From the NCBI GenBank assembly GCA_026003175.1, contig BPGT01000001.1:1154839-1218838 (forward strand): a DNA stretch of 64,000 nucleotides. The letters are read 5' to 3'. The DNA is from Armatimonadota bacterium (GTDB lineage Bacteria > Armatimonadota > HRBIN16). Positions 1-64,000 of this stretch are shown one piece after another. The notes under the pieces are model-generated. The model was not told the DNA's origin. It saw only the letters and a list, made by a program, of their open reading frames with translations, and made no database searches. Within the stretch, counting starts at the first letter, position 1. The number at the start of each line of letters is the position of its first letter. The position numbers and the translations under genes were made by a program.

Positions 1-142
1 AAGCGCAGCGAACGCCCAGCCCAAACGGTGCGCCGGGTAGAGGATGGCTTTTCACACTTTCGCACTGCAAAAGCGTACGCAGGTCGGCAATCATTTCATC
101 GGTATGCTCTTCAATCCAGCGTTGCAGGGCATCACGCATCAT
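1..142 (-). CDS. M20-family dipeptidase, N-terminal fragment (runs off left edge)
   Basis: Only the first 47 codons are in the window. The peptide begins MMRDALQRWIEEHTDEMIAD and continues through LRTLLQCESVKS and PGAPFGLGV. This is the usual N-terminus of M20/PepV-like zinc dipeptidases: an amphipathic helix, then a 'LxxLLxxxSVKxxPxPGAPFG' stretch that precedes the first catalytic-domain strand. The start at 142 is fixed by a GGAGGT site at 152-157 on the minus strand, nine bases upstream; a second ATG follows directly. The metal-binding residues lie beyond the edge, so activity cannot be judged. Family assignment rests on a short N-terminal match. Confidence 0.65.
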   Translation of the reverse strand, partial: MMRDALQRWIEEHTDEMIADLRTLLQCESVKSHPLPGAPFGLGVRCA

Positions 143-704
143 ATCATTCGGACCTCCTTGTGTATACCATTTGGGCAAAAAGACGCATTTCCCCTGCCAG
201 GGATGCCTGCCTGCCACCTCCCCGCATTTGGTACCGGGTTTGCCATCTGCGTCTAATGTGGGGCACAGCTAGCCTCCTGAAGCGACATGTCCGCTGGGTA
301 TAATTATCCTTTTGGAACATCACTTGCTCGACACAATAATAAGACTCTACTTGTGCTATGCCCCTTGCTCAGATGCCTCGCAGTGGAGTGCGGTAGATGG
401 TCTGCCGTGAAAGAGCAATCACACCAGTATGTTCAGCCCCAACGCTTGCCAGAAGGTGATATGCTGGAGCCTGTGGTGTCCTGTTGAGGAAAGGAACAGC
501 CTCGTCCGCGAGGAAAATATAATTGTAACTCATCGTTGGGTGCGCACGACGCTGTGTTCAACGGTCGCGCTCTGAGAGTCAGCGAAGCATCTCAGTGTGG
601 CGATATAACGGGATTGTTCGATTGCTCAGAATGACAGAATGAGCAACATTCCTGCTATTATCAAATAAGATGCGTGCAACGATGCGAGATAAGGAGGTTA
701 TTAT
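143..704. other. Gene-free stretch with a dispersed-repeat copy
   Basis: I see no convincing gene in these 562 bases. Short open frames here lack ribosome sites and protein-like composition. Bases 571-635 carry a degenerate copy of the dispersed element ending in CTCAGAATGACA that recurs elsewhere in the window. An AAGGAGG site just before 705 belongs to the next gene. Confidence 0.5.
571..635. repeat. Dispersed inverted-repeat element, family B (degenerate copy)
   Basis: The stretch starts TCTGAGAGTCAGCGAAGC and ends TTGCTCAGAATGACA. It shares its ends with the copies at 9028-9084 and 51180-51231: short terminal inverted repeats of the form TGTCATTCTGAGCGAAG facing CTTCGCTCAGAATGACA. It lies in non-coding DNA and has no coding capacity. 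Confidence 0.4.
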
Positions 705-2054
705 ATGGATACCTCCCACGCCCATGAGACGACCTGCTCGGCTGTGGCAGGGGTAATCCAGCGCGCTGTCGCCGCCATCGCTTCCGGCGTGCTGTTCGCC
801 TTCGCCCTGCCCCTATACGATGTGCCTCTTCTGGCTTTTGTGGCGTTTGTCCCCCTGCTGGTAGCCGTGTTCAAAGCGTCAGGATACAGGGCGATGTGGT
901 ATGCTCTGCTGATGGCAATAACCACCTGTGCGATGCTGCTGGGCATTCCCCAAGAGCCTTCCTACACTTTGGTGCTGATGCCTTTTCTTGCGTTTGGCGC
1001 TCTGACGTCGCTGGTGCTGGCAGTTGCGCGCTGGTTGGGCGTGCAAGGCGGCTGGGTAACCGTCGTGGGAACGGGCGCGGCGGGCGTTTTGGTCGAGTGG
1101 TTAGCGGCAAGTGTGGACTTCCCCTACACTGTGGGGCTGGCGATCTGGCGCGACGCTTTACTCCTGTGGGTTGCAGGTTGGACAGGTGTGTGGGGATTGG
1201 CTTTCCTCTTGTGGTCGGTGAACGTGGCGATAGCTCAGGCAGTAGTGCTGAGGCGTGCAGCGAATCCCCTGTTCATTGTACTGCCCCCGCTGGTGCTGCT
1301 ACACGCGCTGGGCTGGCTGCAGATAGCGCTTGCATCCGACAAGCAAACGGTGCGCGTCGCGGTGATACAGCAAGAGGAGAGCTCGGGGATACTCTCGGCA
1401 TTGCAGAGGGCGAAAGGGCAGGGGGCGCAACTCGCCGTGCTGCCGGAAACCTGCTGTACGGAGACAGAGGTAAGCCGCTGGGCACAGGAGATGCAAATGT
1501 GGATTGTGTTTGGCTACTGGGGCACGGGCAACAGCGCTTCGCTGGTTGCTCCCGACGGGCGAATCAGCCCGCCGTACCACAAGATACATGCATACGGTGG
1601 CGAGCCACGCTCGTGGCGCCGTGGAGACCCTGTACGTGCCTTCGAATCGCCTTTCGGCAAACTGGGAGCAGTTATCTGCTACGATACCATGTTCAGCGAC
1701 GCGGTTCGCTTGCAGGCTCGCAACGGCGTGCGATTACTGGCTATACCCACATATGACCCTGTGACACCTCGGCTGGCTCTGCACTATTTGCATGCGGCAA
1801 GCACCACTTTGCGTGCTGCCGAACACCGGCTCCCATTGGCGCGTGCAGAGTACCGAGCTGCCTCGATGGTTGTAGACCGCTTCGGGCGTGTGCTGGCGAA
1901 AGGTGGCGAAGGGGACACCGTGGTGGTCGCCGATGTGTCTCTGGGTGACGGACGTGGTACGCTCGCCACGCGGCTGGGTGACTATTGGGTGCTTATGTGT
2001 GCTTTGCTATTAGTGGTATGCGCAGGGACACGCATTGCCGTGACCGAAATATGA
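705..2054 (+). CDS. lnt: Apolipoprotein N-acyltransferase-like membrane CN-hydrolase
   Basis: 449 residues. The first ~210 form several membrane segments (about 20-55, 63-82, 88-110, 115-135, 150-180 and 188-208), followed by a nitrilase-type CN-hydrolase domain from about 216. The catalytic Glu-Lys-Cys triad is visible: E248 in LAVLPET, K293 in YHKIH and C325 in GAVICYDTMF. This is the architecture of Lnt, which N-acylates lipoproteins at the outer face of the inner membrane in diderm bacteria. The periplasmic domain is somewhat shorter than in the proteobacterial enzyme and overall similarity is modest, so another lipid acyltransferase of this fold is possible. An AAGGAGG site precedes the ATG, and the next gene starts 35 bases after the stop. 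Confidence 0.75.
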   Translation: MDTSHAHETTCSAVAGVIQRAVAAIASGVLFAFALPLYDVPLLAFVAFVPLLVAVFKASGYRAMWYALLMAITTCAMLLGIPQEPSYTLVLMPFLAFGALTSLVLAVARWLGVQGGWVTVVGTGAAGVLVEWLAASVDFPYTVGLAIWRDALLLWVAGWTGVWGLAFLLWSVNVAIAQAVVLRRAANPLFIVLPPLVLLHALGWLQIALASDKQTVRVAVIQQEESSGILSALQRAKGQGAQLAVLPETCCTETEVSRWAQEMQMWIVFGYWGTGNSASLVAPDGRISPPYHKIHAYGGEPRSWRRGDPVRAFESPFGKLGAVICYDTMFSDAVRLQARNGVRLLAIPTYDPVTPRLALHYLHAASTTLRAAEHRLPLARAEYRAASMVVDRFGRVLAKGGEGDTVVVADVSLGDGRGTLATRLGDYWVLMCALLLVVCAGTRIAVTEI

Positions 2055-2089
2055 ACAGCAAAACATCCGTTCCTGGAGGAGAACACCCG

Positions 2090-3400
2090 ATGCCATCTCT
2101 CGAAACATTGCGGGCACTTGTACGCGACGAAATAGTCCAGCGCGGCGAGGAAGGCACAGACACCACCGGATATATGGAACGCTGGCAGGAGGCAAAGGAC
2201 GCCGATGCCCTGTGGAGCCTCTACCGCGAGCTGATGGCACTGCCCATCCGTGAGGATTTCCCGTATGACGAACCCAGCGACCTGCAAAGCATCCGTCAGG
2301 CTCGCGACGAGGGCGTGCGTCGCTTCAAAATGGTCATCTGCGAGGAGGAACTGCTGGACAGGTTGCACGGTGCATGGCTGGGGCGTGTGGCAGGGTGTAT
2401 GCTGGGTAAACCGGTGGAAGGCTGGAGTCATGAACGCATCCGCCAGTATCTGGAGGGAGCCGATGCCTATCCCATGACCGACTACTTGCCTGCCGAGACG
2501 CGCACCCCACCCGAAGGCGTGCCCCAGCCGTATACTTGGTGTACCAGAGGACACATCCGCGCGGGAGAGCGCGACGATGATACCGACTATACGGTTCTCG
2601 GTTTATACCTGTTTGAGAGGCACGGTGCAGGTTTCTCCACACAGGATGTGGGAAACGCTTGGCTGCATCTGCTGCCCGCCTATCAGACTTACACGGCGGA
2701 GCGACAGGCTTACATCAATCTGGTTAATGAGTTGCCTCTGGAGGAGGTTCCGGTATACCTGAACCCTTACCGGGAATGGATCGGCGCGCGTATTCGGGCG
2801 GATTTCTGGGGTTATGCAGCTCCGGGTTGCCCGGAGAAAGCAGCGGAGTTCGCCTACCGGGACGCTGCGCTGTCGCACGTGAAAAATGGTATCTACGGCG
2901 AGATGTTCGCCGCAGCGATGATTGCCGCTGCTTTCGCCACACAGGACGTGGTGGAGATTATCCGTGCTGGCGCCGCCGAAATACCTGCCCGGAGCCGTGA
3001 GGCGGAAATGATTCGCGATTGCCTGCGGTGGCGAAAGGAATGTGGAAACTGGCAGGAGGCTATGGAACGCTTGTTGAATCGATACTACGGTAAATACCAT
3101 CCCGTGCACACAGTCAACAACGATGCCATCGTGCTGAACGCCCTACTGTGGGGCTGGCCCAGCTTCGAGCAGGTGATTACTATCGCGGTGATGCAGGGAA
3201 TGGACACCGATTGCAACGGTGCAACCGCAGGCAGTATCTGGGGTGCGGCGTTCGGCGCGAAGGCGTTGCCGGCAAAGTGGAGCGAACCACTGCAGGATAC
3301 GCTGTACAGCGCGGTTTTCGGCTTTGCGCAGAATCGAATCAGCGACCTGGCGAAGCGTAGTCTAAAGCAGGCGACGAAGGTGCTGACCGGCACAGGCTAA
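2090..3400 (+). CDS. ADP-ribosylglycohydrolase family protein
   Basis: 436 residues. The DraG/ARH fold is recognisable from DRLHGAWLGRVAGCMLGKPVEGW, the first metal-binding cluster DDDTDYT, and the C-terminal NNDAIVLNALLWG followed by MDTDCNGATAGSIWGA. The family binds two Mg2+ ions through these Asp/Thr residues and removes ADP-ribose from proteins or small molecules; the substrate here is unknown. The chosen ATG has GGAGGA nine bases upstream. An in-frame ATG at 2051 overlaps the previous stop and lacks such a site. About 110 residues precede the catalytic core, longer than in DraG. A macrodomain gene lies 2.7 kb downstream. Confidence 0.85.
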   Translation: MPSLETLRALVRDEIVQRGEEGTDTTGYMERWQEAKDADALWSLYRELMALPIREDFPYDEPSDLQSIRQARDEGVRRFKMVICEEELLDRLHGAWLGRVAGCMLGKPVEGWSHERIRQYLEGADAYPMTDYLPAETRTPPEGVPQPYTWCTRGHIRAGERDDDTDYTVLGLYLFERHGAGFSTQDVGNAWLHLLPAYQTYTAERQAYINLVNELPLEEVPVYLNPYREWIGARIRADFWGYAAPGCPEKAAEFAYRDAALSHVKNGIYGEMFAAAMIAAAFATQDVVEIIRAGAAEIPARSREAEMIRDCLRWRKECGNWQEAMERLLNRYYGKYHPVHTVNNDAIVLNALLWGWPSFEQVITIAVMQGMDTDCNGATAGSIWGAAFGAKALPAKWSEPLQDTLYSAVFGFAQNRISDLAKRSLKQATKVLTGTG

Positions 3401-3456
3401 CAGGGGTATGCCCTGAAGCGTGATACACAAAAGCTCCGATGAGGGAGGTGTCAGCC

Positions 3457-3717
3457 ATGCAGTTCGTGACGCTCGCGAAAGCGGTGCCCGGTCGGGCAAA
3501 GGAGCTGTTCGGCAGTGGACTGTCGCAACTGAACAGTCTCGCCTCACAGCACGGCATCCAGATTAAGGCGGCCGTAATTACCTACGGGCAGTATGACCTG
3601 GTTGCCGTGTGGTCTGCTCCTGACCAGGCGACCGCCAACCGCTTCCTTCGTGCAGTAGCAGAAACCGGTCTGCTGGTCACCGATACCATGCTGGCTGTTC
3701 CCGCTGAGAACTTCTGA
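3457..3717 (+). CDS. GYD-domain protein
   Basis: 86 residues. The sequence MQFVTLAKAVPGRAKELFGS, then IKAAVITYGQYDLVAVWSAPD and ETGLLVTDTMLAVP, matches the small GYD ferredoxin-like fold, with the family's GxYD motif appearing as YGQYD. Function is not established for the family. GGAGGT at 3444-3449 selects the ATG at 3457 over an in-frame ATG six codons upstream. The gene sits 56 bases after the ADP-ribosylglycohydrolase gene and may be co-transcribed with it. Confidence 0.8.
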   Translation: MQFVTLAKAVPGRAKELFGSGLSQLNSLASQHGIQIKAAVITYGQYDLVAVWSAPDQATANRFLRAVAETGLLVTDTMLAVPAENF

Positions 3718-3728
3718 GTGACGCTCTT

Positions 3729-3797
3729 CTGGAGGGCGAAGATCCTGCCGAGTCGCCATTTCAAAGAGGGGTGACTTACCGAAGGTTCGCCCTCCAG
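3729..3797. terminator. Inverted repeat between convergent genes, built on repeat family A
   Basis: CTGGAGGGCGAA (3729-3740) pairs with TTCGCCCTCCAG (3786-3797) in a perfect 12-bp stem around a 45-base loop, followed by GTTTTGGG. It lies between a plus-strand gene ending at 3717 and a minus-strand gene ending at 3815, so it could stop transcription from either side. The left arm continues into a copy of the GGAGGGCGAGGCTCCTGCCG element. The long loop makes a classical intrinsic terminator uncertain. Confidence 0.4.
3731..3757 (+). repeat. Dispersed repeat family A copy
   Basis: The bases GGAGGGCGAAGATCCTGCCG followed by AGTC match copies at 8410-8433, 40506-40529 and, inverted, 45129-45151. 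All four are intergenic. Confidence 0.45.
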
Positions 3798-3814
3798 GTT
3801 TTGGGCAACCTGTT

Positions 3815-4621
3815 TCAAATCCGGCATACAATCCCCGCTTTCTCGCACTCCTCCTGCACCAGCTGCTCGGTTTGCTCGCGCATTAGCAGGCGCGGTACCC
3901 ACCCTACCTGTGCCCGATACCTGCGCAACAGCGCTTTGTATCGCTCCTCCAGAAAGCCCCAGTAGTTGATCCTGCCCACCCAGATTTCGCGCACACCAAC
4001 TTGCGCGGCGGTCTGCACGTACTGCCTGATTTGCTCGGGGGTGTTCTCCACGCCGGGTAAAAACGGACACCATGCCCACGTGGTGCGGATGCCGGCTTTC
4101 AACAAGCGACGTGTTAATTCCACCCGTCCTGCTACCGCCGGGGCGTGCGGTTCAAAGACACGGCGTACCTTTTCATCCACCGTCGGTACGGAGATATGCA
4201 CCGAGACGTGCTCAAATCGTTTCAGCAAATCGATGTCCCTGATAAGGAGAGGCGAGCGGGTGAGAATGGTCACGCGATTGGGATAGAAGCTCAGCTCATA
4301 CAGCACCCCGCGCGATATACGGTAGCGTTTCTCAATCGGTTGCCAGGCGTCGGTCGCGCTGCCAATCAGGATGTGTGCGTCGCGCGGCACGTCCAGCATC
4401 TCACGTCGTACCACGTCGGGTGCGTTCACCTTCACCTGCACCCAGCTGCCCCAGGTGTCTGCACCCTCCTGCCCGCGCTTCGCCCGCAGGATGGGTACGT
4501 AGCAATAGGAACAGCCGAATCCGCATCCGATATACGGGTTGAGCGTCCACTCCGCGAAGGATGCGCCCGTTCGGTGCAGCAGGTGCTTACAGCGTATTTC
4601 TCGAACTTGCACGTAACGCAT
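3815..4621 (-). CDS. Radical SAM protein, Rv2578c/SPL-like group
   Basis: 268 residues from the ATG at 4621. The radical SAM 4Fe-4S motif is present as CGFGCSYC (C-x3-C-x2-C) after NPYIGCG. Further family landmarks are GSATDAWQPIEKRYRISRG, TILTRSPLLIRDIDLL and VSVHISVPTVDEKVRRVFEP, seen in the spore-photoproduct-lyase-like, Rv2578c-type family. Substrate is unknown. A longer reading from 4666 is possible, but the extra residues are not family-like and no strong ribosome site supports either start. The gene is convergent with the GYD gene. Confidence 0.8.
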   Translation of the reverse strand: MRYVQVREIRCKHLLHRTGASFAEWTLNPYIGCGFGCSYCYVPILRAKRGQEGADTWGSWVQVKVNAPDVVRREMLDVPRDAHILIGSATDAWQPIEKRYRISRGVLYELSFYPNRVTILTRSPLLIRDIDLLKRFEHVSVHISVPTVDEKVRRVFEPHAPAVAGRVELTRRLLKAGIRTTWAWCPFLPGVENTPEQIRQYVQTAAQVGVREIWVGRINYWGFLEERYKALLRRYRAQVGWVPRLLMREQTEQLVQEECEKAGIVCRI

Positions 4622-4698
4622 ACAAACTACCAGATATTCACGCCGAGCAGCGCAATGCAGAGCCAATCCTTTATGTCGTGCCGGATGGGCAAATCCTC

Positions 4699-4767
4699 AT
4701 CCCCCTGCCCCCTTCTCCCAAAAGGAGAGCACCCCTCTCCCGTTGGGAGAAGGGTTTGGGGTGAGGG
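4699..4767. repeat. Palindromic CCCTCTCC/GGAGAGGG repeat, family C
   Basis: Two small hairpins, CCTTCTCCCAAAAGGAGA and CTCTCCCGTTGGGAGA, are followed by AGGGTTTGGGGTGAGGG. Related C/G-rich blocks occur at 8721-8820, 37592-37660 and 42015-42052. The copy is intergenic. Confidence 0.5.
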
Positions 4768-4865
4768 CAAGTGCATGAGCACCATTAGCCTGCGCCGAAG
4801 GCACGCAACCCTGAAGGCTGCGGCTACAAAAGGGCAGACAAACAGAACTGCTCCGCTTAAATCTA

Positions 4866-5145
4866 CTATATGTGATCTACGTGCTCTGTCTCGATACGGA
4901 TGCCACCCACCAGCGGAGCAACCAGATTGTAGATCGCCGCTACAATGATGCCTGCGATAAAGCCAATCGCTCCATACAACACGGGCAACAATATCAGGGC
5001 TGCTATGCCGCCGAATGCCGTCTGCTGAGGAGCGACCAGCGATGCCAGGAATAAGATAACCCCGCCGATGACACCGATAATCAAGTACATCGCACCGAAC
5101 ACCAGTCCCACCGACAACCAAGCCAAATCTCTTGATGACGAGCAT
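4866..5145 (-). pseudogene. Small DUF3566-like membrane protein gene broken by an apparent frameshift
   Basis: A GGGAGGGG ribosome site at about 5152-5159 precedes an ATG at 5143-5145 that opens MLVIKRFGLV. That frame then degenerates. The neighbouring frame carries LSVGLVFGAMYLIIGVIGG, two or three hydrophobic helices and IYNLVAPLVGGIRIETEH, ending in TAG at 4866-4868. Joined, the pieces read as the familiar small protein type 'M-VIKR-G-LS--KI-G--Y---GLI-G', so one base is missing or two are extra near 5110-5125. This may be a real mutation or an assembly error. Product, if restored: about 92 residues, inner membrane, function unknown. Confidence 0.55.
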
Positions 5146-5281
5146 CTGAATCCCCTCCCGCATGGTATTTTTGTTCTCTGGACCGCAGGCGTCGTATTTC
5201 CAGCAGGTTTGTGCCGCTCTGTGCAGTGAAACATAGATTCAGTGGTGTAAGAGTTTTTCCTGCAGGGGGAAGTAGAGAGTA

Positions 5282-6064
5282 ATGCGCTTCTTTATTTCGG
5301 TAGACTGCGAGGGGTTAGCTTGTGTGGTAGGCGCACCCGGCGGCACGCTGACCGATTCGCGCAACTATACCTTTGCCTGCCAGCAGGCGGTGCGCGAGGC
5401 GAACGCGGCGGTGCGTGCGCTGTTCGATGCGGGCGCAGAACGGGTCATCGTCTCCGACAGCCACGGAGGCGGTGTCAACCTGGACTACGAGCAGCTGGAT
5501 GAGCGGGTGGAGATCGCGCTGGGGGTGGGCTTCGGACATCGTTACCCGGGCATGGATGAGAGCTTCGATGGCGTGCTATTCATCGGTTACCATGCAATGG
5601 ATAATACTCCCAACGCGGTACTGGCACACTCCTACAGTTCCAGAGCCTATCAGTGGATAGAGGTCAATGGAGTGCAGATGGGCGAAGTGGAGATAGACGC
5701 CGCCATCGCGGGCGAGATGGGCGTGCCGGTTATCTTCGTCAGCAGCGATGACAAGTGCGTCGCCGAGGCGAAGCGGTTTCTGCCCTGGGTGGAAACGGTA
5801 GTCACCAAACAGAGCTTTGGCTGGAATGCCGCGCTGAGCAAACACCCCAAATGGGTGGAGCACGAGATATACGAGGCGGTGACGCGAGCGGTGGCACGCC
5901 TGCCGCAGATGCAACCCTTCTGGGTAGACAGCCCTGTCACCATACGCCTCCATTATAAGCGCATGGAGGATGCCGAGCGTCAGCCTCTGGCGGATACTCG
6001 CTGGCGCCGCCTCGACGCCTACACGACTGAAGCGGTTTTTGAACGTCTCTCAGACTGGCTATAA
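5282..6064 (+). CDS. dppA: D-aminopeptidase, M55 family (DppA-like)
   Basis: 260 residues, the usual length for the DppA/M55 zinc aminopeptidases. The N-terminal metal-binding motif is FISVDCEG (Asp8, Glu10). It is followed by VIVSDSHGGG with a conserved His, by FIGYHAM, and by NAVLAHSYSS near the middle. DppA from Bacillus removes D-amino acids from peptides as a cytosolic decamer; the physiological substrate here is unknown. GGGGGAAGTAGAGAGTA precedes the ATG. The macrodomain gene starts 12 bases after the stop, so the two are probably one transcript. Confidence 0.9.
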   Translation: MRFFISVDCEGLACVVGAPGGTLTDSRNYTFACQQAVREANAAVRALFDAGAERVIVSDSHGGGVNLDYEQLDERVEIALGVGFGHRYPGMDESFDGVLFIGYHAMDNTPNAVLAHSYSSRAYQWIEVNGVQMGEVEIDAAIAGEMGVPVIFVSSDDKCVAEAKRFLPWVETVVTKQSFGWNAALSKHPKWVEHEIYEAVTRAVARLPQMQPFWVDSPVTIRLHYKRMEDAERQPLADTRWRRLDAYTTEAVFERLSDWL

Positions 6065-6076
6065 GGAGGGGGGCAG

Positions 6077-6637
6077 ATGTTCGGTTTATCGCCAAAGCCT
6101 GTCTGGCGTGGACGAGTGGGGCAATGCACGGTGGAGCTGTACCAGGTGCTTTACCTGCGCAGCCTGAGGGCTGACGCATTGATTCTGCTCTCCAACCGCC
6201 TGTTGTGGATGGGGGCACGGGTGAGCAAGCGCATTCGCGATGAGGCGGGTGATCTGGTAGAGGAAGAAGCCCGCCGTCATGCCCCTCTGCCGCCGGGCGA
6301 GGCAATACACACGGGTGCCGGCATGCTGCGCGTGCGCTATATCGTGCACGCGAACCCGCTGAACGAGCAGCTGATTGCCACGCCACAGCTGCTGGCAGCC
6401 GCGCTGGACAACGCGCTAAAACGATGCGAAGAGCTGGGCGCACGCCGCGTGATTTTCCCGGACTTCACCGACCAGCTGGTGGGATGGAACGCCGAGGAGT
6501 GTGCGCACGCTATCCTTCAGGCAATACAACGCAATGCGGGGAAAATACAAACCGCGCTCATCGCCTGCTGGGATCAGGCGCACCTGGAGGCGTACCGACA
6601 GGTGCTGGGAAAACGTGTCGGCAGGGGGAACTCCTAG
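6077..6637 (+). CDS. Macrodomain (ADP-ribose-binding) protein
   Basis: 186 residues. The region from ADALILLSNRLLWMGARVSKRIRDEAG through GEAIHTGAGMLRVRYIVHANP and ALDNALKRCEELGARRVIFPDF follows the macro fold. It has the ligand-loop positions, although the usual N-x-x-N/GGG loop is altered to SNRLLWMGA. Macrodomains bind ADP-ribose or hydrolyse its derivatives. AAGGAGGGGGGCAG directly precedes the ATG. The last four bases overlap the end of convergent folP. With the ADP-ribosylglycohydrolase at 2090-3400, it suggests ADP-ribose handling in this neighbourhood. Confidence 0.75.
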   Translation: MFGLSPKPVWRGRVGQCTVELYQVLYLRSLRADALILLSNRLLWMGARVSKRIRDEAGDLVEEEARRHAPLPPGEAIHTGAGMLRVRYIVHANPLNEQLIATPQLLAAALDNALKRCEELGARRVIFPDFTDQLVGWNAEECAHAILQAIQRNAGKIQTALIACWDQAHLEAYRQVLGKRVGRGNS

Positions 6638-7491
6638 ATGCCCCGGCACACTGCGTCGGTCATTCGCGCCACCCGCACCATCGCGCGCACGTCATGTACA
6701 CGCACGGCGTTCGCTCCGTTCATAATAGCGATAGCCACCGTCGCAGCGGTGCCCTCCAGACGCTCTTCGGGCGGCAGGTCGCCCAGCACCTTGCCGATAA
6801 ACGACTTGCGCGAGGTGCCAATCAGCAAAGGCAACCCGAAGGTCGTAAACTCGCGCAGGCGACGCAGGATTTCCAGATTGTGTTCCACCCTCTTGCCGAA
6901 GCCAATGCCTGGGTCCAGCCAGATATGCTCGCGCGGGATGCCTGCCTGCTCCGCCAGCTCCAGTCGCTCTTCGAAGTAACGGCTGATGTCGCGCACAACG
7001 TCATCGTAGTGCGGGTTCTGTTGCATGGTCTGCGGCGTGCCCTGGATATGCATGATACAGCACAGGGCGCCGTATCTTGCCACCACCTCCGCCATGCGGG
7101 AATCGAAACCCAGCCCGGAGATGTCGTTCACCATGCACGCCCCTGCTTGCAGCGCCCGTTCTGCCACACGCGATTTAGTGGTATCGATGGAGATGGGCGT
7201 ATCCGTTCGTTCGCGCACTGCTTCGATAACCGGCAACACCCGGCGTAGTTCCTCCTCTTCAGGGACAGGCTGACTGCCTGGGCGGGTACTCTCACCGCCG
7301 ATATCGAGGATGTCCGCTCCCTCTTCCACCATCTGCAGGGCGCGCTGTATCGCTGTTTCCGTTTGGGCATACCGGCCGCCGTCGTAGAAGGAGTCGGGGG
7401 TAACGTTCAATATCCCCATGACCACGGTACGCTGGTGAACAGCCTGTTGAAGGCGATGAACGTGGTTCAGTGGTACAGCACCGGTTTCCAT
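6634..7491 (-). CDS. folP: Dihydropteroate synthase
   Basis: 285 residues with all hallmarks of DHPS: VMGILNVTPDSFYDGG near residue 25, EEGADILDIGGESTRPGS, PISIDTTKSRVAERAL, VNDISGLGFD, IHIQGTPQTMQ-like MHIQGTP, WLDPGIGFGKRVEHNLEILRRL and LPLLIGTSRKSFIGKVL. It condenses 6-hydroxymethyl-dihydropterin pyrophosphate with p-aminobenzoate in cytosolic folate synthesis. The 5' end overlaps the upstream TPR gene by 25 bases with no clear ribosome site, pointing to coupled translation. The 3' end overlaps the convergent macrodomain gene by four bases. Confidence 0.95.
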   Translation of the reverse strand: METGAVPLNHVHRLQQAVHQRTVVMGILNVTPDSFYDGGRYAQTETAIQRALQMVEEGADILDIGGESTRPGSQPVPEEEELRRVLPVIEAVRERTDTPISIDTTKSRVAERALQAGACMVNDISGLGFDSRMAEVVARYGALCCIMHIQGTPQTMQQNPHYDDVVRDISRYFEERLELAEQAGIPREHIWLDPGIGFGKRVEHNLEILRRLREFTTFGLPLLIGTSRKSFIGKVLGDLPPEERLEGTAATVAIAIMNGANAVRVHDVRAMVRVARMTDAVCRGI

Positions 7492-8252
7492 GGAAGCTCT
7501 TTGTTTTGCATCTGGCTCAGGATGATTCGTAGAGCGGTCATGCCTGGTCGGCTCAGCGCGAATTGGCGGTCTATCAGCGCGCCTTCGATATCTTCCTGAA
7601 TCTGCCGCCGGAACTGTGGGTCCTCCAGCACGAGGGTCAGGATATGGTCTATCTGGATGCGGTCCAGCATCGCCATTGCCTCCAGCGCGCGGTCAGCCAG
7701 TTCACGGTCGGTGCCGATTTCCACCACACGGTCGTAGGCAATAAGCGCAAGCCCCCACTGCCCCAGTTCCTGAAACACCTGCGCCTGATTAAAGTGATAT
7801 ATCGGCTCGTTGGGGGCAAGCGCGATTAGATCATCCAACACGCGCAGGGCAGATTCCCAATCGCCCTTTTGCAGGTGCGCCGCTACCAGCAACGGACGCA
7901 CGGTGACATTATCCGGCTCACGACGCAACACCTGCGAGGCTTGCTCGATGGCAGCATCGAAGTTGCCCGCTTCCAGATACAGCTCCGCCATCTTCTCGCG
8001 GGCGTCGGTGCGGTGTGGTTGCAGTTCGATAGCGTGTTGCAGTGCCAGCATCGCCGCATCGGTGCGCTGGCGTTGCCATTCCAGCGCGGCAATGTGCATG
8101 TAACAGGTATATTCATCCGCCCCACTCTGCATCGCGCGTTGAATCATCGCGAGGGCGGCAGTGTAGTCCCCCTGTTGCGCCAGCTCCTGTGCCTGCCGCA
8201 GCAATCCTCTAGCTTCGTTCGATTGTCCGGCAGAGCGTTCCGTCGGTCTCAT
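7467..8252 (-). CDS. Tetratricopeptide-repeat protein upstream of folP
   Basis: 261 residues made largely of TPR units from about 10 to 185: QAQELAQQGDYTAALAMIQRAM, AMLALQHAIELQPHRTDAREKMAELYLEAGNFDAAIEQASQVL and YHFNQAQVFQELGQWGLALIAYDRVV. A C-terminal part of about 75 residues (LEDPQFRRQIQEDIEGALIDR) resembles no domain I know. No signal peptide is seen, so it is probably a cytosolic scaffold. AGGGAGGAAAATAG precedes the ATG. It overlaps folP and is presumably its operon partner; a functional link to folate is not evident. Confidence 0.8.
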   Translation of the reverse strand: MRPTERSAGQSNEARGLLRQAQELAQQGDYTAALAMIQRAMQSGADEYTCYMHIAALEWQRQRTDAAMLALQHAIELQPHRTDAREKMAELYLEAGNFDAAIEQASQVLRREPDNVTVRPLLVAAHLQKGDWESALRVLDDLIALAPNEPIYHFNQAQVFQELGQWGLALIAYDRVVEIGTDRELADRALEAMAMLDRIQIDHILTLVLEDPQFRRQIQEDIEGALIDRQFALSRPGMTALRIILSQMQNKELPWKPVLYH

Positions 8253-8409
8253 CTATTTTCCTCCCTGGCGTACACCCCAAAAGCGCAGATACCTTTTCGA
8301 CGTCGGCGTCGGTTTTCCTGTTCCTGGTGGCGTGCAAACCTGTAACTATTGTACCCGACTGCTGCGCAAAATACTCGCAGTCTGCCCAGCTCTCTTGCCA
8401 TCTCCTTGC

Positions 8410-8433
8410 GGAGGGCGAGGCTCCCGCCGATCC
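8410..8433 (+). repeat. Dispersed repeat family A copy
   Basis: GGAGGGCGAGGCTCCCGCCG followed by ATCC matches the copies at 3731, 40506 and 45129 (inverted), ending just before the promoter at 8455. Confidence 0.5.
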
Positions 8434-8454
8434 GGTGGTGTCGTTGCCTGATGC

Positions 8455-8483
8455 TTGACAACGACACAGAGATGTCCTATAGT
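8455..8483 (+). promoter_or_regulatory. Strong sigma70-type promoter with no obvious gene
   Basis: TTGACA (8455-8460) and TATAGT (8478-8483) are separated by exactly 17 bases. The first downstream open frame starts at ATG 8524 and stops after 29 codons (MRWRKDYLNGVWARYPYGVA and then CGAGELVEQ), without a good ribosome site. It could drive a small RNA, a very short protein, or the remains of a lost gene. Confidence 0.5.
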
Positions 8484-8720
8484 GTAAGCGGTAGTGCAAC
8501 TCTCGTCGTGTGACGAAATCCCCATGCGGTGGCGCAAGGACTACCTGAACGGTGTCTGGGCGCGCTATCCGTATGGCGTGGCGTGCGGTGCGGGTGAATT
8601 GGTAGAGCAGTAGAAGCCGCTAGAGGGTGGCAGCTGGGCGACGAGTGCTCTGTATCTGCAGGGCATTTCGCTGGTGCGTCGAAACAGAGTGGCATCACTT
8701 TGACCCGTTGGGCAGGAGAA

Positions 8721-8820
8721 ACCTAACCCCCCCCCTGCCCCCCTTCCCTACAAAGGAAAGGGGGTGTCCGACGCGCGGCTCCCCTCTCCTCGCAGGAGAG
8801 GGGAAGGGGGAGAGGTTGAC
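8721..8820. repeat. Palindromic CCCTCTCC/GGAGAGGG repeat, family C (long copy)
   Basis: Two hairpins are visible: CCCCTTCCCTACAAAGGAAA, extending into GGGG, and CCCCTCTCCTCGCAGGAGAG, extending into GGG. AGAGGTT follows. The second is closely similar to the block at 37640-37660 (CCTCGCAGGAGAGAGGTT). Confidence 0.55.
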
Positions 8821-9027
8821 TAACCAGGCAGCGCGGAAGTGATGAGGAATATGTCGGCATCAGTGGTCAGCCGCAACCTAGTTGACGTGTTCGGGGTGTT
8901 GCGGTATCAGCAGGGCAGTGCGGAAACGTCGTGGAGGTGGGAGTGGCAGGAAAGAAAGCGAGGAGTCTATTGGTATTCTGTCATAGTAATGGGATTTTTG
9001 TGGTTGCTAGTGGCTCAAACTTGTTTT

Positions 9028-9084
9028 TGTCATACTGAACGAAGGGGTGCATCTCGGAGATTCTTCGCTTCGCTCAGAATGACA
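9028..9084. repeat. Dispersed inverted-repeat element, family B (best copy)
   Basis: This 57-base element has near-perfect terminal inverted repeats, TGTCATACTGAACGAAG and CTTCGCTCAGAATGACA, around GGGTGCATCTCGGAGATT. It resembles a miniature inverted-repeat element or REP-type sequence. A related copy in the opposite orientation lies at 51180-51231. Confidence 0.55.
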
Positions 9085-9126
9085 GTTTGGTGAGACAATT
9101 TGCTACCATCCGAGAATCAGATTATC

Positions 9127-9155
9127 TTGAAGTACTTGCCGATATATGCTATAGT
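9127..9155 (+). promoter_or_regulatory. Promoter of the SIMPL-domain gene
   Basis: TTGAAG (9127-9132) and TATAGT (9150-9155) are spaced by 17 bases, 62 bases upstream of the ATG at 9217. Confidence 0.55.
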
Positions 9156-9216
9156 AAGCAAGGAGATACATCCCTTCACCCCATTACTTCCCAATGGAGG
9201 AGTCAGGAGGCACGCG

Positions 9217-9993
9217 ATGAGGCACACATTCATGCTGACACTGGGCATTGCCCTGCTTCTCGGCATCGTCCAGCAGCCCTCTTTCCCCCAGGCGGGCACG
9301 CCGATCACCGCGTCGGCGGTAGGCGAAGCCAAAGCTTCACCAGACCGTGTCACCGTCTACTTTACCCTGTATGGGCAGGGACAGACCCTCGTCGAAGCAC
9401 GTCAGGCGGTACGCAACCTTCTGCAGCGGGTCACGGCGCGACTGGCTTCCTTTGGCGTAGACAAGCGGTTGCTAAAAGAGGAGGTATCGGAACTGGTTCC
9501 CTCGGTACAGGCTGGCTCGGTAACGGTAGAAGCGACGCCTGCCGCCTCTCAGCGACACTACGAGGCTTCCATCAGCTATAGCCTGCAGATGCCCGTCAGC
9601 GAGGAGAGACTGGACCGGCTGTTCCAAATACTGGACGCGCTAAGCGAGTACACCACTCGCCCGGGCACGGTGACCGGCACGGGAGGTTACGGCGGTGGCT
9701 TTGGCAGCATCGGTGCCACGCCTGCCTATCAGAACATCTACGTAGAGTTTCGCGTGCAGGATATGGAGCGTCTCAAGCAACAGGCGGTGCAGGATGGTGT
9801 GGCAAAAGCGCGTAAGATGGCGGAGACCGCCGCGAAACAGATGGGCAAGCGACAGGTGAAGATGGTGCGTCTGAACATCAACGACCCGGGCACCAGCCTG
9901 TGGCAAGCCAGTATGGGATACACCCCCGGTAGTATCAAATGGCAGCCCCTGCGGATATACATACAGGTGAATGCCACTTTCCACGCTCAGTAG
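9217..9993 (+). CDS. SIMPL-domain (DUF541) exported protein
   Basis: 258 residues. An N-terminal signal peptide (RHTFMLTLGIALLLGIVQQ) is followed by the SIMPL pattern: ITASAVGEAKASPDRVTVYF, an NLLQRVTARLASFGVDK helix, a tyrosine-rich strand (YEASISYSLQMPV) and the C-terminal KQQAVQDGVAKARKMAETAA helix. A glycine-rich insertion (GTVTGTGGYGGGFGSIG) lies near residues 150-166. The family is periplasmic or exported and its role is not defined. The start at 9217 has GGAGG/AGGAGG upstream; the in-frame ATG at 9100 would precede the signal peptide with 39 unlikely residues. tlyA follows after five bases. Confidence 0.85.
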   Translation: MRHTFMLTLGIALLLGIVQQPSFPQAGTPITASAVGEAKASPDRVTVYFTLYGQGQTLVEARQAVRNLLQRVTARLASFGVDKRLLKEEVSELVPSVQAGSVTVEATPAASQRHYEASISYSLQMPVSEERLDRLFQILDALSEYTTRPGTVTGTGGYGGGFGSIGATPAYQNIYVEFRVQDMERLKQQAVQDGVAKARKMAETAAKQMGKRQVKMVRLNINDPGTSLWQASMGYTPGSIKWQPLRIYIQVNATFHAQ

Positions 9994-9998
9994 AACGG

Positions 9999-10718
9999 AT
10001 GCGCTTGGACAAGTGTCTGGTAGAACGGGGGCTGGTGGAGAGCCGTGAGAAGGCACAGGAGCTGATTCGCGCGGGTGAGGTGCTGGTGGATGGTCAGGTG
10101 GTGACCAAACCTGCCGCACCGGTTCACCCGGAAAGCGTGATTACTCTGCTGCGCCAGCCGAAGTATGTGGGACGCGGAGGCGAGAAGCTGGAAGCCGCGC
10201 TCCGGCACTGGGAACTCCCTGTGCACGGGCTGGTGTGTGCCGACGTGGGCGCGTGTACAGGAGGCTTTACCGACTGCCTGCTGCAACACGGCGCGGCAAA
10301 GGTGTATGCGATTGAGGCAGGGCATGGGCAGCTGCACCCTCGCCTGCGCGAGCACCCCCGAGTGGTATCGCTCGAAAACACCGATGCCCGCACTCTCAGC
10401 ACACTGCCGGAACAGGTGAATCTGGTTGTGGTGGATGTCTCCTTCGTTTCCCTAAAGCAGGTACTGCCCGGTTTGTTCCGCTGGCTGGATGAAGACGGCG
10501 AAGTGTGGGCATTGTTGAAACCGCAGTTTGAGGCTCCACACCTCACGAAGAATGGGGTGATGCGCTCGGCACAGGTGCGTGAGCGAATCTTGCAGGAGTT
10601 TGTCACGTGGTGCAGACAACAGGGCTGGACAGTACTGGACGCCTTTGAGTGTCCAGTAGCAGGCGAGGAAGGCAACCGCGAGTTCTGGCTGCGCTTGCGT
10701 GAGGGAAGGCGTTTGTGA
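9999..10718 (+). CDS. tlyA: TlyA-family rRNA 2'-O-methyltransferase / hemolysin-like protein
   Basis: 239 residues. The N-terminal S4 RNA-binding domain reads MRLDKCLVERGLVESREKA then LIRAGEVLVDGQVVTKPA. An FtsJ-type methyltransferase follows with KYVGRGGEKLEAAL, the SAM-binding DVGACTGGFTDCLLQ (the family usually has DVGASTGGFTDCLLQ), VVDVSFVSL and LLKPQFEA. TlyA methylates 16S/23S rRNA in the bacteria where it has been tested. The start at 9999 lies five bases after the SIMPL stop without its own ribosome site, suggesting coupling. The rpmH promoter overlaps the 3' end. Confidence 0.92.
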   Translation: MRLDKCLVERGLVESREKAQELIRAGEVLVDGQVVTKPAAPVHPESVITLLRQPKYVGRGGEKLEAALRHWELPVHGLVCADVGACTGGFTDCLLQHGAAKVYAIEAGHGQLHPRLREHPRVVSLENTDARTLSTLPEQVNLVVVDVSFVSLKQVLPGLFRWLDEDGEVWALLKPQFEAPHLTKNGVMRSAQVRERILQEFVTWCRQQGWTVLDAFECPVAGEEGNREFWLRLREGRRL

Positions 10719-10724
10719 TATAAT
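10695..10724 (+). promoter_or_regulatory. Promoter of the rpmH-rnpA-yidD-yidC-jag operon
   Basis: TTGCGT (10695-10700) and a perfect TATAAT (10719-10724) are 18 bases apart. The -35 box lies inside the tlyA coding end and the -10 directly follows its stop. The rpmH start is 28 bases downstream. Confidence 0.65.
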
Positions 10725-10752
10725 TCCCTGTTGACGGAGGAAAGCAAGAGGC

Positions 10753-10920
10753 ATGAAACGTACCTATCAACCGAATAATCGTCATCGGCGCAAGGTGCAC
10801 GGTTTTCGCGCCCGTATGCGCACGAAAGACGGGCGTAACGTGCTGAAGCGACGCCGTTTGAAAGGTCGTCATCGGCTGACGGTATCGGATACCTGCCGCC
10901 ATTTCGGTCCGGAACACTGA
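10753..10920 (+). CDS. rpmH: 50S ribosomal protein L34
   Basis: 55 residues, beginning [20 protein letters not shown] and continuing [22 protein letters not shown], which is unmistakable L34. Most L34 proteins are 44-47 residues; this one carries about ten extra C-terminal residues ([13 protein letters not shown] region). ACGGAGGAAAG precedes the ATG. It is the first gene of the classical rpmH-rnpA-yidD-yidC-jag block and follows the promoter at 10695-10724. dnaA is not next to it. Confidence 0.95.
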
Positions 10921-10936
10921 CAACGAGGAAAAGCCT

Positions 10937-11287
10937 GTGCTTCCCCGCCATGAGCGTCTTCGCCGGCGCAAGGACTTTCTTGCATGTTATCAAGATGGCA
11001 AGGCGTACGCTCAGGCGCATTTAGTGCTGTACGTGCGCCCGCAGCCGGGCGGGCGCAGATTCGGCTTTGTGGTGGGTAAAAAGGTGGGGAAAGCGGTAGT
11101 GCGCAACCGGGTCAAGCGACGACTGCGGGCAGCGTGCCGAGAGTGTTTGCCTAACCTGAGCAACGGCTTCGATGCCGTGTTCGTCGCCCGCAAAAACGCT
11201 GGCGAAGTGGACTATCACCAGCTGCTGCGGGAGATGCAGAATCTCTTTCGTAGCGCGAAGGTGTGGAAAGAGAGTGGAGGGGTATGA
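10937..11287 (+). CDS. rnpA: Ribonuclease P protein component
   Basis: 116 residues from a GTG start with GAGGA upstream. [18 protein letters not shown] at the N-terminus, [20 protein letters not shown] then [10 protein letters not shown] form the conserved RNR motif helix of RnpA. The protein binds the catalytic RNase P RNA for tRNA 5' maturation. It is 16 bases after rpmH, and its stop overlaps the yidD start in an ATGA arrangement. Confidence 0.95.
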
Positions 11288-11541
11288 CCGCGCCACACCC
11301 TACACTGTGGCAGAAGACTTTAGTCGGCATGATTCGGCTTTATCAACGTGTGTCGCGCTTCACTCCGCCTGTGTGCCGCTTCACCCCGACCTGCTCGGAA
11401 TATACTGCACAGGCGATACTTGAGCATGGCGTGCTGCACGGGCTGTGGCTGGGGGTGCGACGCATCCTGCGTTGCCACCCTTTTTCGCCCGGCGGATACG
11501 ACCCGGTGCCCCCGCGCTCACCTCGCGAGCGCCAGCAGTGA
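11284..11541 (+). CDS. yidD: Membrane protein insertion efficiency factor YidD
   Basis: 85 residues. [37 protein letters not shown] and [20 protein letters not shown] carry the family's three conserved cysteines and the [12 protein letters not shown] ending. YidD sits at the inner membrane face and aids YidC-dependent insertion. The ATG overlaps the rnpA stop (ATGA), so translation is probably coupled. The longer in-frame reading from 11263 lies within rnpA. Confidence 0.93.
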
Positions 11542-11644
11542 GGTTCGGGCTGAAGCGGGCGCGTCGAACTTCCGTCGTGGCGGAGGTGTCGTTATACTCG
11601 GTGACATCCGGTAAAAAACAGTCTTACAGGAGAGGTCAGTTCCG

Positions 11645-12925
11645 TTGAGAACGTTATCGCTTGCATTACTACTTCTGCTGTCGTGGCTCGCGGTGCCGGT
11701 TCTGGCACAACCCCCGCAACCATCGCCCGATGCCGTGCTTCTCCAAGCGCAACAGAACGAGGAGCAGGGCAAGCTTCCCGAAGCCGAAAAGCTTTACCGG
11801 CAGGCGATTGAGCAGGCAGGTTCCGGTCCGCTGGCTGCCGAGGCACAACTGCGGTTGGCTGCCCTGTATATGCGCAAGATGGAGCGATATGACGACGCGC
11901 TCAAAATCTACGAGGAACTGATCAAGCAGTACCGCACCGGCGAAATTGCTGCGGAGGCGGTGCTGCGCATCGGCGAGCTATACGAACTGCGTATGCAGAA
12001 GGCGACCAGCGACAAAGAGCGCAACGATTTCGAGCAGAAAGCACTGACCTTCTACCGTCGGCTGGAGAATGAGTTTCGGGACACCTCGGTGGCTAAGGGC
12101 GAGGGCAAACAACGGCTGGACGCTATGCTACGCCGTATCGATGAGCGCAACCGTAACCACCCTGCTTACCGCTTCTGGGATATTCTGGTCGCGCTGACGG
12201 GCAGGCAGCCGTGGCTCAGCTACTGGGTAGCCATTGTGCTGTTCACGCTGATTGTCATGGCACTGCTTACCCCACTACGTCTGGCGTGGTTCCGCTCCTT
12301 CCGCGAGATGAAGAAACTGGAGCCAGAGGTCAAGCGCCTGCGCGAACGGTACAAGGGTCAGGAGCTAAATGAGAAGATTATGGAGCTGTACAAGCAGCAC
12401 AAAGTGAACCCTGCCGCCGGTTGCTTGCCCATGCTTATCCAGATGCCCATCCTCATCTACCTGTACTACACCATCCGCCTGTACGAGTATCAGTTCAGTA
12501 AAGGCTACTTCCTGTGGATTAACCCATGGATGGCGGAGAAGTTCCCGGGCATTGTGGGGGCGAATCTGGGACAGCACGACCTGCCCTTGCTTATTCTATA
12601 TGCTATCAGCCTATACATTACCCAACGGCTCACCCCCGTCAGCGATCCCGCGCAGGCGGAACAGATGAAGATGACCTCGCTGTTCATGACGGTGTTCATG
12701 TTATACATGATGTACAGCTGGCACTTTCCGTCGGCGTTCGTGCTATACTGGTTCCTTTCCAATATCCTGATGACCGTCCAGCAGCTTCGCTATATGAAAC
12801 TGGAACCGGTGACTACACCGCCTGCCGAAGAGATGGCGAAAGCGCCCGAGCCTGTGCCCGCAGCAACTGCTGCTAGCAACCCGGGTAAAAATCACCATAC
12901 ACGCAAGCCTCGCCGCAGAAGGTAA
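11645..12925 (+). CDS. yidC: YidC/Oxa1 membrane protein insertase with N-terminal TPR domain
   Basis: 426 residues from a TTG start preceded by AGGAGAGG. A signal peptide (about 1-21) leads into tetratricopeptide-like helices from about 28 to 165 (NEEQGKLPEAEKLYRQAIEQ, YDDALKIYEELIKQY). The conserved insertase core runs from about 188 to 395: LTPLRLAWFRSFREMKKL with the hydrophilic-groove arginine, HKVNPAAGCLPMLIQMPILI, and FPSAFVLYWFLSNILMTVQQ. A basic tail ends RKPRRRR, like tails that contact the ribosome. The TPR block replaces the beta-sandwich periplasmic domain of proteobacterial YidC, which is unusual. Confidence 0.93.
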   Translation: MRTLSLALLLLLSWLAVPVLAQPPQPSPDAVLLQAQQNEEQGKLPEAEKLYRQAIEQAGSGPLAAEAQLRLAALYMRKMERYDDALKIYEELIKQYRTGEIAAEAVLRIGELYELRMQKATSDKERNDFEQKALTFYRRLENEFRDTSVAKGEGKQRLDAMLRRIDERNRNHPAYRFWDILVALTGRQPWLSYWVAIVLFTLIVMALLTPLRLAWFRSFREMKKLEPEVKRLRERYKGQELNEKIMELYKQHKVNPAAGCLPMLIQMPILIYLYYTIRLYEYQFSKGYFLWINPWMAEKFPGIVGANLGQHDLPLLILYAISLYITQRLTPVSDPAQAEQMKMTSLFMTVFMLYMMYSWHFPSAFVLYWFLSNILMTVQQLRYMKLEPVTTPPAEEMAKAPEPVPAATAASNPGKNHHTRKPRRRR

Positions 12926-12955
12926 ACCAAGAGGAAAAGGAGGATGGTGGAATCT

Positions 12956-13615
12956 ATGACCGACAACACTCCCACGCAGAGCGTGGAAGCCACAGGACGC
13001 ACGATAGAGGAGGCAAAAGAGAAAGCCCTGCAACTGCTTCAAGTCACCGAGGACCAGGTGGAGTGGGAGATACTGGACGAAGGCTCTCGTGGTATCTTTG
13101 GCGTGCTGGGTTCCACACCGGCGCGCGTACGGGCAACGCTCAAAACGGCAGTGAAACAGGCTCCCTCTGAAGAATCGGAGCGCAAAGTGATGGCGGTAGT
13201 CAACGCCGCGCTACGAGCCAGCGGGCTGGCGGTGAAAGCCATCAAACGCGACAGCTACGACTGTTATGTGGAGCTGGAGCTGGTAGGAAGAGATGCTCAA
13301 CGGTTCGCCGGTCCACAGCTGGACGCCCTGCAGTACGTGCTGAACATCATCATCAATAAACGCTATGATAAGACCACCCGCGTGCTTCTCGACGTAGGCG
13401 ATTATCGCAAACAACGCGCTGAAAAACTGCGGCGGATGGCGCTGGAAATCGCCAAACAGGTGAAGGAACGCGGCGAGGAAGCGGTTCTTGACCCGTTAAA
13501 CGCTATCGAACGGCGCATCATTCATCATACGCTGATGAACGACCCCGACGTATATACCTACAGCGAGGGGGAAGAGCCCGAGAGGCGCGTGGTTATCTCC
13601 CCGCGTAAACAGTAA
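12956..13615 (+). CDS. jag: RNA-binding protein Jag/KhpB
   Basis: 219 residues. The N-terminal Jag_N domain reads SVEATGRTIEEAKEKALQLL to EWEILDEGSRGIFGVLG. A KH domain follows (GPQLDALQYVLNIIINK) and then an R3H domain (RRMALEIAKQVKERGEEAVL to NAIERRIIHHTLMND). It is known as a partner of KhpA in RNA binding and is usually encoded next to yidC, as here. AAAGGAGG at 12936-12943 is flush with an in-frame ATG at 12944, so the ATG at 12956 is the more likely start, though its spacing (12) is long. Confidence 0.92.
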   Translation: MTDNTPTQSVEATGRTIEEAKEKALQLLQVTEDQVEWEILDEGSRGIFGVLGSTPARVRATLKTAVKQAPSEESERKVMAVVNAALRASGLAVKAIKRDSYDCYVELELVGRDAQRFAGPQLDALQYVLNIIINKRYDKTTRVLLDVGDYRKQRAEKLRRMALEIAKQVKERGEEAVLDPLNAIERRIIHHTLMNDPDVYTYSEGEEPERRVVISPRKQ

Positions 13616-13621
13616 CCGCCG

Positions 13622-13999
13622 ATGCTGCAGCTGACCGGCCGGGTGAAAGGCGTGGGTACCGACATCGTGGCGCTCCAGCGAATCGCTGAAGTGTGCGAGC
13701 GACACCCACGCTTTCCGCATCGCATCCTCACCGATGCCGAATATGCCTACTGTCAGCAGGGCAAGAAGAGCTTCCTGCAACACCTCGCCGGACGTTTTGC
13801 TGCCAAGGAGGCAATCATCAAGGCGCTGGGACATAAGGTTCCCTGGCGCGAGATGGAGATATTGAATCATCCTTCCGGTCAGCCCTATGTGATTCTGACC
13901 GGTGAGGCGGCGGAGCGCGCTCAAGGAGGGAAGATACATGTGAGCATTGCGCACGAACCCACCTTCGCCATCGCGATAGCCATCTGGGAGGGTGAGTGA
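13622..13999 (+). CDS. acpS: Holo-[acyl-carrier-protein] synthase
   Basis: 125 residues. VKGVGTDIVALQRIAEV carries the Mg2+-binding Asp, and FLQHLAGRFAAKEAIIKAL carries the catalytic Glu/Lys of the 4'-phosphopantetheinyl transferase fold. HVSIAHEPTFAIAIAI is the usual C-terminal strand, with SIAHE where many members have SISHE. It activates acyl carrier protein for fatty-acid synthesis. It starts six bases after jag and ends one base before purN, so it continues the same operon. Confidence 0.93.
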   Translation: MLQLTGRVKGVGTDIVALQRIAEVCERHPRFPHRILTDAEYAYCQQGKKSFLQHLAGRFAAKEAIIKALGHKVPWREMEILNHPSGQPYVILTGEAAERAQGGKIHVSIAHEPTFAIAIAIWEGE

Positions 14000-14000
14000 G

Positions 14001-14639
14001 ATGTCCATTCGCATCGCCATTCTCGTATCGGGGCATGGGCGGGGCTCCAACATGGCAGCGATTATCGATGCCTGCCAGCGCGGGGAGATAGATGGGCAGG
14101 TGGTGCTGGTTATTGGCACGCGCAGTGAAGCCCCCGCCCTGCAACGTGCTGCCGAAAGGGGTGTTCGCACCCGCGTGATTTCACCACGCAACCTCAGCGA
14201 GGATGATTATGCTCAGCGGTTGCTGCGTGCACTGGATGAGGCGCGGGTGGACCTTGTGTGCCTTGCCGGTTACATGCGCTTGCTACCTGTGCCTGTCGTC
14301 CAGGCGTACACAGGCAGGGTGATGAACATCCATCCTGCTCTACTGCCCCTCTTTGGCGGCAAGGGCATGTACGGCGAGCATGTGCATCAGGCAGTGCTGG
14401 AATCAGGCATGAAAGTATCGGGCTGTACCGTACATTTTGTGGACGAGCATTACGACACCGGACCGATTATCGTGCAACGATGCGTGCCTGTGGAAGAGGA
14501 TGACACTTGGGAGACCCTCGCCGCGCGAGTGCTGGTGCAGGAGCACCAGGCGTACGTGCAGGCGGTGAAGCTGTTCGCGGAGGGACGCTTGCGCATCGAA
14601 GGACGACGAGTGCGCATTCTGCCCCCACCATCACCATAA
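14001..14639 (+). CDS. purN: Phosphoribosylglycinamide formyltransferase
   Basis: 212 residues. IAILVSGHGRGSNMAAIIDA is the N-terminal phosphate-binding loop of GAR transformylase. The catalytic Asn-His-Asp set is in MNIHPALLPLF and HYDTGPIIVQRCVPV. GYMRLLPVPVVQAY supports the assignment. It uses 10-formyl-THF in step three of purine synthesis. GGGAGG at 13985-13990 selects the ATG at 14001 over a GTG at 13992. Between GNxHPALLP and SGCTVHFV the loop reads GGKGMYGEHVHQAVL, as in genuine PurN. Confidence 0.94.
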   Translation: MSIRIAILVSGHGRGSNMAAIIDACQRGEIDGQVVLVIGTRSEAPALQRAAERGVRTRVISPRNLSEDDYAQRLLRALDEARVDLVCLAGYMRLLPVPVVQAYTGRVMNIHPALLPLFGGKGMYGEHVHQAVLESGMKVSGCTVHFVDEHYDTGPIIVQRCVPVEEDDTWETLAARVLVQEHQAYVQAVKLFAEGRLRIEGRRVRILPPPSP

Positions 14640-14653
14640 GAAGGAGAGCCATC

Positions 14654-15550
14654 ATGCTGGAAAAACGTGCTTTGGGCAACACCGGCTTACAAGTGACCTT
14701 CATCGGCTTTGGCGCACTGGAAATCGGACGTGATTGGGGATTAGGCAACGCCGAGCAACGCCGCCGCCCCGCCGAGGAAGAAGCGGGCAGAACGCTGAAC
14801 GCGGTACTGGATATGGGCATCAACCTGATAGACACCGCCCGCGCTTACCACGAGAGCGAGGCGCGCATTGGCAAGTACATCTCGCACCGACGGGCGGAAT
14901 ACGTGTTGTGCAGTAAATGCGGCGAGCACAGCGACGACCCACGCACCTATTACGATTTCTCCTATCGCGCGGTGGCAGAATCCATCGACCTCAGCCTGCG
15001 CCTGCTACGTACCGAGGTGATAGACGTGATGCAGATTCACTTCGGACCTGAACCGCAGAAGGTACTGGATGAGGGTGAGACTCTGCGCGCCATGCGCGAG
15101 GCGCAAGCGGCGGGGAAAGTGCGCTTCTTAGGCGCGTCGCCAGGCATGGATGTGCTGGAGCGTTGCATCGAATCAGGAGACTTTCAGGTGCTGCAAATCG
15201 GCTACAGCCTGCTGGATCAGAACGCACACGACCTGATTACCCGTGCGCACGAGAAGGGTATTGGCGTGCTTATCCGCAGCGGGCTGGCAGCAGGATGGCT
15301 TACCCCACGGGCTTTGACCGTGCCAGCCGAACAGCGTCCGCCAAAGGTGCAGAGGTTGCTGGAACTATGCAAGGGCGACGCAGAACTACTTCACGCACTG
15401 GCTCTGCATTTTCTGCACCGACATCCCGGCATCAGCTCGGTGCTCATCGGCACACGGCGGGCAGAGAATCTGCAGAGGAACATCGAACTGCTACAGCGTC
15501 CAGTGGATGAAAGCCTGCTGCAGGAGGCGATGGATATCGGAAAAGAATAG
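14654..15550 (+). CDS. Aldo/keto reductase family oxidoreductase
   Basis: 298 residues. EKRALGNTGLQVTFIGFGAL is followed by INLIDTARAYHESEARIGKY, containing the catalytic Asp and Tyr. LLRTEVIDVMQIHFG contributes the His, and HPGISSVLIGTRRAENLQRN is the NADP-site C-terminal strand. The sequence resembles AKRs encoded near sugar-utilisation genes; no substrate can be read from it. AAGGAGAGCCATC precedes the ATG, 14 bases after purN. Several in-frame codons upstream overlap purN and are unlikely to be used. Confidence 0.88.
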   Translation: MLEKRALGNTGLQVTFIGFGALEIGRDWGLGNAEQRRRPAEEEAGRTLNAVLDMGINLIDTARAYHESEARIGKYISHRRAEYVLCSKCGEHSDDPRTYYDFSYRAVAESIDLSLRLLRTEVIDVMQIHFGPEPQKVLDEGETLRAMREAQAAGKVRFLGASPGMDVLERCIESGDFQVLQIGYSLLDQNAHDLITRAHEKGIGVLIRSGLAAGWLTPRALTVPAEQRPPKVQRLLELCKGDAELLHALALHFLHRHPGISSVLIGTRRAENLQRNIELLQRPVDESLLQEAMDIGKE

Positions 15551-15629
15551 TAGTACATGACCACACACGATTATTTGGACAATGAGTAGAGCAGTTCCGC
15601 TCGCCCGTCCTTCTGTAGATGCACCCTTC

Positions 15630-15672
15630 CGGTTGCGTGCCCTGGCGCGGGCTAAAGCCTGCGGTTACAATC
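15630..15672. repeat. Dispersed repeat fragment, family D
   Basis: The stretch GGCGCGGGCTAAAGCCTGCG followed by GTTACAA resembles CTGAAGGCTGCGGCTACAA at about 4810-4830. Both are in non-coding DNA. The core contains the palindrome GGCTAAAGCC. Only two copies were noted, so the grouping is tentative. Confidence 0.3.
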
Positions 15673-15695
15673 GATGAAAGGTGAAGGGCTATCTA

Positions 15696-16877
15696 TCAGA
15701 ACCTCTCTGCCAGGGTTGTAAACGGGTAGTACTTCGGGAACAGGTCGTCGAGCTCCTCAGCCACTTCGGGCTGTGAGAGGGTAATCAGCCCTGCCGAGAA
15801 GGCTTCCGAAGGCAAGAGATAACCCCCCACAATCTGGCTCCATGTGTGGATGCTCCCTCGTGCCCATCTGGTAGCCCGGGCAGGTTTGTCGCTGCCCTCC
15901 GGGGCAAGTATCGCCTGATGTTTACCGCCCGGCACAAAACTATCGTCTACCACGATACGTATCGCCCCCTGCCAGCTCCTCCAGTGTGGGCGCAGGCACT
16001 CTATCAGCGCGGGCAGATGGGTGATGCGCAGCATATAGGTTGGACGCAGTCCCCCTTGCACCTGTGACAGCAGTTCATCCTCGTTGTTGGTCAACCAGGT
16101 ACTCCATTGCTGAGCGCGGTAAACCGGAGCACACACGCCAATTGTGTTTGCCAGGTTCGCGTTGGAGAGGAACCCTAGCAACGCCCTTTGTGCGCGTGAT
16201 GTGTTAAATATAACTTCGCGAACCTCTACACGACTGCGTTCTGATTGCACCTCGTAGATCATGTAGCCCTCTACCGCACCATGAAAATCGGCGACGACCG
16301 TCCGGTGCTTTTGTCGCAGGATCCATTGCCAGTGTACCGGCTCTCGCACGAAGCCTCCTGCGGTGTTATGCAGATGAACATCGTGTAGACGGCGTAAGTG
16401 CTCGAGGTCACCAGCCTGATATGGACGTACAAAACAGCTCTCTGAGTAGGGGGGCAGGAGGCAAGATGGTAGTTCACACCACCATTCTACCGATGCGATT
16501 TCCCAGCCGAATTTGCGATAGTAGCGTGGCGAGAAGGGATAAAGCATAGAGAGAGGCATCTTTTTGTCGTGGAGGAGTTTGATGGTGTCGCGTAGGAGAG
16601 CGGCCGCACATCCTCGACGGCGGAACGCCTCGTCGGTAGCCACTCCCGCGATGCCTGCAACGGGTATGCGTGCAGCGCCCAGCGCGATAACGCCCGGCAC
16701 TATCGTCAGACAGGAGATAATCTTGCCTTTATCTACAAGCACCCTGCGCTCCAGCAGGTCAAAAAAGGGGTCGGAGTAAAATATATCTCGTGCCAGTTCG
16801 ACGTCGATCTCGAAAGCGCGGCACATCAGCTCCAGCATCTCGTCCAGTTCGTTGGGATAAGGAGCGCGTATCTCCAT
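15696..16877 (-). CDS. Eis-like GNAT N-acetyltransferase
   Basis: 393 residues from the ATG at 16877. The first GNAT domain holds VAGIAGVATDEAFRRRGCAA then LLRDTIKLLHDKKMPLSMLYPF, with the acetyl-CoA loop (RRRGCAAAL) and the Eis signature SPRYYRKFGWE. A second GNAT-like domain and a C-terminal sterol-carrier-like part follow, as in Eis (about 400 residues). Eis enzymes acetylate aminoglycosides or protein lysines; the substrate here is unknown. A longer in-frame reading to 17261 crosses the divergent gene and is composition-poor, so I rejected it. Confidence 0.85.
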   Translation of the reverse strand: MEIRAPYPNELDEMLELMCRAFEIDVELARDIFYSDPFFDLLERRVLVDKGKIISCLTIVPGVIALGAARIPVAGIAGVATDEAFRRRGCAAALLRDTIKLLHDKKMPLSMLYPFSPRYYRKFGWEIASVEWWCELPSCLLPPYSESCFVRPYQAGDLEHLRRLHDVHLHNTAGGFVREPVHWQWILRQKHRTVVADFHGAVEGYMIYEVQSERSRVEVREVIFNTSRAQRALLGFLSNANLANTIGVCAPVYRAQQWSTWLTNNEDELLSQVQGGLRPTYMLRITHLPALIECLRPHWRSWQGAIRIVVDDSFVPGGKHQAILAPEGSDKPARATRWARGSIHTWSQIVGGYLLPSEAFSAGLITLSQPEVAEELDDLFPKYYPFTTLAERF

Positions 16878-16939
16878 ATAGATTAAGCCCTCGTCAACGG
16901 GATGGCGCATCGCATACAAGGGAGATTTGGACGATTCGG

Positions 16940-17158
16940 ATGGGAATCCTGCCTGTCCAAGTGGGAGATTACGTGGTATTACGCAAGCCTCATGCCTGCG
17001 GTGCGAATCACTGGCGGGTGGTGCGGCTGGGAGCAGACGTGGGTCTGGTTTGTACCCACTGTCACAGGAGGATACTGATGCCTCGCGACGAGTTCGATCG
17101 GCGTGTGCGCCGGCGATTGCCCGGGGAGGTAGAAGGGGATGAAACACCTGGCGATTAG
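16940..17158 (+). CDS. DUF951 family zinc-ribbon-like protein
   Basis: 72 residues. VGDYVVLRKPHACGANHWRV, then RLGADVGLVCTHCHRRILMP and RDEFDRRV match the small DUF951 family: KPHPCG..W.V.R.GAD..L.C..C.R.V..PR..FE. Three cysteines and the PHACG histidine could bind zinc. Function is unknown. It is divergent from the Eis-like gene with 62 bases between the starts, and its last 20 bases overlap the next gene. Confidence 0.8.
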   Translation: MGILPVQVGDYVVLRKPHACGANHWRVVRLGADVGLVCTHCHRRILMPRDEFDRRVRRRLPGEVEGDETPGD

Positions 17159-18212
17159 GGTGGCTTTGTGTTTGCTGTGTTTGCGCGGGATGTGTGCACA
17201 GGTAGAACAAAAAGTCACGTGGTCTCTCCAGAGTACAAAGATACCGTCTACTCCCTTCCATCAGTTTATAGGGGAATCCGAACCCTCTGCTGTTACCGAT
17301 ACAGTGGCGCGGTTGGTGGGATGGGGCGATGGAGAGTGTTTGTGTTGTGAGAGCAGCAGTTCATCGCTACGCGCCGCTGTTCTCCATTTATCTCGAACAT
17401 GGACGCTGGTGTTGTGGAATGCCTCGGAGCAGAAAACGAAGGTAGTCATAGAGGGAGAACTACCAGCAGGTGTGTACACAACGGAACGTCTGACGCTGGC
17501 GAGTAACGGGGATATTGTAGATGTCGAGCGGCGCAACGGGTTGCGACAAAGCAGCGCAGGCAAGATGCAGCGCGTGGAGTGGTTGAATGCTCGCTCCGGT
17601 CTGGTGCTGCGCTTTGTGGAGAGAGTGCAGGTTGTGGACGAAACGATGGACGCACTGCGGCGGTCGGTATGGCAAAGCAAGGTGTCGCGTGGCGTCTTAT
17701 CTCGCCTTGCCGCGCTGATGCGTGAAGCCGATAGCCACTGGTACCAAGCGCGGGCGAACCTGCGAAAAGGTAACGTGCCGATGAGCGCGCGCGGGGTACA
17801 CCGGATGTTGTTTTTAGCCAGCGGGATGCGCGTTGCTTCCTCAAAGTACGCCGGTGCAGAAGCGGCGGCCGAACAGGCGGAGGCTCTCATCAATGCACTA
17901 TCGGAGCTCTCGTCCGCACTGTTGAACATCGTCATCAGCATCCGGCGTGAGGAACAATCATTGCAGGTACAGGTGGTAAATGCAGGCACGCAGGTCTGGA
18001 AAGCATTGCGCCTGTCGCCGGAATCAGTATCGGATAGCGATGCGGTAGTGCTGGCGAATGTGAAACCGATGGAGCGTGCCGAAGCGTCTTTTAGATTGTC
18101 GGGCATGCAAGGGGTACCCGCCGTCGTGTCGAGCGTGCTGTTTAACGGCGGATACGCCCGGCTGAGGGTATCTTTGGGCAGTTTTGAAGTCGGTAAGGAG
18201 AAGGAGCCATGA
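17139..18212 (+). CDS. Exported protein of unknown function
   Basis: 357 residues; I do not recognise the family. A signal peptide is likely (MKHLAIRVALCLLCLRGMCA). Residues of about 70-175 look like beta strands (WTLVLWNASEQKTKVVIEGE), about 185-260 are helical (RLAALMREADSHWYQARANL, AAEQAEALINALSELSSALL), and the C-terminal third is again strand-rich. The ATG follows GAAGGGG within the end of the DUF951 gene. Its stop overlaps the next start (ATGA), so it is translationally coupled to the Ig/TPR protein; the two probably act together at the cell envelope. Confidence 0.75.
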   Translation: MKHLAIRVALCLLCLRGMCAQVEQKVTWSLQSTKIPSTPFHQFIGESEPSAVTDTVARLVGWGDGECLCCESSSSSLRAAVLHLSRTWTLVLWNASEQKTKVVIEGELPAGVYTTERLTLASNGDIVDVERRNGLRQSSAGKMQRVEWLNARSGLVLRFVERVQVVDETMDALRRSVWQSKVSRGVLSRLAALMREADSHWYQARANLRKGNVPMSARGVHRMLFLASGMRVASSKYAGAEAAAEQAEALINALSELSSALLNIVISIRREEQSLQVQVVNAGTQVWKALRLSPESVSDSDAVVLANVKPMERAEASFRLSGMQGVPAVVSSVLFNGGYARLRVSLGSFEVGKEKEP

Positions 18213-19750
18213 AGATGCTGACATGGATAGCGATGGCGAGCCTAATGTGGTGGTATCCACCGCGCTTGACAGTAACTCCGGAGACGGGAAACACCGTGTC
18301 GGACGTTGTGGAGGTGCGTGTGACCTCCAATGAGCCACTGAAGCGCGTGGAGTTTTTGCTGGACGGCAAGATGGTGAGTAGCGACACCACAACGCCTTAT
18401 ACATGGGAGTGGGATACGTTGTCCGTTGCGGAAGGGGAGCACGTGCTGACCTTGCGAGTCACCGACTGGAACGACCGTGTGGCATCGACGGAGGTGCGCT
18501 ACAAAGTAGACAACGGCTTGTCGCGCGGTGGAGCTTTCTATCTGCAGCAAGCCCAGCAACATCTGTCGGCGGGGCAATGGAATGAGGCACTGAAGGCAGC
18601 GCGACGGGCGGTGCATCTGTTGCCGAATGACGGACAGGCGCACCACCTGTTGGCTCAGGCGTGGCTGGGTACCGCACAGTGGGAGAAGGCGGTGCAAAGC
18701 GCGGAGCAGGCAGTCAAACTGCTATCGTCTCCCGAAACATATAACACACTGGCACAAGCGCACCTGCGCGTTGCCTTCGTACAGATGGTGGACCAGGAGA
18801 AACGGTTTGCCTCTTTGCAGGAGGCGATAGAAGCTGCGCTACGTGGCGGCGAGTTGCACCTCGCACAGGCGAAGACGCCCGTCGAGAAAGCGCGTGTTCT
18901 GGCGCAGCTAGGCAGGCTGGAAGAGGCAGCAACCGCTTATTTGCAGGCAGGCGGTAGCGCGGAGAACTTTCTAGCTGCGGCGCGATGTTATCTGCTGGCT
19001 GGACGCTGGCAGGACGCGGAACGCATGTGTAATCTGGCGGAGGGACGATCGGCGGACAAGACAGTTGTGGGAGCCTACAGAGCGCTTGCGCTATCTCTGC
19101 GGGGCAAGATGCTGGATGCACGCGCGATGCTAGAGCAGCTGAAAACAACGGAACCGACGCAAACGCTGCTGGTGCTGGCGAAGGCAAATGCGGCTCTTCG
19201 CGAGATGAAGGCGTCGGAGACTTTGCGCACTCTACTTCCGCTTCATGAACAGGGAGAGACCTCAGATGCAACAGAGGTTCTGCTCGCGGCGGCGTTCGCG
19301 GAAGCACGTGAATTCCCGCGCGCCGAGGACCACTTTCGCGAGGCGCTGCTGCGCAACCCGCTGAACTGGCAGGCTCTGGCGCAGAAGGGATACGAGACGC
19401 TGGCATTAGGTTCCATCGCAACCGCTTCACGCTACTTCGATCTGGCGGCATATATCCGCTCCAATGACGCGTGGGTATTGTGCGGGCAAGCGCTGTGTGC
19501 CGCAGACAAAAAGCGGGCGGTGGAGCTCGCCCAGAAAGCAGTTAAACAGGCTCCCACCGACCCGTGGACGCTGGTGGTGCTGAGCTATGCGCAATCGCGT
19601 GCAGGACAAATAGATGAAGCCCTTCGCACTATCGAGAGGGCGCGTAATATGGACAGGGAGAATTACAACATCGCGTCGCCGCCGGACGCACGCCGAGCGG
19701 GACAGATGGCCCGTATCCTCGGCAGGCGGGTGATGTTGCCACTGGAATAA
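18209..19750 (+). CDS. Ig-like domain and tetratricopeptide-repeat protein
   Basis: 513 residues. A short hydrophobic N-terminus (LTWIAMASLMWWY) is followed by a bacterial Ig-like domain of about 20-108: VEVRVTSNEPLKRVEFLLDG, YTWEWDTLSVAEGEHVLTLR. From about 115 to the C-terminus there are at least eight TPR-like helical pairs (YLQQAQQHLSAGQWNEALKA, HHLLAQAWLGTAQWEKAV, SYAQSRAGQIDEALRTIERA). It is probably an exported or surface-anchored scaffold. It overlaps the preceding unknown gene by four bases. No enzymatic motif is visible. Confidence 0.8.
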   Translation: MKMLTWIAMASLMWWYPPRLTVTPETGNTVSDVVEVRVTSNEPLKRVEFLLDGKMVSSDTTTPYTWEWDTLSVAEGEHVLTLRVTDWNDRVASTEVRYKVDNGLSRGGAFYLQQAQQHLSAGQWNEALKAARRAVHLLPNDGQAHHLLAQAWLGTAQWEKAVQSAEQAVKLLSSPETYNTLAQAHLRVAFVQMVDQEKRFASLQEAIEAALRGGELHLAQAKTPVEKARVLAQLGRLEEAATAYLQAGGSAENFLAAARCYLLAGRWQDAERMCNLAEGRSADKTVVGAYRALALSLRGKMLDARAMLEQLKTTEPTQTLLVLAKANAALREMKASETLRTLLPLHEQGETSDATEVLLAAAFAEAREFPRAEDHFREALLRNPLNWQALAQKGYETLALGSIATASRYFDLAAYIRSNDAWVLCGQALCAADKKRAVELAQKAVKQAPTDPWTLVVLSYAQSRAGQIDEALRTIERARNMDRENYNIASPPDARRAGQMARILGRRVMLPLE

Positions 19751-19763
19751 AGGAGGACACAAG

Positions 19764-20600
19764 ATGCACCTTGTGGTTTTCAGCAAGATGTTTCGGCAAT
19801 ATGATATCGACGGGCTGGTAGCCCTCGGGCAGGAGCTGGGCACAGAGGGGTGGGACCTGGCAGTACGCAAGGGGTATCCGGTAAACCCGGAGAACGTGGA
19901 GCGCATGCTTCCTATGGCTGCAAAACGCCTCGCTGAGGCGGGACAGCCGGTGCTTGCTGTTACCGGTGAGACCGACCTGTTAACCCCCAGCACACCGTAC
20001 GCCGAGCCGCTGCTGCGGGCGATGGATGCTGCCGATGTGCGCCTTCTCAAACTCGGCTACTTCCTGTTTGACCCCGGTAAAGGGCAGTACTGGCAAGAGG
20101 TGGATAACGTCCGCCGCGCACTGGATGGCTGGCAGAAGCTTGCACGGCGCTATCATGTCAGGGTGGTCTACCACACCCATAGCGGCATGGGATACATGGG
20201 CTTGAATGCCTCTGCGCTGATGCACCTGCTACGTGACTTCGACCCCACCGCGCTGGGAGCGTATCTGGATACCGGACATCTGGTGGTGAACGGGGAGCCT
20301 TTCGCGTTCGCCCTGGCGATGGTGAAGCCATACCTCGCTATGGTTGGGTTAAAGGACTATAGACCCACCTTACAGCAGTCGGGCGATGAACAAAAGCTGG
20401 TGTGGGAATGCGTTCCCGCCGGACAGGGGGGTGTGGCGTGGAGCGAGGTATTCCGCTTGCTGGCAAAAGAAGGTTTCGCCGGACCCTGTTCGGTGCACGC
20501 AGAGTTTGCTGCACCGCCCGGCGCGTCTTTTGTGAAGATGGTGCAGGCGGAGGTTGCTTATTTGAGGAGGAAGCGTAACGCGGCAAGCACAGCCGGTTAA
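19764..20600 (+). CDS. Sugar phosphate isomerase/epimerase-like TIM-barrel protein
   Basis: 278 residues of the xylose-isomerase-like/AP-endonuclease-2 barrel fold. Landmarks are LGTEGWDLAVRKGYPVNPEN, VLAVTGETDLLTP, RVVYHTHSGMGYMGLN, GAYLDTGHLVVNGE and CSVHAEFAAPP, which offer the usual metal-ligand Glu/His/Asp positions, partly altered. The reaction is not predictable; relatives include hydroxypyruvate isomerase-like and inosose-related enzymes. AAAGGAGGACACAAG precedes the ATG, 13 bases after the TPR gene. Confidence 0.8.
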   Translation: MHLVVFSKMFRQYDIDGLVALGQELGTEGWDLAVRKGYPVNPENVERMLPMAAKRLAEAGQPVLAVTGETDLLTPSTPYAEPLLRAMDAADVRLLKLGYFLFDPGKGQYWQEVDNVRRALDGWQKLARRYHVRVVYHTHSGMGYMGLNASALMHLLRDFDPTALGAYLDTGHLVVNGEPFAFALAMVKPYLAMVGLKDYRPTLQQSGDEQKLVWECVPAGQGGVAWSEVFRLLAKEGFAGPCSVHAEFAAPPGASFVKMVQAEVAYLRRKRNAASTAG

Positions 20601-20637
20601 ACCGCTTTTTAGCACCCTCTTTCTGCTCGCAATCCTA

Positions 20638-20667
20638 TTGCTTTTCGCGTCTGCATTTTGCTACACT
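20638..20667 (+). promoter_or_regulatory. Probable promoter of the DUF455 gene
   Basis: TTGCTT (20638-20643) and TACACT (20662-20667) with an 18-base spacer lie 30 bases before the ATG at 20697. Confidence 0.45.
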
Positions 20668-20696
20668 AAACAAAACCGGCAAGAGGGGGAAGGGTT

Positions 20697-22052
20697 ATGG
20701 CTATTGTGCATTGCACAGCCGACCGTGCGGCACAAAAGGTGTCCGGCAAACGACGTAAGCGACAGACCTATTTCCGCGTAGAAGAGAGCCAAATGATCTT
20801 GCACCACTACTTTTCTCTGGAGTTTGAACTGGCAACGACTCTGGCGGGCGCTATTGCCATGTTGCCCGAACTGGAGGCGAAGTGCGAGCTAAGCCATCAC
20901 CTGCACAGCGCGATGTTGCGCGTGCGGGATATGCGGGCGCGGTTGCGTGACTTTCTGGTCAGCGACGCCGAGCGCAAAGTACTACCCCAGTGGAAAAACT
21001 TCGTGCGACACCTGATGACCGCCCGCGACGATGTGACTTTGCTTGGCGCGCTGTATCACGTGGTTCGCCCCGCGCAATATAAGGCGTACAGTCTCCATGC
21101 CCGATACACCCTTCCCGTAAACGATGCTCCTACCAAGGAGCTGCTGGAGTTCCATCTGCCCGCCCTCAAGCGGGACATCGAGTGGGGCACCGATTACCTC
21201 AAGCGCAAGCAACAACAGGGTAGAACCGGCGACCCTGTGTTCGAACGGCAAATTCGCGAGCATCTGGTAGCGTTGGGCGGTATCTTCGGCGTTCGCCCGC
21301 CTGCGGATGCGCCAGCTATCCCGGAGTACCCTGAATGGCAATACCCTGCCGAGATGGCGTTGGAAGAGACGTTCACCATCCGCAGCGCGGACCGCTACAC
21401 CCTGCCCGACTGGCCCGAGTACGAGGCAATCCCTACCGCCTACACGCACTTTACCGAACTGCCGGTCATCGACATCGTGGGCAGTATCGTCTACGATGGA
21501 CGCAGGTACGACATGCCGTTCGACTACTACATGGAGTTCATCCGCCAGATGTGGGACGAAGCGAGGCACACCATGATGGGCTTCGAACGGCTAAAGGCGT
21601 TTGGGGTAGACCCCTACAGCGTGCCTATTCCGGTTGGGCACTATGCGGTGTGGACGAGTCTCAGTTTGCTGCATCGGCTGGCTAGTCTCACGCAGGTTGG
21701 CGAGGCATGCAGCTTCGAGCCCAAGCGGGCGTGGGTCGCCGCCGCGTGGCAGCGCAACGACCCGCTTTCTGCGCTAGAGCACGAGTACGACATCGTGGAC
21801 GAACGCACGCACGTCACCTTCGGTAGCCGATGGATTAAACATCTCATGCAGATAACCAACGAGCAGCGCGATGTGAAAACCGTCGTACAGGATGCCGACT
21901 GGGAATTTCGGGAGAAAATCAACGAGCTGCGCAAGCAAAAAGGCGAGAAGTGGGTAGAGGACCTGGGGCAACGTTTCATGGGCTGTGGCACCAACACCTC
22001 GCCGGTGAGCCTGGCTCCCGCGTTAGACGGCATTCCCAACATCATCGCCTGA
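20697..22052 (+). CDS. DUF455 family ferritin-like protein
   Basis: 451 residues. LEFELATTLAGAIAMLPELE and SHHLHSAMLRVRDMRARLRD near the N-terminus, and FIRQMWDEARHTMMGFERLK near residue 285, provide the Glu/Glu-x-x-His pairs of a ferritin-like four-helix bundle. DEARH with the distal EHEYDIVDERTHVTFGSRWI matches DUF455-type proteins. A di-metal centre is therefore plausible. Function is not established. AGAGGGGGAAGGGTT precedes the ATG. The gene is alone, between its own promoter and the L10 promoter. Confidence 0.75.
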   Translation: MAIVHCTADRAAQKVSGKRRKRQTYFRVEESQMILHHYFSLEFELATTLAGAIAMLPELEAKCELSHHLHSAMLRVRDMRARLRDFLVSDAERKVLPQWKNFVRHLMTARDDVTLLGALYHVVRPAQYKAYSLHARYTLPVNDAPTKELLEFHLPALKRDIEWGTDYLKRKQQQGRTGDPVFERQIREHLVALGGIFGVRPPADAPAIPEYPEWQYPAEMALEETFTIRSADRYTLPDWPEYEAIPTAYTHFTELPVIDIVGSIVYDGRRYDMPFDYYMEFIRQMWDEARHTMMGFERLKAFGVDPYSVPIPVGHYAVWTSLSLLHRLASLTQVGEACSFEPKRAWVAAAWQRNDPLSALEHEYDIVDERTHVTFGSRWIKHLMQITNEQRDVKTVVQDADWEFREKINELRKQKGEKWVEDLGQRFMGCGTNTSPVSLAPALDGIPNIIA

Positions 22053-22055
22053 GGC

Positions 22056-22084
22056 TTGCATTTGCTCGTTTCTTGAAGTATAAT
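22056..22084 (+). promoter_or_regulatory. Promoter of the rplJ-rplL operon
   Basis: TTGCAT (22056-22061) and a perfect TATAAT (22079-22084) are separated by 17 bases, directly upstream of the L10 leader. Confidence 0.7.
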
Positions 22085-22093
22085 CATACCGCT

Positions 22094-22255
22094 TGTCCGA
22101 AGAAAGCAGGCGCTCGATAAGAGCTTAATGGGGTCTCCACCTGCCGAGGCGAAGAAGGAAGTGTCCACATGCACACCTTTCCGTGCCCTGTGTGCGGGAA
22201 GCGGTGTTGTTGTACGGGGAACCCTCGCCTCTGGCAGGGTTCCCCGTGATGCTTT
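22094..22255 (+). ncRNA. Ribosomal protein L10 leader RNA with attenuator
   Basis: The untranslated leader of rplJ contains CCGAAGAAAGCAGG (from 22098) and CACCTGCCGAGGCGAAGAAGG (from 22138, read in two parts), the characteristic paired arms of the L10-leader motif. L10(L12)4 binds this motif for feedback control. A strong hairpin follows, GGGGAACCCT (22216-22225) with AGGGTTCCCC (22236-22245), and then GTGATGCTTTT. That hairpin looks like an intrinsic terminator and suggests attenuation rather than only translational repression. The motif is best known from Firmicutes and relatives. Confidence 0.75.
22216..22254 (+). terminator. Attenuator hairpin in the rplJ leader
   Basis: A perfect 10-bp stem (22216-22225 with 22236-22245) and a CGCCTCTGGC loop precede a short T tract (CTTTT, 22251-22256). 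It lies 34 bases before the rplJ ribosome site. Confidence 0.65.
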
Positions 22256-22288
22256 TGGGGCGCGAACGAGAAAGGAGGTGGATACCGC

Positions 22289-22825
22289 GTGCGAGCAAAG
22301 CCCAATCCGCAAAAGGTGGCGCAGGTAGAGCAAATCCGCCAGTGGCTGAGCGCGTCCAAAGGCGTCATTTTCACCGACTATCGCGGGTTGAACGTGTCGC
22401 AGATAACGCAGCTGCGCAAACAACTGCGCCAGAATCAAGCAGAGTATCGCGTGGTGAAGAATACGCTGTTTGGGCTCGCGGCGCAGGGGCTCATTAGCGA
22501 TAACTTGAGCGACATCCTGGAGGGACCCACAGCCGTCGCTTTCATCCACGGCGATGAGGCGGCGACTGCCAAGGCACTATCAGATGCCGTCCGAGAATTG
22601 CGCGTGCTGACGATAAAGGGAGCGGTTCTGGGGGGCAAGCGCTACGATGCTGAGGCGGTTCAGCAGCTGGCAAAGCTGCCGCCACGCGAGGTGCTGATTG
22701 CCCAGGTAGTAGGTGGAATGCAGGCGCCGATTACCGGACTGGTGGGCACTCTACATGGTATCCTGCGTGACTTCGTGTACACCGTTCAGGCAATAGCCGA
22801 CAAGAAATCCGCGCAAAGTGCGTAA
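22289..22825 (+). CDS. rplJ: 50S ribosomal protein L10
   Basis: 178 residues from a GTG start with AAAGGAGGTG upstream. QVEQIRQWLSASKGVIFTDY, GLNVSQITQLRKQLRQ, EYRVVKNTLFGLAAQG, LEGPTAVAFIHGDEAATAKA and LIAQVVGGMQAPITGLVGTL are canonical L10. The C-terminal helix anchors L7/L12 dimers on the ribosomal stalk. rplL follows 14 bases later. The L11 and L1 genes that often precede are absent; the operon starts here with its own leader RNA. Confidence 0.97.
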   Translation: MRAKPNPQKVAQVEQIRQWLSASKGVIFTDYRGLNVSQITQLRKQLRQNQAEYRVVKNTLFGLAAQGLISDNLSDILEGPTAVAFIHGDEAATAKALSDAVRELRVLTIKGAVLGGKRYDAEAVQQLAKLPPREVLIAQVVGGMQAPITGLVGTLHGILRDFVYTVQAIADKKSAQSA

Positions 22826-22839
22826 GGAGGGAGTAAAAA

Positions 22840-23238
22840 ATGGCACTGACCAAAGAAGAGATTATCGACGCCATCAAGAACATGAGCGTGCTCGAGCTCA
22901 ACGAGCTGGTGAAATCTCTACAGGAAGAGTTCGGTGTGACGGCGGCTGCTCCGGTAGCGGTCGCCGCGATGCCGGGCGTAGCTGCTGCAGGCGCAGCTGC
23001 AGAGGCAGCCCCAGCCGAAGAGGAAAAAACATCCTTCGATGTTATCCTCAAGTCGGCAGGCGAGAAGAAGATTCAGGTCATCAAAGTGGTGCGCGAAATC
23101 ACCAATCTGGGCTTGAAAGAGGCAAAAGACCTGGTGGAAAGCGCGCCTCAGCCCATCAAGCAAGGCGTTACCAAGGAAGAGGCGGAGCAGATCAAGGCGA
23201 AGTTCGAAGCCGAAGGCGCAACCGTCGAAATCAAGTAA
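22840..23238 (+). CDS. rplL: 50S ribosomal protein L7/L12
   Basis: 132 residues. The N-terminal dimerisation domain ([20 protein letters not shown]) is followed by an Ala/Pro/Glu-rich hinge, and then the C-terminal factor-binding domain [56 protein letters not shown] precedes the ATG. A terminator at 23255 ends the operon, so rpoB does not follow as it does in many bacteria. Confidence 0.97.
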
Positions 23239-23254
23239 CGCCGTTGTTTGCCAT

Positions 23255-23290
23255 GCGCCGGTACCCCTGTGGGGTATCGGCGCTACTTTT
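23255..23290 (+). terminator. Intrinsic terminator after rplL
   Basis: GCGCCGGTACCCC (23255-23267) pairs with GGGGTATCGGCGC (23271-23283), with one G-T pair, around a TGT loop. TACTTTTATC follows. Confidence 0.75.
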
Positions 23291-23367
23291 ATCTGAGGGA
23301 CTGTGCACCAAGTTTTCTACCTGACACGTGCACCTAAAGCTGTTCCTCCTGCGAAAAGGCATTCTGC

Positions 23368-23397
23368 TTGCACATCCCTCCACCCTTCGTGTAACAT
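23368..23397 (+). promoter_or_regulatory. Possible promoter of the lpt cluster
   Basis: TTGCAC (23368-23373) and TAACAT (23392-23397) with an 18-base spacer, ten bases before the lptC ATG. The short leader makes it tentative. Confidence 0.35.
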
Positions 23398-23406
23398 GTA
23401 CCCGCT

Positions 23407-23961
23407 ATGAATCGGATGAGGCTTCTCGTCGTGCTGGTATGGGGGGGCTTGTGTCTGAGTATGGTGGGGTGCGAAACACAGCAGGCTCGTCGCCCACCCC
23501 AGCCGCGTGAGTCGGCGTCGCAGACAGCACGGCTGCCCTCTTTGCAAGTGGAGACAGAAACACTGCGTTTGACATGGCTGGAGCCTGGCACACCCAGCCG
23601 GACGGTCTGGGAGGCGGTTGTACCCCGGGCGGAGGCAAGAAGCGTGCAAACGGGTGCCACGGGCGTCTTCGAGAACGTGCGGTGCGTTCTGTACAAGCAA
23701 GGCAAGCCCACGACTGACTTGCAAGCGGGACGGGTGCAAGCCGTGCAGAAACACTGGCGTATAGAAGCCAGCGGAGGTGTTCGTGCCTATTCGCGCGTAA
23801 ACGGTTTGCGACTTCAGGCAAAAGAGGTGATATGGCTGGCGCGCCAGAACCGTCTGATAGCACGGGGAGATGTGCATATCACCGGCAAGCAGTTCAACCT
23901 GCACGCGCAACAGGTGGAGCTGGATACCGCCTTGCAGGTGATGCGTGTTTCATCTCCGTGA
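23407..23961 (+). CDS. lptC: LPS export protein LptC-like lipoprotein
   Basis: 184 residues. The N-terminus MRLLVVLVWGGLCLSMVGCE suggests a lipoprotein or membrane anchor with Cys22. Residues of about 100-180 form the repeated beta strands of the LptC/OstA fold (GVFENVRCVLYKQGKPTTDL, ARGDVHITGKQFNLHAQQVE). LptC links LptBFG to the LptA bridge in lipopolysaccharide export. Position directly before lptA, lptB and lptF supports the call; the sequence alone is divergent. Confidence 0.75.
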   Translation: MNRMRLLVVLVWGGLCLSMVGCETQQARRPPQPRESASQTARLPSLQVETETLRLTWLEPGTPSRTVWEAVVPRAEARSVQTGATGVFENVRCVLYKQGKPTTDLQAGRVQAVQKHWRIEASGGVRAYSRVNGLRLQAKEVIWLARQNRLIARGDVHITGKQFNLHAQQVELDTALQVMRVSSP

Positions 23962-23983
23962 GATTCGTGGAAGGGAAAGAGAT

Positions 23984-24538
23984 ATGAGTTTACGTCAGAA
24001 ACTGATACTGATTATGTGTTTAGCCGCAATATCTGTATCCGCTCCGGCGCAGGTGCAAGTAGGGCAGTATCGCCTGAGCCGATACCAGCAGATTGTCACC
24101 GAATACAAAAGGGATGGCACGGTGCTGGTGAAGGTAACGGGAAACCGCGTGCTACTGGAGAGCACCGATGGACAACTGCGCATGGAGGCGAGCGTCATTA
24201 CCGCCGAGTCGCGTCTGCAAACGGGACAGCAAACCCGTCTGACCAGAGCGCGAGCGGAAGGACAGGTTACTTTTCGCCTCGCTCAACCGAAGGAGAAGCG
24301 TATCGCACGGGGCAGTGCAGGCGTGGTGCTCTATGACGACGCTACCCGTCAGGTCACGTTGCAAAATGGCGTCTTCGTGGAGGTAGATGACCCACGATTT
24401 CTGGCGACACAAAGGGGCGACAAAGGAACCATCTATCTGGGTGGAGAAGAACTGCGCGTGGTACTTGAAGGCGACCCCGAACGTACCGAAACCATCATAC
24501 AGCCGAAGCGTCCCCCTGCAGAGGAGACGAAAAAATGA
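23984..24538 (+). CDS. lptA: LptA/OstA-like periplasmic protein
   Basis: 184 residues with a signal peptide (LRQKLILIMCLAAISVSAPA). Repeating strands of the OstA type follow: VKVTGNRVLLESTDGQLRME, VLYDDATRQVTLQNGVFVEV. LptA forms the periplasmic beta-jellyroll bridge of the LPS transport machine. GGAAGGGAAAGAGAT precedes the ATG at 23984. Its stop overlaps the lptB start (ATGA). Divergent, so context carries much of the assignment. Confidence 0.75.
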   Translation: MSLRQKLILIMCLAAISVSAPAQVQVGQYRLSRYQQIVTEYKRDGTVLVKVTGNRVLLESTDGQLRMEASVITAESRLQTGQQTRLTRARAEGQVTFRLAQPKEKRIARGSAGVVLYDDATRQVTLQNGVFVEVDDPRFLATQRGDKGTIYLGGEELRVVLEGDPERTETIIQPKRPPAEETKK

Positions 24539-25260
24539 AGCTTCGAGCCGAAAAACTGGTCAAAATCTACAGAGGACGTAGAGTGGTAGATGGCGTCTCC
24601 CTGCAGATGGAAACAGGCGAGATTGTGGGGCTGCTGGGACCCAACGGCGCGGGCAAGACCACCACTTTTTATATGATTGTGGGGTTGGTACACCCCAACG
24701 AAGGGCGGGTATGGCTGGATGAGCGAGAGGTTACCCACCTGCCTATGTATGCCCGGGCGCGAATGGGCATCGGCTACCTGGCACAGGAGCCATCGGTGTT
24801 CCGCAAGCTGACGGTAGAAGATAACCTCCGGCTGGTAATGCAACTGCACGGCTTAGCAGAGAGGCAGATACGTCAGCGCATCGATGAGTTGTTGGAGGAG
24901 TTTCACATTGCGCACCTGCGCCATGCACGCGGATACACCCTTTCGGGGGGAGAACGGCGCAGGGTAGAGGTTGCGCGAACCATCGCCGCCTCCCCGAAGT
25001 TTATCTTGCTAGACGAACCGTTTACCGGCGTAGACCCCATCGCCATCGCCGACCTCCAACGCATTATCGCGCACTTGCGCGAACAGCTTGGCGTGGGCAT
25101 TCTGATTACCGACCACAACGTGCGCGCCACTTTGCGTATTACCGACAGGGCGTACATCATTCACAACGGCAAAATCCTGACCGAAGGTGACTCGGACAAG
25201 CTACCCGACGACCCTATCGCTCGGCAGTTCTATCTTGGCGAGGAGTATGAGCATATCTGA
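24535..25260 (+). CDS. lptB: LPS export ABC transporter ATPase LptB
   Basis: 241 residues, the typical LptB length. Walker A is GLLGPNGAGKTTTFYMIVG, the ABC signature LSGGERRRVEVARTIA, and Walker B FILLDEPFTGVDPIAIADLQ, with D-loop and switch DHNV. The LptB-specific stretch YLAQEPSVFRKLTVEDNLRL is present. It powers lipopolysaccharide extraction from the inner membrane with LptF/G. It overlaps lptA by four bases and is followed by an LptF-type permease three bases later. Confidence 0.95.
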   Translation: MKLRAEKLVKIYRGRRVVDGVSLQMETGEIVGLLGPNGAGKTTTFYMIVGLVHPNEGRVWLDEREVTHLPMYARARMGIGYLAQEPSVFRKLTVEDNLRLVMQLHGLAERQIRQRIDELLEEFHIAHLRHARGYTLSGGERRRVEVARTIAASPKFILLDEPFTGVDPIAIADLQRIIAHLREQLGVGILITDHNVRATLRITDRAYIIHNGKILTEGDSDKLPDDPIARQFYLGEEYEHI

Positions 25261-25263
25261 CCC

Positions 25264-26373
25264 ATGCGGCTCAAGGTGATAGACCGTCTGATACTGCAAG
25301 AGCTCATCGGACCGTTTATGTTCGGTGTGCTGTTGTTTACTGCTCTCTTTTTCGCGGGCGGCAGTTTGTTCCAGCTCACCGAGTATCTGGTAAGAGGGGC
25401 TTCGCTATGGACGGTTGGGCGCATGGTGGTGCTAAGTATACCGCAGATTATGGTAAAGACCTTTCCGATGGCGATGTTACTTGCCTCCTTGCTCTCTTTT
25501 GGCAGGCTCTCCAGTGAAAGCGAGACGGTCGCGCTGTATGCGGCTGGGTATAGCTTGTGGCGTATTGTAACGCCAGTGCTGGCGATGGGTGCAGTGGTTA
25601 GTTTGCTGGCAATGGGCTTCAATGAGCTGATAGTGCCGCCGGCGACGGCAGAGATGTGGCGGCTGCGCACAGCGGTACTGCGTCAAATAGGCGAGCGTGC
25701 CCAGCCCGTAACGCAAACGGTGATGCGCGGCGGAAAGGTGGAAACGCTCATCACTGCGCAGGGCGGAGTAGACCTGCGAGCGGGGGTGTTGTACGACGTG
25801 ACCGCTGTGCAGTTTGCTCCTTCTTCAGACAGCTGGCATCCAGTACTGATTGTCTATGCCAGGCGCGCCCGATGGCTAGGCGGAAGGGAGTGGGACCTTT
25901 ACGATGGTTACTGGATGACAGGCGATGGGCGTGTGCGAGCAGAGTTTGTGCGCACTACCACGCGTGTACTGCGGGGGGGTATCCCGAAGAGCCTGCGGGA
26001 AATCGAAACGGACCTGGTACCCGACCCCGATAGCCGCAGCTTCCGGCAGACACTGGAACGCATCCGCCGATACCGACAGGCAGGTGAGGACACCCGGCAA
26101 ATGGAAGTGGAGCTGTACAACAAAATATCCCTGCCTCTGGCAAGCCTGATTTTCGGTTTTGTGGGGGCGCCTCTGGGTATTCGCAGGCAACGCAGTACCG
26201 CAGCGGCGGGGTTTGCGCTCAGCATTGTCATTATCTTCTTGTACTGGGCGGTGGCGCAGTACCTGTTTATCCTGGGGCGAGGCGGGAGTGTATCGCCTCT
26301 CGTCGCGAGTTTTCTACCTGATGTGCTGGGAGCCATTGCAGGAGTAATCATCCTGTGGAAACGTGGGCGGTGA
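25264..26373 (+). CDS. lptF: LptF/LptG family permease
   Basis: 369 residues. Membrane segments lie at about 15-40, 55-75 and 95-120 (FGVLLFTALFFAGGSLFQLT, IPQIMVKTFPMAMLLASLLS), a periplasmic beta-jellyroll at about 130-265, and three C-terminal helices (YNKISLPLASLIFGFVGAPL, GFALSIVIIFLYWAVAQYLF). This is the YjgP/YjgQ architecture. Only one permease gene is present in this cluster; the partner LptG must be elsewhere, or the subunit forms a homodimer. Confidence 0.9.
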   Translation: MRLKVIDRLILQELIGPFMFGVLLFTALFFAGGSLFQLTEYLVRGASLWTVGRMVVLSIPQIMVKTFPMAMLLASLLSFGRLSSESETVALYAAGYSLWRIVTPVLAMGAVVSLLAMGFNELIVPPATAEMWRLRTAVLRQIGERAQPVTQTVMRGGKVETLITAQGGVDLRAGVLYDVTAVQFAPSSDSWHPVLIVYARRARWLGGREWDLYDGYWMTGDGRVRAEFVRTTTRVLRGGIPKSLREIETDLVPDPDSRSFRQTLERIRRYRQAGEDTRQMEVELYNKISLPLASLIFGFVGAPLGIRRQRSTAAAGFALSIVIIFLYWAVAQYLFILGRGGSVSPLVASFLPDVLGAIAGVIILWKRGR

Positions 26374-26395
26374 AGCGAGTAAGGAGGGTTTAGCG

Positions 26396-27922
26396 ATGCC
26401 TGTTCGTACCCTTATCATCGGAATCATCTTCATTGTGGTCAGCGGCTTTATCGCTTACTTTGGCGACTGGCTGGGGCGCTATCTGGGCAAACGGCGCATC
26501 TCCGTGTGGGGACTACGCCCACGCCATACCGCTATGCTCATCACCAGCCTCACCGGCTCGCTTATCGCCTTCCTGACCATTGTGGCAGTGCTCGCTACCG
26601 CCCAGACATTCCGCGAAATCATCGTGCGTGGCGAACGTATTCTGGAGCAATCGCGCCAGCTACAGCGTCGCTATGCCCAACTGAGCGGTGAGTATACACG
26701 GCTTCAGCAACGATACGAACAGGCTGCGCAGCGTGTGCGCACACAACAACAACAGATGGAAGCAAACGCTCGCCAGCTGCAACAGCAACAGCAGCAACTG
26801 GAGGAGGTCAGAAAACAGCTTCAGCAGAGACAGCTGCAGGTAGCCGAGCTCAACCGCCGCATTGCAGAGCAGAACAAAGAACTGGATGCTTTGCAGAAAC
26901 AAAACACTGTACTGAGAGCGAGCAGCGAAGAACTACGCCAGACCAATGCACAGCTGGAGAGACAGGGACAATTCCTACGCGAACAAAACGCACTGTATCA
27001 GCAAAACAACGCGGATTTGGCCTCGCAGAACATGCAATACGCCAGCGAGAACGTCCGGCTGAACAGCGAAAACGCCCGGCTTCAGCAACAGGCGGCACAG
27101 CTACGCCAGCAAACGGAACAACTTGCTCAGCAGAGTCGCCAGCTGCAGCAGCAGGCGGATACGCTCCGAGCCACTATCGAGCAGCTGCAGGCACAAGAGG
27201 CGGAACTGCGCGGATTGATAGAGCGGCTCGAGCAGATGAAGGAGAAACCCATTATCGCGCGAAAAGGGGAAGAGATTGCAAGACGGGTTATCCCCAACGG
27301 GCTGTCGCTAAGAGCAACCCGTAACGAGATTTACCGCCTGCTGGTAGAGGCGGGACGCATCGCACAGTCACGAGGCGCATCGGCGGGCACGGCGCATCGG
27401 GCGGCGTATGTACCTCTCAAGCGCGTGAGCATGCCCACACCGATGGGCGGCAGCGCGGAGGCGGTGGCGGATGAAGCGGTCAGCGTGGAAGTACTGGCAG
27501 AACAGATAGCTCGTTCCGACGCGCCCGTGGTGGTGCTGGCGATAGTAGTGCGCAACAGCGTGGCTGGTGAGCCGGTGCAGGTGGAGCTGAAGCCGTACCG
27601 CAACCGCCTGGTGTATCGTAAGGATGAGGAGATTGCGCGTGTGCGAGTGTGGTCAGGACGCAGCACCGGGGAGATTGTTAACACGCTCATCGAGTTCCTG
27701 CGTGACGAGGTGCGTTCCAGAGCCATCGAGGCGGGCATTATCCCCCAAATCGGGGCGGACGGTGAGCCGTCGGTGGGTGCGATTTCCCAAGCGGAGTTAA
27801 CCAGCCTGGCGGACCGCATCGTGCGCGAGGGCAGGGGACGTTATGTGAACGTGGTGGCTGTGGCGGATGCAGATACCTACTCCGCCGATAGCCTGCGGTT
27901 GCGGTTTCGCATTGTGCAGTAA
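26396..27922 (+). CDS. DUF3084 membrane-anchored coiled-coil protein
   Basis: 508 residues. Two N-terminal membrane helices (TLIIGIIFIVVSGFIAYFGD and MLITSLTGSLIAFLTIVAVL) flank the conserved loop RRISVWGLRPRHTA of DUF3084. Residues of about 85-290 form a long glutamine-rich coiled coil. The C-terminal globular part (about 300-508) contains ARRVIPNGLSLRATRNEIYR and VVLAIVVRNSVAGEPVQVEL. Function is unknown; it is often near nuclease- or envelope-related genes. AAGGAGGG precedes the ATG and the in-frame ATG at 26363 lies within lptF. Confidence 0.85.
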   Translation: MPVRTLIIGIIFIVVSGFIAYFGDWLGRYLGKRRISVWGLRPRHTAMLITSLTGSLIAFLTIVAVLATAQTFREIIVRGERILEQSRQLQRRYAQLSGEYTRLQQRYEQAAQRVRTQQQQMEANARQLQQQQQQLEEVRKQLQQRQLQVAELNRRIAEQNKELDALQKQNTVLRASSEELRQTNAQLERQGQFLREQNALYQQNNADLASQNMQYASENVRLNSENARLQQQAAQLRQQTEQLAQQSRQLQQQADTLRATIEQLQAQEAELRGLIERLEQMKEKPIIARKGEEIARRVIPNGLSLRATRNEIYRLLVEAGRIAQSRGASAGTAHRAAYVPLKRVSMPTPMGGSAEAVADEAVSVEVLAEQIARSDAPVVVLAIVVRNSVAGEPVQVELKPYRNRLVYRKDEEIARVRVWSGRSTGEIVNTLIEFLRDEVRSRAIEAGIIPQIGADGEPSVGAISQAELTSLADRIVREGRGRYVNVVAVADADTYSADSLRLRFRIVQ

Positions 27923-27940
27923 CTGAGCGAGGGGGCTGGC

Positions 27941-28366
27941 ATGTCGGAGGGTGTAGTACTGGGGATAGACCCCGGACGCAGCAAGGTTGGCTTAGCCGTA
28001 GTGCGCAGCGACGGACAGGTGTTGCACCGCGCCGTGCTGGCGATAGATGAGTTCGGACAGGAGCTGGAGTCGCTATGCCAGCGTTTTCGCCCGCAGTGTA
28101 TTGTGGTGGGCGGTGGTACCGGCTTTCGTGCGCTGGAGGCGTTGCTGCGCAACCTGTCGTCGGATGTGCCGGTGCATGTGGTCAACGAGGCATATACCTC
28201 CGAAGAGGCGCGTCGTCGCTACCTGCAGGAGAACCCTCCTAAAGGCTGGCGCAAGCTAATCCCCTCTTGGCTGCGCGCACCGGAGCAGCCATACGACGAC
28301 TACGTGGCAATCATCCTGGCGGAACGATACTGGCGAGAGGCAAACCGGCACGAGGTGCAACCGTGA
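27941..28366 (+). CDS. RuvC/YqgF-like RNase H-fold protein
   Basis: 141 residues. VVLGIDPGRSKVGLAVVRSD provides the first acidic residue of the RNase H fold. Later landmarks are CIVVGGGTGFRALEALL, VHVVNEAYTSEEARRRYLQE and PYDDYVAIILAERYWREA, whose Glu and Asp could complete the catalytic site. The pattern is that of the RuvC/YqgF superfamily; it is not canonical RuvC or RuvX. It could be a nuclease acting on structured DNA or RNA. It starts 18 bases after the DUF3084 gene, and its stop overlaps the next GTG start. Confidence 0.8.
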   Translation: MSEGVVLGIDPGRSKVGLAVVRSDGQVLHRAVLAIDEFGQELESLCQRFRPQCIVVGGGTGFRALEALLRNLSSDVPVHVVNEAYTSEEARRRYLQENPPKGWRKLIPSWLRAPEQPYDDYVAIILAERYWREANRHEVQP

Positions 28367-31053
28367 ACAAGGTGCGAACAGAGACTGAGTGGCGATTCGC
28401 AAGCCCAGATGTACTTCAAGCGTGGCGAGCCAACGGGGAGATAGCGGATATACGCTTCGAGCAAGGCGCAATGCTTTTCCGAACCACCGGAGGCGACCCG
28501 ATACTGGAGTATCTTCCCCTGCTGAATCTGCCCGCCTTGCCCCATCAGGCGGTGGAGATAGATATGCGCGCTTTCCCGCCGGGCGAGGCGGAAATCTTTT
28601 GGAGCAACACTACTGAGACCTCATATGGTGGTTTTATGCCTGGCAAAAGCACGCGCTTTGCGGTGCGCGGCGACGGGCAATGGCATACCTACCGTGTGTT
28701 TCCCTTCTGGCAGAAGGAGGGGCGTATCGTCCGTCTGCGGTTTGACCCCTACGGCGTGGGCGAGTTCGCTCTGCGCGCCATCCGAATCGTTCGACTGGAG
28801 AGACTGCCTGTTCGAGATGGGCAGAAAGGGTTCGTTTTTCGCGGCGGGCGCGCCGATTGGTTGCCATGGCGTGGATTGGAGATGCAACTTGCACCGGATG
28901 GAGCACATTTGCGATTGAACGAACCGGACGGCTTTGCAGGTGGGCGAACAAGCATCGAAGCGGAGAAGTTCCCCTATGTTGTGGTGCGGCTCCGCTCCTC
29001 AACAGTGAAGCGATGCACTCTGGTGTTCGCTGCCAGCGGGGCATATGGCATCCAGCAATACTCGTTCGAGGTCATCCCCGACGGTAAGATGCACCTCTAT
29101 AATCTGGATATGCTCGACGCACCCGGCTGGGGCGGTGAGATAGTGATGTTAGGCATCCGCCCCGGAGAGCGTGCGGGGGATGCCATCGTGCTGGAAGAGG
29201 TAAAAGTTGCTGCTGAACCGCAGGGGAAACCAGAGTTGCGTGTGCTCTATTTTGATATAGAAGATGCCTTGCCGCGCGCGGGAACACCGGTCATGGTCAC
29301 GCTCCGCGTTGCAAATGCAGGGGGACAAGCCGCAAGCAACGTCACCGCGAGGATAAACCTCCCGGCGGACTCGCACATCCTGACGAGGTCACAACAAGCC
29401 CCAAGTACCCTGTCCTTTGGCGAAGAATCGGTGTGGCAATGGCGGGTGATATTTGCACGTGCCTGGCAAGGGGCAATCACTGCACAGGTTCGTGGTGCGA
29501 ACGCTTCGCCAGTTGAAGCGAAAACCACCGTGGAGATAACCCCTCGTCCTGTAAGAATCACCTCCAGCACAGTACCACCACCTTCACCGGTTAAACCTAT
29601 ATACCCGGTAGGAGTATATTACTTCCCCGGCTGGTACAGCGCGGGGCAATGGGCGCCGATTACCCGTTTCCCCGAACGCAAGCCGGTGCTTGGCTGGTAT
29701 CGTGAGGGCGACCCACAAATCGCCGATTGGCACATCAAGTGGGCTGTGGAGCATGGTATTACGTTCTTCGTATACGACTGGTACTGGGTGCGGGGAGCAA
29801 GGCAGCTGGAACACGCCCTGCACGAGGGCTACTTCAAGAGCCGCTATCATCGGCATCTACAGTTTTGCCTCTTGTGGGCGAATCACAACCCACCGAACAC
29901 CTCCTCGCATGAGGACTGCCTCGCCGTGACCCGATACTGGATAGAACAATACTTCCACCGCCCAGAACATCTACAGATTGACGGTAAGCCGGTGATGATC
30001 ATCTTCAGCCCATATCGTCTGCGCGCGGACATGGGCAGCGAAGCGGTCAAACGCGCTTTCGACGCCATGCGCGAAGAGTGCGTGCGGTCAGGGCTGAAGG
30101 GGCTATACCTTATCGCCTGCATTGGCGGAACAGCAGAGTCGCAGGTCGCCGCGCGAGAGGGCTACGATGCGGTGACCGCCTACAACTGGGCCCACCTCGG
30201 CGCTGTCGGCGATTCCAAACGCGCACCCTACGACACCCTCATTGAGGGCTACCGTCGGCAATGGGAGAACATCGTGCAGCACAGTCCTATTCCGTTGCTT
30301 CCCCCTGTCAGCGGGGGATGGGATAGCCGTCCGTGGCACGGTCAGGACGCCCTGGTACGCTACGGACGCACCCCCAACACGTTCAGGGAGCACCTTCAGG
30401 ACGCCCTACATTTCCTGCAGAATCACCCACGCCATGTTGTGCCGATGGTACTCATTGAAGCGTGGAACGAGTGGGGTGAGGGCTCTTACATCGAACCGCA
30501 CAAAGAGTTCGGATTTGGCTATCTGGACGCCATTCGCGAGGTGTTCACTCCCGCCCCGAAATCGCATATAGACCTCACCCCTGCCGACATTAGCTTGCCC
30601 GCTCCACAGGTAGAGATGAACCTGCTCAACGTACCTCGCTGGGAGTTTACGCGAAGCCCGCTCGGATGGGATAACGGTATGTATCTGGACAATCCGCGCG
30701 CCGAGAAGGGCGCGTTGACAGCAACAACTTCAGGCGACGACCCTGCCTTTTTCGGTCCGCCGATACAGATTGCCGCCTCACGCTATCGCCGAATGCGCCT
30801 GCGGATACGACTGGAAGCACCTGGACAGGTTTTGCAGGATATGGGGCAGGTTTTCTGGACTACGCGCTCTGCGGCGGAGAGTGAAGCCACGAGCCTGCGC
30901 TTCCCTGTGCAGATAGATGGCAAGTGGCACGATTACACGCTGATTCTGGGTGAGAACCCGCGCTGGCGCGGGGTGGTCACGCGCTTACGCTTCGACCCTT
31001 GCACTCGTGCTGGCGTGAGGGTGCAGATAGCGCATATCGAACTGCTACCTTAG
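28363..31053 (+). CDS. Multidomain glycoside-hydrolase-like protein (GH99-like/WbsX domain)
   Basis: 896 residues from a GTG overlapping the previous stop. Residues of about 1-290 look like two carbohydrate-binding-type beta sandwiches (WRFASPDVLQAWRANGEIAD; QWHTYRVFPFWQKEGRIVRL). Residues of about 290-400 are a CARDB/Ig-like module (TLRVANAGGQAASNVTARIN). The GH99-like WbsX barrel starts at about 410: GVYYFPGWYSAGQWAPITRF, WHIKWAVEHGITFFVYDWYW, CLLWANHNPP, and LIEAWNEWGEGSYIEPHKEF with likely catalytic Glu residues. A C-terminal sandwich repeats the N-terminal type. No signal peptide is visible, so cellular location is unclear. It probably acts on glycans. Confidence 0.75.
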   Translation: MNKVRTETEWRFASPDVLQAWRANGEIADIRFEQGAMLFRTTGGDPILEYLPLLNLPALPHQAVEIDMRAFPPGEAEIFWSNTTETSYGGFMPGKSTRFAVRGDGQWHTYRVFPFWQKEGRIVRLRFDPYGVGEFALRAIRIVRLERLPVRDGQKGFVFRGGRADWLPWRGLEMQLAPDGAHLRLNEPDGFAGGRTSIEAEKFPYVVVRLRSSTVKRCTLVFAASGAYGIQQYSFEVIPDGKMHLYNLDMLDAPGWGGEIVMLGIRPGERAGDAIVLEEVKVAAEPQGKPELRVLYFDIEDALPRAGTPVMVTLRVANAGGQAASNVTARINLPADSHILTRSQQAPSTLSFGEESVWQWRVIFARAWQGAITAQVRGANASPVEAKTTVEITPRPVRITSSTVPPPSPVKPIYPVGVYYFPGWYSAGQWAPITRFPERKPVLGWYREGDPQIADWHIKWAVEHGITFFVYDWYWVRGARQLEHALHEGYFKSRYHRHLQFCLLWANHNPPNTSSHEDCLAVTRYWIEQYFHRPEHLQIDGKPVMIIFSPYRLRADMGSEAVKRAFDAMREECVRSGLKGLYLIACIGGTAESQVAAREGYDAVTAYNWAHLGAVGDSKRAPYDTLIEGYRRQWENIVQHSPIPLLPPVSGGWDSRPWHGQDALVRYGRTPNTFREHLQDALHFLQNHPRHVVPMVLIEAWNEWGEGSYIEPHKEFGFGYLDAIREVFTPAPKSHIDLTPADISLPAPQVEMNLLNVPRWEFTRSPLGWDNGMYLDNPRAEKGALTATTSGDDPAFFGPPIQIAASRYRRMRLRIRLEAPGQVLQDMGQVFWTTRSAAESEATSLRFPVQIDGKWHDYTLILGENPRWRGVVTRLRFDPCTRAGVRVQIAHIELLP

Positions 31054-31173
31054 TACACCGGCCACTGCCACCTCGTGCGAGGGATGGTCCCCTGTGCTGA
31101 GCGACGGCGACCACAACAACAGCGCGAGCATTACACTGGCGATGATAATGATCATGAACAGCAGGTTGCGCAT
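31045..31173 (-). CDS. Possible 42-residue membrane microprotein
   Basis: A short frame reads MRNLLFMIIIIASVMLALLL, then WSPSLSTGDHPSHEVAVAGV and LR before TAG. One strong membrane helix is followed by a short polar tail. Its stop lies within the end of the convergent GH99-like gene. No ribosome site is present, but CTATAGT directly before the ATG could be a -10 box for a leaderless message. Coding status is uncertain. Confidence 0.3.
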   Translation of the reverse strand: MRNLLFMIIIIASVMLALLLWSPSLSTGDHPSHEVAVAGVLR

Positions 31174-31249
31174 ACTATAGTTATCGGCTTTTTACAAAAG
31201 CCTGTTTACCTTTGTCCCCCAAATCAGGAAAGAATACGGGCATGCCTTC

Positions 31250-32221
31250 CTACGCCTCGAGGGGAAGAGCCATCTGTTCTGCCGAGACAGCACGCGATAG
31301 AGCATATAGCTGTTCGCGCAGGGAATTTTCTACAAATGTTGGAAAAGCGTAAGCCTCTTTGTTTATCAGTGCGATGTTACCTTCTGGGGAGCCTTCGCCG
31401 ATGTATACGAAAAGAGGTGTCCAGCGGTTCCTCAGGTTTTCGATGGCGCCGCTCCATGTGCCTCCCTTATCCTTCTCGCAAGCAACGACCAGAGCGAACT
31501 CCGCCAGAGCATAGATCATCTTGTTGCGCCCCATAGCGTTGCCCGCGGTGAAACCGCTTTGCGGGTGATAGGGCGAAACGAGACACAGTTTGTCCGAAAG
31601 CAGATACTCACGCAAGGCAGGTAAGGTGGCTGTCCTCGCCAGATCTGCTGCCAAAACACCCACACAGGTGCCCTCTTCCTCCAGCGCCCCCAGCATAGCG
31701 GCTCTGTCCACGCCCTTTGCTCCACCCGAAATAACTGTCCACGACTGCTGAGCGCATCGGTTTGCTATGCGACGAGCAACCTCCAGAAGATGCTCGCCGG
31801 CGTATCGGGAGCCGACGATAGCCAGCCCTCCCTGTTGTAGCAGCGCGTGGTTGCCAAAACCGTACAGTAACACGGGAGCTTGTTTGCGTAGCTTCTCGCG
31901 TAGCACCGCAGGATAATCCCTATCTTCCCACGAGGCCACCCACATCCCTGCGTTGCCCCACTTCTCAACCCACAACGCAATCTGCGCGCCGCGATCCAGT
32001 AATATCCTCACACGCTCTGCCGGAAGTCCTGTCTGAGCCTCTCCTTCAAGAAGGAGCAGATATATATCAGGTGATAACAATACTTCCGGGGAATAGCCTT
32101 TCTCGCCGAGCCAGTCCACCAATTTCACATACTCTGATTGCGACAGGGGTTGTACCGGCTCGCTGCCTGTGTGTGCACAGAGCAGTAAGGCAACCTGTGT
32201 GTTGGGTGAAAGGGCGTACAT
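31250..32221 (-). CDS. Divergent DprA/Smf-like DNA-processing protein
   Basis: 323 residues. The Rossmann core is that of DprA: GGLAIVGSRYAGEHLLEVAR, WTVISGGAKGVDRAAMLGAL, a nucleotide-binding LVSPYHPQSGFTAGNAMGRN and LAEFALVVACEKDKGGTWSG. Canonical DprA has VSGLARGID and SGSLITA; here these are VISGGAKGVD and GGTWSGAIE, and the winged-helix tail is missing. DprA loads RecA on incoming single-stranded DNA in transformation, and SLOG/DprA-like proteins also occur in defence. GGAGGATAATGGAAC precedes the ATG, and the site overlaps the stop of the RecQ gene six bases upstream, implying tight pairing. Confidence 0.8.
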   Translation of the reverse strand: MYALSPNTQVALLLCAHTGSEPVQPLSQSEYVKLVDWLGEKGYSPEVLLSPDIYLLLLEGEAQTGLPAERVRILLDRGAQIALWVEKWGNAGMWVASWEDRDYPAVLREKLRKQAPVLLYGFGNHALLQQGGLAIVGSRYAGEHLLEVARRIANRCAQQSWTVISGGAKGVDRAAMLGALEEEGTCVGVLAADLARTATLPALREYLLSDKLCLVSPYHPQSGFTAGNAMGRNKMIYALAEFALVVACEKDKGGTWSGAIENLRNRWTPLFVYIGEGSPEGNIALINKEAYAFPTFVENSLREQLYALSRAVSAEQMALPLEA

Positions 32222-32227
32222 GTTCCA

Positions 32228-34330
32228 TTATCCTCCGCGCAGAACCTGCTTTGCCAGCGCAACAGGAAATACTTTACCACTTCCTGCCTGACGTAGTAGC
32301 GTTGTAATCACGGTCAGTGTCCACCCTGAGTCTACCACATCGTCCACCAGAAAAACAGGTTGGGATATATCCCGCCACGGTTGTACCTCGAACGCACCCT
32401 CCAGATTGCGCACCTGATGGAAGCTGTTCTGCATCTCCTTTTGGGGACGGGTTTCGCGCACTTTGCGCACGCAGGGCACAAAGGGTAGCCCCAACCTCTG
32501 GGCAAAGCGCAGGGCAAAGTCAGCTACCAGGCGGGGATGTCTGAGAGAGGGGACACAGGTCACCCACTGCGGAGCAGGTTGAGGTTGCCATCGTTTGACC
32601 ATCTCCACCATCCCCTCGACCAGTTCATCACTGTAGAAGCCGTCTGTATATTTTCCTTGCTTGACCAGTATGCCCCATCCTGCATCTCCCCACAGGCATA
32701 GGGCACGTCCTTCCTCGTGGCGCAAGGTCTCTGGTATTTTGCCTTGCCCACCCGAGATGAGTAGTCCCTCTTTTGCTGGCCACATTTTGCGCGGTTCTAT
32801 GGATATCTCAGAACGTCGCAGGAACCGCACAGCCTCTATCACCGTTTCGCGCTCTACGGAAGGCGATATGATTGGATGACCAGTACAGCAGGCACATTTG
32901 CCGCAGGGCTGGGCATGAGGGTCGTCCAGAGCCTGCTGTAGGAAGAGCATGAGGCACTGCGTGCTGTGCATGTATTGCTGCATCTGCTCCTGCTCGGCAC
33001 GACGCAGGGTGGTAAGCCTCTGGACGCGTTCCATATCGGGCTGGTATGGTACTGGGGCAAGCACGTATTTATTGCCCATCTGCAGAATGGGCGATGGAGT
33101 CTCAGAAGACAGCAGCCGCAGCACTTTGTCTATCTGCTGGCGTGATAGGTTGACGTAGCGTTCCATCTCCGCGACGCTCAAGCCGCTGCCGTGTTGCTGC
33201 AGGGCGTGCAGGATAGCATCCGTATGTGCTTGTGGTGGAAACGCCGTGCGGATGAAGTAATCCACTATCTCATCATCCTCTTCTCCACCCAGCAACACAA
33301 TCATCGCATTGTCTAGCGACCTGCCAGCTCTGCCAATTTGCTGGTAGTAGTGTACGACTGAGCCGGGGCGTTGAAAGTGTACGACAAAACCGAGATCAGG
33401 CTTGTCAAATCCCATGCCCAGCGCCACGGTTGCCACCAGCGCTTTCACATCGTTGCGCAATAACTTCTGCTCCAAATCTTCGCGCTCGGTGTTGTCCAAA
33501 TCGGCATGATAGGCGTATACCTGCCATCCTTTCATCTGTAACCAGTTAGCGACACGTTCCGAGTCGGCAACGGTCAGGGTGTAGATAATGCCACTACCGG
33601 GCAATTCGTGCATGTGGTTGGCGAGCCATGCCATACGTTCCGCCTGCGAGGGCAAGATGATGTTCTGCAGCCGCAGGCTACGCCGTGCTAAATTGCCTCT
33701 GTGGATGCTTAAATCTTCTCCCAGCTGTTGCCGAATGTCTTCCACCACCCTGTTGTTGGCGGTCGCAGTGGTAGCGAGCACAGGCACATTGCGCGGTAGC
33801 AGGCGCAACACCCTGACAATGCGTCGATAGTCTGGACGAAAATCATGTCCCCAATCTGAAATGCAGTGTGCTTCGTCAACGATGAGCATCAAGATACGCG
33901 AAGCAACACGCTGCAGAATGTTTCCGTAAAAATCAGCGTTGGCAAGACGCTCTGGACTAATGAGCAGCAGCTCCACCTCATCTGCACGCAGGCACTCCTC
34001 GATGGCATGCCATTGTTCAGTATTGGCGGAGTGGATAGTCACAGCGCGGACGCCCATGCGCGTTGCCATCTCGATCTGGTTGCGCATGAGCGAAAGCAAG
34101 GGGGAAATCAACAGCGATAGACCTTTATTGCTGTTTTGCTCGCGGAGTAGCTTCGCCGCGATGAAATACACAATGCTTTTGCCCCAGCCTGTTCGCTGCA
34201 CCAGAAGCAACCGTTTGCGGTGTGCTGCCAGAGCCTCTATCGCTTCCCATTGACCATCGCGAAAAGCGGCTGAGAAGTCTTGTAGTCCTGCCCGCAACAG
34301 AGCCAGCGCACGCGTGTGTAATGTACTCAA
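32228..34330 (-). CDS. recQ: RecQ-type helicase fused to a phosphoribosyltransferase domain
   Basis: 700 residues from a TTG start preceded by AAGGTGGCGGTAG. Helicase motifs are QRTGWGKS (Walker A, K51), DEAHCISDWGHDFRP (DEAH 152-155), LATTATANNRV and YYQQIGRAGRSLDNA. A zinc-binding part (CGKCACC) and a winged-helix-like region of about 355-420 follow. The last ~200 residues hold a type I PRTase domain with the PRPP loop VFLVDDVVDSGWTL at about 659-672, as in ComFC-like proteins. Walker A replaces the usual GGGKS with TGWGKS. RecQ unwinds DNA 3'-5'; the PRTase role is unknown. The gene follows topA by 60 bases and pairs with the DprA-like gene. Confidence 0.9.
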   Translation of the reverse strand: MSTLHTRALALLRAGLQDFSAAFRDGQWEAIEALAAHRKRLLLVQRTGWGKSIVYFIAAKLLREQNSNKGLSLLISPLLSLMRNQIEMATRMGVRAVTIHSANTEQWHAIEECLRADEVELLLISPERLANADFYGNILQRVASRILMLIVDEAHCISDWGHDFRPDYRRIVRVLRLLPRNVPVLATTATANNRVVEDIRQQLGEDLSIHRGNLARRSLRLQNIILPSQAERMAWLANHMHELPGSGIIYTLTVADSERVANWLQMKGWQVYAYHADLDNTEREDLEQKLLRNDVKALVATVALGMGFDKPDLGFVVHFQRPGSVVHYYQQIGRAGRSLDNAMIVLLGGEEDDEIVDYFIRTAFPPQAHTDAILHALQQHGSGLSVAEMERYVNLSRQQIDKVLRLLSSETPSPILQMGNKYVLAPVPYQPDMERVQRLTTLRRAEQEQMQQYMHSTQCLMLFLQQALDDPHAQPCGKCACCTGHPIISPSVERETVIEAVRFLRRSEISIEPRKMWPAKEGLLISGGQGKIPETLRHEEGRALCLWGDAGWGILVKQGKYTDGFYSDELVEGMVEMVKRWQPQPAPQWVTCVPSLRHPRLVADFALRFAQRLGLPFVPCVRKVRETRPQKEMQNSFHQVRNLEGAFEVQPWRDISQPVFLVDDVVDSGWTLTVITTLLRQAGSGKVFPVALAKQVLRGG

Positions 34331-34390
34331 CTACCGCCACCTTCCCGGCAATTTGGAAGGAACTTCGCCGCAGGTTTCGCTGACTCCTGC

Positions 34391-36682
34391 CTACGAGGCT
34401 ATCGCCTGCGCAGACCCAGCCTCTTCACGATAGTCACATTCTTTGTTAGAGCAGGTAACGGTCACCTGCTTGCGTCCATTTTGCTTCTCCACCAGCAGCG
34501 AACCGCACTTGGGGCAAGTTCTGCCCACTGGCTTGTCCCACAGCGTGAAGTCGCATTCAGGATAGCGGTTACAGCTGTAAAACACTTTGCCCCGCATCTT
34601 GCCCTTGCGCACTTTGCGCTGCACGATTTGTCCCTGATGGCAAACCGGGCAGGTGATGCCTGTACCTTTCTCCAGCGGCTTGCGTGCCTTGCACTGCTCG
34701 TTGGTGCAAGCCAGATACTCGCCGTACCTGCCCCAGCGGATGACCATTGGCGAGCCGCACTTCTCGCACACCTCATCCGATGGCTGGTCGGGCGGGGCGG
34801 GTTCGCCGCTGCGGGTGACCTTCACGATGGTCTTACATTCGGGATAGCGCGAGCAGCCGAGGAACTTGCCGTAGCGTCCCTCGCGGAGCAGCATCTTGGC
34901 GCCGCAGTTGGGGCAGGTGTAGTCGGTCTCCTTCGGCTCGATGCGCACGAACTCACTGCTCTTTTCGGTCTCTGCCAGTCGCTGCGCGAAGGGCTCGTAA
35001 AAGGCACGCAGTACCTCTGTCCATTCCTGCTTGCCTTCCTCGATATCATCCAGCTGTTGCTCCACGCCGGCGGTGAACTGCACGTCCAGGATGTCCGGGA
35101 AGTGCTTCACCAGATAGTCGGTGACGGCGATGCCCAGCGGTGTGGGGTAAAATCGCTTGTCCTTCAACTCCACATAACCGCGCTCCACGATGGTGGAAAG
35201 GATGGTAGCGTAGGTGCTGGGCCTGCCGATGCCTTTCTCTTCCAACGCCTTTACCAGCGTGGCTTCGGTGTAACGGGGCAGTGGCTCGGTGAAGTGCTGT
35301 TCCGGCAGGAGCCGGAGCAGGGTCAGGACTTGTCCCTCCATCATGGGGGGCAGGGGCGGGCGTTCCTCGTCGCTCAGCTCGCCGTTGTCCTTGCCCTCCA
35401 CATAGACGCGCATGAAGCCATCAAACTTCACGCTGGAGCCTGTGGCACGGAAGGTGTAGCGCCCCGCCTGAATATCCACGGTGACCACGTCCAGCACCGC
35501 AGGTGACATCTGGCTGGCAAGAAACCTCTGCCAGATGAGCCGATACAGCTCATACTGTTCCCTGGAAAGGTGGTTTTTGACCGAATCGGGTGTGCGTGCC
35601 ACGGAGGTGGGACGGATGGCTTCGTGCGCATCCTGAGCACTCCTGCGCGAACGGTACTGAGGTGGCTTTTCTGGCGCATAGCGCTCCCCAAACTCCCTGA
35701 CGATGTACTCTCGCGCCTGTGCCTGCGCCTCGTCGGCAACGCGGGTGGAATCGGTGCGCATGTAGGTAATCAAACCAACCGAGCCCTGTTCACCCAGATC
35801 CACGCCTTCATAAAGCTGCTGGGCAATCTGCATGGTGCGTTTGGCACTGAAGCCCAGCTTGCGCGCCGCCTCCTGCTGTAGGGTGCTGGTGATGAAAGGT
35901 GGTGAGGGGTTGCGTTTGCGCTCACTGCGCTTGATCTTCTGCACCACATATTGCGCGCCTTCCAGCTCCTGCAGCACCGCGTGCGCTTCCTGCTCGTTGT
36001 GCAGTTCCAGCTTCTCGCCGTCGCGCAGGCGCAGGGTGGCATCGAAAGCGTTCGCTTCGGTGTCGGGTGTGAGGCGGGCGGTAATTGTCCAGTACTCTTC
36101 TGGCACGAAAGCTTCAATCTCACGCTCGCGCTCCACCACCAGCCTGACCGCCACCGACTGCACGCGCCCCGCGCTGAGGGTGTTGCGGTTCGCCTTCTTC
36201 CACAGCAGCGGACTCAGGCTGTAACCCACGATACGGTCCAGGATGCGTCGAGCCTGCTGGGCGTTGACACGGTTCATATCGATATCACGCGGGTTCTGCA
36301 GAGCCTGTTGCACCGCCTGACGGGTTATCTCGTTGAACTCGATGCGGCGGGCATGGTGCAGGTTTAGGGCTTCCTTAAGGTGCCAGGCTATCGCTTCGCC
36401 CTCGCGGTCGGGGTCAGAGGCAAGGTACACTTCCGACGCCTTCTCCGCCGCCTCCTGGAGCTTTTTCAGCACCTCCTGCCGCTCGGGCAGGGTGATGTAA
36501 GTCGGTGTGAAGCCGTTCTGCACATCCACGCCGAAATCCTTATCCGGCAGGTCGCGCACATGCCCCATCGAGGCTTCCACCTGATACTGGTCACCCAGAA
36601 AGTTTTTGAGCGTCTTCGTCTTCGCGGGCGACTCGACGATGATTAACGCTTTTGCCTTGTCCGTGCTTTCCCGTCTACTCAT
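34391..36682 (-). CDS. topA: DNA topoisomerase I
   Basis: 763 residues. The TOPRIM domain has [18 protein letters not shown] and [13 protein letters not shown]. The active-site tyrosine is Y307 in [26 protein letters not shown] and [16 protein letters not shown] are also conserved. Four C-terminal zinc ribbons of the C-x2-C...C-x4/5-C type follow ([34 protein letters not shown]), typical of type IA enzymes that relax negative supercoils. The start overlaps the era stop by eight bases, so era-topA-recQ-dprA form one minus-strand operon. Confidence 0.97.
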
Positions 36683-37574
36683 AGCCCAGCTCCCTTAGTG
36701 CTCGCGGGTCGCGTCGCCAATCGGGTATCACCTTCACCACCAGCTCCAGATACACCTTGCTGCCCAGAAACAGTTCCAGCTGTTTGCGTGCCTCCTGCCC
36801 AATCTGCTTGAGCATACTACCGCCTTTGCCAATCACGATGGATTTGTGGTTCTCTCGCTCGACGATGATCTCCGCACGGATATACTGTACCCCGTTCTCA
36901 CGCTCTTCCCAGTCGGTGACGCGCACGGCGATGCTATAAGGCATCTCCTCGCGCAGGTGGCTCATCGCCTGCTCGCGCACAATCTCCGCCGCCCAGTCCT
37001 GCCGCGACTGGTCACTGCGGATGTCCACCGGGTAGAAGAAGGGCGATTCGGGCATCGCCAGCAGAATCTCCTCACGCAGGCGGTACACCGCCTTTGGGTC
37101 TTTCAGCGCGGAGAGGGAGATATGCCTCTGGGCATTCGGTAACAGCGCGGCGTACGCCTGCATCGCTTGCTCCGGGTACTTCGCGGCGTCCAGCTTGTTG
37201 CCCACAATCCATATCGGCGCGTCTACCCCTTGTAATCGGTTTGCCAGGTCTTCATCTTCAGGGGTAGGGGGATGACGCAGGTCCACCACCCACAGCACCA
37301 GATTAATATCCTCCAGCGCGGTGTCTATCTGTTCTATCATAAACTGTCCCAAGCGGTCTTTAGGCTGGTGCCAGCCGGGCGTGTCCACGAACACCACCTG
37401 CCGGTTGCCCTCGGTGTAGATGCCACGCACACCGCGTCGCGTGGTCTGAGGGCGCGAGGTGATGGGCGCGACCTTCACCCCTAGCATGACGTTGAGTAAG
37501 GTGGACTTGCCCACGTTTGGCTTGCCTACTATCGCCACGAAACCGCAATGGGTGGGTATCTGTTCCCCGTTCAT
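36675..37574 (-). CDS. era: GTPase Era
   Basis: 299 residues from the ATG at 37574. G1 is [13 protein letters not shown], the switch carries [14 protein letters not shown]3 is FVDTPGWHQ and G4 is VGNKLD. The KH domain follows with [20 protein letters not shown], and [20 protein letters not shown]. Era binds the 3' end of 16S rRNA in small-subunit assembly. AAGGAGTATCGCGA precedes the chosen start. A longer reading to 37673 runs into a palindromic repeat and is rejected. It heads the operon with topA. Confidence 0.96.
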
Positions 37575-37591
37575 TCGCGATACTCCTTGAC

Positions 37592-37660
37592 CTACCCCTC
37601 TGTTCCCTTCCCTGAGAGGGAAGGAGGGATCTGCCCCTGTCCTCGCAGGAGAGAGGTTCA
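37592..37660. repeat. Palindromic CCCTCTCC/GGAGAGGG repeat, family C
   Basis: TTCCCTTCCCTGAGAGGGAA followed by GGAGG is a hairpin, and CCTCGCAGGAGAGAGGTT matches the end of the copy at 8721-8820. It lies just upstream of era. Confidence 0.5.
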
Positions 37661-37715
37661 CCACTCCCAGCACGCAGGTAGTTGTACCAGCAAGCGTGGG
37701 ATGCTGTCAAGATAG

Positions 37716-38114
37716 GCTACCCACCCATCTTACGCGCAGTCTAACCGGCACGACCTGCAGCAGCTGTATAGGCGACTACAGCACCCGCGCATCGGCTTCT
37801 GGATGATTGTGAACGACCAGTGGGCGACCGACGAGGTTGGCGAGCACAACTCCTTTATCCAGAGGCAGGTAATGCTGGTAGATGGCAACGGCGTCATCCG
37901 CTACAGCGGCTTGCTGCGCCGCTCCACGCCTTCGGAACAGGTTTCGTTGCCTGTTGCCCGCGATTTTCAATCGCTGGGGCAATACCAGAATGTGAAGGCA
38001 CAGGCTGGACGGACTTACTGTGTCGTGCGACAGATTCTCCGTCAAAGGGCGAAATGCCAGCACCCTGGGCTGCTTGCACCTGTTGCACCTGTACACACAG
38101 ACAGGATACAATAA
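37716..38114 (+). pseudogene. Possible gene remnant upstream of the Clp_N-OTC gene
   Basis: An open frame after a TAG at 37713 reads THPSYAQSNRHDLQQLYRRL, then IGFWMIVNDQWATDEVGEHN and SFIQRQVMLVDGNGVIRYSG with protein-like composition, becoming less so after about 38000. The first ATG (37803) has no ribosome site. The frame stops at 38112-38114 inside the -10 box of the next promoter. I recognise no family. It may be the 3' part of a decayed gene or chance. Confidence 0.3.
38083..38112 (+). promoter_or_regulatory. Promoter of the Clp_N-OTC fusion gene
   Basis: TTGCAC (38083-38088) and TACAAT (38107-38112) with an 18-base spacer lie 30 bases upstream of the ATG at 38142, which has GGGGGAGGTGGAGT as ribosome site. 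Confidence 0.5.
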
Positions 38115-38141
38115 ACTATCCCGACCCGGGGGAGGTGGAGT

Positions 38142-39566
38142 ATGAGGATGTGGCAGCGATTTAGCGAACGCGCCCGCTATGCTATCTTCTACGCTCAGGA
38201 AGAAGCAGAACGTTTTGGCGGGAACTACGTGAGCACCGAGCACTTGCTACTGGGACTGATACGCGATAACGAATCCACTGCGGTCAAGGTGCTTCAGCAA
38301 CTGGGGGTAAGCCTTAGCCGTTTGCGCATGGAGCTGGAGCGGCAGGTATCGCGAGGAGAGGGCGGGGTTGAGGGGCAAACGCAGTTAACCCCTCGTGCCA
38401 AGCGCGCGATGGACTTCGCCTACGATGAAGCGCGCCTGATGGGAGACAACTATATCGGCACCGAGCACCTGCTGCTGGGATTACTCCGCGGGGCAGAAGG
38501 GCTGGCGGGCAGAGTACTCCAGCAGATGGGGGTAGACCTCGAGCGGGCACGGATGGCAGTCAAAGCGGTGCGAGAGGGCGAGGGGCTACCTTCCGCACAG
38601 GTCACTATCTCGCGAACAGACGTGCTGCGCGGTTTGCAGGGGCGAGACCTGCTGGGCATCAACGACCTCACCTCTGAAGAGTGTGTCGCCCTGCTGCAGC
38701 TGGCGGCGGAAATGAAGCAGGCGACCCGTGTGGGCGCAGAGGTGATCCGCTGGAAGCGTCCGCACCTGCTGGCGATGATTTTCGAGAAGCCTTCTCTGCG
38801 CACGCGCTTCACCTTCGAAGCGGCGATGGTGCAGCTGGGTGGACACGCCATCTATCTCTCTCCCAACGAAATTGGGCTGGGCAAACGCGAGAGCGTAGCA
38901 GACGTGGCGCGCAACCTGGAGCGATGGTGTCAGGTCATCATGGCGCGCGTGTTCGCGCACCAGACGCTGGTGGAACTGGCGCAGAATGCGAACGTTCCCG
39001 TCATTAACGCCCTGAGCGACCTCGAACACCCTTGCCAGGCACTCGCCGACTTCCAGACGCTCATCGAGCACAAAGGCGAGGCGAAGGGCAAACATCTCGT
39101 GTTCGTGGGCGACGGCAACAACGTGGCGCACAGCCTGATGCTGCTGGCGGCAAAGCTGGGCACGCACTTTACTATCGCCTGCCCGCAGGGCTACGAGCCG
39201 AACGAGCATATCCTGTCGCTGGCGCGAGAAATCGCCCACGCCACCGGCGCGTTGATTACCGTCATGCGCGATCCGAAGGAGGCGGTGCGCACCGCCGATG
39301 CCATCTACACCGACGTATGGGCGAGTATGGGGCAGGAGCACGAGGCGGAACAGCGCAAGCAGGTGTTCATGCCCTATCAGGTGAATGCGGAACTGCTCCA
39401 AGCGGCGAGGTCGGGCGCGATAGTGATGCACTGCCTGCCCGCCCATCGCGGCGAGGAGATTACCGACGAGGTGATGGACGGCGCGCAGTCGGTGGTGTTT
39501 GACCAGGCGGAGAACCGTCTGCACGCACAGAAAGCGGTGCTCGCCGCGCTGATTGGAGATTGGTAG
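38142..39566 (+). CDS. argF: ClpC N-domain fused to ornithine carbamoyltransferase
   Basis: 474 residues in one uninterrupted frame. Residues 1-145 are two Clp_N repeats of the ClpC/ClpA type: FSERARYAIFYAQEEAERFG with NYVSTEHLLLGLIRD, then LTPRAKRAMDFAYDEARLMG with NYIGTEHLLLGLLRG. After a linker of about 145-160, a complete OTCase follows: LRGLQGRDLLGINDLTSEE, the carbamoyl-phosphate loop FEKPSLRTRFTFE (218-222), HPCQALAD (296-303), DVWASMGQE and HCLPAHRGEE (430). OTCase makes citrulline from ornithine; Clp_N domains bind adaptors or substrates of Clp chaperones. No internal stop or ribosome site separates the parts. The OTC gene normally encodes about 310 residues alone. No AAA+ domain is present. 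Confidence 0.9.
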   Translation: MRMWQRFSERARYAIFYAQEEAERFGGNYVSTEHLLLGLIRDNESTAVKVLQQLGVSLSRLRMELERQVSRGEGGVEGQTQLTPRAKRAMDFAYDEARLMGDNYIGTEHLLLGLLRGAEGLAGRVLQQMGVDLERARMAVKAVREGEGLPSAQVTISRTDVLRGLQGRDLLGINDLTSEECVALLQLAAEMKQATRVGAEVIRWKRPHLLAMIFEKPSLRTRFTFEAAMVQLGGHAIYLSPNEIGLGKRESVADVARNLERWCQVIMARVFAHQTLVELAQNANVPVINALSDLEHPCQALADFQTLIEHKGEAKGKHLVFVGDGNNVAHSLMLLAAKLGTHFTIACPQGYEPNEHILSLAREIAHATGALITVMRDPKEAVRTADAIYTDVWASMGQEHEAEQRKQVFMPYQVNAELLQAARSGAIVMHCLPAHRGEEITDEVMDGAQSVVFDQAENRLHAQKAVLAALIGDW

Positions 39567-39568
39567 CT

Positions 39569-40462
39569 ATGCCGCTGGTGAGCGTGGTGCTGACTAGCTA
39601 CAACCACGCGCCTTACCTGCCACAGGCGATAGAGAGCGTGCTGGGGCAGACATTGAGGGACATCGAAATCGTAGCGATAGACGACGCTAGCACCGACGAC
39701 TCGCCGCAAATCCTGCAGCGCTACGCCGACCGCGTGCGGGTGGTGCTGCACGAGAGCAACAGGGGTACGTACGCCTCCCTCAACGAGGGCATCGCGCTGA
39801 GCCGCGCGCCGTATATCGCCATCCTGAACTCGGACGACATGTGGCTGCCGGATAAGCTGCAAAAGCAGGTGCAGGTGATAGAGAGTGAACCGCGCATCGG
39901 GCTGGTGCATACGGGCTTCCAGGTCATCGACGCACAGGGCAACCCGATAGGGGGTAACCCGCTGGGTATACGCTTCCATCCCAACCCGCAGGGCGACCTT
40001 CTACCCGAACTGCTGGCGCGCAATCTGTTCATCACCTCCTCCGTGATGTTTCGGCGAGACTGCGTGCAAAGGTGTGGCGCGTTCGAGGTGCACCTGTTCG
40101 GCATGGGCGACTGGGACCTGTGGCTGCGCATCGCCGAGCACTATCTGGTCGGCTACGTGCCCGAGCCGTTGACGCTGTATCGCCTGCACGGGCAGAACAC
40201 CATGTATCAGAGCGCGCGTATGCTGGAAGACGACCTGTGGATTCACGAAGAGCGCATCCGCAAACGCATTCCTGAGCTGCTGCAGCATGACGGCTGGCGC
40301 ATGCGACACGCTATCGGCATCGCGTTGGCGGCGCTGGGTGTGATTTATAACAGAATGGGGCGGCGAGATAGAGCGCGCAAGGCGTTCTGGCAAAGCCTGC
40401 GCTACTGCCCATGGCGACTCAAGACGTGGCTGCGGTTGCTCCTGGTACTCCGCCACACGTGA
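39569..40462 (+). CDS. Family 2 glycosyltransferase
   Basis: 297 residues. LVSVVLTSYNHAPYLPQAIE, IEIVAIDDASTDDSPQILQR and YIAILNSDDMWLPDKLQKQV give the GT-A nucleotide-sugar fold with DDASTD and the metal-binding SDD. FGMGDWDLWLRIAEHY is the usual acceptor-region ED/GD motif. It likely transfers a sugar to a surface glycan or protein. The ATG comes two bases after the stop of the fusion gene, so the two share a transcript, although functions appear unrelated. The C-terminal ~60 residues are helical and basic. Confidence 0.88.
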   Translation: MPLVSVVLTSYNHAPYLPQAIESVLGQTLRDIEIVAIDDASTDDSPQILQRYADRVRVVLHESNRGTYASLNEGIALSRAPYIAILNSDDMWLPDKLQKQVQVIESEPRIGLVHTGFQVIDAQGNPIGGNPLGIRFHPNPQGDLLPELLARNLFITSSVMFRRDCVQRCGAFEVHLFGMGDWDLWLRIAEHYLVGYVPEPLTLYRLHGQNTMYQSARMLEDDLWIHEERIRKRIPELLQHDGWRMRHAIGIALAALGVIYNRMGRRDRARKAFWQSLRYCPWRLKTWLRLLLVLRHT

Positions 40463-40505
40463 GAACCGTGCAGGGTCACGCTCTGTCGCAACCTTACGAG
40501 CGTAG

Positions 40506-40529
40506 GGAAGGGGAGGCTCCTGCCGAGCC
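40506..40529 (+). repeat. Dispersed repeat family A copy
   Basis: GGAAGGGGAGGCTCCTGCCG followed by AGCC lies between convergent genes. It closely matches 3731, 8410 and the inverted copy at 45129. Confidence 0.5.
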
Positions 40530-40559
40530 GTTGCGGTGTTTGCTCACGGCTGAAGGAGA

Positions 40560-41786
40560 CTACCTCACCCGCGCAAAGCGCAGCTTGCCCACGCGAATCA
40601 CCGCGCCGTGCAGAGAGTCCACCGCTATCTCCTCATTAGGGTCGGCGTGGCGCACACCGTTGATTTCCACCGCCCCTTGCTGAATCATGCGCCGTCCCTC
40701 GCTGTTACTGCTCACCAGCCCTAAAGCGCAAAGCAGGCGCGGCAGCCAAACCTTGCCATCCTTCACGATGTCCGCCGGCACATCGTGCTCAGGCATCTCT
40801 TCGGGCAGCTCGCGCGCCGAGAAGACGCGCATAAACTCGCGGTCTGCCTCCTGAGCCGCCTCCGCGCTGTGGTAGATGGTCACAATCTCACGGGCGAGAC
40901 GACGCTTGATCTCCATCGGGTGCAGCGTACCATTGTTCAACCCTAGCGCGATCTCGCGTACTTCGTCCATCGGCACGTCGGTGCACAGTTCGAAATACGA
41001 CACCATGAGCTCGTCGGGCAACGACATCACCTTGCCGAACATCTGGTCGGGCGGTTCGGTAATGCCGATGTAGTTGCCCAGCGATTTGCTCATCTTCTCC
41101 ACGCCGTCCAACCCGATGAGCAGGGGCATGGCGAGCACCACCTGCGGATCCTGTCCATACTCGCGTTGCAGGTCACGTCCCACTAGGTTGTTGAAAATCT
41201 GGTCGGTGCCGCCCATCTCGATGTCCGACTGGATAGCCACCGAGTCGTAACCCTGGCACAGCGGGTAGAGGATTTCGTGCATGCCCAGTGGCTTGCCCTC
41301 AGCGAGTCGGTTCTGGAAGTCGTCGCGCTCCAGGATGCGCGCCACCGTGTACTTGGAGGCGAGCTGGATTACGTCAGCGAAGGTCATCTTGCCGAGCCAG
41401 TCGCTATTGAAGTAGATTTCGGTGCGTTCAGGCATCAGGATGCGGTAGAGCTGTTGTTGATAGGTGCGGGCGTTCTCCTCCACCTCTGCACGCGAGAGTT
41501 GAGGACGGGTTTTACTGCGCCCGGTGGGGTCACCGATCATGGCGGTAAAGTCGCCGATGATGAGGCAAGCGATATGCCCGAACTCTTGAAACTGGCGCAA
41601 TTTGCGCAGCACCACCGCAAAGCCCAGGTGAATATCGGGTGCAGTGGGGTCCAAACCCAGCTTCACGCGCAACGGTTTGCCCGTCCGCGCCGATTTCTCC
41701 AGCTTCTCGCGCAGACCGTCTTCGGGGATGATCGCCGCCACCCCGCGTTGCAGCACTTGCAGTTGATGCTCAATGTTCTCCTTCAT
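40560..41786 (-). CDS. tyrS: Tyrosyl-tRNA synthetase
   Basis: 408 residues. The HIGH-type motif is DIHLGFAVVL (51-60), with FTAMIGDPTGRS, QGYDSVAIQSDIEMGGTDQI for tyrosine recognition and VEKMSKSLGNYI carrying KMSKS at 231-235. An S4 domain ends the protein (LCALGLVSSNSEGRRMIQQG, VEINGVRHADPNEEI). The length and motifs match the TyrRS group without the eukaryotic-like insert (TyrZ type). A weak GGATGGAAG precedes the ATG. No T-box leader was found upstream. Confidence 0.96.
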   Translation of the reverse strand: MKENIEHQLQVLQRGVAAIIPEDGLREKLEKSARTGKPLRVKLGLDPTAPDIHLGFAVVLRKLRQFQEFGHIACLIIGDFTAMIGDPTGRSKTRPQLSRAEVEENARTYQQQLYRILMPERTEIYFNSDWLGKMTFADVIQLASKYTVARILERDDFQNRLAEGKPLGMHEILYPLCQGYDSVAIQSDIEMGGTDQIFNNLVGRDLQREYGQDPQVVLAMPLLIGLDGVEKMSKSLGNYIGITEPPDQMFGKVMSLPDELMVSYFELCTDVPMDEVREIALGLNNGTLHPMEIKRRLAREIVTIYHSAEAAQEADREFMRVFSARELPEEMPEHDVPADIVKDGKVWLPRLLCALGLVSSNSEGRRMIQQGAVEINGVRHADPNEEIAVDSLHGAVIRVGKLRFARVR

Positions 41787-41822
41787 CTTCCATCCCGACG
41801 GAAAAAGATGTGCCGTTGGGTT

Positions 41823-41852
41823 ATGTTACCAAATTGGGAGACGATCGCGCAA
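41823..41852 (-). promoter_or_regulatory. Possible promoter of tyrS
   Basis: Read on the minus strand, TTGCGC (41852-41847) and TAACAT (41828-41823) are 18 bases apart, 36 bases upstream of the tyrS ATG. Confidence 0.4.
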
Positions 41853-41966
41853 CCGTTTCGTGTATCTGTCCCTGTATGGCGATTGCGTTGTCAAGCTGTG
41901 CTCTGGCAAACCAGCCCCCATCTGCGCAGGGTAAGCAGCACTGGAACAGAGTTGGCTATCACTCTG

Positions 41967-42000
41967 AGCGCAAGCGAAGAAGAATCTCAAGAAAGCGAGG
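41967..42000. repeat. Half copy of dispersed element, family B
   Basis: TCTGAGCGCAAGCGAAGAAG followed by AATCTC matches one arm of the family B element; the opposite arm is missing. Confidence 0.35.
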
Positions 42001-42010
42001 TAACGTAAAG

Positions 42011-42046
42011 CAAAATCCCCCTCTCCCGAAGCTTTCGGGAGAGGGG
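42011..42046 (-). terminator. Intrinsic terminator after the sugar ABC genes (family C palindrome)
   Basis: CCCTCTCCCGAA (42019-42030) pairs with TTCGGGAGAGGG (42034-42045) around GCT. Read on the minus strand the hairpin is followed by ATTTTGCTTTA. It begins six bases beyond the stop of the substrate-binding-protein gene and is also a family C repeat copy. Confidence 0.6.
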
Positions 42047-42051
42047 TAAGG

Positions 42052-43014
42052 TTACAGTGGCTCGCCGCCTTGCTCTACATTCTCCCTCGTGTAGATGCGC
42101 GTGCCCAGCGTGATGTTCTTGGGAACCTGCTCGCCCTTCAGTATCTTCAACGCGGTTTCTATCGCCTCTTTGCCTCCGGTGGGATACTCGAAGGTGGCGG
42201 TGAGGATGCCTTCCTTCACGTAGCGCACCCCCTCATGGGGCAGGGCGTCGATGCCGATGAACTTGATGGTCTTCTCGCGCCCTTTGCCCTCTTGTCGCGC
42301 GGCGAGGTACGCCCCGTGTGCGCTGGGGTCGTTGTGCGCGTATACCGCGTCAATCTGCGGGAAGCGAGCGAGTGCGGACTGCATCTCTCGCTGGGCAATC
42401 GGCTCCAGCCACTGGCAGTCGGCGTCGAAGATAATCTCAATCTGTGAGCCGGCGATGCCTTCCATGAAGCCTTGATGCCGTTCCTGACCGGGGGTGGAAG
42501 TCATCAGTCCCTTCAGTTCCACCACCTTGCCTTTGCCACCCAGCAGTTTCACCAGGTACTTGCCCGCCTCACGCCCGATTTTGACGTTATCCGCGCCGAT
42601 GAAGCAGGTATACTGGTCGCCCTCCACCTTGCGGTCGAGCACGATGACGGGGATGCCTTTCTGATATGCCTCTGCTACCGGCTTGGTGAGCGGACGCGCC
42701 TCCTTCGGGCTGATAATGATGAGGTCAACGCCCATCTGGATGAACTCGCGCACCTGCGCCTGCTGCACTTCCGTCTTGTTCTGGGCGTCCTTGAAGATGA
42801 CCTCGATCTCGTCGGCGTGCTGTTTGGCAGCTTCCTCGATGTCTTTGTTCATCTGCACGCGCCACGGCTCGCCCAGATTGCACTGCGACATGCCGATTGT
42901 CCACTTCTTCTTGCCCGGCGTTTGCGTCACCTGTCCCGCCTGCTGTTGTTTCTTGCCGCATCCCGCGCAGACCACCAGCACGGCAAACGCCAGTGCGAGT
43001 GCGATTCGTTTCAT
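42052..43014 (-). CDS. Sugar ABC transporter substrate-binding lipoprotein (RbsB-like)
   Basis: 320 residues. The N-terminus (RIALALAFAVLVVCAGCG) is a lipoprotein signal with Cys19. KWTIGMSQCNLGEPWRVQMN, QVREFIQMGVDLIIISPKEA, GIPVIVLDRKVEGDQYTCFI and IDAVYAHNDPSAHGAYLAAR are the periplasmic-binding-protein type I pattern of ribose/xylose-type importers. The sugar is not predictable. Its ATG overlaps the permease stop (ATGA). The hairpin at 42011-42046 ends the transcript. Confidence 0.9.
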   Translation of the reverse strand: MKRIALALAFAVLVVCAGCGKKQQQAGQVTQTPGKKKWTIGMSQCNLGEPWRVQMNKDIEEAAKQHADEIEVIFKDAQNKTEVQQAQVREFIQMGVDLIIISPKEARPLTKPVAEAYQKGIPVIVLDRKVEGDQYTCFIGADNVKIGREAGKYLVKLLGGKGKVVELKGLMTSTPGQERHQGFMEGIAGSQIEIIFDADCQWLEPIAQREMQSALARFPQIDAVYAHNDPSAHGAYLAARQEGKGREKTIKFIGIDALPHEGVRYVKEGILTATFEYPTGGKEAIETALKILKGEQVPKNITLGTRIYTRENVEQGGEPL

Positions 43015-44021
43015 GACGACCTCCCTCTCTTTTGCTGGATAAGCACAGCGATGGTGATGATGATGCCCTGAATGACCATGCGCGGCGCCAGCTCCACCGC
43101 GTTCAGGCTGAGGATTTTATTGATATATGCCATAATGAGCACGCCGATCAGGGTGAACATCATACCCCCACGTCCGCCCATCAGGCTGGTTCCGCCGATA
43201 ACCACTGCCGCAATGGCATCCAGCTCGTAGGTCATGCCCGCTTCGGTGTCGCCCAAATCTTGACGACAGGCGTTGAGCACACCCGCCATCGCCGCGAACA
43301 TGCTGCATAGCGCGTAGGTGAGCACCTTCACTGCCCCCACGCGGATTCCGCTCAGCCGCGCCGCCTCCTCATTGCCACCGATGGCGTAGAGCCACCTGCC
43401 GTACGCCGTGTAGCGCACCAGAGCTGCCATCACCAGAATACACACCAGAAAAATCAGCGTGGAGGGCTGGACGCCGATTCCCGGCAGGGCAGAGGTCATC
43501 CACAGGAAGAAGGAGGGAGTGCCCTCCTGCATGACGTACCACGGCTGACCGCCCGGCTGTACCTTAATGCCCCCTGCAATCAATTTCGCGGCACCACGCG
43601 CGGCGGTCATCATCGCCAGTGTCGCCACGAACGGCTGCATCTTGAAGCGAGCGATTAAGCTCCCGTTCATTAGTCCACATGCCAATCCCGTCAGCAGTAC
43701 TGCGCCAATCGCGGGCGCAACCCCCCAACCGTAACCGATGGTGAGCAGGGAAAAGAGCACCGCACTCAGCCCCAACACCGAGCCGACCGAAAGGTCTATC
43801 CCGCCCGTCAAGATGACCAGCGTCATGCCGGTTGCCAGCAAGCCGTACTCGGAATACTCGTACAGGATGGCGAGCTGCGTCTGCCACGACAGGAATATGG
43901 GCAATCCCGTGTTCAGTGCGCGCGGACTGAAGATGATGCCCAGCACGAAAACCGCTACGAACGCAATGACGCCGCGGTAGTCGTTCAGCTTTTCCAGAAA
44001 GCGGTGCCATCTGTTTTGCAT
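43011..44021 (-). CDS. Sugar ABC transporter permease (RbsC-like)
   Basis: 336 residues from the ATG at 44021, with about eight to ten membrane segments. TGMTLVILTGGIDLSVGSVL is the hallmark of the RbsC/XylH family. GMTYELDAIAAVVIGGTSLM and GGRGGMMFTLIGVLIMAYIN are the cytoplasmic-loop region that contacts the ATPase. Longer starts at 44045 (ATG ATG) or 44093 are possible; none has a strong ribosome site. The cognate ATPase (RbsA-like), normally in the same operon, is absent from the whole window. Confidence 0.88.
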   Translation of the reverse strand: MQNRWHRFLEKLNDYRGVIAFVAVFVLGIIFSPRALNTGLPIFLSWQTQLAILYEYSEYGLLATGMTLVILTGGIDLSVGSVLGLSAVLFSLLTIGYGWGVAPAIGAVLLTGLACGLMNGSLIARFKMQPFVATLAMMTAARGAAKLIAGGIKVQPGGQPWYVMQEGTPSFFLWMTSALPGIGVQPSTLIFLVCILVMAALVRYTAYGRWLYAIGGNEEAARLSGIRVGAVKVLTYALCSMFAAMAGVLNACRQDLGDTEAGMTYELDAIAAVVIGGTSLMGGRGGMMFTLIGVLIMAYINKILSLNAVELAPRMVIQGIIITIAVLIQQKRGRSS

Positions 44022-44101
44022 GTTCAAGCGTGCTTCTCCCATCATGCAGTGCTTCTGTATTCGAAGGACAGGGAAGGTTCTCCTATCGGACAAGGATATA
44101 G

Positions 44102-44132
44102 TTGACGAACTCGTTACCGGATATGCTACAAT
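44102..44132 (+). promoter_or_regulatory. Possible promoter of the PEP-CTERM gene
   Basis: TTGACG (44102-44107) and TACAAT (44127-44132) are 19 bases apart, longer than ideal. The ATG at 44176 follows AAAGGAGGAG. Confidence 0.4.
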
Positions 44133-44175
44133 TTAGCCAATCTCGTTTTCTGAACAGACGGAAAGGAGGAGTTCG

Positions 44176-44994
44176 ATGGTTCGGCGTTGCTCCCTCATCG
44201 TCTGCATGACGATGGCAGTGATGAGCCTGGCTCTGCCCGCCTCGGTGCAGGCTCAACCACCTGTGTTTTTCTTCGCCAGCACGGGTGACCCTACCCAGCA
44301 ATATGACGGCGCGAACAGCGTCGATGACCCCGACGCACCCGCGTATGCCTCTGCACCTAAACACAAAGCGTTTTACGCCTATTCCCTAACCTTCCCCGGA
44401 CAGCCGTATGGCTGGCAGCCAACCGATGACCTGAACCAGGCAGCGAACAGCCTGTACCCCTTCATCTTTCACGGCTATTCTCCTTTTGACCCCAACCGGG
44501 TGCAGTACGCCTTCTTCCGCTTCGACTTCTATTTCGACCGCTCACGAACCGGTTGGCAGACAGACAACGTCTGGTTCTGGGACGAGGTTACTCCTGCATT
44601 CAGTCAGAGCCAGACAGGCTTCGCAGGGGTAGTGACTCAAGGGTTATGGTTGGACACGCCCATCTTTGCCGGGGTGGACAAGGTCTGGCTATCTCTCATC
44701 ATGGACCTGGTGGACGGCAATGTGTATGCTTATCAGGTCAACTCGTTTGGCAACCCGGTGCGCTATTTCGAGCAGATTGCAAACTGGAGTGACGCGACGG
44801 CGCGCGCTCGCGTGCTGCAGATAGCGGCGGACGGCGACCTGTATGGGCACGTGAGCGATGATATGGTGCCCAGTTATATGGTATTCTACGGGGCAGCTGT
44901 GGTGCCAGAGCCCTCTGCGCTGCTGGTGCTTGGTGCAAGTATCGTGGGTATCGGGTTGCGACGCCTGCGCGTGCGGACAGAGTCAACGACCTGA
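44176..44994 (+). CDS. PEP-CTERM sorting-domain exported protein
   Basis: 272 residues. A signal peptide (SLIVCMTMAVMSLALPASVQ) is followed by a soluble, aromatic-rich domain. The C-terminal tail VPEPSALLVLGASIVGIGLR ending in RLRVR is a textbook PEP-CTERM signal: VPEP, a hydrophobic helix, then basic residues. Such proteins are processed by an exosortase, usually with exopolysaccharide export. The internal domain (YAFFRFDFYFDRSRTGWQTD, WLSLIMDLVDGNVYAYQVNS) is unfamiliar. AAAGGAGGAG precedes the ATG. A terminator follows. No exosortase gene is in the window. Confidence 0.85.
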   Translation: MVRRCSLIVCMTMAVMSLALPASVQAQPPVFFFASTGDPTQQYDGANSVDDPDAPAYASAPKHKAFYAYSLTFPGQPYGWQPTDDLNQAANSLYPFIFHGYSPFDPNRVQYAFFRFDFYFDRSRTGWQTDNVWFWDEVTPAFSQSQTGFAGVVTQGLWLDTPIFAGVDKVWLSLIMDLVDGNVYAYQVNSFGNPVRYFEQIANWSDATARARVLQIAADGDLYGHVSDDMVPSYMVFYGAAVVPEPSALLVLGASIVGIGLRRLRVRTESTT

Positions 44995-45025
44995 TACTGG
45001 AACTGCGGGAGCGTATCCTGCCAGA

Positions 45026-45062
45026 GAAGGGAGCAGTCCACAGGGAAGGCTGCTCCCTTTTG
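45026..45062 (+). terminator. Intrinsic terminator after the PEP-CTERM gene
   Basis: GGGAGCAG (45029-45036) pairs with CTGCTCCC (45050-45057), followed by TTTTGTT. Confidence 0.75.
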
Positions 45063-45128
45063 TTCATCACCATCGAGTGTGTAGGGAATGGCTTCGAGTG
45101 CTGGCGCAACCTTCGAAGGGCATCAATA

Positions 45129-45151
45129 GCTCGGCAGGAGTCTCGCCCTCC
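45129..45151 (-). repeat. Dispersed repeat family A copy, inverted
   Basis: GCTCGGCAGGAGTCTCGCCC followed by TCC is the reverse complement of the element at 3731, 8410 and 40506. It lies in the 308-base gap between 44995 and 45302, which otherwise holds only the terminator at 45026 and the promoter at 45243. Confidence 0.5.
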
Positions 45152-45242
45152 ACAAGGGGACGGCAAAAATCTTGCCGGACAGACGAACAGGACACTTTCC
45201 TCCTGCAATTTTCTCTCCAACCGGTCTCCGTCTCTCCTACCC

Positions 45243-45271
45243 TTGACATTTATTTTGACTAAAGGTATCAT
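45243..45271 (+). promoter_or_regulatory. Promoter of the DUF4242/ABC cluster
   Basis: A perfect TTGACA (45243-45248) and TATCAT (45266-45271) with a 17-base spacer lie 31 bases upstream of the ATG at 45303. Confidence 0.65.
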
Positions 45272-45302
45272 CATAGTAAAGTTTGTGGAAGGAGGGACTG
45301 CG

Positions 45303-45815
45303 ATGAACCTGTACCTGGTGGAAAGTCAGGTGAACGGATGGAATCCTGCGCAGCTGGAGGAGCATCTGCAGAAGATAGAACCGCTTGCTGAACTGCTGGA
45401 AGCGCAAGCCAGTGTTCAGGATTCGCGCCTGTACGCCGTTCTGGTTGCCTCTGACGAGAACACTGCAAGGAGCGCATTCGAGCAGAGCGGCTTGAGCGCG
45501 CAGCTGGTCAAGCAGGTGCGCCTGGTGGGGCAGGATATCGAAACCGTGCGCCAGCGCAAAGCGAAGGCGAACTACCTAGTGGAGTGGAACCTGCCCGCTG
45601 GTCTGACGATGGAAGCCTATCTCCAACGCAAAGCAGAGAAGTCGCCTCTGTACGCGCAGGTGCCCGAGGTGAAGTTCGAACGCACCTACGTCTGCGAAGA
45701 TATGAGCAAGTGCCTGTGCTTCTACGACAGTCCCGATGAGCAGACGGTGCTCAAGGCACGAGAGGTGGTGGGTGCGCCGGTAGACCATCTGACCACTATC
45801 CAGAACATCCGATAG
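45303..45815 (+). CDS. Tandem DUF4242 (SCO4226-like) protein
   Basis: 170 residues. The second half (ANYLVEWNLPAGLTMEAYLQ, FERTYVCEDMSKCLCFYDSP, VLKAREVVGAPVDHLTTIQN) matches DUF4242, whose characterised member SCO4226 binds nickel through a small ferredoxin-like fold. The first half (MNLYLVESQVNGWNPAQLEE) looks like a degenerate second copy. Metal binding here is inference; Cys residues and the H-x-x-T-I-Q ending are present. GAAGGAGGGACTGCG precedes the ATG, and it opens the cluster that leads into the ABC importer. Confidence 0.75.
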   Translation: MNLYLVESQVNGWNPAQLEEHLQKIEPLAELLEAQASVQDSRLYAVLVASDENTARSAFEQSGLSAQLVKQVRLVGQDIETVRQRKAKANYLVEWNLPAGLTMEAYLQRKAEKSPLYAQVPEVKFERTYVCEDMSKCLCFYDSPDEQTVLKAREVVGAPVDHLTTIQNIR

Positions 45816-45828
45816 GGGGAAGCAAACG

Positions 45829-46887
45829 ATGCAGTCCAGCACACTCCAGCAACTTTTGCGTGAGAGAGCGCACGCGATGAATAACGGCGGGGGTGATGCC
45901 CAGCAGGTGCTACAGTGGCTAGCGGAGCAGGGTTATCTGCAACAGGGCGTGCCCACCCGGTATGGCGGTAGCGGTAGCCGCCTGTGGGAGGCGGTACAGG
46001 CTATTGCAGAGGTTGCCGAAGAGTGCCTAACCTCTGGCTTCCTCTTCTGGTGCCAGAGAACGTTTATCGAGTATCTGCTACACACCCCCAACAAGCCGCT
46101 ACGCGATTATCTGTTGCCCGACATGCTTTCTGCTAGACGCGCAGGGGCAACCGGCTTGTCGAACGCGATGAAGTACCTGGGAGGGCTGGAGCCCTTGCGC
46201 ACACGGGCGGAGTATACACAGGAAGGAGTGGTGCTGGACGGTTTTCTGCCCTGGGTATCCAACCTGCAGCCTGGGCGATTTGTGGTGGCAGTGGCGGCAC
46301 AAGTAGATGAACACCGCGCCCTTGTCGCTGCAGTGCCGGCGGAAGCGAGCGGGTTGGAGCGCGGGGAGGACCTGCAGCTGCTGGGTTTGCAAAGTTCGCA
46401 AACGGCTACTCTCAACCTGCATCGCGTAACCCTGTCGCCCCAGTGGCTTCTGGGAGAAGATGCACACAAGTTCCTCGCCACCGTGCGACCGTACTTCCTG
46501 CTCCTACAGTGTGGATTGCCCATGGGCATTGCCCGGCGTGCCTTGCAGGAGGCACAGGCGCAGATGCGTTCTGTCAGAGAGGTGTTGCAGGACAAAGCGG
46601 ACGCGCTATGCCAGCAGTGGCAGGCTCTGCACGAGCACACACGCGCCCTCGCAGTGCAAGAGCGTCTGCCCGCCTCCGCCCTACCCGAGCTGTTCCAAAC
46701 CCGAATCCGCTGGGTTCGTCTGGCGGTGCAGGCGGTGCATCTGGAGGTAGAAGCGTCAGGTGGAGCGGCCTTCCTGCGCCAGAGCGACACCGCCCGTCGC
46801 CTGCGAGAGGTGGCGTTCCTGCCAGTACTGACACCCAGCGCCACACAACTTGCTGTGCAGCTGAAACAGGCAGGGTGGACGGAGTAA
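45829..46887 (+). CDS. Acyl-CoA-dehydrogenase-like flavoprotein (SfnB/DszC-like)
   Basis: 352 residues. WLAEQGYLQQGVPTRYGGSG, ATGLSNAMKYLGGLEPLRTR, VLDGFLPWVSNLQPGRFVVA and the four-helix C-terminal half correspond to the acyl-CoA dehydrogenase fold. The family's catalytic Glu is not evident. It is most like the SfnB/DszC branch, monooxygenase-like flavoproteins associated with sulfur scavenging. Next to a sulfonate/nitrate-type ABC importer, a role in breaking down an imported organosulfur or related compound is plausible but unproven. It begins 13 bases after the DUF4242 gene. Confidence 0.75.
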   Translation: MQSSTLQQLLRERAHAMNNGGGDAQQVLQWLAEQGYLQQGVPTRYGGSGSRLWEAVQAIAEVAEECLTSGFLFWCQRTFIEYLLHTPNKPLRDYLLPDMLSARRAGATGLSNAMKYLGGLEPLRTRAEYTQEGVVLDGFLPWVSNLQPGRFVVAVAAQVDEHRALVAAVPAEASGLERGEDLQLLGLQSSQTATLNLHRVTLSPQWLLGEDAHKFLATVRPYFLLLQCGLPMGIARRALQEAQAQMRSVREVLQDKADALCQQWQALHEHTRALAVQERLPASALPELFQTRIRWVRLAVQAVHLEVEASGGAAFLRQSDTARRLREVAFLPVLTPSATQLAVQLKQAGWTE

Positions 46888-46892
46888 CTGCA

Positions 46893-47687
46893 ATGGATGC
46901 ACTGTTACAGGTCGACGCTTTGCGAAAGGAGTACCGTTCGCACCACTCCTGTCTGGTCGCCGTGCAGGAGGCTACCTTCAGTATCCGTCGGGGCGAGGTG
47001 GTCTGCCTGCTGGGACCGAGCGGGTGTGGCAAGTCCTCGCTGCTGCTCACCGTGGCAGGCTTGCAACCTGCAGATGGGGGGCAGATTCTGCTGGACGGTC
47101 AGCCTCTGTCACAGCCACACCCGCAGATTGGGGTGGTCTTTCAGGAACCGTGCCTGTTGCCCTGGCGTACGGTGTGGGCAAATGTGGCTCTGGGACTGCA
47201 GCTGTTGCCCCAGCTGCTACCCAAGACGGTGGTAGCACAGCGGGTGCACCGCACCCTGAGCTGGGTAGGGCTAGAGCAGTTTGCCCATCATTATCCTCAC
47301 CAGCTGAGCGGCGGCATGGCGCAGAGGGTAGCCTTGGCGCGTGCTCTGGTGCGCCAGCCGCTACTGCTGCTGATGGACGAGCCCTTCGCTGCTCTGGATG
47401 CCCCCACCCGACAGCACTTGCGTTGTCTGCTCCTGCAGATAGTGCGCCGTCTGGATACGGCGGTGCTGATGGTCACGCACGACATCGACGAGGCGCTCTT
47501 TCTGGCGGACAGGGTGCTTCTGATGGGGGCACGACCCGGTCGCATCGAAGCGGAGTGGCGAATAAGCCTGCCCCATCCGAGGCAGTATCGCGATCCTCAG
47601 ATGCTCCACCTGCACGCCACCATTCTGGACCGCCTCGCGGAGCACACCCTTTTGAACGGAAAGGAGGTTGTCGATTGGGTCATCTAA
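46893..47687 (+). CDS. ABC transporter ATPase, nitrate/sulfonate/taurine type (SsuB/TauB-like)
   Basis: 264 residues. Walker A is LLGPSGCGKSSLLLTVAGLQ, the signature LSGGMAQRVALARALVRQPL, Walker B LLLMDEPFAALDAPTR, and the switch VTHDIDEALFLADRVLLMGA. GVVFQEPCLLPWRTVWANVA is the Q-loop typical of the SsuB/TauB/NrtD branch. The ATG at 46893 follows the dehydrogenase stop by five bases. The end overlaps the next gene by 13 bases. Confidence 0.93.
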   Translation: MDALLQVDALRKEYRSHHSCLVAVQEATFSIRRGEVVCLLGPSGCGKSSLLLTVAGLQPADGGQILLDGQPLSQPHPQIGVVFQEPCLLPWRTVWANVALGLQLLPQLLPKTVVAQRVHRTLSWVGLEQFAHHYPHQLSGGMAQRVALARALVRQPLLLLMDEPFAALDAPTRQHLRCLLLQIVRRLDTAVLMVTHDIDEALFLADRVLLMGARPGRIEAEWRISLPHPRQYRDPQMLHLHATILDRLAEHTLLNGKEVVDWVI

Positions 47688-48838
47688 ACTGCTGTGGTAC
47701 ACTTTCCCCCTGGGCGAGCGCAGCCATCCTGGCGATAGGCGCACAGGCACAGCGAGCATCCTCTAAGGAACAGCCGGTGCGCATTGGCTACCTGCCGATT
47801 ACCGATGCGGCGCCGCTACTGGTCGCTCACGCCCGCAAGATGTTCGAGGCGGAGGGTTTACGGACGGAACCTCCACGTCTGTTCCGTGCCTGGCCCGCAC
47901 TGGTGGAAGCGTTTATGGCGCAACAGGTCAACGTGGTACATATCCTGATGCCCACCGCCCTGCTGGTGCGCTACGGGAATCGCTTCCCCGCCAAAGTAGT
48001 GGCGTGGAACCATACGAACGGCTCTGCGCTCACCGTGCAGCCTCAGATTCGCCATCTGCAACAGCTGGGTGGTCAGCAGGTAGCCATCCCCTTTTACTAC
48101 TCGATACACAACGTGCTGCTGCAGGAGCTGTTGCGCAAGCACGGTCTACAGCCTGTGTTACGCCCGCAAGGGCGCAGGTTGCGCCCGAACGAGGTCGGGC
48201 TGGTGGTGATGCCGCCGCCGGATATGGTCTCCGCGCTGGCAAACCGCTCCATCGCAGGCTACATTGTGGCAGACCCCTTCAACGCCGCCGCCGAAGTCAA
48301 CGGTGTGGGGCGCATTTTGAGGCTCTCCGGTGACATCTGGCGCGACCATGCTTGTTGTGTGGTGATGCTGCACGAGCAAGACCTTCGGGAGAGACCGGAG
48401 TGGTCGCAGGCGGTGGTGAGCGCGGTGGTCAAGGCGCAGGCATGGATACGCCGCAACCGTGCAGAAGCGGCGCGACTGCTTTCCCGTGAGGCGGGCAACT
48501 ATACGCCCCACCCGGAAGCGGTGCTGCGTCGCGTGCTGGTACAGTACGACTCCGCCGTTTACCTCAAAGATGGCGCTATCCAGCACGCGGATTGGAAGGT
48601 GCCACGCATCGATTTCCAGCCTTATCCTTTCCCGTCATACACTCAGCTGCTGGTACGCCTGTTGCAGCGTACGCAGGTGGAGGGCGCGCGAGATTTCCTG
48701 CGCAGCCTGGATGCCAATAAGGTAAGCAGGGATCTGGTCGACGATCGCTTCGTGCGCAAAGCGATTGCCTCCGCCGGGGGTGCGAAAGCTTTCGGGCTAC
48801 CACAGAACCTGTCGCGGCAGGAGGCATTTGCTCCATGA
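47675..48838 (+). CDS. ABC substrate-binding protein, NrtA/SsuA-like
   Basis: 387 residues from a TTG start; AAAGGAGG with a seven-base spacer inside the ATPase gene fixes it. A short signal-like segment (SPWASAAILAIGAQAQ) precedes QPVRIGYLPITDAAPLLVAH, ARKMFEAEGLRTEPPRLFRA and FMAQQVNVVHILMPTALLVR, which match the NMT1/NrtA-type periplasmic-binding fold. ALANRSIAGYIVADPFNAAA and RDHACCVVMLHEQDL continue it. The ligand could be nitrate, a sulfonate or another small anion. The N-terminal signal is weak. The stop overlaps the permease start (ATGA). Confidence 0.88.
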   Translation: MGHLNCCGTLSPWASAAILAIGAQAQRASSKEQPVRIGYLPITDAAPLLVAHARKMFEAEGLRTEPPRLFRAWPALVEAFMAQQVNVVHILMPTALLVRYGNRFPAKVVAWNHTNGSALTVQPQIRHLQQLGGQQVAIPFYYSIHNVLLQELLRKHGLQPVLRPQGRRLRPNEVGLVVMPPPDMVSALANRSIAGYIVADPFNAAAEVNGVGRILRLSGDIWRDHACCVVMLHEQDLRERPEWSQAVVSAVVKAQAWIRRNRAEAARLLSREAGNYTPHPEAVLRRVLVQYDSAVYLKDGAIQHADWKVPRIDFQPYPFPSYTQLLVRLLQRTQVEGARDFLRSLDANKVSRDLVDDRFVRKAIASAGGAKAFGLPQNLSRQEAFAP

Positions 48839-49647
48839 CTGCTTCTGTCTCAGCGGACGCGGTGCGTAGATGGCGACTAACTGTGCGGTGGGAACGTCTT
48901 CTGCTGCCTGCAGCAGGCATTGGGATGACCTTGCTGGTGTGGCACTGGTGGAGCCAGTCACGCGGTGCCGACAGCGTCATCGCCGCCTTCTCGCCTGTAC
49001 GCACCCTGCACAGTATCTGGGACCTGCTTGCCACCGGGGCGTTGCTCCCTCACATGCTGGTCAGCGTAAAGCGGGTAGCGGTCGGACTGGCTATCGGTTT
49101 GGCGGTAGGTACTCCTTTAGGAGTGTTGCTGGGCACGCAAGTGTGGCTGGAGCGCGCCACTTCCCCCGTGCTTCAGCTGGTGCGCATGATTTCCCCCCTG
49201 TCCTGGATGCCTATCGCCATCATGGTGTTCGGCATCGGCGATGCGCCAGTTTACTTTCTGTTAGGGGTGGCAGCGCTGTTCCCCATCATGCTCAACACGC
49301 GCTCGGGTATCGCCCTCATCGAGCGAAAGTGGATACTGGCGGTGCGCAGTCTGGGAGCAAGCCGCTGGCAACTGCTGCGTACGGTGTACCTTCCTGCGAT
49401 TCTGATGCACCTGCTCACCGGGTTCCGGCTGGCGGTTGGCATCTGCTGGATCGTGCTGGTGCCGGCGGAGATGCTGGGGGTCAACGCGGGGCTGGGATAC
49501 TACATCCTCGACGCCCGAGACCGCCTTGCCTACAGCGAGATGATGGCAGTCATCGTGGTGATCGGCGTGTTGGGTTACTGCTTCGACCTGTTCGCCCGCT
49601 GGCTGGTGGCACGCTGGACTCCTCATGTGCATCAGCAGGCAGGATAA
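48835..49647 (+). CDS. ABC transporter permease, SsuC/TauC/NrtB-like
   Basis: 270 residues with six predicted membrane helices. The EAA loop is seen at LIERKWILAVRSLGASRWQL LRTVYLPA (about 162-189), and MISPLSWMPIAIMVFGIGDA and LTGFRLAVGICWIVLVPAEM are typical of the sulfonate/nitrate permease family. It completes the importer with the ATPase and binding protein and overlaps the latter by four bases. Confidence 0.92.
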   Translation: MTASVSADAVRRWRLTVRWERLLLPAAGIGMTLLVWHWWSQSRGADSVIAAFSPVRTLHSIWDLLATGALLPHMLVSVKRVAVGLAIGLAVGTPLGVLLGTQVWLERATSPVLQLVRMISPLSWMPIAIMVFGIGDAPVYFLLGVAALFPIMLNTRSGIALIERKWILAVRSLGASRWQLLRTVYLPAILMHLLTGFRLAVGICWIVLVPAEMLGVNAGLGYYILDARDRLAYSEMMAVIVVIGVLGYCFDLFARWLVARWTPHVHQQAG

Positions 49648-49696
49648 ATCGGATAAGCATAGCCAAATAATCAGAGTGGAAAGGAGGTCATGCGAC

Positions 49697-51103
49697 ATGA
49701 GACGTTTGGGGCTATGTCTTGTTCTTCTCAGTGCGTTGAGCGCCGCTGCTCTCGCCCAACCCAAAGTGGAGGGCACGTGGCGGCTGCGCGTGGAGGACTG
49801 GCAGTGGTTCGATGTGCCGGGTTTTGACACCGATTACACCTATGCCCACTCGCTACTGCGCCTGGCGTTGACGGGCGAAACCGGGAATGCCCGCTGGACG
49901 GCGGAACTGGCGCAGGCAGGGCTGTTCGACGTGCCCGATGCGGTGGCTCCTGCTCCTGCTGGGCAGCTGGGCTTTGGTGGTACGCTGAAGGCGGTGAACG
50001 GCGACAACAAGGCGAGCCTGTTCGTCAAGCAGCTGAACGTGGAGTGGACGCAGGATTGGGGCAAGCTGAAGGTCGGACGGATGGAGTTTGCCGATGGACG
50101 CGAAGCGTCGGTAAAGGACACCGGTCTCGGCTGGCTACACGCTAACCGCATCAGCAACCGAATGATAGGTCCATTTGGCTTCTCGCCGATTACGCGCTCG
50201 TTCGACGGCGCGTTGCTGCAGCTGGGTGACAACAGCGCGCGATGGGTGCTTTTTGCCGCCTATCCCACACAGGGGGCGTTTGACCTCAACGGCAACCCTG
50301 CACTAACCAACGTTAACCAAGTCTACGCGGCTTACGCACGCGCTCTGGAAAAGGAAATCACCAGCTACGATTGGCGACTGTTCTGGGGCTGGTATCGCGA
50401 CAACCGCAACGTGCTGAAGGTGGACAACCGCCCGCTTGTGGCACGACAGGCAGACCGCGAAGACATCCGCGTCTGGACGCTGGGCGGGCATTGGGCGCAG
50501 GTGTGGCGCAGTGCAGCTGGGCGCACAGATGTGCTGCTCTGGGGCGCACTGCAGGGCGGTGAGTGGGGGCAACTGCGACAGTCGGCGTACGCGCTGGCGG
50601 TGGAGGCAGGGTTCCAGTTCCCTACCCTGTGGAAGCCCTGGGTGCGCGCGGGATATTACATCGGCTCCGGCGATAAGGACAGTACGGATGATACGCATGG
50701 CACGTTTGTCGCTGGCATGAACACGCCGCGCCTGTATGCGATGACCCCCTTCTACAACACGATGAACCTCGATGATGCCTTCGTGCAGGTGATGCTTACG
50801 CCACATCCGCGCTGGTCGGCACGGGTGGACTACCATCGTCTGCGGCTGAATCGCCCGGAGGACCTGTGGTATGCAGGCGGAGGTCCGTTCGACAACACCA
50901 GCTACGGGGTTGCTGGGCGTCCCTCCGGCGGCAACCGCGACCTGGCGCACCTGTTCGATATCTCCCTGAGTTACCGCGCCAGCGATAACCTGCAGATTTC
51001 GCTGTACAAAAGCTGGGTGCAAGGCGGTAGTGTCGTCCGCTCGGTGTACCCGGCAGGCGAGGACGGCGGATTGTTCTTCATCGAGGCGAACTACCGGTTC
51101 TAG
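49697..51103 (+). CDS. Outer-membrane beta-barrel protein, alginate-export/porin-like
   Basis: 468 residues. A signal peptide (LGLCLVLLSALSAAALAQ) is followed by alternating amphipathic strands and a terminal aromatic strand ending ANYRF. KVEGTWRLRVEDWQWFDVPG, VEWTQDWGKLKVGRMEFADG and WVRAGYYIGSGDKDSTDDTH resemble the alginate-export (AlgE-like) barrel domain. The likely role is passage of the importer's substrate across the outer membrane. AAGGAGGTCATGCGAC precedes the ATG, 49 bases after the permease, and a terminator closes the unit. Confidence 0.8.
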   Translation: MRRLGLCLVLLSALSAAALAQPKVEGTWRLRVEDWQWFDVPGFDTDYTYAHSLLRLALTGETGNARWTAELAQAGLFDVPDAVAPAPAGQLGFGGTLKAVNGDNKASLFVKQLNVEWTQDWGKLKVGRMEFADGREASVKDTGLGWLHANRISNRMIGPFGFSPITRSFDGALLQLGDNSARWVLFAAYPTQGAFDLNGNPALTNVNQVYAAYARALEKEITSYDWRLFWGWYRDNRNVLKVDNRPLVARQADREDIRVWTLGGHWAQVWRSAAGRTDVLLWGALQGGEWGQLRQSAYALAVEAGFQFPTLWKPWVRAGYYIGSGDKDSTDDTHGTFVAGMNTPRLYAMTPFYNTMNLDDAFVQVMLTPHPRWSARVDYHRLRLNRPEDLWYAGGGPFDNTSYGVAGRPSGGNRDLAHLFDISLSYRASDNLQISLYKSWVQGGSVVRSVYPAGEDGGLFFIEANYRF

Positions 51104-51110
51104 CGAAAGA

Positions 51111-51147
51111 GTTACAGCTCGGCTTTGAGCCGAGCTGTAACTTTCTC
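51111..51147 (+). terminator. Intrinsic terminator after the porin gene
   Basis: A perfect 14-bp stem, GTTACAGCTCGGCT (51111-51124) with AGCCGAGCTGTAAC (51128-51141), carries a TTG loop and is followed by TTTCTC. Confidence 0.8.
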
Positions 51148-51179
51148 AAAGGTGGAGTACCTTACCCGGCTATAGCTCT

Positions 51180-51231
51180 TGTCGTTTTGACGCGAAGAAT
51201 CTCGGGGTGCCTTACTCCGTTCAGCATGACA
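51180..51231. repeat. Dispersed inverted-repeat element, family B
   Basis: TGTCGTTTTGACGCGAAGAA then TCTCGGGGTGC at one end and CCGTTCAGCATGACA at the other mirror the element at 9028-9084 in inverted orientation. Confidence 0.5.
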
Positions 51232-51239
51232 CGCCGCTC

Positions 51240-52020
51240 CTATGCGATGCGCTGTAATACCTGCTTCAGATATCGGGCGAACCGAGGCACCGCTTGCTCA
51301 GCGGGCTCGGTGTACTCGTACTCGATGGACACGTACCCCCCGGTAGCCCGCCTTCTGCAGGATACGCAGGGCGCGCTCGTAATCTACCTCCACATGTTTG
51401 CCGTTGTTGCCCCGATAGTGCGTCTTGGCGTGCGTCGTCACCACGTAAGGCGCGAGCTGTTCAAATTGTGTGTAGATATCACCGGTGAAATTGCCCAGGT
51501 CCAGATTCAATCCGAACCAGGGGGTCTGCACCGCTTTAGTGATGCGCAGTACCTGCTCGGCGGTAGCGGTGATGCCGTGATGGTTCTCCAGTGCCACCAC
51601 CACCCCTCGCTGTGCTCCGTAGTCTATTACCTCCCGCAGGCATTCCACCACCCAGCCGAAAGCTTCCTCTTCGGTGTGTCCTTCAGGCACAGGTCCGGCG
51701 AAGACGCGGATGCACGGTGCGCCCAGGATAACCGCGTTGTCTATCCACTGTTTGGTCATCTCCACATGCTCACGTCGCTTGGCGGGATCTGCCTGTGCGA
51801 AGTTATTGCCTACTGCCGTACCGGAGATATGCATTCCGTACTGGAAGCAGGTGCGCTTGACCTCGTTCAGTGTGGCGCGTTCGGTATTTGGGAAGTAGTA
51901 AGCGGTGAGTTCCACGCCGTCCAGTCCCATCTCGGCACAGGTGCGGATAAAGTCCTGCAGGCTCATTTTGCGGCTGGTCAGCAGTTCCCTGTACGAATAA
52001 GCGCAACAAGCAAGGCGCAT
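51240..52020 (-). pseudogene. Sugar phosphate isomerase/epimerase gene with a frameshift near its 3' end
   Basis: The first ~225 residues are intact: SLQDFIRTCAEMGLDGVELT, GTAVGNNFAQADPAKRREHV, VVVALENHHGITATAEQVLR and PWFGLNLDLGNFTG with metal-ligand Glu/Asp of the xylose-isomerase-like barrel. At a run of six G (plus-strand C at 51336-51341) the frame changes and stops at 51298. Removing one G restores GYRGYVSIEYEYTEPAEQAV PRFARYLKQVL and a stop at 51240, the expected C-terminus. The cause may be a sequencing error, a recent mutation or a slippery site. Substrate unknown. Confidence 0.8.
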
Positions 52021-52123
52021 GGTGTTCCTCCCCTCGCTACAGATTATGCACTTCCTCGATTCGCGAGAGCACTTCCCGTTCCTGCAGAGGTTTCAGGTAT
52101 CATAATCATGGAGCGTGAGAGCC

Positions 52124-53086
52124 ATGCATCGCCGAACGAGCGTTTCAGAGCGTTACCTGATTCCGTCGGCGACCTTTGAGCCTGCTTATCTTGCCCTGTA
52201 TCGCACGGGTGAGTTGCAGCGGCGGGCGCAAGAGGCGGTAGCGTCGCTCAAGGAGTGCCGTGTTTGCCCGCGCAACTGCGAGGCGAACCGTTTGGAAAAC
52301 GTGGAGGGCATCTGCCGCACGGGTAGGTACGCGCGTGTCTCCAGCTATTTTCCCCACCACGGCGAGGAGGACTGCCTGCGCGGGTGGAACGGCAGCGGCA
52401 CCATTTTCTTTTCATGGTGTAATCTGCGCTGTGTCTTCTGTCAGAACTACGACATCAGCCACCGCGGGGAAGGGGTAGAGGTGCACCCGGAGCGTCTGGC
52501 GCGTATGATGCTGCATCTGCAGTCGTTGGGGTGCCACAATATCAACTTCGTCACGCCCGAGCACGTGGTGCCGCAGGTGCTGGAGGCTCTGGTGCTTGCG
52601 GTGGAGGGTGGTTTGCGCCTGCCCATCGTGTACAACACCTCCGCTTACGATTCAATGGAGAGCCTGCGTCTGCTGGATGGCGTTGTGGATATTTACATGC
52701 CGGACTTCAAGATCTGGGACCCTGAAATGGCGCACCGCTACCTGAAGGCACGTGATTATCCGGAGGTCGCTCGTCGTGTGATTAAAGAGATGCACCGGCA
52801 GGTAGGCATGCTGAAGTTCGACGAACACGGTCTGGCGAAGCGAGGGGTGCTCGTGCGTCATCTGGTGATGCCGGGGGAGGTAGCGGGTACCGAGCGTATT
52901 CTGCGCTTCCTCGCCGAAGAGGTAGCCCCCGACACCTACGTGAACGTCATGGCGCAGTACTACCCTGCAGGGGTGGTCTCTTCCGACCGATATCCCGAGA
53001 TTAACCGTCGCATCACCTCACAGGAGTACTGGCGAGCGGTTCGTCTAGCGGAGGAGTTGGGCTTGCGACTGGATGAGCGGCTTTAG
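52124..53086 (+). CDS. Radical SAM protein, PflA-like (YyaC/AmmeMemo-type group)
   Basis: 320 residues. The first cluster of cysteines, CRVCPRNCEANRLENVEGIC, precedes the radical SAM motif FFSWCNLRCVFCQNYDISHR (C-x3-C-x2-C). NFVTPEHVVPQVLEALVLAV, LRLLDGVVDIYMPDFKIWDP and LVRHLVMPGEVAGTERILRF are shared with pyruvate-formate-lyase-activase-like proteins of unknown target. No glycyl radical enzyme is in the window. A GTG at 52115 is an alternative start; neither has a strong ribosome site. The 3' end overlaps etfAB by four bases in convergent orientation. Confidence 0.85.
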   Translation: MHRRTSVSERYLIPSATFEPAYLALYRTGELQRRAQEAVASLKECRVCPRNCEANRLENVEGICRTGRYARVSSYFPHHGEEDCLRGWNGSGTIFFSWCNLRCVFCQNYDISHRGEGVEVHPERLARMMLHLQSLGCHNINFVTPEHVVPQVLEALVLAVEGGLRLPIVYNTSAYDSMESLRLLDGVVDIYMPDFKIWDPEMAHRYLKARDYPEVARRVIKEMHRQVGMLKFDEHGLAKRGVLVRHLVMPGEVAGTERILRFLAEEVAPDTYVNVMAQYYPAGVVSSDRYPEINRRITSQEYWRAVRLAEELGLRLDERL

Positions 53087-54951
53087 GAGACAAGAGGCAA
53101 AACCTCGCGCAGCCGCACCGCCAGCTGTTGCGCTACCTCCTGTGGAGAACCGCTCAGCATGATTCGCTTGCGCTCGCGGGATGGCGCTTGTTCCAGCCCA
53201 ACTACCTGAGTGGGTGAACCAGCCAGACCGATAAACTCCGGCTCCACGTCCATATCGGCGGCAGACCACACGGTGACCCGTTCAGTGGCAAATGCCCAGG
53301 GCTTGAGGCGGTAATCCCAGAAACGTGGTTCATTACAGCCTGTCTTCACCGAGATGACCGCAGGAAGGGGCGTTTCAAGCACTTCGTAGCCACCCGGGCG
53401 TTCTCGCCTGCCGCGTACCACCCCGCGCAACATGTCAACCTCTAAATGGTTCACTAGAGTAATCTGCTGATAGCCCAGCCACTCCGCTATCCCCGGCGGG
53501 ACCTGTCCGGTAGCGCCATCGGAAGACTCCTCACCGCAGAGAACGAGATCCACAGGTTCCAGCCTGCGGATGGCTCTGGATAAGGTGTAGGTGGTCGCCA
53601 GCGTGTCCGCTCCGCCGAAGAGACGGTCGCTGAGCAGGTACACATGGTCCGCGCCCATTGCAAGGCATATCCGCAGGTACGGCTCGAAGAAGGGCGGTCC
53701 CATCGAGAGGATAGAGACCCTTCCGCCAAAGCGGTCTTTAATTTGCAAAGCGAACTCCACCGCGTTCATGTCCGGCGGATTGATTTCGCTGCGCGCGCCG
53801 GCGCGGTCCAGCCTCCGCGTTTGCGGGTCTACCCGTACCTCTTCAGGTTTGGGCACCACTTTGACGCACACTACCAGATGTGGTTCACCCGTTGCAGGCA
53901 TCATAAGCCACCCCCCGGCACTCGTTGCTGACCACTTGTCACAAGTACCCCGCCTGCTGCCCAGCGTTTCGATCAGCGCAGGGACAATCTGCAGGGCATC
54001 GCCCACCACGCCGTAATCGGCGGTTTCGAAAATGGGGGCTTCGGGGTCGGTGTTGATAGCGATGATGGTATCGGCGTGCTGAATGCCCACCGTAAACTGA
54101 AACGCCCCGCTGACGCCGCATACAATAGCAACCTTGGGACGACATACCACACCGGTCTGCCCGACCTGACGCTCGCGTTCAATCAACCCGCTATCCACAG
54201 GCGGGCGCGTCGCACCCACCTCACCACCCAGCAGATCCGCCAGCTGTCGCAGCAGGTCAAATCGTCCCTGTATGCCCCGTCCGCCGATGACCACTACCGG
54301 CGATTGGGTAATGTCCGCTCTCCTGCCAACCGCCTGCTCGACAACGCGGGTATGTATCTGCGTAGCGTCGATGGTCACGGAAACTTCTCGTATTACGCCG
54401 TTGCGGGCGGAGTCCGGCGATTTAAGAGAGAACACCCCCGGGCGCACAGTAGCCATCTGTGGACGATGCTGAGGGGTCTCAATCAGCGCCAACACCCCGC
54501 CGCCGAAGCCGGTAACCTCACCAACCAGTACTCCTCCTTCTCGCATTCGCAGGTCCGTGCAGTCGGCGGTCAAACCGGTGCGCAATTTCACCGCCAGTCG
54601 CCCGGCAAGGTCTCGTCCGTTTACGGTGGCGCCGCACAGAAAGACGCCCGGCTTTCCCTCCATGACGGCTTGAAAAGCGGCCGAGGTATACGCTTCTACC
54701 GTGAAGGTCTGCAGGAGAGGATGCTCAGCGAGCCATACTTCGTCGGCTCCGTATGTAAACGCCTGTTCTGCCAGCGAGCGCACCCCCTCACCGAACAGCA
54801 AGCCTGCCAGCTTCCAGCCTACCTCGTCCGCCAGGTCTCGTCCCTTTGACAACAATTCCAACGAGACGCGCTGTAAAGTGCCTCCCTCCTGCTCCAGAAA
54901 CACCCAGATAGCATCCTGCGCTTCAGAAACACCGTAGAGCGATGTTGCCAT
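53083..54951 (-). CDS. Single-chain electron transfer flavoprotein (EtfA-EtfB fusion)
   Basis: 622 residues. Residues 1-330 are the alpha subunit: GADEVWLAEHPLLQTFTVEA, VFLCGATVNGRDLAGRLAVK and the FAD domain VVVIGGRGIQGRFDLLRQLA, GQTGVVCRPKVAIVCGVSGA and INTDPEAPIFETADYGVVGD. A linker (331-350) leads into the beta subunit: LVVCVKVVPKPEEVRVDPQT, NAVEFALQIKDRFGGRVSIL, DLVLCGEESSDGATGQVPPG. Order alpha-beta is the reverse of the usual etfB-etfA. A GGGGGGTGGCTT-ATGATG sequence at the junction looks like a former etfB start, so fusion through loss of a stop is likely. Last gene of the Kor-Hdr operon; GGAGGGA precedes its ATG. Confidence 0.92.
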   Translation of the reverse strand: MATSLYGVSEAQDAIWVFLEQEGGTLQRVSLELLSKGRDLADEVGWKLAGLLFGEGVRSLAEQAFTYGADEVWLAEHPLLQTFTVEAYTSAAFQAVMEGKPGVFLCGATVNGRDLAGRLAVKLRTGLTADCTDLRMREGGVLVGEVTGFGGGVLALIETPQHRPQMATVRPGVFSLKSPDSARNGVIREVSVTIDATQIHTRVVEQAVGRRADITQSPVVVIGGRGIQGRFDLLRQLADLLGGEVGATRPPVDSGLIERERQVGQTGVVCRPKVAIVCGVSGAFQFTVGIQHADTIIAINTDPEAPIFETADYGVVGDALQIVPALIETLGSRRGTCDKWSATSAGGWLMMPATGEPHLVVCVKVVPKPEEVRVDPQTRRLDRAGARSEINPPDMNAVEFALQIKDRFGGRVSILSMGPPFFEPYLRICLAMGADHVYLLSDRLFGGADTLATTYTLSRAIRRLEPVDLVLCGEESSDGATGQVPPGIAEWLGYQQITLVNHLEVDMLRGVVRGRRERPGGYEVLETPLPAVISVKTGCNEPRFWDYRLKPWAFATERVTVWSAADMDVEPEFIGLAGSPTQVVGLEQAPSRERKRIMLSGSPQEVAQQLAVRLREVLPLVS

Positions 54952-54979
54952 AGGCTTCTCCCTCCGGGCATAGCTATCG

Positions 54980-56140
54980 TCATTCCACCGCCATCGCTGC
55001 CAGCTCCGCCACGTCCATCACGCGCAGGTCGCCATTGCCGACCGTCTTCACACTCTCCTCGAAGCAGGCGATGCAGAAGGGGCAGGCGGTGACAAGCACC
55101 TGTGCTCCTGTCGCCAGCGCATCCTTTACGCGCAGGTCGGCGAAGCGTTCGCCCACCGAGGTCTCCATCCACATTCGCCCACCACCACCGCCGCAGCACA
55201 GCGCGTCCTGTCGCGAGCGTGCCATTTCCACCCGCTGCAGACCGGGTATTGCATCCAGTATACGACGCGGAGCCTCGTACTCTCCGTTGCGCCTGCCCAG
55301 GAAGCACGGGTCATGGAAAGCAACCCGTAACGGCACTTCCTGCGAAAAGCGCAAACGTCCCTCACTAAGGCAACGGTCAATAAACTGGGTATAGTGCTCG
55401 GCTTCGAAGCGCACCTGGTAGCGAGGCGCATAGTTGCGGAAGGTGCCGTAACAGTGCGGTGAGGTGGTAACGAGCCGGTTCACCCCGTTTTGAGCGAAAA
55501 CCTGAGCGGCATTCTGCACTATCTCTTCAAAGTAAGGAGCATAGCCGAGGCTTTTTGCCGCATCGCCACAGCAAGGCTCTTCCTCACCCAACGTGCCAAA
55601 ACGCACCCCGGCAGCACGGAACAGCTTCACCAGCGCACGCGCCACCTTCTGAGCGCGACGGTCGTATGCCGTCGTGCAGCCCACGTAATACAGAATCTCG
55701 TGCGCATTGGGGTCAAAGCGTGGCACATCCAGCCCCTTTGCCCACTGGCTACGGTAGGAGGGCGGCTGCGACCAGGGATTGTTGTTCCAGTAAATAGACC
55801 ACAGCACGGAGGGCAGTCCTTTCGGAACGCGACGCTCTTCCCACGCCATGCCACGCAGATTCTGGAAGACCGCCGCAACCGGAACGCCTCGCGGGCAAAG
55901 CGTCTCGCACTGTGCGCACGCCGTACACAGCCAGATATCTTCGTGGTCGTCCGGCACGCCCAGCTGTGCGCGGCGCAGGAGCGAGCGCACGGGAAGCGAC
56001 TTTCCTTCTCGAACCTGTCCCCAAGGGCATGACGCCGTACACACCCCACACTGGTAGCACAACGCGATGGCTCCGCGCGTGCGCTCAAACAGGGTGTTCC
56101 AACGAGCGTCATCTACGGTAAGCTCCTCAACCGGCATCAT
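54980..56140 (-). CDS. Fused HdrC-HdrB-like iron-sulfur oxidoreductase
   Basis: 386 residues. The N-terminal HdrC part has two ferredoxin-type clusters: CYQCGVCTASCPWG and CTACAQCETLCPRG. The remainder is HdrB-like with two CCG domains: GCTTAYDRRAQKVARALVKL with EEPCCGDAAKSLGY and SPHCYGTF, then HDPCFLGRRNGEYEAPRRIL with DALCCGGGGGRMW and ACPFCIACFE. In heterodisulfide reductases CCG domains hold non-cubane 4Fe-4S clusters that act on disulfides; other members serve other acceptors. GGAGGT lies in the end of hdrA, eight bases before the ATG. No membrane anchor is present, so a soluble complex is expected. Confidence 0.9.
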   Translation of the reverse strand: MMPVEELTVDDARWNTLFERTRGAIALCYQCGVCTASCPWGQVREGKSLPVRSLLRRAQLGVPDDHEDIWLCTACAQCETLCPRGVPVAAVFQNLRGMAWEERRVPKGLPSVLWSIYWNNNPWSQPPSYRSQWAKGLDVPRFDPNAHEILYYVGCTTAYDRRAQKVARALVKLFRAAGVRFGTLGEEEPCCGDAAKSLGYAPYFEEIVQNAAQVFAQNGVNRLVTTSPHCYGTFRNYAPRYQVRFEAEHYTQFIDRCLSEGRLRFSQEVPLRVAFHDPCFLGRRNGEYEAPRRILDAIPGLQRVEMARSRQDALCCGGGGGRMWMETSVGERFADLRVKDALATGAQVLVTACPFCIACFEESVKTVGNGDLRVMDVAELAAMAVE

Positions 56141-56142
56141 CG

Positions 56143-59100
56143 CTATTCACCTCCCGAGTGGACAGGCTCAGGCTGCGGTGTTGCCGCCTCGCCGCTGCGA
56201 ACCTTCCGGGCATAGCGCTGAACTATCTCGTCCATCTCTTTCAGCTTCTCGGCGAACTCCTTGCCCTCAGCGGCGGAAATCCATTGTAACTGCAGGCGTT
56301 CCGGCTCCAACCCTAACCGTGTGAGCCGGCGGTGCCAGAACTGGAACCGCTTGAGGGTTTGCCGATTCGCGTAGTTATAGTGACAGTCGGACCCCGTTTC
56401 GGTGAGACGGCACCCGGTAACCAACACTGCCCCTGCACCTTTCTCAAAGGCGTGTTCGATAAAGCTCCTCTCAAACCTCCCCGAACACATGGTACGGATG
56501 ACGCGGGACGAGGGTGGATACTGGCGCTTCTCGATACCCGCTAGGTCGGCGCCAGCGTAAGAACACCAGTTGCAGGTAAAAACGATGCACTTTTCCTCGG
56601 GGTTTTGCACCAGCGCCGCGTCGATCTGAGCCAGTATCTGCTCTTTGGTGAAAAAGGGCATCGTGATGGCGTCGTTCGAGCATTCGGCAGCGCAGGTACC
56701 ACAACCCATACAGGCGGCTTCAAGGATGCGCACCTTGCCTTCCCGCACGGGACCGGTTGGCTCGATGGCGTTGAAAGGACAAACCTTCACACAGCCCATA
56801 CAGCCGATGCACTTGTCGGGGTCTACCTGCGCTGTCAAAGGCTCCTTCTCGATAACGCCTTGCGCCAATAGAGCGCCCGCCTTGGCTGCCGCCGCCATAC
56901 CCTGCGCCACCGCTTCCCGCACGTCCTTGGCACCCTGCACCGTTCCCGCCAGGAAAACACCCTGCACGGCGGTCTCTACAGGGCCCAATTTCGGGTGAAG
57001 CTCCATCAGGAAGCCGTCCGCACTGCGCGATAGCTGCAGCTGCTCCGCGATGTGGTTCTGGGCAGGCTGCAAACCAACTACCAGCACCACCAGGTCGGTC
57101 GGAATATGCACCTGCGCATTGAGCAGTGTGTCGGTGAATCTGACCATCCCGTCTTGAAGCGTGATCGCCTCGCGAGGCGGACGATCGCTATCGTAGCGGA
57201 AGAACTGCACACCCGCGCGCATCGCTTGCTCATACAGTTCCTCCGCCTGACGGCTGTAGGTGCGGATGTCTTTGGAAACAACCCTTACCTTCTTGCCCAT
57301 CTGACGCAAGCGCAGTGCCTGTCCCATCATGGAGCTGCAACAGTAGCGCGAGCAGCCGATATCTCCTTCTCGCGACCCTACGCAGGAAATCAGCGTGATG
57401 CGCTCGGCTTCCACGGCGTTCCTCTGCAGAAGATCCTCCAGCTGTAGGTTGGTGATGACTCGCGGGTTGCTTCCGTACTCGAACTCAACCGGCGAGTACG
57501 GGACGGCTCCCGTTGCAATAACCACTGCACCCACCTGAAGTTCCTGCCCGTCAGACAGGCGAGCGACGAAGTTGCCCACCACGCCGCCGATGGTCTCTAC
57601 GGTAGTGGACAGGTGCACATGCACCCCACTGCGCTCCATCTCCTTCTTTCGGGCTTCTATCACCTCTGCCGCCTTCATCCCCGATGGTGACAGTTCGTCC
57701 AGCTGGGTCAATAGGCCGCCCAGGTACGGGTTCTTTTCCACCAGGTGTGTTTCGAACCCCTGGCGAGCGAGCGCCGCCGCCGCGGTCATTCCGGCAACGC
57801 CTCCGCCGACTACCAGTGCCTTCTGCACAATGGGCAGATGCGACGGGGATGCGGGCAGCAGGCGCCTCGCCTTTTCTACCGCCATCCACACCATGTCCAT
57901 TGCCTTGATGGTGGCTGCTTCCTTGTAGTCTTTGTGCACCCAGGAGTTCAGATTACGGATGTTCGCCATTTCCAGCAGATACTGATTTAGCCCTGCTCTC
58001 TGTAACACGCCGCGGAAGATAGATTCGTGCGTGCGTGGCGAGCAAGCCGCCACCACCACACGGTTGATGCGCTCGCGGCGAATGGTCTCTTCAATCTCCG
58101 CCTGAGTGTTACCGGCGCACGAGAACATCTGGTGCCCTGCGTACACCACATCCGGCAGGGTCTTCGCAAACTCCACCACTCGCTCCACATCCACCACGCC
58201 GGCGATGTTGGTTCCGCAGTGGCAAACGAACACCCCGACTCTCGGAGGGAACACGTCCGATGCTGCACCGGAAACGGTCTCTTTAGCGTAAGCCGGCTGT
58301 GTCCAGTAGCGGCGAGTGAGATGAGTCAGTGCCATTGCGGCGGCAGCTCCCGCTTCGGTCACGCTATCCGGTATGTCTTTGGGCGCACCGGCACACCCCG
58401 CCACGTACACTCCGGGGCGGCTTGTCAGCACCGCTCCTCCCTGCGCCTCTGCCACCTTGATGAAGCCGTCCTCGTCGCACTCTACGCCCAGCCGCTTCGC
58501 CAACTCCGACAGACCGTCCGGCGGCGAAACCGCCGTTGCCAGCACCACCATATCGTACGGCTCGGTGACGCGGACAGCCCCGTCGGTGCGCTCGTAGGTT
58601 ACCAGCAGGCGTCCGTCGTCGGCAGGCTCAATGCGAGCAGGGCGTCCCCGTATGAATCGGGCACCGGCATCCCGGGTGCGCGTCCAGAAGTCATCGAATC
58701 CCTTGCCGTAGGCGCGGATGTCCATGTACAGCACGGTGACGCCGGGCACGCCATGGTCCATAGCCTGATAAGCGTGCTTGATGGAGTACATACAGCAGAA
58801 GCGCGAACAATGCCGGAAGAATCGCCTGTCGCGCGAACCGACGCAAAGCACAAACAGGAGATCGTGGGGATGCTTCCCATCGGATGGACGAACGATCTCG
58901 CCTCCTGTTGGTCCGGCAGAGGTGAGCAAGCGTTCAAACTCTATGGATGTCAAAATGTCGGGGTGCGTCCCATAGCCATACTCGTGCAACAGCCTGGGGT
59001 CTATCAGGTCGTAACCGGTCGCGATAATCACTGCACCAACCTCACGCACCAGGCGGCGCTCGCTCGGCATGAGCAGGTCAATCGCTTTGGGGCCACATGC

Positions 59101-59598
59101 CTGCACACATCGGTTACAGGGAATATAATTCGGTGGGTCATTCAGGCAGTGTTCGATATCGATCACGTAAGCACCCGGCACCGATTGGGGAATAGGGGTG
59201 TAAATGGCTTTGCGAGCAGCCATTCCCGCGTCGAATTCGTTGGGAAGCACTACCGGACACACGTTCGCGCATTCCCCGCAGCGGGTACACCCATCGGTCA
59301 CGTAGCGCGCTCGCTGCAGAATGGTGGCACGGAAGTTGCCCGCTTCCCCTTCGAGTTGCTCCACTTCCGACAGAGCCAGTATCTCGATGTTCGGGTGAAG
59401 CCCCACCTCCGACATCTTGGGCGCCTCGATGCAGATGGAGCAGTCCAGCGTGGGGAAGTTTTTATCGAGAATCGCCATTTTGCCGCCGATGGTGGCTTCG
59501 CGCTCCACCAACACCACCCTTGCGCCGGCGTTTGCCAGATCCAGCGCAGCCTGAATGCCGGCAATGCCTCCACCGATTATCATTACCGTGTCGCTCAT
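56143..59598 (-). CDS. HdrA-HdrA-MvhD fusion protein (QmoA-QmoB-like)
   Basis: 1151 residues. Module 1 (1-440) is a truncated, QmoA-like HdrA: FAD site MIIGGGIAGIQAALDLA, clusters CTRCGECANVC (104-114) and CNRCVQAC (161-168), and VGSRDRRFFRHCSRFCCMYS. Module 2 (455-1000) is a full HdrA with the N-terminal FVCHCGTNIAGVVDVE, FAD site VVGGGVAGMTAAAALA (597-612), CVGSREGDIGCSRYCCSSMM and two 4Fe-4S sites, CIGCMGCVKVC (930-940) and CMGCGTCAAEC (963-973). Module 3 (1004-1115) is MvhD (FTCNWCSYAGADLAGIEKRQ, VTGCRLTETGSDCHYN). HdrA flavins can bifurcate electrons. It overlaps korC by four bases and is followed two bases later by hdrCB. Confidence 0.93.
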   Translation of the reverse strand: MSDTVMIIGGGIAGIQAALDLANAGARVVLVEREATIGGKMAILDKNFPTLDCSICIEAPKMSEVGLHPNIEILALSEVEQLEGEAGNFRATILQRARYVTDGCTRCGECANVCPVVLPNEFDAGMAARKAIYTPIPQSVPGAYVIDIEHCLNDPPNYIPCNRCVQACGPKAIDLLMPSERRLVREVGAVIIATGYDLIDPRLLHEYGYGTHPDILTSIEFERLLTSAGPTGGEIVRPSDGKHPHDLLFVLCVGSRDRRFFRHCSRFCCMYSIKHAYQAMDHGVPGVTVLYMDIRAYGKGFDDFWTRTRDAGARFIRGRPARIEPADDGRLLVTYERTDGAVRVTEPYDMVVLATAVSPPDGLSELAKRLGVECDEDGFIKVAEAQGGAVLTSRPGVYVAGCAGAPKDIPDSVTEAGAAAAMALTHLTRRYWTQPAYAKETVSGAASDVFPPRVGVFVCHCGTNIAGVVDVERVVEFAKTLPDVVYAGHQMFSCAGNTQAEIEETIRRERINRVVVAACSPRTHESIFRGVLQRAGLNQYLLEMANIRNLNSWVHKDYKEAATIKAMDMVWMAVEKARRLLPASPSHLPIVQKALVVGGGVAGMTAAAALARQGFETHLVEKNPYLGGLLTQLDELSPSGMKAAEVIEARKKEMERSGVHVHLSTTVETIGGVVGNFVARLSDGQELQVGAVVIATGAVPYSPVEFEYGSNPRVITNLQLEDLLQRNAVEAERITLISCVGSREGDIGCSRYCCSSMMGQALRLRQMGKKVRVVSKDIRTYSRQAEELYEQAMRAGVQFFRYDSDRPPREAITLQDGMVRFTDTLLNAQVHIPTDLVVLVVGLQPAQNHIAEQLQLSRSADGFLMELHPKLGPVETAVQGVFLAGTVQGAKDVREAVAQGMAAAAKAGALLAQGVIEKEPLTAQVDPDKCIGCMGCVKVCPFNAIEPTGPVREGKVRILEAACMGCGTCAAECSNDAITMPFFTKEQILAQIDAALVQNPEEKCIVFTCNWCSYAGADLAGIEKRQYPPSSRVIRTMCSGRFERSFIEHAFEKGAGAVLVTGCRLTETGSDCHYNYANRQTLKRFQFWHRRLTRLGLEPERLQLQWISAAEGKEFAEKLKEMDEIVQRYARKVRSGEAATPQPEPVHSGGE

Positions 59599-60134
59599 AG
59601 CACACGCTCCCCTACCAAGGCGTATTCATAGCCTCGCTCAAAGGCGTTCAGGTTTAACGGGACAACGCGCGCGGGAAGAGTGTTTTCTATTGCTTTCTGC
59701 ACGGACTCGCGGCGCAACCAGCCGGTTACTGCCGTGAAGTAGCCCAGAGTGACGATGTTTGCCACGATTCGCCGACCGAGCTCCTCTGCCAGGCGCGTAG
59801 CGGGCACGCGAAACGGTCGGTCACTCTCCAGAGGGGTAACCAGGTCCTCCTCAATAATGAGCAGAGCGTCAGGGCGTGCAGTAGGACGGAAGCGGGTATA
59901 TGCCTCTTGCGAAAGGGTGATGAGCACATCGGGCTCCAACACAAAGGGGTAGTCAATCGGCTCATCGGAAATCACCACGTTCGAGCTGGATGCTCCGCCT
60001 CGCGCCTCCGGTCCATAGGACTGGGTCATCACCGCCTCCAGCCCCTCGTACAGGGCAAAGGCTTTACCCAGGATATAGCCTGCCAGCACCACACCCTGTC
60101 CTCCAAATCCGGCGATGCGTATCTCTCGGCGCAC
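59595..60134 (-). CDS. korC: 2-oxoacid:ferredoxin oxidoreductase gamma subunit
   Basis: 179 residues from a GTG start with GGGGGTGAG upstream. REIRIAGFGGQGVVLAGYIL, EAVMTQSYGPEARGGASSSN and VVISDEPIDYPFVLEPDVLI are the standard KorC/VorC gamma pattern; LGRRIVANIVTLGYFTAVTG closes it. It completes the Kor enzyme with the alpha, beta and ferredoxin subunits. The stop overlaps the hdrA start (ATGA), indicating coupled synthesis of Kor and HdrA. Confidence 0.94.
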   Translation of the reverse strand: MRREIRIAGFGGQGVVLAGYILGKAFALYEGLEAVMTQSYGPEARGGASSSNVVISDEPIDYPFVLEPDVLITLSQEAYTRFRPTARPDALLIIEEDLVTPLESDRPFRVPATRLAEELGRRIVANIVTLGYFTAVTGWLRRESVQKAIENTLPARVVPLNLNAFERGYEYALVGERVL

Positions 60135-60152
60135 CTTGGCTCACCCCCCGGT

Positions 60153-60998
60153 TTACGATAGTTTATCTTCCAAACGGACGGGACGGAAAACCGGATGCTC
60201 TCCGTCCACAAACCGCCCGACAACTATCGGTCGTTCCTCGCGAAGGTCTACCTGCAAAGCTTCCCATGGTGTCTCCTCAGGAATCCGCCCCGCCAGCACG
60301 CACCGGCGGCGATACAACCACATCTCCTCAACGCCTTCGTCGATGTTGTTGGACCTGCCGAACCCCACAGGGCATGGAGCCAGCACCTCGATAAAAGCGA
60401 AACCGGGTTTACGGAAAGCGTAAAGGATGTCCTCCTTAACCTGGCGGGCGTGAATGGCTGTCCACCGAGAGACAAAGTTCGCCCCCGCAGCCGCCAGCAG
60501 GTAGGGCAGATTAAAGGGCTGTTCAGGGTTACCGTAGGGCGTGGTGGTGGTTCTGGCTCCTACCGGCGTGGTGGGACCGACCTGTCCGCCGGTCATACCG
60601 TAGTTGAAATTGTTGATGCAGATGACTTTAATATCCACGTTGCGACGCGCAGCGTGAATCAGGTGGTTGCCCCCGATCGCCGCCAGGTCCCCATCCCCAC
60701 TGAACACGGTGACCGTCAGCTCCGGTTTGACCAGCTTCAGCCCGGTAGCGAAGGGGATAGGGCGTCCATGCGTGGTGTGGTACGAGTCCAGGTTCATGTA
60801 GCCCGGTGTGCGCGCGGCACATCCGATGCCCGATACGATGATATGCCGCTCCACAGGGATACCGGATTCCAGAATCGCCTGTGCGTAGCAGCGCATCACG
60901 ATGCCGATACCGCACCCCGGACACCAGATGTGCGGCATCCGGTCGGTGCGAATCAGTTCATCCAGCGGATGCTTTTCGGCGACCAATGTATGCGCCAC
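60153..60998 (-). CDS. korB: 2-oxoacid:ferredoxin oxidoreductase beta subunit (TPP-binding)
   Basis: 281 residues. HIWCPGCGIGIVMRCYAQAI, VSGIGCAARTPGYMNLDSYH, TTHGRPIPFATGLKLVKPEL and VTVFSGDGDLAAIGGNHLIH give the TPP site with GDGD and a downstream NNFNYGMTGGQVGPTTP. The sequence is closest to 2-oxoglutarate-type KorB, so 2-oxoglutarate to succinyl-CoA is the likely reaction. The GTG start at 60998 is set by GGAGGT eight bases upstream; an ATG at 61022 would place that site inside the gene. It overlaps korA by 41 bases. Confidence 0.95.
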   Translation of the reverse strand: MAHTLVAEKHPLDELIRTDRMPHIWCPGCGIGIVMRCYAQAILESGIPVERHIIVSGIGCAARTPGYMNLDSYHTTHGRPIPFATGLKLVKPELTVTVFSGDGDLAAIGGNHLIHAARRNVDIKVICINNFNYGMTGGQVGPTTPVGARTTTTPYGNPEQPFNLPYLLAAAGANFVSRWTAIHARQVKEDILYAFRKPGFAFIEVLAPCPVGFGRSNNIDEGVEEMWLYRRRCVLAGRIPEETPWEALQVDLREERPIVVGRFVDGEHPVFRPVRLEDKLS

Positions 60999-62148
60999 GA
61001 GTTGCCACCTCCTCAATCGCATCGAGGATGGGCGCCGGTGGAATCATCGCGCCACCGGCATGGTTCACGCCGATTACCGGCTGGGCGACATAACGCTCCA
61101 CCTCACAAATCATCTGCCCGAGGTTCATCTCCGCCACGATGAACGCCTCCGTCTGTGGAGCCAGCTCCCGAAGCGGTTTCTCGGGGAACGGCCAGAGCGA
61201 AATCAGGCGCAGCAATCCTGCGGGGATACCCGCAGCGCGTGCTTGCGCTACCGCCCGGCGTGCGGAACGGGCGGTGCATCCGTAGGAGATAACCACAATC
61301 CGCGCGTCTTCCAGAGAGTACCCCTCGTAGCGTATCATGGTGTCCGCGTTACGGCGTACCTTCTCCACCAGTCGAGTGACCAGGCGATGGTGCGTCTCCG
61401 CCGACATATCCGGGTAACCCCGCTCGTCGTGGGTCAAACCGGTGAAATGCACCCGATAGCCCTCTCCGGCATGGGCAAGCGGGGGCACCAGGTCGTTGTC
61501 CTCTGCAAGGAAGGGGCGGAAGCCGTTTTCGGGAGGCACTGTCGGACGTTTGCGTTCCCAGCGAGGGATTTGTTCCTCTGGGGGAATCACCACCCGCTCC
61601 ACCATATGTCCGACCACCTCGTCTGACATGACCATGACCGGAATGCGAAACCGGTCCGCCACGTTGAAGGCAAGCACCGTCAGGTCGAACATCTCCTGAG
61701 GCGACCAGGGAGCATAGGCGGCGATTCCGTAGTCGCCATGAGACCCCCAGCGCGCCTGCATCACGTCCGCCTGCCCGGGCAGCGTGGGTAGACCGGTGGA
61801 GGGAGAACCGCGTTGTACGTCAACGATAACAATGGGAATCTCCATCATCACCGCCAGCCCGATGTTCTCCATCATGAGGCTGAAGCCCGGTCCAGAGGTG
61901 GCGGACATCGACCGCACGCCGGCGGCGGATGCACCGACAATAGCCAGGATGCTGGCGATTTCGTCCTCCATCTGGATGAAAACACCGTCTACTTCTGGCA
62001 GCCGCTGTGCCATCCTCTCGGCAATCTCGGTAGAGGGCGTAATGGGGTATCCTGCGAAGAAGCGACATCCCGCTGCAATGGCTCCCTCCGTACAGGCGTG
62101 GTCACCGTGCATGAAGTGTTCACCGGTGAGAACAGCGCGACTTTTCAT
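60958..62148 (-). CDS. korA: 2-oxoacid:ferredoxin oxidoreductase alpha subunit
   Basis: 396 residues. HACTEGAIAAGCRFFAGYPI, TPSTEIAERMAQRLPEVDGV, FIQMEDEIASILAIVGASAA and MSATSGPGFSLMMENIGLAV are the typical KorA N-terminal pyrimidine-binding domain. ARIVVISYGCTARSARRAVA and LLRLISLWPFPEKPLRELAP form the C-terminal domain. The ATG at 62148 overlaps the korD stop (ATGA). Without a fused gamma domain, it belongs to the four-subunit KorABCD type. Confidence 0.95.
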   Translation of the reverse strand: MKSRAVLTGEHFMHGDHACTEGAIAAGCRFFAGYPITPSTEIAERMAQRLPEVDGVFIQMEDEIASILAIVGASAAGVRSMSATSGPGFSLMMENIGLAVMMEIPIVIVDVQRGSPSTGLPTLPGQADVMQARWGSHGDYGIAAYAPWSPQEMFDLTVLAFNVADRFRIPVMVMSDEVVGHMVERVVIPPEEQIPRWERKRPTVPPENGFRPFLAEDNDLVPPLAHAGEGYRVHFTGLTHDERGYPDMSAETHHRLVTRLVEKVRRNADTMIRYEGYSLEDARIVVISYGCTARSARRAVAQARAAGIPAGLLRLISLWPFPEKPLRELAPQTEAFIVAEMNLGQMICEVERYVAQPVIGVNHAGGAMIPPAPILDAIEEVATRGAYIGRRKASAG

Positions 62149-62417
62149 AGAGAGTCCACCTCCACCGAGAAGATGGCAAATTCGGGGCATATTAACATGC
62201 AGAACTGGCAGTTCACACAGGCTTCTTCTTTGCCTGGAGCCACTTCCGGGTAATGGTAGCCTTTGCTGTTGCGCGCAGTGGAGACCCGCAGCACCTCGCG
62301 GGGGCAGAAATCAACACACATCCTGCAGCCTTTACAGCGATCAGGAATCAGATACACCTGGCCGCGGGGAACGCGCACCCTGTGTACATCCACGGGTTGC
62401 CGTGCGTAGACCTTCAT
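62145..62417 (-). CDS. korD: 2-oxoacid:ferredoxin oxidoreductase delta subunit (2x 4Fe-4S ferredoxin)
   Basis: 90 residues. Two ferredoxin motifs, CKGCRMCVDFCPREVL and CVNCQFCMLICPEFAI, give two 4Fe-4S clusters that carry electrons from the TPP site. GGAGGGG just upstream selects the ATG at 62417; in-frame ATGs at 62429 and 62456 are alternatives. It is the first gene of the seven-gene operon korD-korA-korB-korC-hdrA-hdrCB-etfAB. The palindrome at 62472-62485 lies 55 bases upstream. Confidence 0.93.
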   Translation of the reverse strand: MKVYARQPVDVHRVRVPRGQVYLIPDRCKGCRMCVDFCPREVLRVSTARNSKGYHYPEVAPGKEEACVNCQFCMLICPEFAIFSVEVDSL

Positions 62418-62456
62418 ATGCCCCTCCATTGGAGCATCATGCCCGCCTGTGGGCAT

Positions 62457-62969
62457 AGTGATAATCTACCGTTGCAACGTTGCAAACGCAGTCTGTCCGT
62501 TCGCCTGTGGTAATCTTCTGTTGCTTTGTTGCACAGATATAAACAGATATAATGGGAGATTACCTACTTCCTCGCAATGATACCGAATAGTGCATATCAT
62601 GTCATTGCGAAGCACGAAGTGCCGAAGCACTCCCCTCCAATAAGATGTTTGCAACAAAGCCGTCTTTCATTTTATCTCACGGAACCCAGACAGTTACTAT
62701 GTCTATTAAGTTTATTGACTTGAATATGTATAGCGATTGTATCTTATTACTTTCTACTATTATTATACCACGCTTTAAATTCACGTCAATAGTACATCGC
62801 CGAATTCTTCATATTTTTGTTACTGCGCGGGAGTGTTAAGATAAAGCGGGCATGTGGCTGCAGCTTGCAAATTGCGCTCCCTTCACGGCTCGCAACGGCA
62901 CCGCAGGGTAATTGGGGGTGAACAGCAAAATGGGTATCTGTAAAGAGAGCTTTTGTTTTGGAGGAGGCG
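62457..62969. other. 513-base intergenic stretch, partly AT-rich, between kor operon and symporter gene
   Basis: No gene is supported. It holds a 14-bp palindrome (62472-62485), a direct repeat CAGATATAA at about 62535-62556 that runs into a TATAAT (62550-62555), a half copy of a family B-like repeat (62600-62632), and an AT-rich block at about 62680-62830 that stands out from the window's base composition. Promoters for the divergent flanking genes must lie here but are not clear. Confidence 0.5.
62472..62485. promoter_or_regulatory. Perfect palindromic operator candidate upstream of korD
   Basis: TTGCAACGTTGCAA is a perfect 14-bp palindrome with a central CG, the form of many LacI-family operators. 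On the minus strand it supplies TTGCAA, which could double as the -35 box of the kor operon promoter. No regulator gene is adjacent. Confidence 0.45.
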
Positions 62970-64000
62970 ATGGAGCCAGCTGTTCACGTCAGCACGATAG
63001 ACTACATCATCATTGTCGCCTATCTGATATTTGCCCTGGTAATAGGTGCGCTGTTGGGTCGGCGTGCGTCCAGAAGTCTGGCGGAGTATTTTGCGGCGGG
63101 GCGCACCCTTCCCTGGTGGCTGGCAGGCACAAGCATGGTTGCCACTACCTTCGCTGCCGATACACCGCTGGCGGTTTCCGGACTGGTACGCACGCAGGGC
63201 GTAGCAGGCAACTGGTTCTGGTGGAACGGTGTGCTTGCTAACATGTTGGGCACGTTTGTGTTTGCTCCCCTCTGGCGACGCAGTAGTGTACTGACCGATC
63301 TCGAGTTCATCCAGCTGCGTTACGACGGGAAGGCAGCGCACTTTCTACGTGGTTTTCGAGTGCTGTACTCCTCTTTGATTTACAATTCCATCGTGATGGG
63401 CTGGGTGATTCTGGGGGCATCCAAGATTGTGCGCGCGACCTTTGGCTGGGATCCGTGGGAGACTCTTGGTGTGCTGATTGTCATCACCTTCGTCTACACG
63501 CTGAGCGCCGGATTATGGGGGGTGGTCATGACCGACCTGCTGCAGTTCATCCTGGCGGTAACGGGGGCGGTATGGCTGGGTATCGCCGCCCTCAATGCGG
63601 TGGGCGGCAGCTCCTCTCTGGTGAGCCAGCTGGCGGAGCGGGGGCTGCTGGAAAGATTGGCTATCGTCCCCACACCTGAAATGCAGGCTCTGTGGGTGGC
63701 TTTCCTGACGTACATGCTGTTGCAGTGGTGGTCGGTAGGGCGCCCTGACGGAGAAGGTTACATCGCCCAGCGCATCCTGTCCACCCGCGACGAAAGGCAC
63801 GCCACACTGGCTTTTCTCTGGTTCGCCTTCGCGCACTATGTGATACGTCCTTGGTGGTGGTTGCTGGTTGGTCTGGCTTCGCTCATCCTCATTCCCGGCG
63901 CCATCTCCAAAGAGCTGGGCGGCGACGAGGGAGCGTATCCGATACTGATGGGCAGGTTATTGCCCGCAGGTGCGCTGGGCATTATGGTCGCCTCACTGCT
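62970..64000 (+). CDS. Sodium:solute symporter family protein (3' end beyond window)
   Basis: 343 complete codons are visible and the frame is open at the right edge. The ATG at 62970 follows TTGGAGGAGGCG. The sequence has the SSS pattern: DYIIIVAYLIFALVIGALLG as helix 1, RSLAEYFAAGRTLPWWLAGT, SMVATTFAADTPLAVSGLVR, LWRRSSVLTDLEFIQLRYDG and SAGLWGVVMTDLLQFILAVT. Members use Na+ to import sugars, amino acids, carboxylates or vitamins; the substrate is unknown. At least eight membrane helices lie in the visible part. It is divergent from the kor operon. Confidence 0.88.
   Translation, partial: MEPAVHVSTIDYIIIVAYLIFALVIGALLGRRASRSLAEYFAAGRTLPWWLAGTSMVATTFAADTPLAVSGLVRTQGVAGNWFWWNGVLANMLGTFVFAPLWRRSSVLTDLEFIQLRYDGKAAHFLRGFRVLYSSLIYNSIVMGWVILGASKIVRATFGWDPWETLGVLIVITFVYTLSAGLWGVVMTDLLQFILAVTGAVWLGIAALNAVGGSSSLVSQLAERGLLERLAIVPTPEMQALWVAFLTYMLLQWWSVGRPDGEGYIAQRILSTRDERHATLAFLWFAFAHYVIRPWWWLLVGLASLILIPGAISKELGGDEGAYPILMGRLLPAGALGIMVASL

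What the first reader, a model, noticed from the sequence alone, without database searches (positions are those of the whole stretch)
31250..34330. RecQ-phosphoribosyltransferase fusion paired with a divergent DprA
The RecQ gene ends in a PRPP-binding domain (VDDVVDSGWT), and six bases later begins a DprA-like protein with altered nucleotide loops (VISGGAKGVD, GGTWSG) and no winged helix. ComFC-type PRTases and DprA both act in natural transformation, and DprA/SLOG-fold proteins together with PRTases have been proposed in conflict systems by comparative genomics. The pair may be a DNA-uptake or anti-invader module placed behind era-topA. dprA beside topA is itself common, so a modified housekeeping role is the alternative.
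Basis: partly seen in the sequence, partly recalled or inferred. Interest (0 to 1): 0.55.

Follow-up and report, generated by a model that had tools for sequence, protein, structure and literature searches.

The report
RqlHI operon with clamp-like partner tail
The two genes are a copy of a known bacterial pair in which a DprA-like protein restrains a DNA-damaging helicase, and following it up showed that such partner proteins usually end in a short sequence resembling the tag that docks proteins onto the DNA-replication clamp.

Summary
In E. coli the PRTase domain makes RqlH genotoxic and RqlI binds and restrains it (PMC4670107). In the genus rqlH occurs in 6 of 10 genomes, always directly after topA, and presence changes at least three times on the TopA tree. 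The genome has a separate canonical DprA but no canonical RecQ, so a DNA-uptake role is unlikely.

Two things look new to me. First, DprA-like partners of these operons lack the usual C-terminal winged helix or extend past it, and mostly end in a sliding-clamp-binding-like motif: 27 of 34, against 0 of 21 canonical DprAs and 1 of 20 other DprA-like proteins without a PRTase neighbour. The window copy ends QMALPL. Second, the same phylum holds other helicase-PRTase-DprA operons, including one form in which the RecQ motifs are destroyed but the PRTase loop is mostly intact. Clamp docking is an inference from sequence, not shown.

The parts
32228..34330 (-). rqlH / psyrT: RecQ-family helicase with C-terminal phosphoribosyltransferase domain, 700 aa
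   Evidence: PADLOC PsyrT PDLC03928 964.3 bits, residues 5-696 on profile 5-685 of 689
33290..34267 (-). RecQ-type helicase core (about residues 22-347) with TGWGKS, DEAH and QxGRAGR motifs
   Evidence: TIGR00614 261.7 bits over its cut-off, PF00270, PF00271; TGWGKS and DEAH in 17 of 17 aligned rows
32876..32968 (-). four-cysteine RecQ zinc-binding segment (residues 455-485)
   Evidence: PF16124 17.7 bits, under its cut-off; cysteines kept in 15 of 17 rows
32231..32863 (-). PRTase domain (residues 490-700)
   Evidence: model mean pLDDT 64.8; ComF, PurF and ShosT best by structure
32315..32359 (-). PRPP-binding loop region (residues 658-672, VDDVVDSGWT)
   Evidence: DD in 17 of 17 rows, DxVDS in 16 of 17; the matching stretch of E. 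coli RqlH is needed for toxicity
31250..32221 (-). rqlI / psyrA: DprA-like SLOG protein, short form without C-terminal HTH, 323 aa
   Evidence: PADLOC PsyrA PDLC03927 361.7 bits, residues 4-300 on profile 3-300 of 398
31442..31954 (-). DprA/SLOG core of RqlI (residues 90-260)
   Evidence: PF02481 123 bits
31259..31276 (-). C-terminal sliding-clamp-binding-like motif QMALPL (residues 316-321 of 323)
   Evidence: Q-[MPLI]-A-L-P kept in 5 of 5 genus RqlI although residues 281-320 are only 38-48% identical to the window copy in the four congeners; enrichment
34391..36682 (-). topA, fixed upstream neighbour (context)
   Evidence: directly upstream of rqlH in 6 of 6 genus genomes with rqlH
36675..37673 (-). 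era, overlaps topA by 8 bases (context)

Best explanation
An RqlH-RqlI (PsyrT-PsyrA) operon behind era-topA. RqlH is a RecQ-type helicase carrying a PRPP-binding PRTase domain that harms DNA metabolism when unrestrained. RqlI, a DprA-like SLOG protein, binds the PRTase domain and keeps it off. I propose in addition that the C-terminal QMALPL tail of RqlI docks it on the replication clamp, so that the restrained PRTase sits at replication forks and is released when an invader or damage upsets the fork. Shown here: identity, architecture, gene order, intact motifs, patchy distribution at one site, and a clamp-like tail that goes with PRTase-linked DprAs. Shown by others in E. coli: PRTase-dependent genotoxicity, rescue by RqlI, interaction through the PRTase domain. 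Inferred: that this holds here, clamp docking, the trigger, and a defence benefit.
For: PADLOC PsyrT 964 and PsyrA 362 bits; best others DpdF 298 and ShosA 87. Conserved signatures. rqlH-then-rqlI order, as in all paired strains of PMC4670107. An RqlI is adjacent in 7 of 7 full-length RqlH genomes where bases downstream are readable; in the other 3 of 10 the contig ends within 121 bases. E. coli experiments: PMC4670107 abstract, passages, sections 11, 13, 15. Patchy presence. Clamp-like tail: 27 of 34 operon-type DprA/RqlI proteins in the last 15 residues, against a shuffle mean of 1.28 (maximum 6 of 34 in 2000 shuffles), 0 of 21 canonical DprAs and 1 of 20 other DprA-like proteins with no PRTase or RecQ hit nearby. 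The consensus Q-L-x-L-F, usually C-terminal, is from PMC4549789 and PMC9690074 (passages).
Against: No toxicity, interaction, clamp-binding or phage data for this copy. The motif patterns were written after I had seen the operon-type tails, and the rows are related (5 from this genus, 6 each from two other groups), so 27 of 34 is not 34 independent events. Seven of 34 lack the motif, among them Acinetobacter and the E. coli plasmid form at its C-terminus. A DprA of G044 (L114) has the motif (QLRLFP) without a PRTase hit in the 7 kb read. The strict pattern also occurs inside 4 of 20 canonical DprAs, before the winged helix, so the internal QPELF of E. coli RqlI is weak evidence. In E. coli, RqlI 1-320 rescues, and by my numbering that cut falls at the Q of QPELF, so the motif is not needed for restraint. 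PsyrTA gave no protection in PMC12409345. RqlH occurs without RqlI in 55.3% of strains in PMC4670107.
Confidence: 0.75

Rival explanations
1. RqlHI without clamp docking: the known pair as in E. coli, and the tail motif is a disordered end with another role or none.
For: Everything for RqlHI above. Clamp motifs are short and degenerate (PMC9690074 passage). The E. coli truncation result.
Against: The motif tracks PRTase-linked DprAs and not other DprAs, and is kept in 5 of 5 genus members within an otherwise diverged tail.
Confidence: 0.4
2. Housekeeping RecQ: RqlH replaces RecQ in repair, with RqlI as recombination mediator.
For: No canonical RecQ over the TIGR01389 cut-off in the genome; next matches are 56 and 46 bits. 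Placed after two core genes.
Against: 4 of 10 genus genomes have no match to the PsyrT profile at E <= 1e-60, a search that picks up RecQ-like proteins in other families. The PRTase loop is strictly conserved.
Confidence: 0.12
3. DNA-uptake module acting on incoming single-stranded DNA.
For: PRTase fold closest to H. pylori ComF; DprA homology.
Against: Separate canonical DprA and ComF-like protein; comEC in two frames; absent from 4 of 10 congeners; DprA and ComF cut-offs not met.
Confidence: 0.03

Closest known systems
RqlH-RqlI of E. coli (PMC4670107)
   Same: RecQ-like helicase with C-terminal PRTase followed by a DprA-like gene; same motifs; RqlH 698 aa there, 700 here
   Different: RqlI here is 323 aa, has no C-terminal HTH and ends in QMALPL; the E. 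coli form (400 aa) has an HTH and an internal QPELF in the linker
PsyrT-PsyrA of Pseudomonas syringae (seen only through PMC4670107 and PMC9122126)
   Same: Best PADLOC match of both proteins
   Different: PsyrA model has 398 positions; this copy covers 3-300
ShosT-ShosA and the P2-phage DprA-PRTase defence system (PMC9122126, passages)
   Same: PRTase with DprA-like partner; ShosT structures among the best fold matches
   Different: ShosA model 87 bits against 362 for PsyrA; no RecQ part in the DprA-PRTase pair as described in the passage
SocAB, a toxin-antitoxin system of Caulobacter whose toxin binds the clamp (PMC9690074 passage)
   Same: A toxin-antitoxin-type system that uses a clamp-binding motif
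   Different: There the toxin carries the motif and blocks the clamp; here the restraining partner carries it; no sequence relation tested

Membership tests
RqlHI / PsyrTA | RecQ-type helicase with intact ATPase motifs | tested here: met
   TIGR00614 over its cut-off; motifs
RqlHI / PsyrTA | C-terminal PRTase domain with PRPP loop on the same polypeptide | tested here: met
   PsyrT profile 5-685 of 689; loop; fold; PF00156 alone is under its cut-off
RqlHI / PsyrTA | DprA-like partner gene directly downstream of rqlH | tested here: met
   PsyrA 361.7 bits; 6-base gap
RqlHI / PsyrTA | C-terminal HTH on RqlI (optional, not defining: dispensable in E. coli and absent from 7 of 12 aligned RqlI rows) | tested here: not met
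RqlHI / PsyrTA | RqlH genotoxic alone, rescued by RqlI, proteins interact | not testable with these tools
   shown for E. coli
Sliding-clamp-binding proteins | Q-L-x-L-F-like motif, usually at the C-terminus | tested here: met
   QMALPL at residues 316-321 of 323, a degenerate match without the final F; likeness to the QLSLPL of Hda is recalled
Sliding-clamp-binding proteins | binds DnaN | not testable with these tools
   -
Canonical RecQ (TIGR01389) | score over cut-off, HRDC domain | tested here: not met
   298.4 against 640.2 bits; no HRDC match at E <= 0.1
Canonical DprA (TIGR00732) | score over cut-off and C-terminal winged helix | tested here: not met
   91.2 against 191.15 bits; no sequence left for it
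ComF / ComFC (TIGR00201) | score over cut-off | tested here: not met
   22.2 against 233.55 bits
ShosTA | ShosA as best model | tested here: not met
   87.1 against 361.7 bits for PsyrA

The most novel reading that the evidence does not exclude
RqlHI, ShosTA-like pairs and the other helicase-PRTase-DprA operons found here are one class: a PRTase effector held by a DprA-like protein that docks on the replication clamp through a C-terminal QxxLF/QxxLPL tail. The helicase is an exchangeable front part, and in one family it is a dead RecQ kept only as a scaffold or sensor.
Probability: 0.4. Interest if true: 0.65.

Novelty: new variant of a known kind. Interest (0 to 1): 0.42.

Why it matters
How RqlHI-type systems sense trouble is open in the work read here. 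A clamp-docking tail on the restraining partner would place them at replication forks and give a simple, cheap test (peptide binding to DnaN, tail deletion). The dead-helicase form would separate the role of the PRTase from that of the helicase in a natural experiment.

Tried and rejected
DNA uptake: rejected on the separate canonical DprA and ComF-like protein and the patchy distribution. Decayed DprA: rejected because the loops are family signatures. New helicase-SLOG combination: rejected.

Viral carriage: no pattern match in viral contigs; only partial DprA-like matches in phages with P0002 (5 records, none covering 80%). With a ShosA-type DprA as query most listed matches looked like ordinary DprA; I opened none. 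Genome contigs gave 2 loci.

RqlI structure: mean pLDDT 47.4, not used. PRTase model: used for fold class only. Promoter/terminator scan: chance level. Paper searches: PsyrTA with mechanism and DprA, 0 papers; ShosT/ShosTA, no mechanism paper in the listings; RecQ with PRTase domain, DprA, SLOG, one paper; DprA or RqlI with clamp terms, 39 papers, 12 listed, no listed title on a DprA-clamp link; I looked for DprA or clamp terms inside three of these works and found no DprA-clamp interaction. Absence from print is claimed only for these searches of an open-licence library. Sberro 2013 and Ordonez 2012 are not held.

I first tried to extend the RqlI tail test to Acidobacteria (one search failed). 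The phylum and name of the organism were not established.

Full report
What is there. On the minus strand the window carries era (37673-36675), topA (36682-34391), a 700-aa RecQ-like helicase with a C-terminal PRTase domain (34330-32228) and a 323-aa DprA-like protein (32221-31250). Six bases separate the last two genes; era and topA overlap by 8 bases and 60 bases separate topA from the helicase gene. One transcript is plausible, not shown.

What it is. PADLOC names the helicase PsyrT (964.3 bits) and the DprA-like protein PsyrA (361.7 bits, residues 4-300 on 3-300 of 398). It is not a canonical RecQ (298 against 640 bits) nor a canonical DprA (91 against 191 bits). The PRTase domain is under the Pfam cut-off, but its model (pLDDT 64.8) matches H. 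pylori ComF (Z 12.2), PurF (10.6) and ShosT with PRPP (10.3) best. In 17 RqlH rows TGWGKS, DEAH and the DD of the PRPP loop occur in 17; in 12 RqlI rows GSR and RNKxIY occur in 12. The C-terminal HTH is absent in 7 of 12 RqlI rows, replaced by a longer tail in 4, and one row is a truncated frame.

What is known. PMC4670107 (abstract, passages, sections 11, 13, 15): E. coli RqlH is genotoxic without RqlI, through the PRTase domain and its PRPP loop; the helicase part and RqlI keep the PRTase in check; RqlI co-precipitates with RqlH only when the PRTase is present; RqlI 1-320 still rescues; rqlH always lies upstream of rqlI when both are present, and rqlH alone is found in 55.3% of strains. The word 'clamp' does not occur in that text. 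PMC9122126 (passages) shows a DprA-PRTase pair protecting against T7 and lambda. PMC12409345 (passages) saw no protection from a PsyrTA in E. coli. PMC5512222 (passages) had placed the helicase-PRTase-DprA system among conflict systems.

Distribution. Of 61 genomes (own, 9 same genus, 51 same phylum), 36 match the PsyrT profile at E <= 1e-60, mostly over the helicase part only. Full-length RqlH (over 780 bits) is in 10 of 61: 6 of 10 in the genus and 4 of 51 outside. A PsyrA-like partner is adjacent in 7 of these 10; in the other three the contig ends within 121 bases. In the genus rqlH lies directly after topA in 6 of 6; the four genomes without it have other genes there, with only 0.6 and 1.8 kb readable in G006 and G003. 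On a TopA tree presence needs 4 changes, at least 3 forced by well-supported branches. The genus copies of RqlH form one clade, and G036 groups with a Sinorhizobium plasmid copy. Of 13 plasmid records with an RqlH match I opened 6: three have an annotated DprA downstream, two of them inside a type I restriction operon and a BREX cluster.

Own genome. A canonical 360-aa DprA with a winged-helix-like tail, a ComF-like protein, no canonical RecQ, and comEC in two overlapping frames.

Other operons of this type. Searches showed long RecQ frames beside DprA-like frames in three genomes of the phylum. A profile of their PRTase ends (alignment A3) searched in 291 phylum genomes gave 178 with a match, most of them ordinary ComF-like frames; I opened 24 of the highest-scoring loci with long frames, two stand-alone PRTase loci and one DprA locus (27 loci). 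In 23 of the 26 PRTase loci a DprA-like gene follows downstream (in G062 865 bases away); G203 ends at a contig end, and none was found in G225 and G208. The forms are: long RecQ-RQC-PRTase proteins of 931-1105 aa, with HTH_40 in 3 of 4 scanned, and a ShosA-type DprA in the two scanned (205 and 208 bits); one 792-aa protein (G275); 662-688-aa proteins of family f31 that match PsyrT full-length (743 bits for G200); stand-alone PRTases; and, in six genomes of family f20, a degenerate RecQ. In these six, motifs I, II, III and VI are destroyed while the PRPP loop reads VDDIFDSGAT in 5 and VDGIFDSGAT in 1. The degenerate part is still recognisable as RecQ (71-198 bits), open in all six, and 37-62% identical between pairs, so it is retained as protein. 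On a tree of helicase cores RqlH and the f31 form group together (100/99), the long form lies among canonical RecQ, and the degenerate form is a long-branched clade. So the same PRTase-DprA arrangement occurs with at least two RecQ backgrounds; whether by two fusions or by loss of the PRTase from canonical RecQs is not decided.

The tail. The short partners end in sequences such as HQLSLFDS, TQLSLFDS, SQLKLFDN, EQLELF, RQLALF, EQPSLF and, in the window genus, Q-[MPLI]-A-L-P-[LI]. This resembles the clamp-binding consensus Q-L-x-L-F, usually C-terminal (PMC4549789, PMC9690074, passages). With a relaxed pattern (Q..[LIM][FLPWI] in the last 15 residues) 27 of 34 partners match, with a strict one (Q[LMIP].[LM][FLP]) 19 of 34; shuffling the last 40 residues gives means of 1.28 and 0.23 (maxima 6 and 3 in 2000). 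Canonical DprAs of the phylum give 0 of 21. With the same patterns, 20 other DprA-like proteins, most of them short, none with a PRTase or RecQ hit in the stretch read, give 1 of 20 and 0 of 20; two of these 20 (G037, G010:C135) look like ordinary winged-helix DprAs by their tails. Other long frames in the loci give 4 of 234. One of the 34 (G044) has the tail without a PRTase hit nearby. Both E. coli RqlI forms carry QPELF in the linker before the HTH, but 4 of 20 canonical DprAs also have the strict pattern somewhere before the winged helix, so an internal match is weak. The patterns were fixed after I had seen the operon-type tails, and the rows fall into roughly a dozen lineages by my judgement. 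I take the association as real and clamp binding as likely but unproven.

A small curiosity. Between G000 and G004 rqlH is 94.5% identical in DNA (topA 89.7%), rqlI 74.5%, with the drop about 100 bases inside rqlI: a recent exchange that cut through the operon.

Verdict. The window pair is a known system in a short-RqlI form. The follow-up gives two testable leads: a clamp-like tail on PRTase-linked DprAs, and a dead-helicase form of the module.

Noticed in passing
L097 2186-5169, L098, L101, L103, L106, L110 (family f20): RecQ-derived frames with helicase motifs I, II, III and VI destroyed, fused to a PRTase with a mostly intact loop and followed by a ShosA-type DprA, in six genomes.
   Followed up: partly
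L068 4645-8458, L069, L070, L091-L093, L095, L096: Canonical-type RecQ with RQC, often HTH_40, and a ComF/ShosT-like PRTase, followed by a short DprA ending in a QLSLF-like motif; not covered full-length by the PADLOC PsyrT model.
   Followed up: partly
window 31250-34330 against locus L053 (G004): Mosaic: rqlH 94.5% identical in DNA but rqlI 74.5%, break about 100 bases inside rqlI, unrelated sequence beyond.
   Followed up: partly
L061 2570-4352 (G000 contig C5): comEC of the window's genome reads as two overlapping frames (441 and 185 aa), as if frameshifted or misassembled.
   Followed up: no
L060 7362-10111 (G000 contig C1): A third, degenerate DprA-like protein (302 aa) before what reads like a DNA methyltransferase (TSPPY) and a restriction-enzyme-like ORF; names are my reading; similar DprA-like frames in G001, G003 and G004.
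   Followed up: no
PADLOC models PDLC02866 and PDLC02869: Two models labelled DpdF match the PRTase end of RqlH, which suggests RqlH pieces in that model set.
   Followed up: no
L064 3938-6819 (Sinorhizobium pSymB): RqlI frame truncated to 268 aa after an RqlH frame without the zinc cysteines.
   Followed up: no

Follow-up and report, generated by a model that had tools for sequence, protein, structure and literature searches.

INTRODUCTION

The best-known role of Clp N-domains is at the front of AAA+ unfoldases. In ClpC, residues E32, E106, and T7 have been assigned to the phosphoarginine sites, R9 contacts the neighboring M-domain in the resting state, and free arginine does not activate ClpC through the N-domain (PMC12583610). 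Mycobacterial ClpC2, an autorepressor that also confers protection from cyclomarin A, is a precedent for Clp_N outside AAA+ proteins, as the ligand-binding part of a repressor (PMC10030653). Here, we analyze a stretch of 64,000 nucleotides from an Armatimonadota genome (contig BPGT01000001.1; referred to as the window) in which a ClpC-type N-domain is joined to ornithine carbamoyltransferase (OTC). The original prediction knew of no enzyme built in this way, and no account of a Clp_N-OTC fusion was found in the literature searched. The fusion is a real build and apparently has not been described so far.

RESULTS

Domain structure of the fusion protein

The fusion gene occupies positions 38142 to 39566 (+) of the window as a 474-codon frame without interruption. 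A Shine-Dalgarno-like GGAGGTGG at 38131 to 38138 (+), read from the sequence, suits the ATG at 38142. Pfam assigned Clp_N (1.7e-33, in two stretches), OTCace_N (1.3e-44, residues 168 to 309), and OTCace (8.1e-63, residues 315 to 469) to the 474-amino-acid protein, which scored 401.1 bits with NCBIfam TIGR00658 against an equivalog cutoff of 280.85. The frame and both domain libraries therefore confirm the fusion as it had been predicted. The ClpC-type N-domain spans residues 3 to 146 (38148 to 38579, +) and consists of two Clp_N half-repeats. What had been called two Clp_N repeats are indeed two Pfam stretches, but together they make up one ClpC N-domain, not two. A linker of residues 147 to 165 (38580 to 38636, +), predicted to be disordered at 147 to 156 (pLDDT < 50), leads into the carbamoyl-phosphate domain of OTC (38643 to 39068, +) with SLRTR (218 to 222) and HPCQ (296 to 299), which is followed by the ornithine domain (39084 to 39548, +) with DVWASMG and HCLPA (430 to 434). 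SLRTR, HPCQ, and HCLPA lie at the residues where they had been placed beforehand and are invariant across 18 aligned Clp_N-OTC fusions. The Pfam and NCBIfam searches found only Clp_N and OTC domains in the 474 residues, and hence neither AAA+ modules, as anticipated, nor an M-domain, nor a transcription factor or DNA-binding part joined to Clp_N.

The fused Clp_N is 64% identical to the start of ClpC from the same genome over residues 2 to 171, and the nearest solved chains are ClpC N-domains for Clp_N and P. furiosus OTC for the enzyme part. AlphaFold2, run with an 18-row alignment, returned two confident domains and a disordered linker at 147 to 156 (pTM 0.67), and Foldseek placed the OTC part on Pyrococcus furiosus 1A1S with a TM-score of 0.95 and 53% identity. 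The fold agrees with solved OTCs, and the fusion is predicted to contain a trimeric, catalytically active OTC. Linkers span 20 to 178 amino acids among the Clp_N-OTC fusions and measure about 20 in the window protein, and the models predict a tethered two-domain geometry. An assembly or frameshift artifact was rejected, the frame being intact in congeners G001 to G006 and G009 and in many other families.

Genome context

The fused gene is the sole OTC match in its genome, where the other carbamoyltransferase is an aspartate carbamoyltransferase; the expectation that there would be no second argF was borne out. It lies between era (-) and a glycosyltransferase gene (+), outside any arg operon, and argH was found in the same genome. 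Elsewhere in this genome, an ilvE-like aminotransferase gene is followed by a gene for a McsA-McsB-like fusion (P0002) and then by clpC. P0002 (L143:2301-3725, +; C1, ∼712.3 to 713.7 kb) joins a McsA-like zinc-finger region to a divergent McsB arginine kinase. The McsB part falls below NCBIfam cutoffs but keeps SSRxRxARN, NEEDHLR, and YGEG, as judged by eye against McsB. ClpS, a candidate partner, was not found in the window genus. The clpB gene of the window genome (L032/L144; C2, ∼1.3066 to 1.3076 Mb) appears to be split in two, one frame of 191 amino acids and then an AAA+ frame; that of a congener is one long frame, and the split would be a frameshift or sequencing error. The window also encodes a 700-amino-acid RecQ-like helicase (32228 to 34330, -), of which Pfam confirms the helicase part only and whose C terminus resembles a ComF-type phosphoribosyltransferase by eye.

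Distribution of Clp_N-OTC fusions

The fusion, which the original prediction knew from one genome, is present in relatives. It is full length in seven congeners (G001 to G006 and G009) and truncated by a contig end in G008, and no OTC was found in the congener G007. Among 291 genomes of the phylum, 12 families carry it (f1, f3, f5, f6, f7, f13, f17, f18, f22, f24, f38, and f39), including multicopy builds, namely (Clp_N)2-OTC in f3 and (Clp_N)3-OTC in f18. Other members of the phylum carry OTC on its own or, in f12 and some of f13, joined to ArgD. In these ArgD-OTC fusions, ArgD (acetylornithine aminotransferase) lies N-terminal to OTC (L077 and L079 to L082 in f12; L071 and L072 in f13), and on the OTC tree they fall at two distinct positions. 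Two f22 fusions (L050:3001-4911, -; L053:2998-4872, -) have a segment like the N-terminal part of T2SSE (GspE/PilB) in the linker, which in L053 falls below the curated cutoff. Outside the phylum, where our searches are a sample and not proof of absence, Clp_N was joined to OTC at none of 79 OTC loci from other taxa, and the fused build was absent among the OTC matches listed for a second phylum (350 genomes, reached via a Dehalococcoidia locus).

Clp_N at the argD/argF junction

In many lineages of the phylum, argF lies within an argB-argD-argF-argG-argH operon, and Clp_N is encoded at the argD/argF junction, either as a free gene or, more usually, fused to argF. The order argB-argD-clpN-[clpN-argF]-argG-argH occurs in f5 G051 and G230 (L263 and L265), argB-argD-clpN-argF-argG-argH at L058, and argD-clpN-argF-x-argG at L262. 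A free clpN lies directly 5' of argF in f7 (G101 and G094) and in f2. Further arrangements are argB-argD-clpN with argF elsewhere (L269; f7 G099) and argD-clpN-pyr/car-argF-argG-argH (L131; f5 G060). Judged from gene order, the link between Clp_N and arginine operons in this phylum is solid, and this placement is the strongest evidence tying Clp_N to arginine synthesis. A mere relic of operon position is unlikely in the window genus because the lone fused gene there still keeps Clp_N.

Repeated origin and selection

At least 13 switches in linkage to Clp_N occur on the OTC tree, not counting the copy that a contig end truncates. For a tree of Clp_N and the phylum's ClpC N-domains, the AU test rejected a single clade of OTC-linked Clp_N, a group chosen before the tree was inspected (P = 7e-12, log-likelihood difference of 108); the domain is short, and many forks of this tree are unresolved. 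The same test rejects a single ancient fusion followed by losses only. The Clp_N domains of f2 (G037), f22 (G076), and, weakly, f18 (G028) fall beside ClpC of their own families. Since OTC-linked Clp_N is not one clade, the trees require that the domain was joined to argF more than once or was replaced from clpC by gene conversion.

Within the window genus, mean identity is 63% for the fused Clp_N, 89% for OTC, and 99.5% for ClpC's own N-domain, with median dN/dS values of 0.19, 0.077, and 0.004, respectively, and the dN of the fused Clp_N is about four times that of the attached OTC. By these ratios, the fused Clp_N is under purifying selection that is far looser than that on ClpC's own N-domain.

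Phosphoarginine pocket and McsB

Conservation was ranked over 138 positions in 32 single-copy fusions. Position E106 is glutamate in all 32 and ranks 3rd; E32 is glutamate in 31, aspartate in one, and ranks 7th; T7 and T81 are threonine or serine throughout. R9 and R83 rank 101st and 89th. In the window protein, the pocket is formed by S8 and E33 and the second site by a threonine and a glutamate. By alignment, E33 (codon at 38238 to 38240, +) corresponds to ClpC E32, a phosphoarginine-site glutamate (PMC12583610), and E108 (codon at 38463 to 38465, +) to ClpC E106, the second such glutamate. Groove position 80 is apolar, with leucine in 31 of the 32 fusions. The comparison with ClpC that had been proposed thus found the pocket glutamates retained and R9 and R83 drifting. 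Since the pocket ranks high and R9 low, the ligand pocket is held while the ClpC-internal contact drifts.

The phylum's ClpB also keeps E32, E106, T7, and T81 (alignment row L032 and further sequences). The pocket residues are therefore not diagnostic and were rejected as proof of phosphoarginine binding, which their retention may permit without showing it. In the free Clp_N proteins of f7 arginine operons, E106 is lost. McsB was found in the window genome, in 31 of the 37 genomes with a fusion, and in none of the 4 split ones, an association that is not significant by Fisher's test (P = 0.06) and null in an independent-pairs test that corrects for kinship. McsB was not detected in families f2, f18, and f6, which carry the link, or with the arginine-operon Clp_N genes of f2 and f7.

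The original prediction had suggested a tie between arginine synthesis and the Clp/phosphoarginine system. Its first part holds, in that free clpN genes lie at argD/argF, joining was repeated, and a McsA-McsB fusion is encoded upstream of clpC. The phosphoarginine part is not established, given that ClpB keeps the pocket, the McsB association is not significant, and McsB was not detected in f2 and f7.

Other Clp_N fusions in the phylum

Relatives within the phylum also carry Clp_N on NadC, PTPS/QueD, RidA, GGDEF, proline racemase, a class-IV (IlvE-like) aminotransferase, IspF, P450, ABM monooxygenase, an ECF sigma factor, and part of a carbonic anhydrase (L133, L135, L136, L137, L227, L229, L232, L237, L243, L247, and L248). 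The gene for the aminotransferase fusion lies directly upstream of clpC. At L134 (2199-3668, +), Clp_N precedes a degenerate OTC-like domain in which most substrate motifs are missing, and a separate normal OTC is found in the same genome. Clp_N duplicates readily in the phylum; in 39 outside genomes, it occurs almost only in ClpC- or ClpB-sized frames. Having been fused to many enzymes, Clp_N is a portable module in this phylum, and its presence on unrelated enzymes makes it more general than had first been supposed. OTC, RidA, IspF, and PTPS are trimers or hexamers, and one idea is that Clp_N partners provide multivalent display of the N-domain.

DISCUSSION

Our preferred reading, to which we assign a probability of about 40%, is tentative: Clp_N would dock OTC to the ligands of ClpC's N-domain and thereby bring arginine synthesis under Clp control. 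An OTC with all substrate motifs bears a ClpC-type N-domain on what is predicted to be a flexible tether. OTC being a trimer, the fusion would display three or more N-domains and might bind the ligands that ClpC's N-domain binds, namely, phosphoarginine-marked or partly unfolded proteins and adaptors of the McsA/McsB type. Docked in this way to the Clp quality control machinery, OTC would follow Clp/arginine kinase activity in its own level or activity. We prefer a recruitment tether to a rigid allosteric arm because linkers of 20 to 178 amino acids disfavor a fixed allosteric interface and because a ClpC-like N-domain was taken up repeatedly. In its favor are the arginine operon placement, the repeated joining to argF, the dN/dS of 0.19, the retained pocket residues, the linkers and the modeled geometry, and mcsAB next to clpC. 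The retention of the pocket in ClpB, the nonsignificant McsB association, the lack of a detected McsB in f2, f18, and f6, the loss of E106 in f7, and the fast evolution of the fused Clp_N count against the tether. A more specific proposal, that Clp_N is a portable enzyme-side phosphoarginine reader through which metabolic enzymes, chiefly those of arginine synthesis, would respond to the McsB/ClpC arginine-phosphate system and quality control would set arginine production, seems unlikely to us.

Clp_N could instead be a generic solubility or chaperone tag whose hydrophobic groove would hold the attached enzyme or nearby unfolded stretches in cis and protect aggregation-prone oligomeric enzymes, with no ClpC signaling. 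Its attachment to many unrelated enzymes, the long and variable linkers, and the apolar groove position 80 (leucine in 31 of 32) all fit such a tag, which nevertheless leaves unexplained the preference for arginine operons, the free clpN genes within them, and the repeated uptake of ClpC-like N-domains in particular; we regard it as rather unlikely. Those free genes enter differently into the proposal that Clp_N is a regulatory domain or subunit of OTC, its guanidinium pockets binding arginine or phosphoarginine and controlling OTC directly, somewhat like PyrI on aspartate carbamoyltransferase. A clpN that is free beside argF in some genomes and fused to it in others forms a Rosetta-stone pattern, and both pocket glutamates are nearly invariant in the fusions. 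However, disordered linkers of 20 to 178 amino acids and a pTM of 0.67 speak against a fixed interface, as does the failure of free arginine to activate ClpC via the N-domain against the regulator itself (PMC12583610), and direct regulation of OTC is in our view doubtful.

Largely neutral accretion, in which clpC-derived clpN copies arrived at the argD/argF junction, were fused by stop codon loss, and persist as tolerated passengers, would fit the readiness with which Clp_N duplicates and the fourfold-higher dN of the fused domain relative to its OTC. A dN/dS of 0.19, frames that are intact in every uncut congener copy despite departure from the arg operon, and repeated origin make it improbable. 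The recruitment tether remains our working model, and the data suggest that in this phylum arginine production is tied to protein quality control in a way not described so far. Here, Clp_N repeatedly accompanies arginine synthesis within operons and also serves other enzymes as a portable addition. Should the domain still read ClpC ligands, protein quality control would be coupled directly to metabolism, an idea that is directly testable since OTC is readily assayed. The natural Clp_N-enzyme chimeras also bear on studies of what the ClpC N-domain binds.

Comparison with known systems

The fusion shares with anabolic OTC (ArgF, TIGR00658; P. furiosus 1A1S) a complete enzyme with all substrate motifs, but a disordered linker connects this enzyme to a ClpC-type domain at the N terminus. 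With the N-domain of the Hsp100 protein ClpC, it shares 64% identity to the ClpC start of its own genome and the phosphoarginine-site residues; unlike ClpC, it has no AAA+ or M-domain, and R9, which belongs to ClpC's resting state, varies among the fusions. Like mycobacterial ClpC2, it uses Clp_N without AAA+, attached to another functional domain (PMC10030653). In contrast to ClpC2, the partner of Clp_N here is a metabolic enzyme that lies C-terminal to it.
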